Shown here: piece by piece, positions 1 through 33,584 of the stretch
Layout: each line of letters starts with the position of its first letter
Numbering within the stretch: the first letter of the stretch is position 1
NCBI GenBank assembly: GCA_003246455.1
Contig: QKAF01000080.1
Span: forward strand, 1-33,584
Source of the DNA: Bacteroidota bacterium
GTDB lineage: Bacteria; Bacteroidota; Ignavibacteria; SZUA-365
Reading direction: 5' to 3'
DNA length: 33,584 bases
The notes under the pieces: model-generated
The model's database searches: none
What the model saw: the letters and a program-made list of their open reading frames with translations, nothing else
What the model was told of the DNA's origin: nothing
Position numbers and translations under genes: made by a program

Positions 1-300
1 TCGCCGTGCGGCATCGAGCATGTTTTCCGTCGCTCCGACATTCCCGGCAAAGTATCCTTCGCGGTCCCGCGCTTTGACCACTCCGGCGATGTGATAGACG
101 ATATCCGCATCCCGGATGAACGGTTCGAGCGAGGCGGCGTCCCGGATGTCGCCCTCGACGAATTCGACATTCTTCCCTTCCAGCCAGCGCAGGTTGCTGG
201 TCTTCCGCACAAGCGTCCGTACCTGATGTCCCTGTTCCAGCATCCGGTCGACCAGATGCGAACCGAGAAATCCCGTTCCCCCGGTGACTGCGATAATCAT
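1..300 (-). CDS. NAD-dependent epimerase/dehydratase (extended SDR), 5' part only
   Basis: Only the first 100 codons lie in the window; the gene runs off the left edge. The N-terminus ([16 protein letters not shown]) is a Rossmann nucleotide-binding loop of the TGxxGFLG type used by extended short-chain dehydrogenases such as sugar epimerases and dihydroflavonol-reductase-like enzymes. Further on, a GDIRD motif (adenine contact) and a VYHIAG segment fit the same fold, so an NAD(P)-dependent cytosolic reductase or epimerase is expected. The ATG shares four bases (ATGA) with the stop codon of the upstream glutaminyl-tRNA synthetase gene, so the two are probably translationally coupled. The substrate cannot be told from this part. 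A ketosphinganine/ketoceramide reductase is a speculative option because a sphingolipid-type pair starts on the other side of the synthetase; a nucleotide-sugar or hopanoid-type enzyme is equally possible. Confidence 0.85.
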
Positions 301-1979
301 TGCTTGTTCACCTTCGCCCAGGTGTCACGGAGCGTAACGGTGCGATTGAACACGGGAGTCCCGGGTTTGCTGTACCGGGTGTCTACCGTGAAATAGCCCT
401 TGCGTTCGAATTGGAAGTGCTTGCCCGGCATCGCCTCCGCCAGCGAGGGCTCGACCATCGCGCGGATGACCTGCAGGGAATCGGGGTTGAGGTTCGAGAG
501 GAAGTCGAGTCCTTCGTCCGTGTCACCCGGATCCTCTTTCGAGAACAGCTGATCGTACAGTCGGACTTCCGCTTCGATCGCTTCTGTCGCCGACACCCAG
601 TGCAGGGTCCCTTTCACCTTGCGGTTGGCCTGCGGCATCCCGCTGCGCGTTTCCGCATCGTAGGTGCAGCGGAGTTCGGTGATGCTGCCGTCGGCGTCCT
701 TGATGACCTCCTCGCACTTGATGATGTACGCGTAACGCAGGCGGACTTCCCTGCCGGGTGCGAGACGGAAGAACTTGCCCGGCGGATCTTCCATGAAATC
801 TTCCCGTTCGATATAGAGTTCCCGAGTGAAGGGCACGCTCCGCACGCCGGAGGATTCGTCCTCCGGATTGTTCACCGCCTCGAGCTGCTCGGTCTCCCCT
901 TCCGGGAAATTCGTGATGACGACCTTCAGCGGATCCAGCACGCCCATCACGCGCCAGGCGTGGGCATTCAGGTCCTCGCGGACACAATGCTCGAGCAGCG
1001 CCATGTCGATGGTGCTTTCCTTTTTCGCGACACCGACCCGCTCCGCGAAGTCGCGAACCGAGGCGGGTGTGAAACCGCGGCGCCGCAGACCGGAGATGGT
1101 CGGCATCCGCGGATCGTCCCAACCGTCGACGATCCCTTCCTGCACGAGGCGCAGAAGCTTCCGCTTGCTCATGACCAGGTAGGTCACGTTCAGCCGGGCG
1201 AATTCGATCTGCTGCGGATGATGGATGCCGAGCTGATCGACATACCAGTCGTAGAGCGGCCGATGGTCTTCGAACTCGAGGGTACAGATCGAATGCGTGA
1301 TCCCCTCGATGGAGTCCGACTGGCCGTGCGCCCAGTCGTACGTCGGGTAGATGCACCAGGCGTCTCCCGTCCGATGGTGGTGCGCACGGAGAATGCGGTA
1401 CATCACCGGATCGCGCATGTTGAGATTCGGCGATGCCATGTCGACTTTCGCGCGAAGGGTGCGCGACCCGTCGGGAAATTCCCCGCTGCGCATGCGCTGG
1501 AAAAGGTCGAGATTCTCTTCGACGCTGCGATCGCGGTACGGACTGTTCTTTCCCGGCTCTGTCAGCGTTCCCCGGTACTGGCGGATTTCCTCGGCCGTCA
1601 GTTCGCAGACGAACGCCTTGCCGTCGCGGATCAGCGTGAGCGCGTACTCGTACAGCGTTTCAAAGTAATCCGATGCGTAGTACTCGCGGTCTTCCCAGTC
1701 AAAGCCCAGCCAGCGGATATCCTCCTTGATCGAATCCACGTACTCGACGTCTTCCTTCACCGGATTCGTGTCATCGAAACGCAGGTTGCACTGGCCGCCG
1801 TATTCCTGCGCGATGCCGAAGTTCAGGCAGATCGACTTTGCGTGGCCGATATGCAGATAGCCGTTCGGCTCCGGCGGGAATCGCGTATGGACGCGGTTTG
1901 CGAAGCGACCGGTCTTATTGTGCTCGTTGATGATCTGCTTGACGAAATTCGTCTGTACGGGGGTCTCTGGATTCGCCAT
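297..1979 (-). CDS. glnS: Glutaminyl-tRNA synthetase
   Basis: Class I aminoacyl-tRNA synthetase that charges tRNA-Gln with glutamine in the cytosol. The protein is 560 aa, close to the usual 550-560. The HIGH signature occurs near the N-terminus in [15 protein letters not shown] and the KMSKS-like loop appears as VMSKRKL; the C-terminal half carries the anticodon-binding beta barrels. I chose the ATG at 1979 because the following residues ([17 protein letters not shown]) align with the start of bacterial GlnRS; the reading frame stays open upstream to 2105 but that extension looks non-native. No clear Shine-Dalgarno is visible. Its stop codon overlaps the start of the epimerase gene. A gatC gene nearby indicates that the amidotransferase route also exists in this organism, most likely for Asn-tRNA. 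Confidence 0.97.
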
Positions 1980-2202
1980 GAATGCGACTCTGCCGGAAAT
2001 GTGGAACAAATCTCTGCCGCGCAGCGCGCTGAGAATGATATGAAGCATGTAATGTAGCTTTTTTTCCGCTTTCTTCCCGCCTTGCCCGGCACACGCGACA
2101 GACAATTCTCATCGCATGCCCCGCTTCCCGCGATCCCCCTCATGCAGATTTCCGTACCCGGAGCCCGGGCTTCCGTGCCAACCTGGCGCGGAGGCGGATC
2201 CA

Positions 2203-2234
2203 TTGACTTGTACCGCGCCTTGCATATATATTGT
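2203..2234 (+). promoter_or_regulatory. Candidate promoter for the SPT-like gene
   Basis: TTGACT at 2203-2208 and TATATT at 2227-2232 are 18 bp apart, a good fit to a vegetative promoter. Read as a Bacteroidota promoter, ATTG is followed after 21 bp by TATATTGT (compare TAnnTTTG). A start near 2240 would leave a leader of about 110 nt before the GTG at 2349. The rest of the 1980-2348 divergent spacer shows nothing else that I can support. Confidence 0.5.
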
Positions 2235-2348
2235 AGCATGTTTTAGCCATAACTGAATTGAAATTCAGCTTCCCGGAGATATCTCTCATTCCCTGCCTCC
2301 GGGTCATCCCACGATATTCAGATCTACCACGATAGAACAGGAGCCTGT

Positions 2349-3542
2349 GTGGACTTATTCGACAAATGCAACGCGTTTACCCGCGCCGACGAGATCAAGG
2401 CTTTAGGTTTGTACCCGTACTTCCGCGCCATTGAGGAGAGCGAAGGCCCGGTCGTCATGATCGAAGGCCGGAAAATCATCATGGCCGGTTCCAACAACTA
2501 CCTCGGCCTCACCGCTGATCCCCGGGTCAAGCAGGCCAGTCTCGATGCGGTGAACCGTTATGGTACGGGCTGTTCGGGCTCGCGCTATCTCACAGGCACG
2601 CTCACCCTGCACAACGAAATGGAGGAGCGCCTCGCCCACTTTCTCGGGAAGGAATCCTGTCTCCTGTTCTCGACGGGTTATCAGACCGGACAGGGTATCG
2701 TCCCGACGCTGGTACAGCGCGGCGAGTACATTCTGTCGGACAAGGACAACCACGCCAGCCTGGTCGCAGGGAACCTGATGGCGAAAGGGGCCTTCGCGAC
2801 CTTCGAACGCTACAAACACAACGACATGCAGGATCTCGAACGGCAGCTCGAGCGGCTCCCGCTCGACAAGGGCAAGCTCATCGTCTCGGACGGCGTTTTC
2901 AGCACCACCGGTGACATCGTCGATCTTCCGCACATGCTCGAACTCGCGAAGAAGTACAACGCCCGCGTGCTCATCGACGATGCGCATGCGACCGGCGTGA
3001 TCGGCCCGGGCGGGAAGGGGACGGGAGCGTATTACGGCCTGTCCGACCAGCTCGACATGACGATGGGAACGTTCAGCAAGACCTTTGCGAGCCTCGGTGG
3101 CTTTGTGGTCGGCGAGCGTCCGGTCATCAATTACATCAAACACCACTCCCCGGCTCTCATGTTCAGCGCAAGCCCGACGCCCGCCAGCGTTGCGGCCGCA
3201 CTCGCGGCGCTCGACATTCTCGAAACCGAACCGTGGCGCGTCGACAAGCTGCGTGAGAACGCCGACTACATGCGCGAGGGCTTCTCTGCTCTCGGGTTCA
3301 AGGTCATCATGGGCGAAACGGGCGTCGTACCGATCATCATCGGGGATGACACAACGAGCTTCATCTTCTGGAAAGAACTCTTCGACGCCGGCGTCTTCGT
3401 GAATGTCTTCATCAGTCCGGGCGTGCCGCAGGGGCTGCAGATGCTGCGTACGAGCTACATGGCCACCCATGAGAAGCAGCATCTCGATCGCATCCTGGAA
3501 ATCACCGGTGAGATCGGGAAGAAACTCGGCGTCATCGAATAA
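2349..3542 (+). CDS. Serine-palmitoyltransferase-like alpha-oxoamine synthase
   Basis: PLP enzyme of the alpha-oxoamine synthase family, 397 aa, which condenses an amino acid with an acyl-CoA. The PLP lysine is K244 in [12 protein letters not shown], the ring-stacking histidine is H135 in KDNHAS, and the Asp/His pair is in LIDDAHATG (210-213). Two stretches, LYPYFR near residue 21 and [11 protein letters not shown] near 155, resemble Bacteroidota serine palmitoyltransferases more than BioF or Kbl as I recall them, so 3-ketosphinganine synthesis is the favoured role; glycine C-acetyltransferase or AONS remain alternatives. The start is a GTG with AGGAG at 2339-2343, five bases upstream. The next gene encodes a long GNAT-fold acyltransferase, which fits a sphingolipid pair. 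Confidence 0.88.
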
Positions 3543-3592
3543 TCCGCACCTGCCCCGTGCGGGCGGCGCGTGAGGCGCATGCCCGCCCGGGT

Positions 3593-3615
3593 CCGCCGCG
3601 GCCGCGCCGCGGCGG
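3593..3615. other. GC hairpin between the SPT-like and acyltransferase genes
   Basis: CCGCCGCGG (3593-3601) and CCGCGGCGG (3607-3615) form a perfect 9-bp stem with a 5-nt loop. A second dyad lies just upstream (GGGCGG near 3561 with CCGCCC near 3584). There is no T-run, so this is not a standard terminator; it could adjust mRNA stability or the ratio of the two flanking genes. Confidence 0.5.
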
Positions 3616-3670
3616 CATGATCGCATCGGGGACCGTCTCCGGTGCCAGAGAACAGCGATGAGGAGTGTCC

Positions 3671-4792
3671 ATGGCCTTAACGATCCATCCCATTTCAGAT
3701 AACGCAGACGTCAACCGTTTCATCAAGCTGCAGTGGAAGTTCTATGTGAACGACCGCAACTGGGTACCCCCGCTGCTGATGGATCGCAGGAAACTGCTGA
3801 ATACGAAAGTCAATCCCTTCTACAAGCATTCCAGGATTCAGCTGTTCATCGCGGTACAGGATGGCGAGGACGTCGGGCGCATCGCCGCGATCGTCAACGA
3901 CAATCACAACCGCGAGCACGAGGACAAGGTCGGCTTCTACGGTTTTTTCGAATGCATCAACAACCAGGATGTCGCCAATGCCCTGTTCGATGCCGCCGCC
4001 CAGTGGCTGCGCGGAAAGGGCATGGACACGATGCGCGGACCTGCAAACCCTTCCGTCAATGACGAACTCGGTATGCTGGTGCACGGCTTCGACTCCCCGC
4101 CCGTGTTCCTGATGACGTACAATCCACGCTATTACCCGATGCTGACGGAAGGTTACGGCTTCAGGAAAGCGAAGGATCTGTACGCATACCTGCTGAGCAA
4201 CGAAGACGTCATCACTCCGAAACTGGAGCGGGGACAGATGCTGGTACGCGAACGCTACGGCATCACGATCCGTGATCTCGATTTCAAAAACATGGAGCGG
4301 GAGACCGTCATTCTCAAGGATCTCTACAACCGGAGCTGGGAGAAAAACTGGGGTGCCGTCGCCATGACGGACGAGGAATTCGATTTCCTCGCGAAGGATC
4401 TGGTGCAGGTGATCGGCAAATTCAAGGATCTGGTCTTCGTCGCCGAACGGAACGGCGAGCCGATCGGGTTCACGCTCTGTCTCCCCGACATCAATCAGCT
4501 GCTGATCAAGAACAAGAAAGGCTGGATCATCCCCGCCGCATGGCACCTGATGACCGGGACGAAAAACATTGATCTCGTACGCATCATCGTTCTCGGGGTT
4601 CTCCCGCAGCATCGGAACAAGGGCGTGGACGCGGTGATGTACTATGAAACCGTCACGCGCGCCGCGAAGCACGGCGTTTTCAAAGGAGAAGCGTCCTGGG
4701 TCCTCGAAGACAACGGTCCGATGAACAAGGGCGCCAGACTGATGAACGCCGAGCAGTATAAAACCTACCGCCTGTACGACGTGGCGATCTGA
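3671..4792 (+). CDS. GNAT-superfamily acyltransferase, possible bacterial ceramide synthase
   Basis: A 373-aa protein, much longer than a single-domain acetyltransferase. The N-terminal half has WVPPLL, a GRIAAIVNDNHN strand-loop, a GFYGFFE segment and GPANPSVNDELGMLV; the C-terminal half has a GNAT-like acyl-CoA loop, VLGVLPQHRNKG, near residue 310. ATG 3671 is preferred over the in-frame GTG at 3665 because AGGAG (3661-3665) lies five bases before the ATG and overlaps the GTG. The stop codon overlaps the gatC start by one base. It follows the SPT-like gene. The known bacterial ceramide synthase of Caulobacter is annotated as a GNAT-family protein, so N-acylation of a sphingoid base is a reasonable inference from context; a general N-acyltransferase is the fallback. 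Confidence 0.72.
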   Translation: MALTIHPISDNADVNRFIKLQWKFYVNDRNWVPPLLMDRRKLLNTKVNPFYKHSRIQLFIAVQDGEDVGRIAAIVNDNHNREHEDKVGFYGFFECINNQDVANALFDAAAQWLRGKGMDTMRGPANPSVNDELGMLVHGFDSPPVFLMTYNPRYYPMLTEGYGFRKAKDLYAYLLSNEDVITPKLERGQMLVRERYGITIRDLDFKNMERETVILKDLYNRSWEKNWGAVAMTDEEFDFLAKDLVQVIGKFKDLVFVAERNGEPIGFTLCLPDINQLLIKNKKGWIIPAAWHLMTGTKNIDLVRIIVLGVLPQHRNKGVDAVMYYETVTRAAKHGVFKGEASWVLEDNGPMNKGARLMNAEQYKTYRLYDVAI

Positions 4793-5082
4793 TGGAGGTT
4801 TCCTTCGAGGATACCGCCCGCATCGCCCGCCTGGCACACCTGTCTTTTTCGGATGAAGAGCTCACCGTTCTCAGCGGTGAGCTCTCCCGTATTTTCACCT
4901 GGATATCCGCCATCACGGCCGTCGATACTTCCGGCGTCGCCCCTCTGACCGCGCTCACCCCGGAGCGGTCTTCCGTCCGCACCGACCGCCCCTCCCCCGG
5001 CCTGACGCAGGCGGAAGCCCTGGCCAACGCACCGGAAACCGGCGACGGCTTCATCGCCGCTCCGCGGGTCCTCCGCATCTGA
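4792..5082 (+). CDS. gatC: Asp-tRNA(Asn)/Glu-tRNA(Gln) amidotransferase subunit C
   Basis: A 96-aa small subunit of the GatCAB complex, which amidates misacylated Asp-tRNA(Asn) or Glu-tRNA(Gln). The family features are visible: an N-terminal helix with RIARLAHLSFSDEEL, a short linker, then TALTPERSSVRTDRP (the V..LR.D segment) and the final GFIAAPRVL. Length is typical (95-100 aa). The ATG shares one base with the stop of the preceding acyltransferase gene, so the two are likely translated together. gatA and gatB are not in the window. Because glnS is present about 3 kb away, the complex probably serves Asn-tRNA formation here. Confidence 0.95.
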   Translation: MEVSFEDTARIARLAHLSFSDEELTVLSGELSRIFTWISAITAVDTSGVAPLTALTPERSSVRTDRPSPGLTQAEALANAPETGDGFIAAPRVLRI

Positions 5083-5157
5083 GTTTCCCGCTGCGTGCGG
5101 CTGCACCGCGGGAGATCCGATCCTGCAATTCTCCCTCCTGTTCGCTATTTTACACGA

Positions 5158-5934
5158 ATGATGACAGAATACATTATCGTGATCCCGGCGCGTTTTGCCT
5201 CGACACGATTCCCGGGCAAGCCCCTCGCCCCGATCGCCGGGAAAAGCATGATCCGGCGGGTGTGGGAGCAGTGCAGGCAGGCCGCGTGCGCCTCGCGCGT
5301 GATCGTCGCGACCGACGATGCGCGCATCGCCGACGCAGTGACGGCGTTTGGCGGCGAGGCGATGATGACCCCGTCGGAACTTGCATCGGGGTCCGAACGG
5401 ATGGCCTGGGTCGCCGAGCGCTCTGACGGCGCGATATTCGTCAATGTGCAGGGCGATGAACCGCTGATGCCGCCTGCGACCATCGACGCGGTCGCCGCCG
5501 CGTTACGGGAATCCGACGCCGATCTCGCGACGGCGGCGTGCCCCCTCGCAGACCCGGAAGCGCTGCGCAATCCGAACGTGGTCAAGGTGGTAACGGATCG
5601 CGACGGAAATGCGTTGTATTTCTCACGGGCGGGAATTCCGTTCGATCGTGATCCCGTCGGGAGGTCCTCCGCCGACGGTAACGGATTTCCCGGAACCGGT
5701 GTCTACCTCAAGCATATCGGCATATATGCTTACCGCCGCGAAGCCCTGCTTCGCTTTGCCGCACTTGCACCGGGCCGTCTCGAACAGATCGAAAAGCTCG
5801 AGCAGCTCCGCGCCCTGGAGAACGGCATGCGCATTCGCGTCGCGACTGTCGCGTCCGATTCCCAGGCGGTGGACACCCCGGAAGACGTAACCATCGTCGA
5901 AGAACTGATACGGAAACAGAATGAAACACGATAA
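5158..5934 (+). CDS. kdsB: 3-deoxy-manno-octulosonate cytidylyltransferase (CMP-Kdo synthetase)
   Basis: Activates Kdo with CTP for lipopolysaccharide inner-core synthesis; cytosolic, 258 aa. The sugar-nucleotide transferase signature is at the N-terminus (VIPARFASTRFPGKPL), followed by VNVQGDEP (metal and CTP site), NPNVVKVV and ALYFSRAGIPFDRD, all standard KdsB blocks; the end carries AVDTPEDV. The frame opens further upstream at a GTG (5095), but the family start is at MMTEYIIVIPARF; ATG 5158 or 5161 are both possible and no clear Shine-Dalgarno separates them. The 3' end overlaps rimO by 14 bases. Its presence means the organism builds an outer membrane with Kdo. Confidence 0.96.
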   Translation: MMTEYIIVIPARFASTRFPGKPLAPIAGKSMIRRVWEQCRQAACASRVIVATDDARIADAVTAFGGEAMMTPSELASGSERMAWVAERSDGAIFVNVQGDEPLMPPATIDAVAAALRESDADLATAACPLADPEALRNPNVVKVVTDRDGNALYFSRAGIPFDRDPVGRSSADGNGFPGTGVYLKHIGIYAYRREALLRFAALAPGRLEQIEKLEQLRALENGMRIRVATVASDSQAVDTPEDVTIVEELIRKQNETR

Positions 5935-7234
5935 ATCTGCCCCGAACCGCATCTCCATCATCACCCTCGGATGTTCGAAAAACACGGTCGATTCCGAGGT
6001 GCTCATGAAGCAGATCGAAGCCAATCGCATGACGCTCGTCGACGAACCGGGGGAAGCCGATACGGTCATCATCAACACCTGCGGCTTCATCGACCTCGCG
6101 AAGGAGGAATCCGTCAACACCATCGTCGAGGCGGTGGAGATGAAGAAGCTCGGAACCATCCGCAATCTCTATGTCGCCGGCTGCCTGTCCGAACGCTACC
6201 GCAGCGATCTCGAAACGGAACTTCCCGAGGTGGACCGGTTTTTCGGCGTGACGGATTTCAAGAACATCATCGAAACGCTGGGTGGAAGCTACAAGTACGA
6301 ACTGCTCGGGGAACGGCACGTGACCACGCCGCGGCACTTCGCCTACCTGAAAATATCCGAGGGCTGCGACCGGCCCTGCTCTTTCTGCTCCATCCCGCTC
6401 ATGCGCGGGGGGCATGTTTCGAAGCGGCTCGAGGAAGTCGTGCACGAAGCGAAATTCCTCGCCGCCGGCGGAACCAGGGAACTCGTCATCATCGCGCAGG
6501 ACACCACCTATTACGGTCTTGATCTCTACAACGAACGCATGCTCGCGCGCCTGCTCTCGGAACTCGCGGATGTCGACGGCATCGAATGGATGCGGCTGAT
6601 GTACGCCTACCCGTCGCGCTTCCCCCTCGATGCCCTGGATGTGATCCGCGAGCGGCCGAACATCTGCAACTACGTCGATATCCCCATTCAGCACGTCAAC
6701 GACGATGTGCTCAAATCCATGCGCCGCGGCATCACCCGCCGCGCGACCGAGGAACTGCTCGATACAATGCGTGCACGCGTACCGGGGCTCGCCCTTCGGA
6801 GTACGCTTATCGTCGGTTATCCGAATGAGAGCGAGCAGGCCTTCCGGGAGCTGTACGATTTCGTCGCGGAACAGGAACTCGACCGTCTCGGGGTATTCCT
6901 CTATTCGCAGGAAGAGAACACGACCGCGCATATCCTCGGCGATCCGATTCCCCACGAGGTCAAGGAGGAACGCCGTGCCGCGATCATGGAACTGCAGGCG
7001 GAAATCTCCCAGAAGAAAAACGACGCGCGCGTCGGCAGCCGGCTCCGCGTGCTCTGCGACGGCGTCGAGGGAGACTACGTCGTGGCGCGCAGTGAATGGG
7101 ACGCACCGGAAGTGGACAACGAAGTGCTGATCCCGGCGGAAGAATTCGGCGGGCAGCCCCCGATCGGCCGGTTCGTCGACGTTCTCATCACAGAAGCCAA
7201 CGAATTCGACCTCATTTCGACAACCCGGAGGTGA
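5921..7234 (+). CDS. rimO: Ribosomal protein S12 methylthiotransferase
   Basis: Radical-SAM enzyme that adds a methylthio group to the conserved aspartate of ribosomal protein S12. The 437-aa protein has the three expected parts: an N-terminal MTTase domain with three cluster cysteines (C18 in TLGCSKN, C54 in INTCGF, C88 in VAGCL), a radical-SAM domain with CDRPCSFC (C149, C153, C156), and a C-terminal TRAM domain. The TLGCSKNTVDSE start and SIPLMRG after the CX3CX2C are more like RimO than MiaB. The start lies inside the end of kdsB (14-base overlap), and the next gene begins three bases after its stop, so it sits mid-operon. Confidence 0.96.
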   Translation: MKHDKSAPNRISIITLGCSKNTVDSEVLMKQIEANRMTLVDEPGEADTVIINTCGFIDLAKEESVNTIVEAVEMKKLGTIRNLYVAGCLSERYRSDLETELPEVDRFFGVTDFKNIIETLGGSYKYELLGERHVTTPRHFAYLKISEGCDRPCSFCSIPLMRGGHVSKRLEEVVHEAKFLAAGGTRELVIIAQDTTYYGLDLYNERMLARLLSELADVDGIEWMRLMYAYPSRFPLDALDVIRERPNICNYVDIPIQHVNDDVLKSMRRGITRRATEELLDTMRARVPGLALRSTLIVGYPNESEQAFRELYDFVAEQELDRLGVFLYSQEENTTAHILGDPIPHEVKEERRAAIMELQAEISQKKNDARVGSRLRVLCDGVEGDYVVARSEWDAPEVDNEVLIPAEEFGGQPPIGRFVDVLITEANEFDLISTTRR

Positions 7235-7237
7235 ACG

Positions 7238-8542
7238 ATGCGCACCCTCTCCACTCTCGCCCTCATGCTCCTTCTCGCTGTGTCTGTCTTTGCGCAGGAT
7301 AACGGCGAGGGCAGCACCGTCCAGGACGTGCGTATCCAGCCGTTCTATTTCGACGCGCTGAATTTCGCGGAATACGGAGAATTCGGGCTGCAGGGGCGCG
7401 TCGACGTGTATGTCCACGTCCCGTACGATATCGTGACCTTTGTCAAGGATGAGGAATTCTACACGGGCGGCTACGACATCACCGTGCTCGTCATGCGGTC
7501 GGAAGGATCGAAGGTGATCAAGGAGGAGAACTGGGAACGCAAGATTGAACTGCTCAGCTTCGAACGGACCAACAATCCCAGCTATTACGACCTGACGCAG
7601 CGTTCGCTGCAGCTCGAACCGGGAAGCTATCAGATCGAAGTGATTTTCGAGGACAAGGAATCGCAGAAGGAATTCCGCCTGACGAAAAGCGTGGAAGTTC
7701 GGAAGTTCGATGCCAACCTCCTTGGAATCAGCGATCTGATGCTCGTTCGCGCCGTAGAGAGCCAGGGGATGAAAAAGCAGATTTCCCCGCAGATCAATCC
7801 CAATGTCGCGGCGCTGAAAGAAGGTTTCGAGCTGTTTTACGAGGTGTATAATCCGTTCCAGCTCGGCGGTATCGTCATCGACTACACCATCACGCGGCGC
7901 GGGAAGGAAGTCTATTCCAAGCAGACCACGCAGGGGATCAAGCAGGGACTCAACACCTTCCTTGCCTCGATCAACAGCACCGGACTCGGCGTCGGCAGCT
8001 ATACCCTGCAGGTGAAGATGCGGCGCGCCGACGACACGACCGACAGCGGCGTGCTCGCGCGCATCGAGCGCCCCTTCATCATCGAATGGCTGACCGCGGG
8101 CGCCCCCATATCGATCGTGGACCTGGACGAGGCGATCGATCAGCTCCGGTATTTCGCCAAGTCCGACGAGCTCGATTACATCAAGGAGCCGACGGACGAG
8201 GACGAACGGCGGAAACGCTTCGAAGCGTTCTGGGAGCGGCACAATCCCACCCCGGGTTCGAAATCCAATGCCGCAATGGTGGAGTATTACAACCGCGTCG
8301 CCTACGCGGACAGGCATTTCGGCCATTACCTCGCCGGATGGAAAACCGACCGCGGCATGGTCTACATTCTGTACGGGCCGCCCGATTATGTGGACCGGCA
8401 TCCCGTGGACGTCGAATCGAAGCCGTATGAAGTGTGGGAATACTACGACTTGAACAAGCGCTACGTCTTCATCGACGAGAGCGGATTCGGAGACTATCGC
8501 CTGCTCTATCCGCTGTGGGATGAACGAAACCGTCTGCGCTGA
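7238..8542 (+). CDS. GWxTD domain-containing secreted protein
   Basis: A 434-aa exported protein of unknown biochemical function. Residues 1-20 form a signal peptide (MRTLSTLALMLLLAVSVFAQ, cleavage likely after VFA or FAQ). The family name-giving motif is G367-W-K-T-D371, followed by RGMVYILYGPPDYV, and the C-terminal region carries YEVWEYY and YVFIDESGFGDYRLL, as in GWxTD proteins of Bacteroidota, Ignavibacteria and related phyla. The middle is predicted beta-rich. GGAGG at 7227-7231 lies close upstream of the ATG and overlaps the end of rimO, which supports the start. The gene ends the plus-strand cluster: its stop TGA directly meets the stop of the opposing ABC transporter gene. Periplasmic or outer-membrane attached location is inferred, not shown. 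Confidence 0.9.
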   Translation: MRTLSTLALMLLLAVSVFAQDNGEGSTVQDVRIQPFYFDALNFAEYGEFGLQGRVDVYVHVPYDIVTFVKDEEFYTGGYDITVLVMRSEGSKVIKEENWERKIELLSFERTNNPSYYDLTQRSLQLEPGSYQIEVIFEDKESQKEFRLTKSVEVRKFDANLLGISDLMLVRAVESQGMKKQISPQINPNVAALKEGFELFYEVYNPFQLGGIVIDYTITRRGKEVYSKQTTQGIKQGLNTFLASINSTGLGVGSYTLQVKMRRADDTTDSGVLARIERPFIIEWLTAGAPISIVDLDEAIDQLRYFAKSDELDYIKEPTDEDERRKRFEAFWERHNPTPGSKSNAAMVEYYNRVAYADRHFGHYLAGWKTDRGMVYILYGPPDYVDRHPVDVESKPYEVWEYYDLNKRYVFIDESGFGDYRLLYPLWDERNRLR

Positions 8543-10321
8543 TCAGGCCACCCGGGCTTCCTGTTCCTTGTACTGGAGCTGGTAGAGTCGGTAGTAGATG
8601 CCGCGCTGCGCCAGCAGCTCCTGGTGATTCCCCTGCTCCCGCAGCTGGCCCTTGTGCATCACGAGTATGCGATCCGCGTTCTGTATGGTCGACAGCCGGT
8701 GCGCGATGACGATCGACGTTCTCCCCTTCAGCAGTTTGGCGATGGCATCCTGGATGAGGATCTCCGACTCGGTGTCAACGCTCGACGTCGCTTCGTCGAG
8801 GACGAGGAGTTCCGGATCGAACGCGAGCGCACGTGCGAACGCAAGCAGCTGCTTCTGTCCCACCGAGAGTGATCCCCCCCGTTCCCTGATTTTCGCTTCA
8901 TAACGCTCGGGCAGTTTGTCGATGAAGCGTTCCACGCCCACGAGCTGCGACACTTCCTCGACCTTTTCGCGTCTGATGCTGTCTTCCCCCAGCGTGATGT
9001 TGTTGTGGATGGTGCCGGAAAACAGGAATACATCCTGCAGGACGATACCGATGTGACGGCGCAGTTCACCGGTGGAAAGCTCGCGCAGATCGGTGCCGCC
9101 GACGGTGATGCGTCCCTTCTGCACGTCATAGAAGCGGCAGAGAAGATTGATGAGCGTCGTTTTCCCCGAACCGGTCGCCCCGACGATCGCGACGGAATGC
9201 CCGCGGGGAATCTCGAACGACACGTCCCGCAGCACCCATTCCCCTTCGTTATAGGCGAACCAGACATTTTCGAATCGGACGGTTTCGATCGCGGGCAGGA
9301 CTTCGTCCCGGCCCCCGACCGGATCCGGGATAACGGTCTGATCGTCGAGCAGTTTGAAGATACGCTCCGACGAAGCCATGGCGGTCTGCATGACGTTGTA
9401 TTTCTCGGACAGATCCCGGATGGGACGGAAGAACATTTCCGTGTACTGGATGAAAGAGATCAGGGTCCCCACCGTCATGATGCCTGCCAGGATGGAACCG
9501 CCGGCATACCAGATGATCAGCGCGACCGCGAGAGAACTGATGAAATCCACGCTCGGGTAGAACAGCGCGTAATAGAACACTGACCGGATGTTCGCGTCCA
9601 TATGTGCGTCATTGATGCGCGCAAACGCGTCGCGCTCGCGGTCTTCGCGGCCGAACAGCTGCACCGTGTTCATTCCCGACATGCGCTCCTGCATGAAGGA
9701 ATTGAGCCGTGCCAGCTGAAGGCGGACGTCGCGGTACGTCTCACGCACCTTTTTCCGGAAGAGGAAGGTCCCGTACACCAGCGCGGGGAGGACGCTGAAC
9801 GTCACCAGCGCGAGCTCCCAGTTGATCGACAGCATGAAGACGACGATCCACAGGAGGATGAAAATATCGGCGAAAACGGTGACAAGGCCGGAAGAAAACA
9901 TCTCATTGAGCACCTCGACGTCGTTGGTGAGTCGTGTCACCAGGCGTCCGACGGGATTGCGGTCGAAAAAGCGCAGCGCAAGACGCTGCATGTGCCGGAA
10001 AATTTTCATCCGTACGTCATGCACGATGCGCTGGCCGATCCACTGCGTGAAATACGTCATGAAATACTGCGCCAGCCCCTGCAGCAGCAGCGTTCCGAGG
10101 AGCAGTCCGGCGATCATGAGCAGGCCGTCCTTGTCCCCGACCGTGATGTAATCGTCGATCGCGATCTTGGTCAGGAACGGCCGGAGCGGACTGAGCGCGG
10201 AAATGAACACGGTGAGCAGGATGGCACCGACGACCTGCGGGGCATAGGGACGAGCGAACGCCAGCAGCCGCCGCATGAGCCGGCCATCATAGGCTTTTCC
10301 CAGTACTTCTTCTTCTTGCAT
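8543..10321 (-). CDS. ABC exporter, fused permease and ATPase (MsbA/multidrug type)
   Basis: A 592-aa half-transporter that likely works as a homodimer to export lipid or a hydrophobic compound across the inner membrane. Residues about 20-330 hold the six-helix type-I exporter domain. The nucleotide-binding domain follows: Walker A GATGSGKT (381-388), Q-loop in VLQDVFLFSG, signature LSVGQ (485-489), Walker B LLVLDE (505-510) and H-loop IAHRLS. I place the start at ATG 10321 (MQEEEVLGKAYD); an in-frame start 12 codons upstream exists but looks non-native. Convergent with the GWxTD gene, with no spacer at all. Substrate unknown; no partner half-transporter is next to it. Confidence 0.94.
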   Translation of the reverse strand: MQEEEVLGKAYDGRLMRRLLAFARPYAPQVVGAILLTVFISALSPLRPFLTKIAIDDYITVGDKDGLLMIAGLLLGTLLLQGLAQYFMTYFTQWIGQRIVHDVRMKIFRHMQRLALRFFDRNPVGRLVTRLTNDVEVLNEMFSSGLVTVFADIFILLWIVVFMLSINWELALVTFSVLPALVYGTFLFRKKVRETYRDVRLQLARLNSFMQERMSGMNTVQLFGREDRERDAFARINDAHMDANIRSVFYYALFYPSVDFISSLAVALIIWYAGGSILAGIMTVGTLISFIQYTEMFFRPIRDLSEKYNVMQTAMASSERIFKLLDDQTVIPDPVGGRDEVLPAIETVRFENVWFAYNEGEWVLRDVSFEIPRGHSVAIVGATGSGKTTLINLLCRFYDVQKGRITVGGTDLRELSTGELRRHIGIVLQDVFLFSGTIHNNITLGEDSIRREKVEEVSQLVGVERFIDKLPERYEAKIRERGGSLSVGQKQLLAFARALAFDPELLVLDEATSSVDTESEILIQDAIAKLLKGRTSIVIAHRLSTIQNADRILVMHKGQLREQGNHQELLAQRGIYYRLYQLQYKEQEARVA

Positions 10322-10598
10322 GAATTTCCGATCAAGACTATTAGTGCACAACAACACAAGATACCGAAATAGTTCATGGGAGAGGAAATCCTTCTCACGC
10401 CCGCGATTTGGTTTTCGCGATGATTTTCCGTACTCATTAAAGATAGAGCTGTCTTACAAACGTCTACTGTTCCGATCTCTTTCCCCCTCCATACGCAGCA
10501 CGCCAACCCGCCCGTTCCGGTGACGGGGCAGTTCCCCCGTGCGAGACGCTCTTCCCCTCCCCTCGCATTCCCGTACAATCAATGACAGGATAACTCTG
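10322..10598. other. Divergent spacer between ABC exporter and ablA
   Basis: 277 bp without a supportable gene. It starts AT-rich (10320-10480), where promoters for both directions are expected, and ends GC-rich. At 10511-10540 two hairpins share the same arm: CCCGT (10511-10515) with ACGGG (10523-10527), or ACGGGG (10523-10528) with CCCCGT (10535-10540). Only one can form at a time. The only plus-strand open frame here (10320-10523) is composition noise. Confidence 0.4.
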
Positions 10599-11927
10599 AT
10601 GTCCATGTTCAGCGTCAGGCAGCAGGATATTGCCGAAAAAATCGAATCGAATGTCGCGCTTTCCAACTGGAAGGACTGGCGCTGGCAGCTTCGCCACGCC
10701 GTCACCGATATCGCCACCTTCGAGCATCTGCTCGGTGTGGAATTCACGCGCGATGAGCGCAAAGCCCTGCAGGAGACCATCGATCGTTTCCCGCTTTCCG
10801 TGACCCCGTATTATCTCTCTCTGATCAATACATCGGATTTCCGCAACGATCCGGTGTTCCGCCAGTCCTTCCCCTCGCCGTCCGAGCGCATTATCAGCGA
10901 TTATGACATGGCGGATCCCCTGGCGGAGGACAGCGACAGCCCCGTGCCCGGCGTGACGCACCGCTACCCCGACCGCGTGCTGTTTCATATCAGCAACATC
11001 TGCGCCATGTACTGCCGCCACTGCACGCGCAAGCGCAAGGTCGGCGATCTCGACCGTATCCCGGTGCGTCGCGAGGTGCGGCAGGGACTCGCGTATATCC
11101 GCGAACATCCGGAGGTCCGCGACGTGCTGCTTTCCGGCGGTGATCCGTTCATGCTGAACGACGATTACCTCGACTGGATTCTCACCGAACTCCGGGGGAT
11201 CCCGCATGTCGAAGTCATTCGCATCGGGACGCGCATCCCTGTCGTCCTGCCTTATCGCGTGACCGATTCCCTCGTCAGGATGCTGAAGAAACATCATCCG
11301 ATCTGGATCAACACCCATTTCAATCATCCCGCGGAAATCACTACCTCCTCGCGCGAGGCGCTGGCAAAGCTGGCGGATGCGGGAATCCCCCTCGGCAACC
11401 AGAGCGTTCTCCTCGCCGGCGTCAACGACTGCCCGCGCATCATGAAAACGCTCGTCCACAAACTGGTGCAGAACCGCGTACGCCCGTATTATCTCTACCA
11501 GTGCGATCTCTCCGAGGGACTTTCGCATTTCCGAACCCCCGTAGGCAAGGGGATCGAGATCGTGGAGAGCCTGATCGGCCACACGAGCGGCTTCGCCGTT
11601 CCGACCTACGTCATCGATGCGCCGGGAGGCGGCGGAAAGATCCCGGTCATGCCGAACTACCTGATCTCCTGGTCCACGAACAAGGTCGTCCTGCGCAATT
11701 ACGAAGGGGTCATCACCACGTACAAGGAACCGGATGCCTACGAGCCGGTCTTCTGTGACCGTCGCTGCGAGCAGTGCACGCTTCAGCTGAAGGTCGATTC
11801 GGCGGAGGACGATTACCGTTCTGTCGGCATCGCCGAGCTGCTGTCGGACCAGGATGATGTCATCTCCCTGATTCCCGACAGCAACGAGCGCCTCAACCGT
11901 CGTACCGGCGGGGACGACGAGGCCTAG
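10599..11927 (+). CDS. ablA: Lysine 2,3-aminomutase
   Basis: Radical-SAM, PLP-dependent enzyme that turns L-lysine into beta-lysine. The 442-aa protein carries the CX3CX2C cluster motif CAMYCRHC (C135, C139, C142), the PLP lysine K347 in APGGGGKIP, and a C-terminal CDRRCEQC zinc-type cysteine pair. ATG 10599 is preferred over the longer frame from 10539; AGGA lies about ten bases upstream. The gene 187 bp downstream encodes the matching beta-lysine N6-acetyltransferase, so this is the ablAB pathway for the compatible solute N-epsilon-acetyl-beta-lysine rather than lysine fermentation. A leader with two exclusive hairpins precedes it. Confidence 0.94.
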
Positions 11928-11955
11928 CGCGGCCGCGAATTCCTGACACCATGGA

Positions 11956-11975
11956 TCCCCGGGGGGACCTCCCCG
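11956..11975. other. Hairpin between ablA and ablB
   Basis: CCCGGGG and CCCCGGG around 11956-11975 form a 7-bp stem with a 6-nt loop about 30 bases after the ablA stop. No T-run follows, so full termination is unlikely; it may protect the 3' end of ablA mRNA or lower ablB expression. Confidence 0.4.
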
Positions 11976-12020
11976 GGCACCAGCGCCGTGATTCCGCATG
12001 ATACGGCATCCCGCGATGGT

Positions 12021-12053
12021 TTTGCACGTTTCCCTTCGCGCGTCGTACCTTAC
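12021..12053 (+). promoter_or_regulatory. Candidate promoter for ablB
   Basis: TTTG at 12021-12024 and TACCTTAC at 12046-12053 are separated by 21 bp, which resembles the Bacteroidota TTTG / TAnnTTTG arrangement. A start near 12059 would leave a leader of about 55 nt before the ATG at 12115. This would let ablB be transcribed separately from ablA. Confidence 0.3.
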
Positions 12054-12114
12054 GGAGCAGGACAACGGACACATTTCTCCCGTAATTTCGAACGATCACA
12101 ATCAGCAGACACCC

Positions 12115-12990
12115 ATGCGCACAGTCAACTCCCCCTTCGACACCATCGAGAAGCTGCAGAACTCCCTCATCCAGCATGGGCCGAGCAGCAGCCGCGTCTA
12201 CCTGATGAAACTTCGACGAGAGGATCATCCCGCTATCATTCCCGCCTTGCTCGAAATGGCGCGCAGCAATCATTACGGCAAGATCTTCGCGAAAGTGCCG
12301 GCCTGGGCCGAAGCGGAATTCCTTTCCGCCGGATTCCATCGTGAGGCGGCGGTCCCGGGATATTTCAACGGTGAGACCGACGCGCTGTTCATGGCGCATT
12401 TTCTCTCCGAGGAACGCGCGTCCGTCGGCATCGAAATGCAGGATGTGATCGAAGGGAACGTCGATCTGGCCAGGGAGAAATCATCGCCTATCGAGACGTC
12501 CGCCGAAGCGGCCGACTTCCCCTTTGCCCTGCGCCGGCTGACCCCGGATGACGCCCACGCGCTGACGGGGCTTTACGGCATGGTTTTCGAAAGCTACCCC
12601 TTCCCCATTTTCGAGCGCGAATACATCATTCACACGATGGAAATTGACAGCATCGCGTACTATGGTGCGTTCAACACTGCCGGGAAACTGGTCGCCGCCT
12701 CTTCGGCCGAGATGGACAAGGCCTCGCTCAATGCGGAAATGACGGATTTCGCCACCCGTCCGGATGCCCGGGGACACAATATCGCCCTGCATCTGCTCCG
12801 GTTGATGGAAACCGACATGAAAGAGCGTGGGCTGAAAGTTCTTTTCACCATCGCGCGTGCGCTTTCCGCCGGAATGAACGTCACGTTCGCGCGTGACGGC
12901 TATACCTTCACCGGCACGTTGATCAACAACACAAACATCGCCGGCTCCATCGAGAGCATGAACGTCTGGTACAAGCGGCTCGACGCCTGA
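12115..12990 (+). CDS. ablB: Beta-lysine N6-acetyltransferase
   Basis: GNAT-family enzyme of 291 aa that acetylates beta-lysine to the osmolyte N-epsilon-acetyl-beta-lysine. The family shape is visible: an N-terminal domain with NDRxYLMK-like text (SSRVYLMKLRREDHPAIIPAL) and a C-terminal GNAT domain (LRRLTPDDAHALTGLYGMVFESYPFPIF, then MTDFATRPDARGHNIALHLL with the acyl-CoA loop, and SAGMNVTFARDGYTFTGTLINNTNI). ATG 12115 is chosen from family length; the frame continues upstream to 11998 without support. It follows ablA, and the pair is diagnostic for the pathway. A role in salt stress is known for the pathway and inferred for this organism. Confidence 0.92.
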   Translation: MRTVNSPFDTIEKLQNSLIQHGPSSSRVYLMKLRREDHPAIIPALLEMARSNHYGKIFAKVPAWAEAEFLSAGFHREAAVPGYFNGETDALFMAHFLSEERASVGIEMQDVIEGNVDLAREKSSPIETSAEAADFPFALRRLTPDDAHALTGLYGMVFESYPFPIFEREYIIHTMEIDSIAYYGAFNTAGKLVAASSAEMDKASLNAEMTDFATRPDARGHNIALHLLRLMETDMKERGLKVLFTIARALSAGMNVTFARDGYTFTGTLINNTNIAGSIESMNVWYKRLDA

Positions 12991-13235
12991 AAACACCATT
13001 CATCGTACCGTTCCTCTCCGCTCGCTGCACCCGCATGGAAGCCGCTTCGGCAGGCGACACGCCCGTGTGACGGCGGATGATTCGTTCCTTCCTGCCCGTC
13101 TCGGCGCCTGGGACGCGATAATCGCTTGAAATACGCTGTATTCGACAGATAATACGTCCCTCGACAGACGTATGCCCGCCGGATCCGTGAAAATCGATCG
13201 TTGGGAAGGGGTTTCGGGGAGGTTTGGAAAAGGGT

Positions 13236-13288
13236 AAAAAAAAAGAGCCAACTAAAGCTGAGGAGGGAGGGGACTCGAGTTGGCTCTT
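13236..13288 (-). terminator. Strong intrinsic terminator, minus strand
   Basis: AAGAGCCAACT (13243-13253) and AGTTGGCTCTT (13278-13288) make a perfect 11-bp stem with a 24-nt loop. Read on the minus strand the stem is followed by a run of nine T (the A-run at 13236-13244), a textbook Rho-independent terminator. It ends transcripts from the yebC-ruvC-ruvA side, or from the small transcript suggested at 13236-13303. The loop on the RNA strand is unusually rich in C and U. Confidence 0.85.
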
Positions 13289-13303
13289 GGAAACAGTGAA
13301 TGC
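13236..13303 (-). ncRNA. Candidate small RNA with a CU-rich loop
   Basis: The promoter-like pair at 13310-13338 would start a minus-strand transcript near 13303, which would end in the T-run at 13236-13244: about 65-68 nt. It would consist of a short 5' tail and one 11-bp hairpin whose 24-nt loop includes CCCCTCCCTCCTC, complementary to Shine-Dalgarno-like purine tracts. This would be a C-rich-loop regulator. The simpler reading is that the hairpin is only the ruvA terminator. No family match is claimed. Confidence 0.35.
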
Positions 13304-13309
13304 GGAGTA

Positions 13310-13338
13310 AATATACATCCGCCGTTCTCTTAAAGCAA
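13310..13338 (-). promoter_or_regulatory. Promoter-like sequence upstream of the 13236 terminator
   Basis: On the minus strand TTGCTT (13338-13333) and TATATT (13315-13310) are exactly 17 bp apart. This lies after the ruvA stop and before the terminator, where no protein gene could use it. Confidence 0.4.
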
Positions 13339-13359
13339 GAGTTTAGCGAACTTTTTTTT
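13324..13359 (+). terminator. Possible weak plus-strand terminator
   Basis: GTTC (13324-13327) pairs with GAAC (13348-13351) and an inner CTCTT/AAGAG stem is possible; eight T follow at 13352-13359. It could stop readthrough from ablB into the convergent ruvA gene. The stem is short and bulged. Confidence 0.35.
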
Positions 13360-13381
13360 CGCCTTGCAGGACAACGACTTA

Positions 13382-13984
13382 TCAGGAATTCAGTTGTCGC
13401 AGTGCGGCTTTGGTCAGATCCGATACGCTTGCGCTGCCTCCATCGGGCTGCGCGGCGACAGCACCTGAAATCGCTTTTTCAGCGGCGGCGCGATTGTATC
13501 CGAGAGCCTGAAGAGCGAGGAGCGCCTCATCGCGGACGCTCAGGCGTCCGCCCGCCGCGGCCCGTTCCTTCTCGTCGAGTCCCCGGGCGAAGCTGTCGCG
13601 CAGTTCAACGACAATGCGTTCGGCGGTTTTCTTGCCGATACCGGGAATCCGCGTCAGCGCGCCGACGTCGCCGCTGCTGACACGGAGACGCAGATCGTCC
13701 GGCGCGATGCCGCTGAGGATGTTCAGCGCCATGCGTGCGCCGATGCCGGATATTCCCTGCAGCTGACGGAACAGCTGCCGTTCCTCCGCCCGGGCGAAAC
13801 CGAAAAGCTGCATGGCATCTTCGCGGACGTGCAGATGCGTCAGCAGGCGGACCCGCTCCCCTGTCGGAGGAAGTGCGTCGTGGGTATGGAGGGAAATGTG
13901 CACGCCGAACGCAACACCGCCGACGTCTATGACGGCGGTCATGGGCTCTTTCGCAGAGAGGACGCCTTCGAGATACTCTATCAT
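13382..13984 (-). CDS. ruvA: Holliday junction branch migration complex subunit RuvA
   Basis: Binds four-way DNA junctions and loads the RuvB motor during recombinational repair. 200 aa, the usual length. The N-terminal OB domain starts MIEYLEGVLSAKEP; the two helix-hairpin-helix motifs are ISGIGARMALNIL and IPGIGKKTAERIVVEL; the C-terminal RuvB-binding three-helix domain (DEALLALQALGYNRAAAEKAI) is complete. Its ATG overlaps the end of ruvC by four bases (ATGA), so the two junction-processing subunits are coupled. ruvB is not in the window. A strong terminator follows the stop by about 100 bp. Confidence 0.97.
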   Translation of the reverse strand: MIEYLEGVLSAKEPMTAVIDVGGVAFGVHISLHTHDALPPTGERVRLLTHLHVREDAMQLFGFARAEERQLFRQLQGISGIGARMALNILSGIAPDDLRLRVSSGDVGALTRIPGIGKKTAERIVVELRDSFARGLDEKERAAAGGRLSVRDEALLALQALGYNRAAAEKAISGAVAAQPDGGSASVSDLTKAALRQLNS

Positions 13985-14517
13985 TTCTTCACCCTGTCGG
14001 GATGTTCTTCCACGAAACCTTCCCAGCTGCGGAATTTTTTCCGCGGCTCCGAGACGTGCATGGCGTGACAGATGGCGATGGCGAGCCCGTCGGCCTCATC
14101 CGACTTCCGGAATCCTTCCCGGAGGCCGAGAATCGCTTTGACCATGTATTCCACCTGCTGCTTCGCCGCCGCGCCGGTGCCTGTCACCGATCGTTTGATC
14201 TCACGGGGTGAATACTCGGTGATGCCGAGCTGGCGATGTACCGCGGCGAGTATCGCCACGCCGCGCACCTGTCCCAGTTTCAGCGTAGACTGGATATTCT
14301 TCCCGTAAAAGGCCGTTTCGATGCAGAATTCATCCGGCGCATGCGCGTCGATGACTTCGACGAGTCCGTCGTAGACCTTGCGCAGGCGGATCGCAACGGA
14401 ATCCGCCGGCTGCATCGTAATGACTCCCGATGCCAGCCGGCGGTATTGCTTTCCTTTGACTTCGATGATGCCGAAGCCCGTGACGAGCGAACCGGGGTCC
14501 ACGCCCAGAATCAGCAT
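13981..14517 (-). CDS. ruvC: Crossover junction endodeoxyribonuclease RuvC
   Basis: Resolves Holliday junctions by paired nicks. The 178-aa protein carries the four acidic catalytic residues in the expected order: D7 in LGVDPGS, E67 in CIETAFYGKN, and D140/D143 in KSDEADGLAIAICH. The VDPGS...TGFGI start is the RNase H-fold signature of the family. It overlaps ruvA by four bases and begins six bases after yebC ends, so yebC-ruvC-ruvA is one tight operon. Confidence 0.97.
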   Translation of the reverse strand: MLILGVDPGSLVTGFGIIEVKGKQYRRLASGVITMQPADSVAIRLRKVYDGLVEVIDAHAPDEFCIETAFYGKNIQSTLKLGQVRGVAILAAVHRQLGITEYSPREIKRSVTGTGAAAKQQVEYMVKAILGLREGFRKSDEADGLAIAICHAMHVSEPRKKFRSWEGFVEEHPDRVKK

Positions 14518-14523
14518 CGCCTG

Positions 14524-15270
14524 TTACGACTGCAGTGATTCCATGACATCGGCGTCGATGTCGAAATCCGCGTAGACTTCCTGGGTATCGTCATGTTCTT
14601 CGAGGGCTTCGAGCAGGCGCAGCACGCCTTCGGCATCCTTGCCGTCGACTTTCACGGTGTTCTGCGGGATCATCTGCAGACCCGCTTCCTGGATCTCGAT
14701 TTCCTGACCTTCGAGGGCCTTCTTGACGACATCGAAGTTCGCGGAAGCCGTGACGATTTCGAAGTACTCGTCCTCGACCGACATATCCTCCGCGCCCGCA
14801 TCGAGCACGATCATCATGAGATCGTCTTCGTCATAGTTTTTCGGAATGGTGATCACGCCCTTGCGGTCGAATTTCCAGGAGACGCTGCCGTTTTCCGCGA
14901 GATTGCCGTTGTTCTTCGAAAACAGGTGGCGGATTTCCGCGACGGTGCGATTCTTGTTGTCGGTGATCGTCTCGACCAGGAATGCGACCCCACCGGGACC
15001 GTATCCTTCATAGGTCAGTTCTTCGTAATTGACGCCTTCGAGTTCACCGGTACCGCGCTGAATGGCGCGTTTGATATTGTCGGCGGGCATATTGGCGCCC
15101 TTGGCCTTGTCCACCGCGAGACGCAGGCGCGGGTTCCCGTCGGGATCACCGCCGCCGTCACGCGCGGCAATGGTTATTTCCTTGATGATGCGGCCGAAAA
15201 GCTTGCCTCGGGCTGCATCCTTGGCACCCTTGGCACGCTTGATCGTTGCCCATTTTGAGTGACCTGACAT
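14524..15270 (-). CDS. yebC: YebC/PmpR-family protein
   Basis: Conserved 248-aa three-domain protein, described in different bacteria as a transcriptional regulator and as a factor that helps ribosomes through difficult (for example proline-rich) sequences. The start MSGHSKWATIKRAKGAKD is the family signature; AKGANMPADNIKRAIQRGTGE and YEGYGPGGVAFLVE are also diagnostic. ATG 15270 is chosen because the family begins there and GGAGG sits at 15276-15280; an in-frame ATG four codons upstream overlaps that site. It leads the ruvC-ruvA genes, a common arrangement. Confidence 0.97.
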   Translation of the reverse strand: MSGHSKWATIKRAKGAKDAARGKLFGRIIKEITIAARDGGGDPDGNPRLRLAVDKAKGANMPADNIKRAIQRGTGELEGVNYEELTYEGYGPGGVAFLVETITDNKNRTVAEIRHLFSKNNGNLAENGSVSWKFDRKGVITIPKNYDEDDLMMIVLDAGAEDMSVEDEYFEIVTASANFDVVKKALEGQEIEIQEAGLQMIPQNTVKVDGKDAEGVLRLLEALEEHDDTQEVYADFDIDADVMESLQS

Positions 15271-15300
15271 CAGAGCCTCCAAAAATTATAAAGAGTAGAT

Positions 15301-17064
15301 CTATGCTTCTTCCTGCTGATATGCCTGTATCTGGGAGAGAATTTCATCCTGGGTGCGCTGCAGGTTCGTCGGACGGACGTCGCGCAGCTTCAGCTGGGGG
15401 AAAACATTCCCGTTCCAGGAATTCTCCTCGATGGTGAACAGCATGTCGATACGGGCGTCGCGATTCGAAACGATGTCGAGCCGTGACCCGAGATTGAAAC
15501 CGATGCAGTCGAAAACCACACCGTCCTGCCGGACTTTCAGTTTGAGATGGTCGCGGCCGACGATTCGCGGCGTTCCGAAGACCTCGAGGTCGTTCGAGAA
15601 GAAAATCGGCCGCATGTTGCCGGGACCGAACGGCGCGAACTGCTTGAGAATGCGGAAAAACCGCGGGGTGATGTCCGCCAGCCGCAGATGGGCGTCCACG
15701 GTGATCTCATGCGTGAGCATATCCTCATCGAGCATCTCTGCCGCGATTTCGGTAAACAGCGCCTGAAACTCCGGGATGTTTTTTATCTCGAGCGCGAGGC
15801 CGGCGGCGTACTTGTGTCCGCCGAACTGCAGCAGCAGATGCTCGCAGCGGCGCAGCGCTTCATAAATATTGAAGTTGATGATGCTGCGGGCGGAGCCCTT
15901 GGCGACGCCGTCGATCGTCGTCAGCAGAACGGTCGGACGATAGAATTTCTCCACCAGGCGGGATGCCACGATGCCGATCACGCCGGGATGCCAGTCGCCG
16001 TTATGCATGACGATCGGCTTGTTGTCGTCGCCGGCAAGAAACTCCTTCGCGGCGATGGTCGCCTGGTTGAAGGTTTCCTCATCGATGACGCGGCGGTTGC
16101 GATTCTCCTCCTCGAGAATGAGCGCGCATTCCTTTGCACGGTTCTCTTCGTCGCAGGTGAGCAGTTCCACGGCACGCGTTGCATCGCCGAGACGGCCGAC
16201 CGCATTGATGCGCGGCGCCATCACGAAGACGATCTGCTGTGCGGTGAGATCGCCGTAGCGCAGATTGGACGAATCCATCAGCGCCTTGATGCCCGCGCGC
16301 GGACTTTCATTGATGATCTTCAGGCCGTAGTGTACGAGAATGCGGTTTTCCCCGACCATGGGGACGATATCCGCCGCGGCGGCAATGGCCACGAAATCCA
16401 GATACTCGTACGGGACTTCGCGCATCGAATAATATTCGGCAAGTCCCTGGATCAGCTTGAACCCGACACCGGCGCCGGAAAGGAACTTGAAGGGATAGAG
16501 GTCGCCGGGCTTGAGCGTGTCGAGCACGGCATGCGCATCCGGGATCTCGGGCCCGGGTTCGTGGTGATCGCAGATGATCACGTCGATGTTTTTTGTCTTG
16601 GCGTATTCGACCTGTGTGACCGCGGTGATCCCGCAGTCGATCGATATCAGCAGGGATGTCCCGATGCTGTCAGCGTAGTTGATTCCGGCTTCCGATATGC
16701 CGTAACCTTCGTTCATCCGGTCCGGGATGTAAACTTCCACGTCACAGCCAATCCTGCGAAGGAAAAGGTATAGCAGGCTTGCGCTGTTGGTGCCGTCGAC
16801 ATCATAATCCCCGTAAACGAGGATTTTCTCCTGCCCGTCCTTCGCTTTGACGACACGCGAAACCGCCTTTTCCATGTCGTGCATGAGAAAGGGATTGTGC
16901 AGTTGGTCGAGCGAAGGGCGGAAGAAGGCTTTCGCGGACTCGTAGTCCTCGATCCCTCTGTTGATCAGGATCGAAGCGATGATTTGAGGTACATGAATCT
17001 CCTCAACCAGCCGACGCACTTTGGCAGAGTCCCCGGGGGCCCTGATGCTCCATCTGGCGTCCAT
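15301..17064 (-). CDS. recJ: Single-stranded-DNA-specific exonuclease RecJ
   Basis: 5'-3' exonuclease on single-stranded DNA used in RecF-type recombination and mismatch repair. 587 aa. The DHH phosphoesterase core is visible: YGDYDVDGTNS (84-94), SIDCG (141-145), CDHHEPG (165-171), then GAGVGFKLIQ and AAAADIVP; the DHHA1 part has GGHKYAAGLALE, and FAPFGPGNMRPIF marks the OB-fold region. Start context AAGGACACACTCATG is good. The stop is 30 bases from yebC, so recJ likely heads a DNA-repair operon recJ-yebC-ruvC-ruvA. The AT-rich stretch 17065-17131 upstream is the likely promoter region. Confidence 0.97.
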   Translation of the reverse strand: MDARWSIRAPGDSAKVRRLVEEIHVPQIIASILINRGIEDYESAKAFFRPSLDQLHNPFLMHDMEKAVSRVVKAKDGQEKILVYGDYDVDGTNSASLLYLFLRRIGCDVEVYIPDRMNEGYGISEAGINYADSIGTSLLISIDCGITAVTQVEYAKTKNIDVIICDHHEPGPEIPDAHAVLDTLKPGDLYPFKFLSGAGVGFKLIQGLAEYYSMREVPYEYLDFVAIAAAADIVPMVGENRILVHYGLKIINESPRAGIKALMDSSNLRYGDLTAQQIVFVMAPRINAVGRLGDATRAVELLTCDEENRAKECALILEEENRNRRVIDEETFNQATIAAKEFLAGDDNKPIVMHNGDWHPGVIGIVASRLVEKFYRPTVLLTTIDGVAKGSARSIINFNIYEALRRCEHLLLQFGGHKYAAGLALEIKNIPEFQALFTEIAAEMLDEDMLTHEITVDAHLRLADITPRFFRILKQFAPFGPGNMRPIFFSNDLEVFGTPRIVGRDHLKLKVRQDGVVFDCIGFNLGSRLDIVSNRDARIDMLFTIEENSWNGNVFPQLKLRDVRPTNLQRTQDEILSQIQAYQQEEA

Positions 17065-17131
17065 GAGTGTGTCCTTGTTTTGAATTGAATTATATACATT
17101 TTCTCAACTCTTTTTTCCAATTTCATATTTC

Positions 17132-17558
17132 AGACAGCGGCACCCGCGTCCATCTGTAAGCCGAATTCTGTCTATCCCGGGATACGGGACGAGGCAGCCA
17201 TCTATCTGGACCCCGCGTTGCCGCGGGATTCGAGCGACCTACCCGAATGCCGGTGCGCCGAGGCGCTCACTGCGCGGGCAGCGCAGCTCCGGGGACGGCA
17301 TTCCTACATGGTCTTGCTCCGGGTGGGGTTTGCCAGGCCAGCCTGTCGCCAGACTGCCGGTGCGCTCTTACCGCACCTTTTCAACCTTACCTTTCCCGCC
17401 TTGCCGAAGCGCGGCGGGACGGGCGGTGTGTTTTCTGTTGCACTTTCCGTCGCCTTTCGACGCCCGGACGTTATCCGGCACCCTGCCCTGCGGAGTTCGG
17501 ACTTTCCTCCCCTGCACGCGGCAGAGGCGGCTGCCCGATGAACGCGAGTCCGCTGTCT
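17132..17558 (-). ncRNA. rnpB: RNase P RNA (class A)
   Basis: Catalytic RNA that removes 5' leaders from pre-tRNA. On the minus strand the 5' part contains the universal GAGGAAAGTCC (17509-17499), and the 3' part contains AGACAGAATTCGGCTTA (17173-17157), which includes the conserved ACAGAA..GGCTTA. The two ends pair as helix P1: AGACAGCGG at the 5' end with CCGCTGTCT at the 3' end, which sets the limits to about 17558 and 17132. At about 427 nt it is slightly long for a class A RNA, so some peripheral helices are probably extended. Several open frames over this span (for example 17247-17693 plus) are not genes. Confidence 0.95.
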
Positions 17559-17560
17559 CG

Positions 17561-17568
17561 AAAAAATA
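17561..17568 (-). promoter_or_regulatory. Candidate -7 box for rnpB
   Basis: TATTTTTT on the minus strand (17568-17561) lies just before the predicted 5' end of the RNase P RNA and resembles TAnnTTTG. No clear TTTG is seen 19-21 bp upstream. Confidence 0.3.
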
Positions 17569-17628
17569 TTTCAGCGCGAGCGAAACCCGTGTGCGAGGAA
17601 CGGTCCCCGCCACGGGAAATCCGAATGG

Positions 17629-18351
17629 TCAGATTTTCGTTTCGTGAGCGATTTCTTCGGAAACCAGGATACGCCCGCAGTGCTCGCAGATGAACAGGCG
17701 GTCGTTTTTCTTGATCTCGAGAATCAGCTGCGGCGGCACGACGTTATAGCATCCGCTGCAGGATTCACGGCGGATCGGCGCGACGGCTTTCCCCTTGGCA
17801 CCGCGAATGCGCGAGTACAGCTCCATGTCACGCGGCAGCAGTTCGCCCACTGCGGTTTCCCTGCGCTGTTCGAGGTTGATTTCTTCCTCGGCAGTCGTCT
17901 CCAGGATTTCTTTCAGCTCTTCGCGCTTGACTTCAAGGTCCTTCACCAGTTCTTCGCGCTTCGCGGTGAACTGTTCGAGGCTTGCCTTGAGGTCCACATT
18001 CTGTTCGACCCATTCCTGTATCAGCGCTTCGTTGGTCGCGATCGTCGTCTCCGCCGATTCCATCTCGCGGGTCAGCGCGTCGTATTCCTTGTTGTTCGTG
18101 ACCTCGAGCTGCTGCCCTTTGTATTTCTCGATCTTCGCGATCATCTCGAGAGATTCCTTCTCCTTCAGGCTGCGTTCGGTCGCGCTGCGCTTGAGCGCCT
18201 CTTCGATCTCCTCGATCCGCTGCTCCACCGCTGCGAGGTCTTCGCCCATCGCGTTGACGGTTTCCGGCAAATCCCCGCGCAGTTCGCGCAGATCATCCAG
18301 TTCAGTATCCAGTAATTGAAGCAGGTACAGCGATTGAAGTATGCTTTTCAA
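17629..18351 (-). CDS. Coiled-coil C4-type zinc-ribbon protein
   Basis: A 240-aa protein of the family annotated as C4-type zinc ribbon domain-containing. Residues about 1-190 are almost entirely charged heptad-like coiled coil (runs such as EQRIEEIEEALKR and KREELVKDLEVKREEL). The C-terminus carries the zinc ribbon C198-x2-C201 and C222-x2-C225 (CSGCYNVVPPQ, ICEHCGRI). The start is a TTG at 18351 (MKSILQSLYLLQLLDTELDD): AAGGAG at 18362-18357 is five bases upstream and the family begins with this type of sequence; the open frame to 18423 lacks support. It starts 22 bases after the NIF3-like gene on the same strand. Role is not settled; nucleic-acid binding is suggested by the ribbon. Confidence 0.9.
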   Translation of the reverse strand: MKSILQSLYLLQLLDTELDDLRELRGDLPETVNAMGEDLAAVEQRIEEIEEALKRSATERSLKEKESLEMIAKIEKYKGQQLEVTNNKEYDALTREMESAETTIATNEALIQEWVEQNVDLKASLEQFTAKREELVKDLEVKREELKEILETTAEEEINLEQRRETAVGELLPRDMELYSRIRGAKGKAVAPIRRESCSGCYNVVPPQLILEIKKNDRLFICEHCGRILVSEEIAHETKI

Positions 18352-18373
18352 GGGATCTCCTTCGATTCTTTCT

Positions 18374-19402
18374 CTACACGAACCAAATGGGGTTGGTATT
18401 GGTTCTCGTACATAAAATATCAATTTTTTCTCTGTTCTCGAAAACCATATTCAGTTCTTTCTCACAAAGCGTGATAAAGAGACGTTCCGTGTCGTAATGT
18501 CCTGCATCCACCAGCAGGATTTCAGACTGGAAATCGAGAAACGTATGATGGGTCAGGTCACCGGTGACGAGCGCATCCGCGCCTGCGGCGACCGCCGCGG
18601 CGACATACGACGAACCGGATCCGCTGCAGACGGCCACGCGGGTGATCCGCCGCGCTTCATCAAACGGCGAGACGCGCAGCATCTCGCATCCGAGCGCCGA
18701 TTTCACCGTTTCGAGAAAGGCGCGCGCCGTCACGGCGTCATCCAGGGTTCCGACTGCGCCGATGCCGTAACCGTCGACTGCGCCTTCGAGGCGCTGCTCG
18801 GAGATGCTGTGCGGGGCCTGGTCCGGCAGCGCCGCGATGTGACTGCGGATCTCGGCGGCCTGCCACACAGGCACGTCGCATTCGATCGAAACGACACCGG
18901 AATCTTCCGTGCGTGAGACCGGGCGAACCGCCGCATCCTCAAGGTACACACGCACGGCAGAGGCGAACGGCGCCTCGGCATCCATTCGAACCGTCAGCCG
19001 CCGAAGCTGTCCCCGTACCGGGTCCAGAGGCCGGGCATCGCGCAGGCCGATCTTCTCCGCGAGCGCATGATTCAGACCGAAGCGCGTGGCGTCGGCATTG
19101 GTGTGCGCCGCAATGACGCCGATGTCATGGCGGAGCAGCTGCGCGAGCATCGCACCGTGCGGACTGTCCGTACGCAGTGATTTCAGGGGATGAAAGATGA
19201 CAGGGTGATGGGCGACGATGAGCTGCACGCGTTCCCGCACCGCCTCCTCGACGACATCGGGGGTAACGTCGAGGCAGAGCAGCACGCGTTCGACGTGCGC
19301 GTCTTTGCGGCCGATGAGCAAACCGACATTATCCCGTTCCCAGGCAATGACAGGCGGTGCCCACCCCTGCAGTGCGGACAGTATGTCTCCAACACGGGGC
19401 AT
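18374..19402 (-). CDS. NIF3/DUF34-family metal-binding protein
   Basis: Conserved 342-aa protein of the Nif3-like (YbgI/YqfO, DUF34) family, often labelled a GTP cyclohydrolase I type 2 homologue though the reaction is uncertain. Dinuclear metal ligands are seen in AHHPVIFHPL (H65, H66), in AAHTNAD, and near the C-terminus in LTHHTFLDF and DAGHYDTE. The extra length relative to YbgI (about 250 aa) reflects a middle insertion of the PII-like type known in YqfO. The family start is MPRVGDILSALQGWAPP at 19402. The T-run of an intrinsic terminator touches this ATG, an unusual arrangement, and the only GAGG lies in the hairpin about 12 bases upstream. Adjacent to the zinc-ribbon gene, a common pairing. 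Confidence 0.92.
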   Translation of the reverse strand: MPRVGDILSALQGWAPPVIAWERDNVGLLIGRKDAHVERVLLCLDVTPDVVEEAVRERVQLIVAHHPVIFHPLKSLRTDSPHGAMLAQLLRHDIGVIAAHTNADATRFGLNHALAEKIGLRDARPLDPVRGQLRRLTVRMDAEAPFASAVRVYLEDAAVRPVSRTEDSGVVSIECDVPVWQAAEIRSHIAALPDQAPHSISEQRLEGAVDGYGIGAVGTLDDAVTARAFLETVKSALGCEMLRVSPFDEARRITRVAVCSGSGSSYVAAAVAAGADALVTGDLTHHTFLDFQSEILLVDAGHYDTERLFITLCEKELNMVFENREKIDILCTRTNTNPIWFV

Positions 19403-19430
19403 AAAAAAAGTGCACCTCAAGGATGCACTT
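19403..19430 (-). terminator. Intrinsic terminator between tRNA-Ala and the NIF3-like gene
   Basis: AAGTGCA (19408-19414) and TGCACTT (19424-19430) pair, with CC/GG extending the stem over a bulged A to a 4-nt loop. On the minus strand seven T follow (19409-19403) and the next three bases are the NIF3-like start codon. It is well placed to end the tRNA transcript about 95 bases after the tRNA. Confidence 0.82.
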
Positions 19431-19525
19431 ACTTCCGAGTTGCCGGGGCCGGAGCGGAGTGTGAAATATTGCAGAAAACTGTCAGCGTGTTCATACAACC
19501 AATCTCTGGTCCAACAAATATTTAG

Positions 19526-19601
<76 letters not shown>

Positions 19602-19668
19602 CGAATACTCAATTTAGCATGCGAACGCCGAAAAAGCAAATGGCAAAATACACCGGCTTCCCGCTGGC

Positions 19669-19699
19669 TTTGCGCTCTTCACAGAATACTTTATCTTCC
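19669..19699 (+). promoter_or_regulatory. Candidate promoter for the NlpC/P60 lipoprotein gene
   Basis: TTTG at 19669-19672 and TATCTTCC at 19692-19699 are 19 bp apart, the spacing reported for Bacteroidota promoters; a start near 19706 gives a leader of about 20 nt. Confidence 0.35.
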
Positions 19700-19725
19700 G
19701 CTTACCAACTATTTGCGAATACAAT

Positions 19726-20259
19726 ATGTTACGATGGTCCCGGAATTGCCTGCTGTTTCTGTCCCTCCTGGCACTGCTGGGCGCGTGCAGCAGCTCCGTG
19801 GAGACGGCCGCGAAGGACGATCACGGCGGCGGATCGCGCCGTTCGCGGGACTTCGAGTACAGGCCGGCTCTGCCCGATGATATCAGCCGCGGACGGCGTG
19901 CAGTCGTGACGGAGTCGTATGATTACCTCGGCACGCCCTATCGGTACGCGGGAAACACGAAACGCGGCATCGACTGCTCGGGGCTGGTTCATGCCGTATT
20001 CAAGAAGTTCAACCTCGCGCTCCCCCGCCGCGCCAGCGACCTCTTCCGGAAGGGGCGCTCCGTCACGCGCGCACAGCTCCGTCCTGCGGACCTCGTCTTT
20101 TTCGCGAACACCGCGGGTAAAGGCATTACGCACGTCGGCATTTACGTCGGCGAGGACCGCTTCATCCATGCCTCGACCCGGGCAGGCGTCATCGTCTCGT
20201 CGCTCGACGATTCCTACTACACCCGGCACTACGCCGGCGCCCGGATGATTATCAAATAG
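19726..20259 (+). CDS. NlpC/P60-family cell-wall peptidase, lipoprotein
   Basis: A 177-aa putative murein endopeptidase. The N-terminus is a lipoprotein signal with lipobox LLGAC (lipidated C21), so it should be anchored to a membrane. The NlpC/P60 domain spans about 60-177 with the catalytic triad C84 (GIDCSGLV), H136 (THVGIYVG) and H148 (RFIHAST). YLGTPYRYAGNTKRGIDCSG and LRPADLVFF are typical of Spr/MepS-type enzymes, which cut peptide cross-links during wall growth. A short linker (GGGSRRSRD) follows the lipobox. It is monocistronic, starting after the divergent tRNA and facing the citrate lyase genes. Confidence 0.93.
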   Translation: MLRWSRNCLLFLSLLALLGACSSSVETAAKDDHGGGSRRSRDFEYRPALPDDISRGRRAVVTESYDYLGTPYRYAGNTKRGIDCSGLVHAVFKKFNLALPRRASDLFRKGRSVTRAQLRPADLVFFANTAGKGITHVGIYVGEDRFIHASTRAGVIVSSLDDSYYTRHYAGARMIIK

Positions 20260-20279
20260 CATTTCGTGTATCAACGGGA

Positions 20280-20334
20280 AGCCCGGGGCTCGCGCCCCGG
20301 GCTGAAGAAAAAGGGATGCGCCCTTTCAGGGCGC
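20280..20334. repeat. REP-like double hairpin
   Basis: The 108-bp spacer between the convergent NlpC and citF genes has two GC-rich perfect hairpins: AGCCCGGGGC (20280-20289) with GCCCCGGGCT (20294-20303) around a TCGC loop, and GCGCCC (20318-20323) with GGGCGC (20329-20334) around TTTCA. An A-rich linker joins them. No T-run follows on either strand. Paired hairpins of this form recur between genes in many environmental genomes, so a dispersed REP-type element is likely; it may also act as a bidirectional barrier. Confidence 0.55.
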
Positions 20335-20367
20335 GAGTGCATTGTCGCGCGCGGAAATGCGCTCCCG

Positions 20368-21924
20368 CTACTGCAATTGCCTGACGATGTCGATCACGGT
20401 GCCGTCGACCCACTTGATCGCGGCGATGGGGTTGTCGCGGAATCGCGGCTTCTCGGGCGCACCGCCGCAGATGGACTCGATTTCGTCCTTCAGCGATTCG
20501 ATTGTCCGGAGGGGCAGGCCTGAATTTTTCGTGCGATCGATCAGGTCCTGCCGCAGGGGATTGATGGCGATGCCGCGTTCGGTGACGATGACGTCGATCA
20601 GCTCGCCGGGTCCGCAGAGCGTGGTGACCTCGTCGACGATGACCGGGATCCTGTCACGGAAACTCGGAATCGGGAGAATGGTGCATTTCGAGAACAGGCA
20701 GTTCTGCCATCCGCCGATGCCGTGGAGCAGCCGTCCGTCGCTGTGGGTCACGACGTTCGCGTTGAAATGGACGTCCACCTCCGTCGCCCCGAGCACCACG
20801 ACGTCAATCATCGATGCGATGTTGCCCTTGTTGTGATAGTTGTAGCTGACGAAGGGGTTGGTGTGGATGTGGTTCGGATTGTCGCGCATGGACCGCACGC
20901 CGGCGAGGTCGAAGGTCTGTCCGTCGAGAATGTAATCGGTGAGACCTTCGTTGAGCATGTCGACCAGGTACTGGGTGCTTCCCCCGCGAACGAACCGCGC
21001 CCGGATATTCTTCGCGCGCATCATGTCCCGCAGGAAAAGCGCGAAGGAAAGTGCGGTGCCACCCGCGCCCGCCTGGAAGGAGAATCCGTCGCGCAGAATT
21101 CCCGCGGCCTCGACGAAGCGTGCGGTAAGTTCCGCGATCAGCAGCCGGTCGGGGCTTTTCGTGATATTGGTCGTGCCGCTGACGATTTTCTCCGGATCGC
21201 CGACCTTGTCCACCACGACGACGGAATCGACATTGTTGCCCATGAGCTGCCAGGGAACGCATGGATACGGGACAAGGTTGTCCGTTACCACGATGACCCT
21301 GTCGGCATACTGAGAATCCGCCAGCGCGAAACCGAGCCCGCCGCAGGCGGAAGGACCGTTGACACCGTTGCAGTTCCCGAACGGATCCGAGGTCGGCGCG
21401 GCGATGACCGCGATATCGATGTGGACTTCGCCGTCCTGCACGGCCTGGTAGCGTCCGCCGTGCGAACGCAGCACACCGAGTCCGCGCATTTTTCCTGCGG
21501 AGGCGTAGTCGCCGAGAGGACCGTTCATCGATCCTTCGATGTGATGAATGACCCCGCTGTCGAGATGTCTGATCAGGGGTTCGTGACACGGAAAGGCGGC
21601 GGACGGGAACCACCGCAGATCCTTCACCCCGAGTTCCGCGGCGGCATCGAAAATCCGGTTGGCGACCAGGTCGCCGTTGCGAAAATGATGATGGGTGGAA
21701 ATGGTCATGCCGTCGCGCAGGCCCGCCTTCATCAGCGCGGTTCTGAGATCCGCGACCACCTTGTTGCCGTCCGCGGGATAATCGGCGCAGGTCGGAACCG
21801 GCGGCGCGGCCTTGCGTCCTTCCGGTCTGAATTTCCCCACTCCCTGGTAGGGAACGGCGGGAACACCGTTGATTTCCGTGACGACCTCGCGGCCCGCGGC
21901 ATTCAGGACAAGATTATCCTTCAT
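20368..21924 (-). CDS. citF: Citrate lyase alpha subunit (citrate CoA-transferase)
   Basis: A 518-aa subunit that moves the acyl-carrier thioester between acetate and citrate in the citrate lyase complex. Alignment by eye to E. coli CitF is good along the whole length: DGMTISTHHHFRNGDL, LRSHGGRYQAVQDGEVHIDIA, DPFGNCNG, RDNPNHIHTNPFVSYNYHNKG, HSDGRLLHGIGGWQN and the end DGTVIDIVRQLQ. Its start overlaps the upstream citDE gene by 11 bases, so the two are translated together. Citrate lyase ligase (CitC) and the prosthetic-group enzymes CitX/CitG are not in the window. The complex cleaves citrate to acetate and oxaloacetate. Confidence 0.95.
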   Translation of the reverse strand: MKDNLVLNAAGREVVTEINGVPAVPYQGVGKFRPEGRKAAPPVPTCADYPADGNKVVADLRTALMKAGLRDGMTISTHHHFRNGDLVANRIFDAAAELGVKDLRWFPSAAFPCHEPLIRHLDSGVIHHIEGSMNGPLGDYASAGKMRGLGVLRSHGGRYQAVQDGEVHIDIAVIAAPTSDPFGNCNGVNGPSACGGLGFALADSQYADRVIVVTDNLVPYPCVPWQLMGNNVDSVVVVDKVGDPEKIVSGTTNITKSPDRLLIAELTARFVEAAGILRDGFSFQAGAGGTALSFALFLRDMMRAKNIRARFVRGGSTQYLVDMLNEGLTDYILDGQTFDLAGVRSMRDNPNHIHTNPFVSYNYHNKGNIASMIDVVVLGATEVDVHFNANVVTHSDGRLLHGIGGWQNCLFSKCTILPIPSFRDRIPVIVDEVTTLCGPGELIDVIVTERGIAINPLRQDLIDRTKNSGLPLRTIESLKDEIESICGGAPEKPRFRDNPIAAIKWVDGTVIDIVRQLQ

Positions 21925-23137
21925 TTTCTTCCTCCTTCCATCCTTCGTTCAGAATACCCGTGCGCAGGGCGAGGTCGATCGTATGCTGTGCACGCTTGAC
22001 CACCGGCGGATCGATCATTTTCGATCCGAGCGAGACGACGCCGAGTCCGAGGCGTTCCGCTTCGTCGAAAGCGCGGACAATTTTCTTCGCTTTTTCGATC
22101 TCGCGCGCATCCGGCGCGAATCCGGTGTGCACGACGGGGATCTGCCGGGGATGGATGCAGCCCTTGCCGTCGAATCCCAGCGCCTTGGCTTCCCGGACAC
22201 TGGCAAGCAGGGCGTCCATGTCATTCACGTCTGAAAACACGGTGTCGATAGCCTGCACTCCGGCAGCCCGCGCCGCGTTGAGCACCGCGCCGCGCATCCA
22301 GAGGCTCTCATTCCCTTCCAGCGTGCGTTCCGCCCCGATATCGGCCGTGTAATCTTCCAGACCGATCGCAAGCGCAACGACGGACCCGTGGGCGCAGGCG
22401 ATTTCAAACGCCTGCACGGCGCCCCGGGCGCTTTCGATGATCGGCATCAGATGCACAGGCATCTCGATGCCGAACGACGCGCGCAGCGATTCGATATGGT
22501 CGACGACCTCCGTGACCTGCGCCGCGGATTCGACCTTCGGAATGAGAATCAGGTTCGGCTCCTGCGGGATGATCGCGTCGAGATCCGCAAGTCCGAGCGG
22601 CAGCTGGTTGATACGCACCATGCGCTCGGCACCGTAAAAATCCACCTCGCGCAGCGTGTTCCTGACCAGGAGACGCGCGGCGTCCTTTTCCGGCGGCGCG
22701 ACGGAATCCTCCAGGTCGAGGATCACGCCGTCGGGCTGATGAATTCCGGCATTGATCGCGAGCTTCGGATCGTTCCCCGGCAGGTAGAGCCGCGAGCGGC
22801 GGAAGCGGTCGCGCGTCGTGGCACGGCGGAGTCCCTCGCGATACGGCAGCAGGAAGCTGCGTGTCTCGTCGGGACGCAGACGCTTGACCGCGGTTTCGAT
22901 ACGCGCGGCAATGGTGTACGGCAAGGCGCCGCTGTCTTCGATCACTACTTCGGCGTTCTGAATTTCAAATTTGTCGAGGACCTCGGCCGCGAGCGCCCGG
23001 ATCGATGCACCGTAGAGCGCATCGACCTTGCTCCGCAGCTGCAGGTCGATTCCGCCGGACTCGCGCAGCGCGATGGCGACCCGGCAATCGGAGCGCACGT
23101 TCTTGCCGCTGCGGCCGGCTTCAGCTTTCATGTTCAT
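21914..23137 (-). CDS. citE: Citrate lyase gamma-beta fusion (CitD acyl carrier + CitE lyase)
   Basis: A 407-aa protein, about 110 residues longer than normal CitE. Residues 1-90 match the acyl carrier subunit CitD: ESGGIDLQLRSKVDALYG and VVIEDSGALPYTIAARIETAV align with DIDLQINSSVEKQFG and VDDKGALDCILRARLEAL of E. coli CitD, and S16 (VRSDCRV) is in the place of the serine that carries the prosthetic group. Residues about 112-400 are CitE: RRSRLYLPGN, VILDLEDSVAPPEKD, IGLEDYTADI, DTVFSDVND and FDGKGCIHPRQI. The fusion fixes the gamma:beta ratio and tethers the carrier to the lyase. It overlaps citF by 11 bases. An alternative start two codons downstream (M3) exists. Confidence 0.93.
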   Translation of the reverse strand: MNMKAEAGRSGKNVRSDCRVAIALRESGGIDLQLRSKVDALYGASIRALAAEVLDKFEIQNAEVVIEDSGALPYTIAARIETAVKRLRPDETRSFLLPYREGLRRATTRDRFRRSRLYLPGNDPKLAINAGIHQPDGVILDLEDSVAPPEKDAARLLVRNTLREVDFYGAERMVRINQLPLGLADLDAIIPQEPNLILIPKVESAAQVTEVVDHIESLRASFGIEMPVHLMPIIESARGAVQAFEIACAHGSVVALAIGLEDYTADIGAERTLEGNESLWMRGAVLNAARAAGVQAIDTVFSDVNDMDALLASVREAKALGFDGKGCIHPRQIPVVHTGFAPDAREIEKAKKIVRAFDEAERLGLGVVSLGSKMIDPPVVKRAQHTIDLALRTGILNEGWKEEENEG

Positions 23138-23173
23138 GGGAAACCCGTATTCGGTGACGGAGATTCTTGTCTG

Positions 23174-23207
23174 CCGCCGCTCCCCTGGCGGCGGTCCATC
23201 AAATATA
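23174..23207 (-). promoter_or_regulatory. Candidate -7 box and leader hairpin for citDE
   Basis: TATATTTG on the minus strand (23207-23200) is an exact match to TAnnTTTG. A start near 23193 would place the perfect 7-bp hairpin CCGCCGC (23174-23180) / GCGGCGG (23188-23194) at the very 5' end of a leader of about 55 nt, where it could stabilise the mRNA. No good TTTG box is seen at the usual distance. Confidence 0.4.
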
Positions 23208-23302
23208 GCAAGACCGCGCGAATTCTACCGGCGTATGAAACTTTTGCCGGCAGCGTCTTTGTTTAGATCGGGTAGCTCATCAACCCATTTGCAGACAGCA
23301 TC

Positions 23303-23731
23303 ATGAACCACCCGGGCGAAACTCTGACTTTCAGCGCCATCGCACAGGCCGATATAGAAACCTTCGAGAAGCAGAAGGAGAAAATCGTCACCGCCGTCAC
23401 CGATCATCTCTTTCGCTGCACGGCGCTGTCCGATGCGCTCTCGGATCCCGAGCACGCGCGCATCGCACGCGAATGCGTAAAGATCTTCACGGAGAATTTC
23501 CTGACGACCGTGAAATACCAGCTTCCGGAAGCGCTGCTGGATTATGTCGCGTGGCTGCGCGGATTTCTCGCCAGCAGGAGTTTCCCTCCCTCGTTCATTC
23601 CGCACCTGATCGCCGGCATGCGCAACGCCGTGCATGCGTTTCTGGAGGAGGGACGCAGCGATGACATTTGCGCAGCGCTTCGCACTCTGCGCCTCGGCGA
23701 ACTGCAGCGCATTTCGGAGGTGCGCGCATGA
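23303..23731 (+). CDS. Unknown helical protein, operon partner of a B12-binding protein
   Basis: A 142-aa soluble protein without signal peptide or membrane segment. The sequence is almost all helical, with DIETFEKQKEKIVTAVTDHLFR near the start and an aromatic helix pair (LDYVAWLRGFLASRSFPPSFIPHLIAGMRNAV split over residues about 78-110) near the end. I do not recognise it with confidence; the pattern resembles sensory helical domains such as RsbR-type N-terminal modules. Its stop shares four bases (ATGA) with the start of the cobalamin-binding gene, so the two products are probably made together and may interact. The TTTG at about 23256 may belong to its promoter but no good -7 partner is clear. 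Confidence 0.78.
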   Translation: MNHPGETLTFSAIAQADIETFEKQKEKIVTAVTDHLFRCTALSDALSDPEHARIARECVKIFTENFLTTVKYQLPEALLDYVAWLRGFLASRSFPPSFIPHLIAGMRNAVHAFLEEGRSDDICAALRTLRLGELQRISEVRA

Positions 23732-24360
23732 TCATCCAGGAACAGCTGCGTCTGTTTATCGCGGCCCTGCGCGAGGGCGATCGGAGACGAAGTTTCGCGC
23801 TCGTACGGGAATGGGAGCAGAACGGACTGCCGGACGACCTCCTCTACAACGAGATCCTCATCCCCGCGCTCGTGCGGTTCGGCGACAACTGGGAAAGCAA
23901 CGATCAGGGTGTCGTCGAGGAACATGTCGCCTCACAGATCGTCCGACATATCCTCGCCTACAAGGCGGTGACCATGGAGTCGGACGTGTCTCCCGGGAAA
24001 ACCGCCATGGTCGGCTGCGTACCCGACGAACACCACGATCTCGCGTCGCTGTTCATGGCCAACGCCCTCGAGGACGCGGGCTGGCGCGTGGTGCATTACG
24101 GCTCCTCCGCCCCGGTCCGGGACATCGTTCAAGCCGTCGGGCGCTATCGGCCGGACCTCCTCTGCCTCACGATGAAATCCCTCGGCTGCCTCGATGCCAC
24201 GCTCAAACTCCTCGAACAGCTCCGCGCGACGTACCCCGAACTGAAAATCATGGTCGGGGGGATCTCCCAGCCATCGATGCGCGCGATCCTCGCCCCGCAT
24301 GTCGACGTCTTCGCCGACTCGCTCACGCACGGCGTCGCTGCTGCCGGAGAGTTGGCGTAA
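23728..24360 (+). CDS. Stand-alone cobalamin-binding protein of CarH/AerR type
   Basis: A 210-aa protein built like the sensory half of CarH. Residues 1-80 form the helical cap (B12-binding_2): W55-x9-E65-H66 (FGDNWESNDQ then EEHVAS) matches the Wx9EH motif that covers adenosylcobalamin in light-sensing CarH, including V62 at the place of Thermus V138. Residues about 90-210 form the Rossmann B12-binding domain: VPDEHHDLA (100-106) gives the lower-ligand histidine (H102 or H103), but the usual glycine after DxHxxG/ExHxxG is A106, and GGISQP is the later loop. There is no MerR or other DNA-binding domain. It starts at ATG 23728 inside the previous gene's stop. Light or redox sensing by a two-protein system is an inference. 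Confidence 0.87.
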   Translation: MIIQEQLRLFIAALREGDRRRSFALVREWEQNGLPDDLLYNEILIPALVRFGDNWESNDQGVVEEHVASQIVRHILAYKAVTMESDVSPGKTAMVGCVPDEHHDLASLFMANALEDAGWRVVHYGSSAPVRDIVQAVGRYRPDLLCLTMKSLGCLDATLKLLEQLRATYPELKIMVGGISQPSMRAILAPHVDVFADSLTHGVAAAGELA

Positions 24361-24384
24361 GGGAACACGGAGAGTATTAACGTC

Positions 24385-24412
24385 GCAGGGGCGCAGCATG
24401 CTGCACCCCTGC
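24385..24412. repeat. Dispersed palindromic repeat, copy A
   Basis: A 28-bp near-perfect palindrome, GCAGGGGCGCAGCA then TGCTGCACCCCTGC, with one mismatched pair (C/A). It sits between the convergent B12 gene and isocitrate-dehydrogenase-like gene. Copy B at 29904-29933 has the same sequence apart from the mismatch and one base more at each end. Confidence 0.8.
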
Positions 24413-24440
24413 ACTTTGTTTATACCGTGGGCGTGATTCG

Positions 24441-25622
24441 CTACAGCTTCGCGATGATCGCGTCCGTGATCTCTTGCGTGGTGGCGGCGCCATGGGAGAA
24501 CACGTCGGGACCGCCCGCCAACTTCATCATGTCGTACGACCGGACCTTCCCTTCATCGATCACTGCGGCGACGGCCGTGCGGATGCGATCCGATTTTTCA
24601 TTCTCGCCGATATGATCGAGCATCATGCAAGCGCTGAGCACCATCGCGATGGGATTCACGATGGAGGGATCGAGTTTTTCGTACTTGGGCGCCGATCCGT
24701 GCGTGGGTTCGAACACCGCGACCTCGGGACCGATGTTGGCGCTGCACGCGAAGCCAAGTCCGCCGACGAGTCCGGCGAAGCCGTCGGAAACAATATCGCC
24801 GAACATGTTGCCCGCGACGATCACTCCGTAGTCTTCCGGATTCTTCGTCAGCCACATCATCTGCGCGTCGATGTTGGTCGACCAGAGCTGGATGTGCGGG
24901 AAGCGCTTCGCCGCTTCGGCAGCTTCGGCTTCCATCATGCCCGACGTCTCACGGATGACGTTCGGTTTCTCGCAGACGGTAACGGACTTGTAGCCGTACT
25001 TGTCCGCGTACTCGAAGGCCGCGTTCACGATGCGTCGGCAGTATTTCCGCGTAAAAATGCGCGTCGACACGGCCAGATCCTCGCCCGGCACGTCGTGGAA
25101 GGCCTTGAAGCGCGGATGCGAATCCAGCGCCTCGCGCACGTTCGCAGGCGGATCGGTCCACTCGACGCCCGAGTACAGTCCTTCCGTATTCTGACGGAAA
25201 ATCACAACGTCCACACGGGGTTCTTCGAAGCCGCCGTCCGCGGATTTCCGGATGAAGTTCAGCGGATTGCCGGGGAAGGAGAGACAGGGCCGGATGCAGA
25301 TGTCGAGATCGAAATGCTGACGCATGGTGACGATCGGGCTGTAGTAGACAAACCCCTTGTCGCTGAGCGCGGGATCGAGCTCGGCGGCAGCCTTGTTCTT
25401 GGGTTTCGAGGTGATGGCGCCGAACAGGCCGACCTTGTGCTCGGCCAGCAGATCGACGGTGCGCTGCGGCAGGGGATTCCCCTCGCTGCACCAGAAATCC
25501 CAGCCGATGTCGCCGTTGACATATTCCGCCTCGAAACCGGCGGCGTCCAGTACACGAATGGCCTCGGGGAGAACGACTTTTCCGATGCCGTCCCCTGGCA
25601 TCGCCACGATGGTGCGTTTCAT
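24441..25622 (-). CDS. Isocitrate/isopropylmalate dehydrogenase family, probably NADP isocitrate dehydrogenase-like
   Basis: A 393-aa decarboxylating dehydrogenase. GDGIG is at 10-14; MRQHFDLDICIRP and VVIFRQNTEGLYSGVEW match the isocitrate dehydrogenase core better than LeuB. HGSAPKY, before NPIAMVLSACMMLDHIG, carries the Lys-Tyr pair that contacts the 2'-phosphate of NADP in E. coli Icd. At the substrate loop the E. coli S113-x-N115-x3-R119 becomes S95-P-I97-V-T-M-R101, so the asparagine is isoleucine, which could mean altered substrate choice. GAGGAAGAGAG precedes the ATG. The gene is near the citrate lyase genes but separated from them by the B12 operon. Tartrate- or homoisocitrate-type activity cannot be excluded. 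Confidence 0.78.
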   Translation of the reverse strand: MKRTIVAMPGDGIGKVVLPEAIRVLDAAGFEAEYVNGDIGWDFWCSEGNPLPQRTVDLLAEHKVGLFGAITSKPKNKAAAELDPALSDKGFVYYSPIVTMRQHFDLDICIRPCLSFPGNPLNFIRKSADGGFEEPRVDVVIFRQNTEGLYSGVEWTDPPANVREALDSHPRFKAFHDVPGEDLAVSTRIFTRKYCRRIVNAAFEYADKYGYKSVTVCEKPNVIRETSGMMEAEAAEAAKRFPHIQLWSTNIDAQMMWLTKNPEDYGVIVAGNMFGDIVSDGFAGLVGGLGFACSANIGPEVAVFEPTHGSAPKYEKLDPSIVNPIAMVLSACMMLDHIGENEKSDRIRTAVAAVIDEGKVRSYDMMKLAGGPDVFSHGAATTQEITDAIIAKL

Positions 25623-25740
25623 ACTCTCTTCCTCAATTCGTCGAAAGTGGTGATGGTTCGTTTCGCTTTACGCGATATGAAGTATCAAATTACGGAATAC
25701 CGCGCGCGCCGCAAAGGGGGAAAATGGCTGATTCCTGATG

Positions 25741-25763
25741 AGCCATCAGCGATCAGCTATCAG
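25741..25763. repeat. Degenerate heptamer repeat at the end of the HAD gene
   Basis: AGCCATC, AGCGATC, AGCTATC and AG in tandem: three diverged copies of the heptamer that is perfect at 27483-27559. On the minus strand they read GATNGCT and encode the last residues (LIADR) and stop of the HAD protein. A loose copy (ATGGCTGAT) lies at 25724-25732. Confidence 0.7.
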
Positions 25764-26438
25764 TTTTACAAGCTCCCCAACACTTCGGATATCGTACTTT
25801 GCCTGCAGACCCTCCGGCACCGGGATTCGGTCCGGATTGATCCAGCAGAAATCCATGCCCGCATTGCGGGCGGCAGGCATGTCGCTGGAGGTGCTGTCGC
25901 CGACGAGCAGGACTTCCTCCGGACGCAGGGAGAACTCCTCCATCGCGGAATTAAAGATGGCGGGATCCGGTTTTGCGACGCCGAGTTCCTCGGAAATCAG
26001 TATTCGCTGGAAATACCGCGTGATGGGTGCGGCGGCGAACCGGCGGCGCTGCACGGAGGTGAGTCCGTTGGTGACCATCACGAGCGTGTGCGACTCCCCG
26101 GCCGCGCGCACGGCTTCCTCCGCTCCGGGCAGAAGCTGTGTCTGTTCTGACAGACGGTCGAGATAGTACGGTGACATTGCGGCGGCGGGAGAATCGTCCG
26201 TCCCCAGTGCCTTCAGCATGCGGCGGAAGCGCTCGATCTTCAGGTCGTCCTGACTGATTTCGCCCTTTTCGAGTTCGCGCCATACATCATGATTGTGCAC
26301 ACGGTACACCTCATGCGCCTCTTCCAGGCGGCTGCCCAGTCCGAAGGCCGCCGCCGTACGAGCGAAAGCCTCGCGTTCCGCCGAAACGTAATCGAAAAGC
26401 GTATCGTCCGCGTCGAAAAAAATCGCTTTATACTTCAA
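25746..26438 (-). CDS. YjjG-family HAD hydrolase (nucleotidase-like)
   Basis: A 230-aa haloacid-dehalogenase-type phosphatase. HAD motif I is D9-A-D11 in FFDADDTLFDY, motif II is TNG in MVTNGLTSVQ, motif III is the lysine of GVAKPDPAIF, and motif IV is GDSTSSD. The sequence from ISEELGVAKPDPAIF to GDSTSSDMPAARNAGM resembles E. coli YjjG, which dephosphorylates unusual pyrimidine nucleotides; the substrate here is not proven. The start is a TTG at 26438 whose TT belongs to a run of nine T, with AGGAAAGG just upstream. The C-terminal five residues and the stop codon come from a degenerate heptamer repeat. No DNA between it and the dehydratase gene holds another gene. Confidence 0.88.
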   Translation of the reverse strand: MKYKAIFFDADDTLFDYVSAEREAFARTAAAFGLGSRLEEAHEVYRVHNHDVWRELEKGEISQDDLKIERFRRMLKALGTDDSPAAAMSPYYLDRLSEQTQLLPGAEEAVRAAGESHTLVMVTNGLTSVQRRRFAAAPITRYFQRILISEELGVAKPDPAIFNSAMEEFSLRPEEVLLVGDSTSSDMPAARNAGMDFCWINPDRIPVPEGLQAKYDIRSVGELVKLIADR

Positions 26439-26522
26439 AAAAAAACCTTTCCTGATATCCTCCGGGGCGACCCTGGCTTGTGAGGCTTCTCCCCTTCGGG
26501 GATCACCGTTCCGACTCTTCGA

Positions 26523-27476
26523 TCAGGTCTGCCATGGCAGGCGATCGAGATCCAGGTTTCCCCCGGATAAAATTATTCCGATCCGCTTTCCGTCCGACGC
26601 GATGCGCTGCTCGAGAATCGCGGCCAGGGGAACGGCGGCGGAGGGTTCGATAATGATTTTCATGCGCTCCCAGACGAGACGCATCGCGCGGATAATGGCG
26701 TCGTCGGGGACGGTAACGATGTCCCGGACATGCTCCCGGATGATCGCGAACGTGCGGTCACCAAGGCTTGTGAGCAGGCCGTCGGCGATCGTGCGCGGGT
26801 TCTCCGACGGGATGATGCGGCCCGCGAGAAACGAACGCCGCGCGTCGTCTGCTCCCTCGGGTTCCGCGGCGATCACGGTCGTCCCGGGTGAAAGGTAATG
26901 CGCCGCCATCGCGGAACCGCTCAGCAGCCCTCCTCCGCCCACGGGCGTCATGAGGATGTCGAGCTCCGTAACCTCCTCGATCAGTTCGCGCGCCGCAGAA
27001 GCCTGTCCGGTGATCACCCGCTGGTCGTTGTACGGGTGAACGAACGCCGCACCGGTTTCACGCACCACCGCGTCGAGCGTGCTTTCACGCGCATCGAGCG
27101 TCGGTTCGCACTCGACGATGCGTGCCCCGTAACCGGCGACCGCCGCCTTCTTGATCGCGGGAGCATTCGACGGCATGACGATGTGCGCAGGAATGCCGCG
27201 GAGGCGTGCGGCGAGGGCCAGCGCCTGCGCATGGTTCCCGGAGGAATGCGTGGCGACGCCGCAGGCCGCTTCCTCCGGTGTCAGGCACAGCACGGCATTG
27301 CTCGCGCCGCGGAATTTGAATGCGCCGACTTTCTGGAAATTTTCGCATTTGAAAAACAGCGTGCAGCCCGCGATCGCATCAATCGCGGACGAAGTCAGCA
27401 CCGGTGTACGATGCACCCACGGCGCGATGCGTTCGGCGGTGGATTCAATTTCGGGGAGCGTTGGGAACCAGGGCAT
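26523..27476 (-). CDS. Serine/threonine dehydratase or serine racemase (alternative independent start)
   Basis: PLP fold-type-II enzyme that deaminates threonine/serine (or racemises serine). From the internal ATG at 27476 the product is 317 aa, exactly the usual size of biodegradative threonine dehydratases and serine racemases without ACT domain. K54 in VGAFKFRGA is the PLP lysine; SSGNHAQ (78-84) binds the substrate carboxylate; GGGGLLSG binds the phosphate; SGGNLDLDRL is at the end. The ATG follows the heptamer repeat by six bases and has no Shine-Dalgarno, so translation may rely on the upstream glycosyltransferase frame. ilvA is not claimed because the regulatory domain is absent. Confidence 0.85.
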   Translation of the reverse strand: MPWFPTLPEIESTAERIAPWVHRTPVLTSSAIDAIAGCTLFFKCENFQKVGAFKFRGASNAVLCLTPEEAACGVATHSSGNHAQALALAARLRGIPAHIVMPSNAPAIKKAAVAGYGARIVECEPTLDARESTLDAVVRETGAAFVHPYNDQRVITGQASAARELIEEVTELDILMTPVGGGGLLSGSAMAAHYLSPGTTVIAAEPEGADDARRSFLAGRIIPSENPRTIADGLLTSLGDRTFAIIREHVRDIVTVPDDAIIRAMRLVWERMKIIIEPSAAVPLAAILEQRIASDGKRIGIILSGGNLDLDRLPWQT

Positions 27477-28568
27477 GGGATTGATGGCTGATGGCTGATG
27501 GCTGATGGCTGATGGCTGATGGCTGATGGCTGATGGCTGATGGCTGATGGCTGATGGCTCCTTCCCCTTCCGGTAGCCGTGCGCATCGAGCCAGGATTCT
27601 ATCTCCGCGCGTGCGTCGCGGCTTCCGACATAGGGAAGAACAAAACAGGCACCCGGCGGCGGGAGCTGATCAGGCGGAAGCACGGGAGCACCGTCGATGC
27701 GCTGTCCGATCTTCGCCGGATCGATATCTACCCACCCTGCGACACGAATGCCCTCGGCCTGAAGCTTCCGAACACGCTGACGGGTGATGCGGCCGGCGCC
27801 CCAGAGATGCACGGCGGGATGAAACGGATTATTCCGGCTGAGCCAGCGCGCGAGATACCTTGCCTTGACGGCGTAGAACGCATCCACGGAATAGCGTTCA
27901 TCGGTGCGCGACAGGCGCTGAGGGGGATCATTCCACTGCAGCACCGGAACCGGCATCCGCGCCATGCGCACGCCCGCGTCCATCCACCGCAGCCAGAGTT
28001 CATAGTCCTCGGGGAAGTCTCCCTGGCGATACCCGCCGTGCGATTCGACGAGTTCCCGCCGGAACATGACAGAAGGATGTGCGAACGGCGATTCCACGAA
28101 CCGTGCGAGGGAGATCTCCTCCGCAGTCCTGAGGTCGTTGAGCCAGTCGACGTGCAGCGCGTAGCCGCGCGCGTGCCGGCGATCGCCGCCGAAAACGACC
28201 TGTCCGCCGACGAGCCCGATATCATCGTGGCCGGCGAGATAGTCGCGCTGGGAGGGAAGACGACCCGGCAGGCTCACGTCGTCGGCATCCATGCGGGCGA
28301 TCAGATCGCCCCGGGCGAAGGTGATACCCGCGTTCAGCGCCGCGACGATCCCGCCGTGCGGAATACGCAGCACCCGCAGCCACGAAAACGACTCCGCGAG
28401 GGTATCGAGCAGCTCCCCGCTTCCGTCGGTCGAACCGTCGTCGACCGCGATCACCTCCGTACCCGCGGTCCCGGAAAGCGCGAGTACATCCGCCTCGAGA
28501 CTCTCCACCGCCGCACGGAGCGTTCCGCACGCGTTATGGACGGGAAGGATGACGGAGACGGCGGGCAT
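26523..28568 (-). CDS. Repeat-joined ORF: family-2 glycosyltransferase + serine/threonine dehydratase
   Basis: One uninterrupted 681-codon frame that joins two unrelated enzymes. Residues 1-336 are a GT2 glycosyltransferase: ILPVHNACGTL, V-D43-D44-GSTDGS and the metal-binding D94-A-D96-D97, EDYELWLRW, then a C-terminal region LWGAGRITRQRVRKL and ACFVLPYVGSRDARAE that normally precedes the end of such proteins. Residues 338-362 are PSAISHQ repeated, translated from 11 copies of a 7-bp repeat. From M365 the serine/threonine dehydratase follows (listed separately at 26523-27476). The repeat on this strand has no stop in any frame, so the GT2 stop seems to have been lost. Whether a fused protein is made, or two proteins by re-initiation, is open. 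Confidence 0.75.
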   Translation of the reverse strand: MPAVSVILPVHNACGTLRAAVESLEADVLALSGTAGTEVIAVDDGSTDGSGELLDTLAESFSWLRVLRIPHGGIVAALNAGITFARGDLIARMDADDVSLPGRLPSQRDYLAGHDDIGLVGGQVVFGGDRRHARGYALHVDWLNDLRTAEEISLARFVESPFAHPSVMFRRELVESHGGYRQGDFPEDYELWLRWMDAGVRMARMPVPVLQWNDPPQRLSRTDERYSVDAFYAVKARYLARWLSRNNPFHPAVHLWGAGRITRQRVRKLQAEGIRVAGWVDIDPAKIGQRIDGAPVLPPDQLPPPGACFVLPYVGSRDARAEIESWLDAHGYRKGKEPSAISHQPSAISHQPSAISHQPSAINPMPWFPTLPEIESTAERIAPWVHRTPVLTSSAIDAIAGCTLFFKCENFQKVGAFKFRGASNAVLCLTPEEAACGVATHSSGNHAQALALAARLRGIPAHIVMPSNAPAIKKAAVAGYGARIVECEPTLDARESTLDAVVRETGAAFVHPYNDQRVITGQASAARELIEEVTELDILMTPVGGGGLLSGSAMAAHYLSPGTTVIAAEPEGADDARRSFLAGRIIPSENPRTIADGLLTSLGDRTFAIIREHVRDIVTVPDDAIIRAMRLVWERMKIIIEPSAAVPLAAILEQRIASDGKRIGIILSGGNLDLDRLPWQT
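27483..27559. repeat. Tandem repeat, 11 perfect copies of GATGGCT
   Basis: 77 bp made of 11 identical 7-bp units. On the plus strand each frame meets TGA; on the minus strand (AGCCATC) every frame is open and encodes SHQPSAI in rotation. It lies exactly between the GT2 and dehydratase domains of the minus-strand ORF. As 7 is not a multiple of 3, gain or loss of one unit would change the downstream frame. Confidence 0.97.
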
Positions 28569-28574
28569 CGGCGG

Positions 28575-29417
28575 TCAGGCGATAAGGATCAGCGCCAGGG
28601 CGGCGCAGGCGAGGTAAATGTAATTCCGCGTGTTCAGGCGCTCTTTCCAGATCACGGTTGCCGCGACCGCCGACAGCATGATGACCCCGATACCGTTCGC
28701 AGGAAACAGCACCATCCCCGGAAGCTCACGCAGCGCGAGAATGAAGAACCGAGCCGAGTACATGTTCACGACCCCGAGTACGGTCCCGGCGGCGAGCAGG
28801 TGCAGTGACAGACGTTCGCGCTTCCGCAGCGCGGCAGCAACGCCGATGATCATCGCGGTTCCGAAAACGACCTGCAGCATGTCGGAAGGATTGTCCATGG
28901 GCAGGACTTCCTTCTGAAACTTGAAAAGAAATTCAGTCAGTCCGAAGCTGACGAAAAGCAGCAGCCCCCAGCCGAACCCTCCTTCGAGAAGCGGACGCAG
29001 GGACGCCCGCGTCAGCGGTTTCGGCGACGCCAGCGGCAGGGCGAAAAACGCAAGCAGGATTCCTGCCACCTGCATCGCCGTCGGGACCTCGGCATACAGC
29101 AGTATCGATCCCGCTGTCGGGAGAACGGCGGAGAGTCGCATGAGCGTGACGGGAATGACCATGCCGAGTTTCTCGATGGTCTTCATCATCAGCCAGAAAC
29201 AGCCGATGAAAAAGACCCCCAGGACCATCGACAGTCCGAGTTCCGCAGGCTCTGCGAAAATGCGTGTGGAACCGCCGCTGCCGATCGCGGAGGCGGCGGT
29301 GGCGATAACATAGTTCGTGGCGAACAGGGAAAACGTCGGGAGATTCTTCCTGTGGGCGTAGGTGATGATAACCGCGACCGCGACGCTGCATGTGACGGCG
29401 AGAAGAAGATAGAGCAT
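28575..29417 (-). CDS. EamA/DMT-family transporter
   Basis: A 280-aa inner-membrane protein with about nine or ten hydrophobic helices and two similar halves, as in the drug/metabolite transporter superfamily. Clear segments include MLYLLLAVTCSVAVAVIITYA at the N-terminus (split here for reading), VIPVTLMRLSAVLPTAGSI, GFGWGLLLFVSFGLTEFLF and the last helix IYLACAALALILIA. ELPGMVLFPANGIGVIMLSAV with an E in VIWKERLN near the end is typical for EamA proteins. ATG 29417 is chosen; its A is also the last-but-two base of the thioesterase stop (TAATG), so the two genes are coupled. It ends six bases before the GT2 start. The substrate is unknown. Confidence 0.86.
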   Translation of the reverse strand: MLYLLLAVTCSVAVAVIITYAHRKNLPTFSLFATNYVIATAASAIGSGGSTRIFAEPAELGLSMVLGVFFIGCFWLMMKTIEKLGMVIPVTLMRLSAVLPTAGSILLYAEVPTAMQVAGILLAFFALPLASPKPLTRASLRPLLEGGFGWGLLLFVSFGLTEFLFKFQKEVLPMDNPSDMLQVVFGTAMIIGVAAALRKRERLSLHLLAAGTVLGVVNMYSARFFILALRELPGMVLFPANGIGVIMLSAVAATVIWKERLNTRNYIYLACAALALILIA

Positions 29418-29848
29418 TACGGGGTCACCAATCCGAATCGTTCGAAAACACCTGCCGGAGCGGGAACCGAACGCCGCGCCGAATAATCGAAGAACATGAT
29501 CCCCGTTTTCACGACCGCCACTTCCCGGTCGTCCGCGCCGCTGATGCGATACAGCAGATCGCATCCCTTGCGATGCGGATCCGCGGCGCCCACTTCGACA
29601 CGCAGCGTCTCCCCATAGACTGCCTCGGCACGGTACACGATGGCGGCGTCGCTCATGATGATCGCGGCGCCCTCGATGTCCATCTCGGTGTAGCCGAGCG
29701 AACGAAGAAAACGCATCCGCGCCTCGTGGGCAATGGACAGCACGGCGTCATGGCCGAGATGTCCGCCGTAGTTGATGTCGGAGATCCGGATTTTGATTTC
29801 TGTTGTAAACAGCCCCGCTTCGGGGAAGTCGATTTTGACACGTGCCAT
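29417..29848 (-). CDS. Hotdog-fold acyl-CoA thioesterase (4HBT type)
   Basis: A 143-aa single-domain hotdog protein, cytosolic. The start has TTEIKIRISDINYGGHLGHD: in this family the Asp in the I-x-D-x-N-Y/x-G-G-H-x motif is catalytic and precedes the long central helix (AVLSIAHEARMRFLRSLGY). The strand DAAIVYRAEAVYGETLRVEV and the end VVKTGIMFFDY also fit YbgC/FadM-type thioesterases. It overlaps the following transporter gene by one base (TAATG). Substrate unknown; hydrolysis of a medium or long acyl-CoA is inferred from the family. A palindromic repeat lies between it and the DUF3857 gene. Confidence 0.86.
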   Translation of the reverse strand: MARVKIDFPEAGLFTTEIKIRISDINYGGHLGHDAVLSIAHEARMRFLRSLGYTEMDIEGAAIIMSDAAIVYRAEAVYGETLRVEVGAADPHRKGCDLLYRISGADDREVAVVKTGIMFFDYSARRSVPAPAGVFERFGLVTP

Positions 29849-29903
29849 GAGATCCAGCTCGGAAGTTTCGTCTTTGGTGGTGAAACGACGTTATCCGCGG
29901 CCT

Positions 29904-29933
29904 TGCAGGGGCGCAGCATGCTGCGCCCCTGCA
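29904..29933. repeat. Dispersed palindromic repeat, copy B
   Basis: A perfect 30-bp palindrome: TGCAGGGGCGCAGCA followed by TGCTGCGCCCCTGCA. Copy A at 24385-24412 matches it with one change. It lies in the 118-bp spacer between the thioesterase and DUF3857 genes. No T-run follows on either strand. Confidence 0.85.
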
Positions 29934-29966
29934 CGACGGACACGGTTTGCGGGAGGGGACCCTGAT

Positions 29967-31925
29967 TTATTCCTGCACCCGGAGCGTCAGCGTGTTATGC
30001 GAAGGCTTCATCCAGCGCTGAAGGAGTTCGAGCAGCATGGGGTACGACTCGCCCTTGAGTTTCGAGGCGGTAATTTCAATCGAGCGCGTAACCTCGATGC
30101 CGTGAGCATCCGCCTGGATGCGGGAACGAACGCTTCCGATCGTGTTTGAGAATTCGACCGTCTCGGGGACCGCGGCGGCGCGAACATTACCCGGAAGATG
30201 CAGCGTCAGGCGGCATTCCTCGCGCAGGGTTCCCGGAAGGACGATTGATGTTGTGCGCATGCGCTCGCCCATCGGCAGATGCAGGTCCGTAATGCCTCCG
30301 GGAGCGACGGGAAGCCGAAATTCCACCAGTCCTTCTACTGAAGTCAGCGGCTTCGATGATGCGATTTCACTCTCGCAGACCGTCTCGAAACTCGCACGCA
30401 CTTCCGGCGTTCCGGGTTTGACATCCATTCCCGCGCCGGCCGCGGCCAGGGCTTTCTTCACGACGTTCTTGAAGCCGTCCGTATCGAGCGAATAGCTGCG
30501 GATACCGGACGAGGAGACACTGCTCCTCCCCTTCACCGTCAGATCCTCTCCAAGAGTCCAGTCGGAGGTGACGCCGACCGTCGAGGCGCCGCCGACCGGT
30601 GAAGCATACCGGAGCGGACTCTCCGACTGTTCCTTCAGCTCAACGAAGAATTTCGTCCAGTATTGCGATGGCATCGGCCCGCTCTGCTCGTGCGAAGGGT
30701 CGAGCGCAAGCAGCGCGTACTCGCCCACGTTCCGGCACAGCACTGCCGGGTGCGCATAGAGCGGAAGTGACGCGAGGTCGGGTTTCGGATCCGGTGAGAT
30801 CCGATGTTCGACGACACCGTTCTCTTTCGGGATCTCCTCGATGCGCATGCCGTCGTTTCTTATGTCGCTGCTGAACAGGGCTGCCTCGGCGGCAACGCCG
30901 GCCGCACGGCACATCGCGGCGAGAAGAACGGCGCGGTCAAGATCGGAACCGACGTTCGCCTGCAGGGTGGCGGCGGGCGACATGGCCCGGAACCCGAGAA
31001 TGTCGAGCGGACCGCTCATGCGGCCGACACGGTCGATCACCCACCGCTGCAGGGCAACGACGCGGCGTACCGGATCGCTTTCCTTTTCCATGATTGCATC
31101 GACCGCGGCCTGCGCAGGTCCGAGATTGGGATCACCCGCGTCCTGCAGGCTGTGTCGGATCATTTCGTCTTTCGTCGCAGTCGTGAAAAAGAGCACCGGG
31201 AGGAAGTCGTGCAGCGCCGGCTGATCCGGCTCGACCTCGGTGATCGGGATGTCCTTGCGCCGCCAGGTGAACACGCGCGTGTCGCCTTCCTCGGTGATCT
31301 CGGGCAGCACGTCGTCGCGCACCAGTCCGTACTCGAGCACCACGTCGGAGGGCACGACGATGCGGACGGTCATGTTGACGATCGGGCTGCGAGCGCCGAA
31401 CGTGACCTTATCCATCAGTCCCGGGAACATGCCGGGTTTGGTCGTCAGCCGGTACGCAAAATCGATCACCGCGCCGGCCTCCACGCCGGGATGGGTGACG
31501 ACCATTTCCTTCATACCCAGATACGGCGCCGCTCCCGCGGCCCAGCGCGGCAGCACCTCGTTATAGGCATTGAACGGGGATTCCACTTTTTTCCCGTCAC
31601 GCATGGTGGTCACCGAGCGAAGCACCTCCAGGGTCTGCCACTTCGGGTTGTAAGTGATGAACGACTCCCCGTACGCGCGGCTGAATGAGTACGGCGTGAT
31701 CAGCCGCAGCTTGTGGCTGTACGTGTACTCGATACTGCCGTCGGGCTTCAGCACCCATTCATGCACCATGTCGTCGTACGCGGCGTCCGCGGTATCCTTC
31801 CGCCGCGGCGGATCATTCACGGTGCCGTTCACGATATATGTTTTTTCACCGGAATCTCTGTCTGCCTGCGAGAACGCGGGAAGCGACAGGAACATCAGCA
31901 GCGGGATGATGAGCGAATACTTCAT
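29967..31925 (-). CDS. Secreted DUF3857/transglutaminase-like protein with altered catalytic Cys
   Basis: A 652-aa exported protein. Residues 1-20 are a signal peptide (MKYSLIIPLLMFLSLPAFSQ). Residues about 55-245 match the DUF3857 beta domain (SIEYTYSHKLRLITPYSF and WRRKDIPITEVEPDQP), and about 270-400 the transglutaminase-like domain. At its active-site helix, where the neighbour has VCKDKAGMLVTMLRAAG, this one has S327-D328-L-D-RAVLLAAMCRAAG, so the cysteine is replaced by aspartate, while the later His (YAHPAVL) and Asp (LALDPS) positions remain. It is therefore likely a non-catalytic binding or structural paralogue. GAAGGAAAC precedes the ATG. It starts 16 bases after the neighbour ends. 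Confidence 0.82.
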   Translation of the reverse strand: MKYSLIIPLLMFLSLPAFSQADRDSGEKTYIVNGTVNDPPRRKDTADAAYDDMVHEWVLKPDGSIEYTYSHKLRLITPYSFSRAYGESFITYNPKWQTLEVLRSVTTMRDGKKVESPFNAYNEVLPRWAAGAAPYLGMKEMVVTHPGVEAGAVIDFAYRLTTKPGMFPGLMDKVTFGARSPIVNMTVRIVVPSDVVLEYGLVRDDVLPEITEEGDTRVFTWRRKDIPITEVEPDQPALHDFLPVLFFTTATKDEMIRHSLQDAGDPNLGPAQAAVDAIMEKESDPVRRVVALQRWVIDRVGRMSGPLDILGFRAMSPAATLQANVGSDLDRAVLLAAMCRAAGVAAEAALFSSDIRNDGMRIEEIPKENGVVEHRISPDPKPDLASLPLYAHPAVLCRNVGEYALLALDPSHEQSGPMPSQYWTKFFVELKEQSESPLRYASPVGGASTVGVTSDWTLGEDLTVKGRSSVSSSGIRSYSLDTDGFKNVVKKALAAAGAGMDVKPGTPEVRASFETVCESEIASSKPLTSVEGLVEFRLPVAPGGITDLHLPMGERMRTTSIVLPGTLREECRLTLHLPGNVRAAAVPETVEFSNTIGSVRSRIQADAHGIEVTRSIEITASKLKGESYPMLLELLQRWMKPSHNTLTLRVQE

Positions 31926-31941
31926 GTTTCCTTCCCTCTTC

Positions 31942-33584
31942 TTACTTGGTGAGAATGACGGGTGAATCGGCCAATGCCGTACGCGCGGTCAGCGCGGCAC
32001 GGAATTCCGGCCAGTCGGCGGCATCGTAGACGCGCTTCTCCATCCGGTGCGTAGCGGTGAAATGCAGCGTATTGCCTTCCAGCGTGGTCCGGGCGCTGAA
32101 GCTGGCGACATCGCTCGCTGCGCTCGCGGCGGAGTTTTCAGGAAGCCGCTGTGCGCGCATTCCGGCGGGAACGCTGATCGTCTCGTCGAGCTCAACCAGC
32201 CGTGAACAGCGCTGACGGAAGCCATATTTCCGCGTCTCCATGGACGTATGCGTGGAGAGTTCCGGCGAAACGTAATAATCGCGGAACGCACCGCCGGCGA
32301 GGAGAGGGACGAAAGAGAGGCCGCTGCCGGTGCTCCGCGCGAATTCAGGAATGCGGTATTCGACGCGCACGTGATACGGCAGACGCAGATCGTTCGGATC
32401 GGGAATCACCTGCGCGGTGACCACCGCGAGAGGATACGCCCCGGCAAGCATTTCTCCGAACGTGTCTTCCCAGCTGGATTTGTAGCTGCGGGTGAAGATG
32501 CGGCGCAGCAGCGCGTCCGTCTGTCCCTCGGCCTCGATTTCCACAACGCCCTCGAGCGTCCCGTCGGCCGCCAGTGTCGCGGTATTCTTCATGCGCATGT
32601 AGTGGTTCTCTGCCGGGGAGATCGGCGTCGACATCACGTCCGCCCCGCCCGGAATGCCCATGAGAAATTCCTGCTGCTGCTCCGCCGACGACCACATTTC
32701 GCGCGCACCCGGGATCCAGGTCGGATCGAGCAGCATCCAGTGTCCGTTTGCACGCTTGACCACCGTAACGCTGTGATTGAACTGGTCGGCGGGAATGCGT
32801 TCGATGCGCGAACCGGCCATGGTCATGGCCGGATAGGATTCGAATCCCGCGGCGCGCAGCATGGTGACCAGCATGCCGGCCTTGTCCTTGCAGACACCGC
32901 AGCGGTCCGAAAAGGTCATCGCTCCCGGATGCAGCGTGTATCCCTCTCCCTTGCCCATGGAGATGCCGGAATAGCGAATCTCTTCCGCGACCCAGTGATT
33001 GAGGATGCTGATTTTCTCGAGTTCGTCGGTCACGCCTGCCAGCAGGTCATTGGTGATGTCCTGGACTTCCGGCGTCACCTCGAAACTGCCGAAATCTTCG
33101 TTCACTCCGTGGAACCATGTGGATTTCGCATACCAGTCAGGGGAGGTCGATACGAGCAGCTTCGTCGCGACGTCGGACGGAGACACCATTTCCGGCTCGC
33201 CTTTGAAGGGTTCGATGTCCCGCTTGTACCAGCAGTATGTCACCTTGCCCGCGCGGGTGAACATCCCGTGGGTGGGATGCAGATCCTCCGGCGGTGTGGA
33301 GTGCTGAGAGACGGCAGGATTCACGTCCACGGTCAGCCGATGGCTGAACTTCGGATGGAAATGCACGTAGGAGGAAAGTTCGCCGCCGTACACCTCGTAC
33401 TGCAGGGGCTTGTTCTCCGGCATGAGCACGCGATATACTTTTTCTTTCACCGGAACGGGGGTCCAGAACTCGACGATGTCGTAGAAATGTCCCTTCATCG
33501 GCGGCACGAAACGGCTGTCGTCTTCCTCCCCGGCCCGCGCGGCCTGCTGCGCCGCAGAAGGACCTTCCGCGGCGACACCCGCGG
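31942..33584 (-). CDS. DUF3857/transglutaminase-like protein, 5' end outside the window
   Basis: At least 547 codons; the frame stays open to the right edge, so the N-terminus (signal peptide and part of DUF3857) is missing. A GTG at 33507 is not the real start, since in-frame coding continues upstream (AGVAAEGPSAAQQAARAGEE). The transglutaminase core is complete: C in RCGVCKDKAGML (codon at 32892-32890), H in FNHSVTVV and D in LLDPTW, the Cys-His-Asp triad. A second beta-rich domain follows to the C-terminus (VTAQVIPDPNDLRLPYHVRVEYR). Likely periplasmic, acting on peptide or protein substrate; target unknown. It is upstream of the Cys-less paralogue with 16 bases between them, pointing to one operon. 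Confidence 0.86.
   Translation of the reverse strand, partial: AGVAAEGPSAAQQAARAGEEDDSRFVPPMKGHFYDIVEFWTPVPVKEKVYRVLMPENKPLQYEVYGGELSSYVHFHPKFSHRLTVDVNPAVSQHSTPPEDLHPTHGMFTRAGKVTYCWYKRDIEPFKGEPEMVSPSDVATKLLVSTSPDWYAKSTWFHGVNEDFGSFEVTPEVQDITNDLLAGVTDELEKISILNHWVAEEIRYSGISMGKGEGYTLHPGAMTFSDRCGVCKDKAGMLVTMLRAAGFESYPAMTMAGSRIERIPADQFNHSVTVVKRANGHWMLLDPTWIPGAREMWSSAEQQQEFLMGIPGGADVMSTPISPAENHYMRMKNTATLAADGTLEGVVEIEAEGQTDALLRRIFTRSYKSSWEDTFGEMLAGAYPLAVVTAQVIPDPNDLRLPYHVRVEYRIPEFARSTGSGLSFVPLLAGGAFRDYYVSPELSTHTSMETRKYGFRQRCSRLVELDETISVPAGMRAQRLPENSAASAASDVASFSARTTLEGNTLHFTATHRMEKRVYDAADWPEFRAALTARTALADSPVILTK

Follow-up and report, generated by a model that had tools for sequence, protein, structure and literature searches.

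A putative small RNA of about 65 nt with a conserved unpaired 5' tail downstream of ruvA in an order of Ignavibacteria

Introduction

The window analysed here is a stretch of 33,584 nt from a Bacteroidota bacterium. On its minus strand, a hairpin with a T run lies directly after ruvA (13382-13984, minus strand; Pfam RuvA_N and RuvA_C). Does this locus only end the transcripts of the preceding gene, or is it a gene for a small RNA (sRNA), and with which partners could such an RNA pair? Trans-encoded base-pairing sRNAs have their own promoter, an intrinsic terminator, a conserved single-stranded seed and complementary sites at translation starts. To our knowledge, regulation by sRNAs without Hfq is poorly understood beyond a few models. 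The lineage, an order of uncultured bacteria, is represented here only by metagenome-assembled genomes. An initial annotation of the window had proposed a 65-nt sRNA with an anti-Shine-Dalgarno-like (anti-SD-like) loop at this locus. Here, the locus is compared among relatives and possible partners of the RNA are described.

Structure of the locus

The hexamers TTGCTT (-35, 13338-13333) and TATATT (-10, 13315-13310) are located after ruvA on the minus strand with a spacing of 17 nt, as initially annotated. The proposed sRNA gene extends on the same strand from 13303 to 13236, with its end inside the T run. The predicted transcript starts with the unpaired 5' tail GCATTCACTGTTTCC (13303-13289), which is the proposed seed. 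The tail is followed by a perfect stem of 11 bp, also recognized earlier, in which the 5' arm AAGAGCCAACT (13288-13278) is paired with the 3' arm AGTTGGCTCTT (13253-13243). Nine T had been counted after the hairpin. They are present (13244-13236), but two of them belong to the stem and seven (13242-13236) follow it. The 24-nt loop (13277-13254) contains the anti-SD-like sequence CCCCTCCCTCCTC (13272-13260). The loop has the length first described, but the fold closes four weak pairs within it, and 14 nt stay open. The RNA had been regarded as little more than this hairpin; the hairpin is confirmed, but the 5' tail, its most conserved part, had been missed. The folding energy of the sRNA is -18.9 kcal/mol (z -6.0), and none of 200 shuffled sequences was as stable.

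A sigma-70 promoter scan did not list the TTGCTT-17-TATATT pair. A simple terminator scan did not list the hairpin, because the loop is too long for that scan. As neither element was listed, the sequence of the window alone would not settle the sRNA reading. In a relative, TTGATT-17-TATATT was read by eye before a tRNA-Val gene (L115, G003:C16). This suggests that TTGNTT-17-TATATT may be a housekeeping promoter form in the lineage.

Conservation and distribution

According to BLASTN, the sRNA stretch is present in 14 of 41 relatives, the window's own genome included. The locus is found downstream of ruvA in 14 of the 16 genomes of the order. All genomes of the order that are at least 90% complete carry it (11/11), and the two genomes without it are 74% and 70% complete. 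In each of the 14 homologous loci, the RNA start is preceded at a distance of 76-83 nt by the end of a ruvA-like ORF. A covariance model was built from 13 homologues, with G006 left out, and the locus in the window scored 92.9 bits. The search of 391 genomes of the class with this model detected the same 14 genomes, with one match apiece. None of the 375 class genomes outside the order was matched under strict filters, by which weak matches can be lost. A pattern scan of 84,980 species genomes gave 9 contigs, all of which are metagenome-assembled and labelled Ignavibacteria, Chlorobiota or Bacteroidetes. As far as searched, the putative sRNA family is restricted to one order.

Sequence identities were calculated as the mean over all pairs of the 14 homologous sequences. 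Both hexamers show 100% identity, and their spacing of 17 nt is the same in all 14 homologues, whereas the spacer sequence shows 63% and the six bases before the RNA start show 35%. The first 15 bases of the RNA show 98%, and the tail is identical at 15/15 positions in 13 of the 14 sequences. On the 5' side of the -35 hexamer, the stretch CGCTAAACTC (13348-13339, minus strand) shows 74%, and most homologues retain its AAAC(T/C)C portion. The hexamers are unremarkable on sequence alone, and it is their identity in 14/14 that lifts the promoter above chance. The hexamers and the tail are invariant while the six bases before the start are nearly random, a pattern that implies both a promoter and a fixed RNA start at 13303. 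The initial annotation had expected a 5' end near 13303, and conservation leads to the same start.

The pairs of the stem were counted in 13 sequences (11 distinct), and G006 was excluded since MAFFT moved its stem by one column. Among 121 cells, 97.5% are paired, and none of 500 shuffles reached this value. Five of the 11 stem pairs are altered on both sides among the homologues, so that changes in one arm are compensated in the other. The stem of G006, checked separately, is wholly different and has 13 bp. Despite these changes of the stem, CCTCCTC is kept in all 14 loops. Conservation of the loop and the promoter in related genomes had been named as a check on the annotation, and a conserved stem with a changing loop as the pattern that speaks against it. 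The opposite pattern is observed: the stem varies and CCTCCTC stays, and thus the test favours the loop. With the invariant promoter and the compensatory stem changes, the comparison supports the proposed sRNA. An independent promoter and terminator with conserved architecture are indicated by this conservation rather than by RNA mapping. The unpaired 5' tail is the best-conserved portion of the predicted RNA, and it is also the portion for which partners can be identified.

A tRNA trailer complementary to the tail

The 41 genomes were searched for GGAARCAGTGAATGC, and the targets were found afterwards, by looking for the complement. Outside the sRNA locus, the matches are located almost only in the genera g1 and g3; a single match in G031 belongs to another family. 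One class of matches corresponds to the 3' trailer of a tRNA with the CAU anticodon. ARAGORN assigns this tRNA to Met. We take its sequence to resemble tRNA-Ile2, and it is probably tRNA-Ile2.

In all eight g1 and g3 genomes where tRNA(CAU) was found, the trailer is complementary to the tail over 20-22 nt. The pairing energies are -25.2 to -28.3 kcal/mol, and in each genome none of 300 shuffles was as low. The trailers of seven genomes contain CTCTTGGAAGCAGTGAATGC, and that of G003 contains it with one mismatch. The trailer bases past TGAATGC vary, so that the conserved segment ends at the position facing nucleotide 1 of the sRNA. The trailer in the window's own genome is complementary over 22 nt, including one G-U pair. 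Trailer complementarity to the seed is therefore found in 8 of the 13 genomes where tRNA(CAU) was detected, all of them in g1 and g3. The tail complement is absent from the tRNA(CAU) trailer in G004, G006, G007, G012 and G014, and G012 lacks the sRNA as well. At the threshold used, tRNA(CAU) was not found in G002, G013 and G015. Degenerate copies of the tRNA(CAU) 3' half with the trailer are present at L112 (G000:C111:48846-48913) and L111 (G005:C34:34409-34508). They were possibly left by tRNA duplication or by integration of a mobile element.

Tail sites in a tandem gene family

The second class of tail-complement sites is located at the start of a protein family of about 140 aa, which is encoded in tandem copies. 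Several near-identical copies (PVFTGLEDHTI...GGFFGR...PCPPFC...NPLNS) were observed at L210 (G008), L211 (G007), L212 (G005) and L213 (G000). In the loci that were read, the neighbours are glycogen synthase-like and sensor-kinase-like genes, named by eye. The protein has no Pfam match, and PHROGs and PDB sequences gave nothing convincing; one NCBIfam model was matched far below its cut-off.

In G008, G010 and G011, ATGGAAACAGTGAATGC is located 3' of a GGAG site. The METVNA gene starts of these three genomes contain an exact 15-nt complement of the tail, and those of G001, G003, G005 and G009 contain it with one mismatch. Copy 1 of G002 shows no useful pairing with the tail (-7.0 kcal/mol, a value reached by 127 of 300 shuffles). 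In copy 1, the Shine-Dalgarno sequence (SD) is followed by the tail site, whereas in later copies the tail site precedes the SD. Two or three tail sites are present beside the SD in the later-copy leaders of G005, G008 and G010, where they are free of coding constraint. Copies 2 and 3 of G008 are near-identical and not independent, and certain leader sites may have descended from a duplicated copy-1 start.

Counting at most 2 mismatches of 13, the 14 cluster loci contain 18 sites on the coding strand versus none on the opposite strand, and 7 of the loci have no tail site on either strand. The first family copy is missing from the assembly of the window's own genome. Complementarity of the conserved, unpaired seed to mRNAs from other loci was thus found in g1 and g3 only. 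Tail conservation is just as high in G004, G006, G007, G013 and G014, yet no mRNA target was identified there.

Genome-wide sites and weaker candidates

In G008 (about 0.79 Mb), 12 sites with at most 2 mismatches were counted versus a permutation mean of 1.6, and 1 of 300 permutations was as high. Six of the 12 sites belong by position to the cluster or the trailer, about half of the excess. In 800 kb sampled from G007, no excess was detected (2 sites; permutation mean 1.5; at least as many in 110 of 300 permutations). A broad regulon is accordingly not supported. The called translation starts showed no excess; the target cluster itself was called wrongly by the crude gene caller, and thus these counts are not informative. 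A control with the reversed pattern was discarded: stop codons occur in the reversed motif and bias the comparison.

Two candidate sites were noted in the window's own genome. L179 is located in the leader of a gene for a secreted protein that carries a DRSGSM motif (-18.9 kcal/mol), and the orthologues in G008 and G010 have related sites. L182 overlaps the SD and the start codon of a gene whose 501-aa product has an N-terminus resembling a signal peptide (-20.1 kcal/mol). Both belong to a set of 14 other near-matches in this genome and could be due to chance. The isolated matches L029 (G031), L052 (G008) and L049 (G003) were treated as chance or unresolved, including the exact 15-nt match of L049 near the start of an unrelated ORF.

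A second intergenic locus was observed at L166 (G011:C92:870-1670) and L143 (G008:C6:52660-53460), where GATTCACTGTTTCC, a near-identical tail, is followed by the terminator-like hairpin GGGCGTCCC. This locus, weakly conserved elsewhere, possibly encodes another RNA that shares the seed. Tail-complement sites were also observed in the interval from a stop codon to a terminator, two at L141 (G008:C5:72150-72950) and one at L155 (G009:C331:700-1500), the latter after a gene whose product resembles the C-terminus of a Clp ATPase. These sites are possible further sponges in 3' UTRs.

Proposed mechanism and alternatives

We consider, with a probability of about 0.7, that the locus encodes an Hfq-independent trans-acting sRNA, whose tail would repress translation with help from the anti-SD-like loop, and for which the tRNA trailer is a probable sponge. 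Transcription of the sRNA, about 65 nt long, would begin at a dedicated promoter directly downstream of ruvA and stop at a dedicated terminator, and the RNA would act without Hfq. Two surfaces would be available for pairing, the near-invariant unpaired 15-nt 5' tail and the C-rich anti-SD-like loop of the terminator hairpin. The tail would pair at or beside the ribosome-binding site of target mRNAs, and translation initiation would be blocked. The best candidate target is the tandem family of about 140 aa. Binding of the loop to ribosome-binding sites is plausible, and the loop could extend the pairing to an SD that sits just upstream of the tail site. According to the order of the elements, the tail and the loop could pair together at copy 1, but not at later copies. 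In g1 and g3, the 20-22-nt complement in the tRNA(CAU) trailer would probably act as a sponge or decoy. More tentatively, and with rather less confidence than in the sRNA itself, a complete Hfq-free circuit can be drawn, in which the bipartite sRNA controls the tandem family via arrays of leader sites and is tuned by the tRNA-Ile2 trailer, so that the regulation is coupled to production of that tRNA.

Three other explanations were considered. In the first, the RNA is real and the loop is its working part: acting as a mimic of the 16S rRNA anti-SD, the loop titrates ribosome-binding sites generally or blocks them, and the tail is an element for stability or processing. The CCTCCTC motif in every loop fits this explanation, as does the result that no specific tail partner was found in the genomes outside g1 and g3. 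However, conservation is higher in the tail than across the whole loop, and in two genera the tail has long, specific complements at translation starts. We regard this explanation as unlikely. In the second, a protein recognizes GGAAACAGTGAATGC as DNA or RNA, and the locus is one such binding site rather than a gene for an antisense RNA. Copies between stop codons and terminators (L141 and L155) and the tail-like copy at the second intergenic locus (L143 and L166) would be expected from such an element. The orientation is nevertheless fixed: the sRNA carries the reverse complement, the mRNAs and trailers carry the forward sequence (18 to 0 among the cluster loci), and the trailer conservation ends where the sRNA would start. 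A DNA site needs neither feature, and this explanation is improbable. The last and least probable, that the locus is merely the terminator of the ruvC-ruvA operon with promoter-like hexamers arisen by chance, agrees with its position directly after ruvA on the same strand, its T tract and the absence of the hexamers from the simple promoter scan, but the conservation pattern speaks strongly against a plain terminator, since hexamers invariant at a fixed spacing amid varying sequence, a 98% identical tail and a retained loop motif are unneeded by it. The terminator of the putative sRNA may well also end ruvA transcripts.

Comparison with known systems

Hfq was not detected in any of the 16 genomes of the order, and the same search was positive in 5 of 14 control genomes. 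The locus therefore does not match an Hfq-dependent sRNA, for which Hfq is present in the genome. Rfam 15 at the gathering score gave no family for the sRNA; in the window, it gave only RNase P RNA and a tRNA. These are the class A RNase P RNA at 17141-17546 and the tRNA gene at 19526-19598, both on the minus strand. At a relaxed threshold, the matches to the sRNA were weak and conflicting, and the best was SpF19 (19.6 bits versus 60). A literature search for the 15-mer and for small RNAs in Ignavibacteria found no report. Judged from these comparisons, the predicted RNA represents a new family within a known kind of sRNA, and its features are combined in an unusual way. The promoter, terminator, seed and start-site complements of trans-encoded base-pairing sRNAs are all seen here. 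Unlike such sRNAs in general, it is very small (about 65 nt), Hfq is undetected, and it is confined to one order as far as searched. It offers an sRNA with an invariant promoter and seed and with specific, testable partners, including a tRNA trailer.

In RoxS/RsaE of Firmicutes, C-rich regions of the sRNA pair with SD sequences, as described for RoxS in PMC5419742. The sRNA proposed here likewise has an unpaired C-rich region able to pair with G-rich ribosome-binding sites. Compared with that description, it has one C-rich loop, placed on the terminator hairpin, its main specificity appears to reside in the non-C-rich 5' tail, and no sequence similarity was found in Rfam.

The tRNA trailer has a counterpart in 3'ETS-leuZ of Escherichia coli, a tRNA trailer acting as a sponge for RyhB (Lalaouna 2015, as described in PMC7154689). 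Both systems combine a trans-acting sRNA with a tRNA 3' trailer that pairs with its seed, as predicted in the present case, and that is interpreted as a sponge. The two differ in the tRNA, in their unrelated sequences and in phylum; in the present case, the near-perfect complement is 20-22 nt long, no Hfq was detected, and the sponge role is a proposed one. If the sponge is real, control of an sRNA by a tRNA trailer would occur far from E. coli and free of Hfq, which would suggest a repeated origin of such control.

Follow-up and report, generated by a model that had tools for sequence, protein, structure and literature searches.

Photocobilins couple two chromophores in one polypeptide chain, and the role of the free-standing members is reported to be unclear. 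An in trans effect of free-standing photocobilins on a diguanylate cyclase has been demonstrated (PMC10979010). In the related BBAG-2 arrangement of Myxococcales, genes for free-standing globins cluster with a distinct gene for a B12-binding protein (Rockwell et al. 2023, PMC10151467); BBAG-2 genomes encode a heme oxygenase, and the BBAG-2 proteins that were tested bind biliverdin (PMC10151467). For the cobalamin part, the motifs GxxW, EH, GxxH and GxxxP constitute the published SignatureFinder signature of light-responsive cobalamin domains (PMC11796333). Here we compare with these systems a two-gene locus from a Bacteroidota bacterium, located in the 33,584-nucleotide stretch of DNA that we refer to as the window.

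Results

A co-inherited gene pair

The locus comprises two genes:

23303–23731, forward strand: gene 1, encoding P1 (142 aa), by predicted structure and HMM matches a free-standing bilin-type (phycobiliprotein/photoglobin-like) globin
23728–24360, forward strand: gene 2, encoding P2 (210 aa), by Pfam and PDB sequence matches a CarH-like two-domain cobalamin-binding protein with a helical cap and a Rossmann domain

Both open reading frames lie where a prior sequence-only reading of the window had placed them, and they share the 4-base ATGA overlap that it described. Whole-genome searches recover gene 1 from 9 of the 12 genomes of the same GTDB family, the window's genome included, and from none of roughly 380 other genomes of the class. 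Close P2 orthologues are confined to the same nine genomes, and P1 and P2 are jointly missing from the remaining three family genomes searched; the family genomes are mostly draft assemblies, with completeness of 87–100%. The genes stand side by side in all nine, always in one order, joined by ATGA in eight and by TAATG in one, and are read as two ORFs in different frames rather than as one polypeptide. The co-occurrence check proposed by the sequence-only reading thus finds the genes together in 9/9 genomes of the family. Comparison of the window's genome (G000) with its nearest relative (G003) gives dN/dS values of about 0.16 for gene 1 and about 0.12 for gene 2, indicative of purifying selection on both. 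We conclude that the pair is not a chance association, because it occurs as nine orthologous pairs in the family, is under purifying selection, and keeps W55, E56, E65, H66, E101 and H103 of P2 invariant.

Elsewhere in the phylum, weak P1 matches in two genomes (G491 and G398) have no adjoining B12 gene and were judged to have arisen by chance. A search of plasmids with P1 gives no match. In a contig search, one locus (L016) is a true relative and another (L017) a false match to an acyl-CoA dehydrogenase-like ORF.

P1 has the predicted fold of a bilin-type globin

P1 belongs to no family in Pfam, NCBIfam or PHROGs, and one orthologue gives a non-significant match to PF00502 (Phycobilisome, E 0.12). 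Run against PDB sequences, the P1 profile returns chance hits only. Since neither the family libraries nor the PDB profile search gave anything significant, the assignment of P1 rests mainly on its predicted fold. The AlphaFold2 model, built from the nine-sequence alignment, is all-helical and confident (pLDDT 91.2, pTM 0.86), and the best 50 PDB matches of this model in Foldseek are almost all phycobiliproteins and fluorescent proteins derived from them (E about 0.003–0.03). Structural alignment with VIA-align gives a Z of 15.6 to smURFP (7uqa; 2.6 Å over 129 aa), about 14.5 to allophycocyanins, 14.4 to the globin of the SasPcob photocobilin (8j2x; 2.1 Å over 119 aa) and 13.2 to the stressosome globin 3zta (2.3 Å over 113 aa); helical models without a clear relative can reach Z values of 13–14, but the P1 list consists consistently of bilin-type globins aligned over almost the whole chain. 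Profile searches point the same way. Among 977 ORFs ranked by the P1 HMM, photocobilin globins come next after P1's own family and one other globin, an HMM of photocobilin globins places all nine P1 proteins above unrelated ORFs, and profile–profile comparison of P1 with photocobilin globins returns a probability of 93%. On its model, then, P1 looks like a bilin-type globin, and the partner that the sequence-only reading had set down as an unrecognised helical protein is in fact recognisable.

The bilin pocket of P1 and the supply of chromophores

The globins of SasPcob and AbPcob contact the bilin through a set of residues that includes a pocket Trp (PMC10979010), with which P1 was aligned without gaps, taking this Trp as the reference. 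Two elements of P1 anchor the comparison:

23471–23476, forward strand: P1 Glu57-Cys58; the Glu is invariant, and the next position (Cys, Ser or Thr) probably corresponds to Asp270 of SasPcob, which anchors biliverdin (ungapped table)
23552–23554, forward strand: P1 Trp84, at the position of the bilin-contacting Trp (SasPcob Trp296, AbPcob Trp289); invariant in nine orthologues (ungapped pocket table)

In this ungapped comparison Trp84, Leu89 and Arg92 of P1 occupy the positions of AbPcob Trp289, Leu294 and Arg297, and Phe94 and Phe98 those of Val299 and Val303. The position 26 residues before the Trp, where SasPcob has Asp270 and AbPcob has His (PMC10979010), is Cys in three, Ser in five and Thr in one of the nine orthologues; AbPcob, with His at this anchor position, binds biliverdin weakly (PMC10979010). 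One residue further upstream P1 has an invariant Glu, as do most photocobilins. The biliverdin-anchoring Asp is thus probably missing from P1, a loss that is likely rather than certain because gapped profile alignments place Glu57, not Cys58, on the anchor position.

Searches for bilin synthesis and for phytochromes, in which control genomes did give matches, find heme oxygenase (PF01126) in none of 16 genomes of the order, and neither PF14518 nor bilin reductase (PF05996) nor phytochrome (PF00360) in the 12 family genomes; these absences hold for the families searched and the completeness of the genomes, and a heme oxygenase of an unrecognised type may be present. Cobalamin adenosyltransferase (PF01923), on the other hand, is encoded in 12/12 family genomes, from which it follows that adenosylcobalamin (AdoCbl) can be made and biliverdin apparently cannot. 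It is probable, judged from these sequence comparisons, that P1 no longer depends on biliverdin.

P2 is a CarH-like B12 module with departures in its motifs

P2 matches two Pfam domains above cut-off, B12-binding_2 (residues 10–78) and B12-binding (93–194), and nothing else, bearing out the earlier statement that it has no DNA-binding domain. Compared by sequence with solved structures, P2 matches best the B12 module of Chloracidobacterium CtMerR (8jbs) and the photocobilins 8j2w and 8j2x, with CarH next. The NCBIfam CarH model aligns with the B12 part of P2 only, scoring 45 bits where the cut-off is 400, and the N-terminal MerR DNA-binding domain of that family is absent. Three sequence elements define the candidate cobalamin site:

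23881–23925, forward strand: cap motif G52xxW55 ... E65-H66, which forms the adenosyl-group pocket in CarH and photocobilins; invariant in nine orthologues
24028–24036, forward strand: E101-x-H103, with His103 the predicted lower cobalt ligand; E101 and H103 invariant
24169–24177, forward strand: T148-M149-K150, in place of the cobalamin motif SxL; no family member varies at Lys150

We find that the residues on which the sequence-only reading was built, namely W55-x9-E65-H66, V62, Glu56 and the histidines at 102 and 103, are all present in P2, and that the orthologues sharpen their interpretation. Eleven positions (G52, W55, E56, E65, H66, E101, H103, G125, P129, G177 and G178) are invariant in the nine P2 proteins. 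Of the two histidines proposed as ligand, His103 is the candidate, because His102 is Gln in 4/9 orthologues. The Val at position 62, correctly read in the window's protein, is not a rule of the family, in which Val occurs in two and Ile in seven of the nine orthologues. The Ala that replaces Gly of the B12 motif (position 106) is likewise real and is only a mild departure, since two orthologues have Gly or Pro there and some photocobilins have Pro. Glu56, at the position of CarH His132, is invariant, and the photocobilins with which it was aligned also lack His at this position.

P2 satisfies GxxW, EH and GxxxP of the SignatureFinder set through the invariant G52-W55, E65-H66 and G125-P129, and the GxxW, EH, GxxxP and ExH motifs that are invariant in P2 occur in modules that are experimentally light-responsive (PMC11796333, PMC10979010). 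Two further departures had escaped the sequence-only reading: GxxH is not matched, with Asp, Glu or Asn in place of Gly in 9/9 orthologues, and the SxL motif is T148-M149-K150 (V-V-K in G004), with a Lys150 found in no other B12 module aligned. Both departures may alter the binding of cobalamin by P2. Neither the Trp nor the Glu-His pair occurs in a haloarchaeal corrinoid protein that was included in the alignment. In a tree of B12 modules P2 forms one clade, whose placement among CarH, photocobilin and histidine-kinase-operon modules is without resolution. Superposition of the whole P2 model is poor for every two-domain B12 protein, with an rmsd of about 11 Å that reflects domain orientation, and structure alone therefore does not single out the photoreceptors. 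The description of P2 as an orphan CarH-like cobalamin photosensor module fits well with motifs common to CarH and photocobilin modules.

Genomic context

The pair lies between metabolic genes, with no output gene adjacent to it:

20368–23137, reverse strand: citrate lyase genes citF (20368–21924) and a citD-citE fusion (21914–23137), divergent neighbours (Pfam CitF, HpcH_HpaI, ACP)
23138–23302, no strand: 165-bp divergent spacer from citDE to P1, well conserved
23200–23207, reverse strand: TATATTTG (TANNTTTG) box, the only one in the spacer, facing citDE
24441–25622, reverse strand: isocitrate/isopropylmalate dehydrogenase family gene, convergent neighbour (Pfam Iso_dh)

citDE/citF diverge from the pair in 8/9 genomes, and the convergent isocitrate dehydrogenase follows it in 7/9. 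The spacer aligns nearly end to end between G000 and G003, genomes whose synonymous sites differ at 51–62%, and conservation at this level of divergence suggests regulatory sequence; a sigma-70 scan found no promoter. Conserved synteny is by itself weak evidence that the pair acts on citrate lyase.

Two other features of the window were recorded. A palindrome around GGGCGCAGCATGCTGC lies in intergenic DNA at 24385–24415 and 29905–29930, has about 21 sites in the window's draft genome compared with none for a reversed control, and is a REP-like or terminator-like repeat, whose copy 3′ of P2 lies between convergent genes and folds strongly into a hairpin (z −3.5). At 27482–27559 lies a perfect tandem array, (TGATGGC) × 11, through which a frame for a glycosyltransferase 2 runs on into one for a PALP-family (threonine dehydratase-like) protein, giving a single 681-aa ORF. 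The unit being 7 bases long, the number of copies sets the reading frame beyond the array, and the ORF is probably two genes.

Other candidate cobalamin photosensors in the family

Two sister genomes of the same genus contain an operon of three separate, overlapping genes (L085:1272-3572 on G001:C7, minus strand; L086:456-2723 on G002:C369), which encodes a CarH-type B12 module, a PAS histidine kinase and a bilin-type globin of 163–168 aa. Like the P1–P2 locus it has separate genes for the B12 module and the globin in one operon; it differs in its histidine kinase output and in the Asn at the anchor position of its globin, to which the window's genome has no match. This operon resembles a split photocobilin with an obvious output attached, and it may tell more than the window's own pair. 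Outside the window, the same genome also encodes a MerR-type CarH-like regulator with the W, EH and GxxH motifs (G000:C106:7008-7463; L005, L029), so P2 is not the organism's only candidate cobalamin photosensor.

Discussion

A model for the gene pair

We propose, with moderate confidence, that P2 is an AdoCbl-binding switch driven by light or by the supply of AdoCbl, that P1 docks on P2, and that the complex acts on a third protein. P1 and P2 would then together make up a photocobilin-type sensor that is split into two subunits. In P2, His103 would hold AdoCbl base-off, Trp55 and Glu65-His66 would lie over the adenosyl group, and either light, by breaking the Co–C bond, or the availability of AdoCbl would change the state of the protein. 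P1 would dock on P2 in the way that the globin of photocobilins docks on its fused B12 module. Photocobilins of Streptomyces plasmids have a C-terminal globin, several of them next to PP2C phosphatase and STAS genes, and the photocobilin-like proteins of Skermanella, Azospirillum and Ilyobacter plasmids have an N-terminal one; the existence of fused homologues in both domain orders implies that the two parts interact. Because neither subunit has a DNA-binding or catalytic domain, the complex would pass the change to its putative partner by protein–protein contact. The earlier suggestion of a split light or B12 sensor with the partner as co-sensor fits well with this model, P1 having the predicted fold of the globin that photocobilins fuse to a B12 domain. 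That the signal goes to citrate lyase, with a pigment-less globin as transducer of a bilin-free split photocobilin that controls the enzyme by contact or via the shared intergenic region, we regard as distinctly unlikely.

Two plasmid loci are recorded here as observations in their own right. A 154-aa photoglobin-like ORF without a B12 domain lies between PP2C phosphatase and STAS genes on a plasmid of Streptomyces sp. NBC_01558 (L084:2492-2956); it appears internally deleted, its relatives having a full photocobilin there. On an Ilyobacter polytropus plasmid (L082:2279-4322) the gene for a 373-aa photocobilin-like protein with an N-terminal globin overlaps a GGDEF gene, a possible B12–globin sensor with a separate diguanylate cyclase.

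Alternative readings

The same P1–P2 complex might still contain a bilin, scavenged as biliverdin or supplied by an unrecognised heme oxygenase, and act as a two-chromophore red/green sensor like SasPcob and BBAG-2. The invariant pocket residues Trp84, Leu89 and Arg92, the alignment of the invariant Glu57 with the anchor when gaps are allowed, and the capacity of heme oxygenases to diverge strongly (PMC10151467) all favor such a sensor, but Ser/Thr/Cys at the ungapped anchor position, the weak binding of biliverdin by AbPcob with its His anchor (PMC10979010), and the missing PF01126 (16 genomes) and PF14518, PF05996 and PF00360 (12 genomes) make it fairly unlikely in our view. Photochemistry might also have no physiological part, with P2 signaling ligand occupancy and the pair sensing the level of AdoCbl or the redox state. 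This would accord with the differences at GxxH and SxL between P2 and the pocket of CarH and SignatureFinder, with the metabolic nature of the conserved neighbours, citrate lyase and isocitrate dehydrogenase, and with the lack of a phytochrome match in the family; we consider it unlikely, since the adenosyl-holding Trp55 and Glu65-His66 are invariant and a protein that binds AdoCbl in this way is likely light-responsive.

It is very unlikely that P2 binds no cobalamin, or binds heme as does the SCHIC domain of AppA, and that the pair is a protein-interaction module: T-M-K at SxL, with its invariant Lys150, and the unmatched GxxH could be read in this way, but P2, which is under strong purifying selection, keeps His103, Trp55, Glu65-His66 and the GG motif without variation, and SCHIC, by comparison, has lost the Trp cap (PMC9144470). 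One outcome that the sequence-only reading had named as decisive against itself, a methyltransferase corrinoid protein with a methyltransferase nearby, was looked for and not found. P2 does give weak matches to the MtgC, MtbC and MtaC models, and its Rossmann domain superposes on methyltransferase corrinoid proteins; these NCBIfam scores are all far under their cut-offs, however, no methyltransferase is recognised next to the pair in the window, nor in the relatives among the neighbouring ORFs that were listed, and the Trp and Glu-His that are invariant in P2 are absent from the corrinoid protein compared, so that P2 as the corrinoid protein of a methyltransferase system, with P1 as helper, is highly improbable.

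A natural two-subunit form without recognisable bilin synthesis makes it possible to ask what the globin does for the B12 switch without a pigment, and which protein the globin addresses. It also adds a Bacteroidetes lineage to the Myxococcales as bearers of globin and B12 gene pairs, and it offers small parts that can be used separately in green-light tools.

Comparison with known systems

P1 resembles RsbR-type stressosome globins (3zta) in its predicted fold, and differs from them in having neither a STAS domain nor a Pfam match and in being paired with a B12 module. With AerR/PpaA of Rhodobacter, P2 shares a B12 module that lacks a DNA-binding domain and works, presumably also in P2, by binding a partner protein, which for AerR is a DNA-binding protein and not a globin; the AerR-like Sulfitobacter sequence that we compared lacks the Glu-His pair and GxxxP. 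CarH of Thermus thermophilus and class II LitR have the Trp, Glu-His and ligand His at the same spacing as P2, whereas P2 lacks their DNA-binding domain, has Glu56 in place of His132, and scores far under the CarH family cut-off.

The photocobilins/photoglobins (SasPcob, AbDPcob; Zhang et al. 2024, PMC10979010) combine, like the pair, a CarH-type B12 module with a bilin-type globin and share the W/EH/ExH motifs, the P1 fold lying at 2.1 Å from a photocobilin globin; here the two parts are separate proteins, Ser/Thr/Cys probably replaces Asp270, and P2 departs at GxxH and SxL. BBAG-2 clusters, compared by their published description, also place the gene for a free-standing bilin-type globin beside that for a separate B12-binding protein, as in 9/9 genomes here, and differ in that no heme oxygenase or bilin reductase family is matched in our genomes and the anchor Asp is probably replaced. 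The split sensor suggested by the sequence-only reading is accordingly not new in kind, separate globin and B12-protein gene pairs (BBAG-2) and fused photoglobins/photocobilins having already been published (PMC10151467, PMC10979010); the pair is an instance of such an arrangement from a further lineage, in which bilin synthesis is not recognisable.
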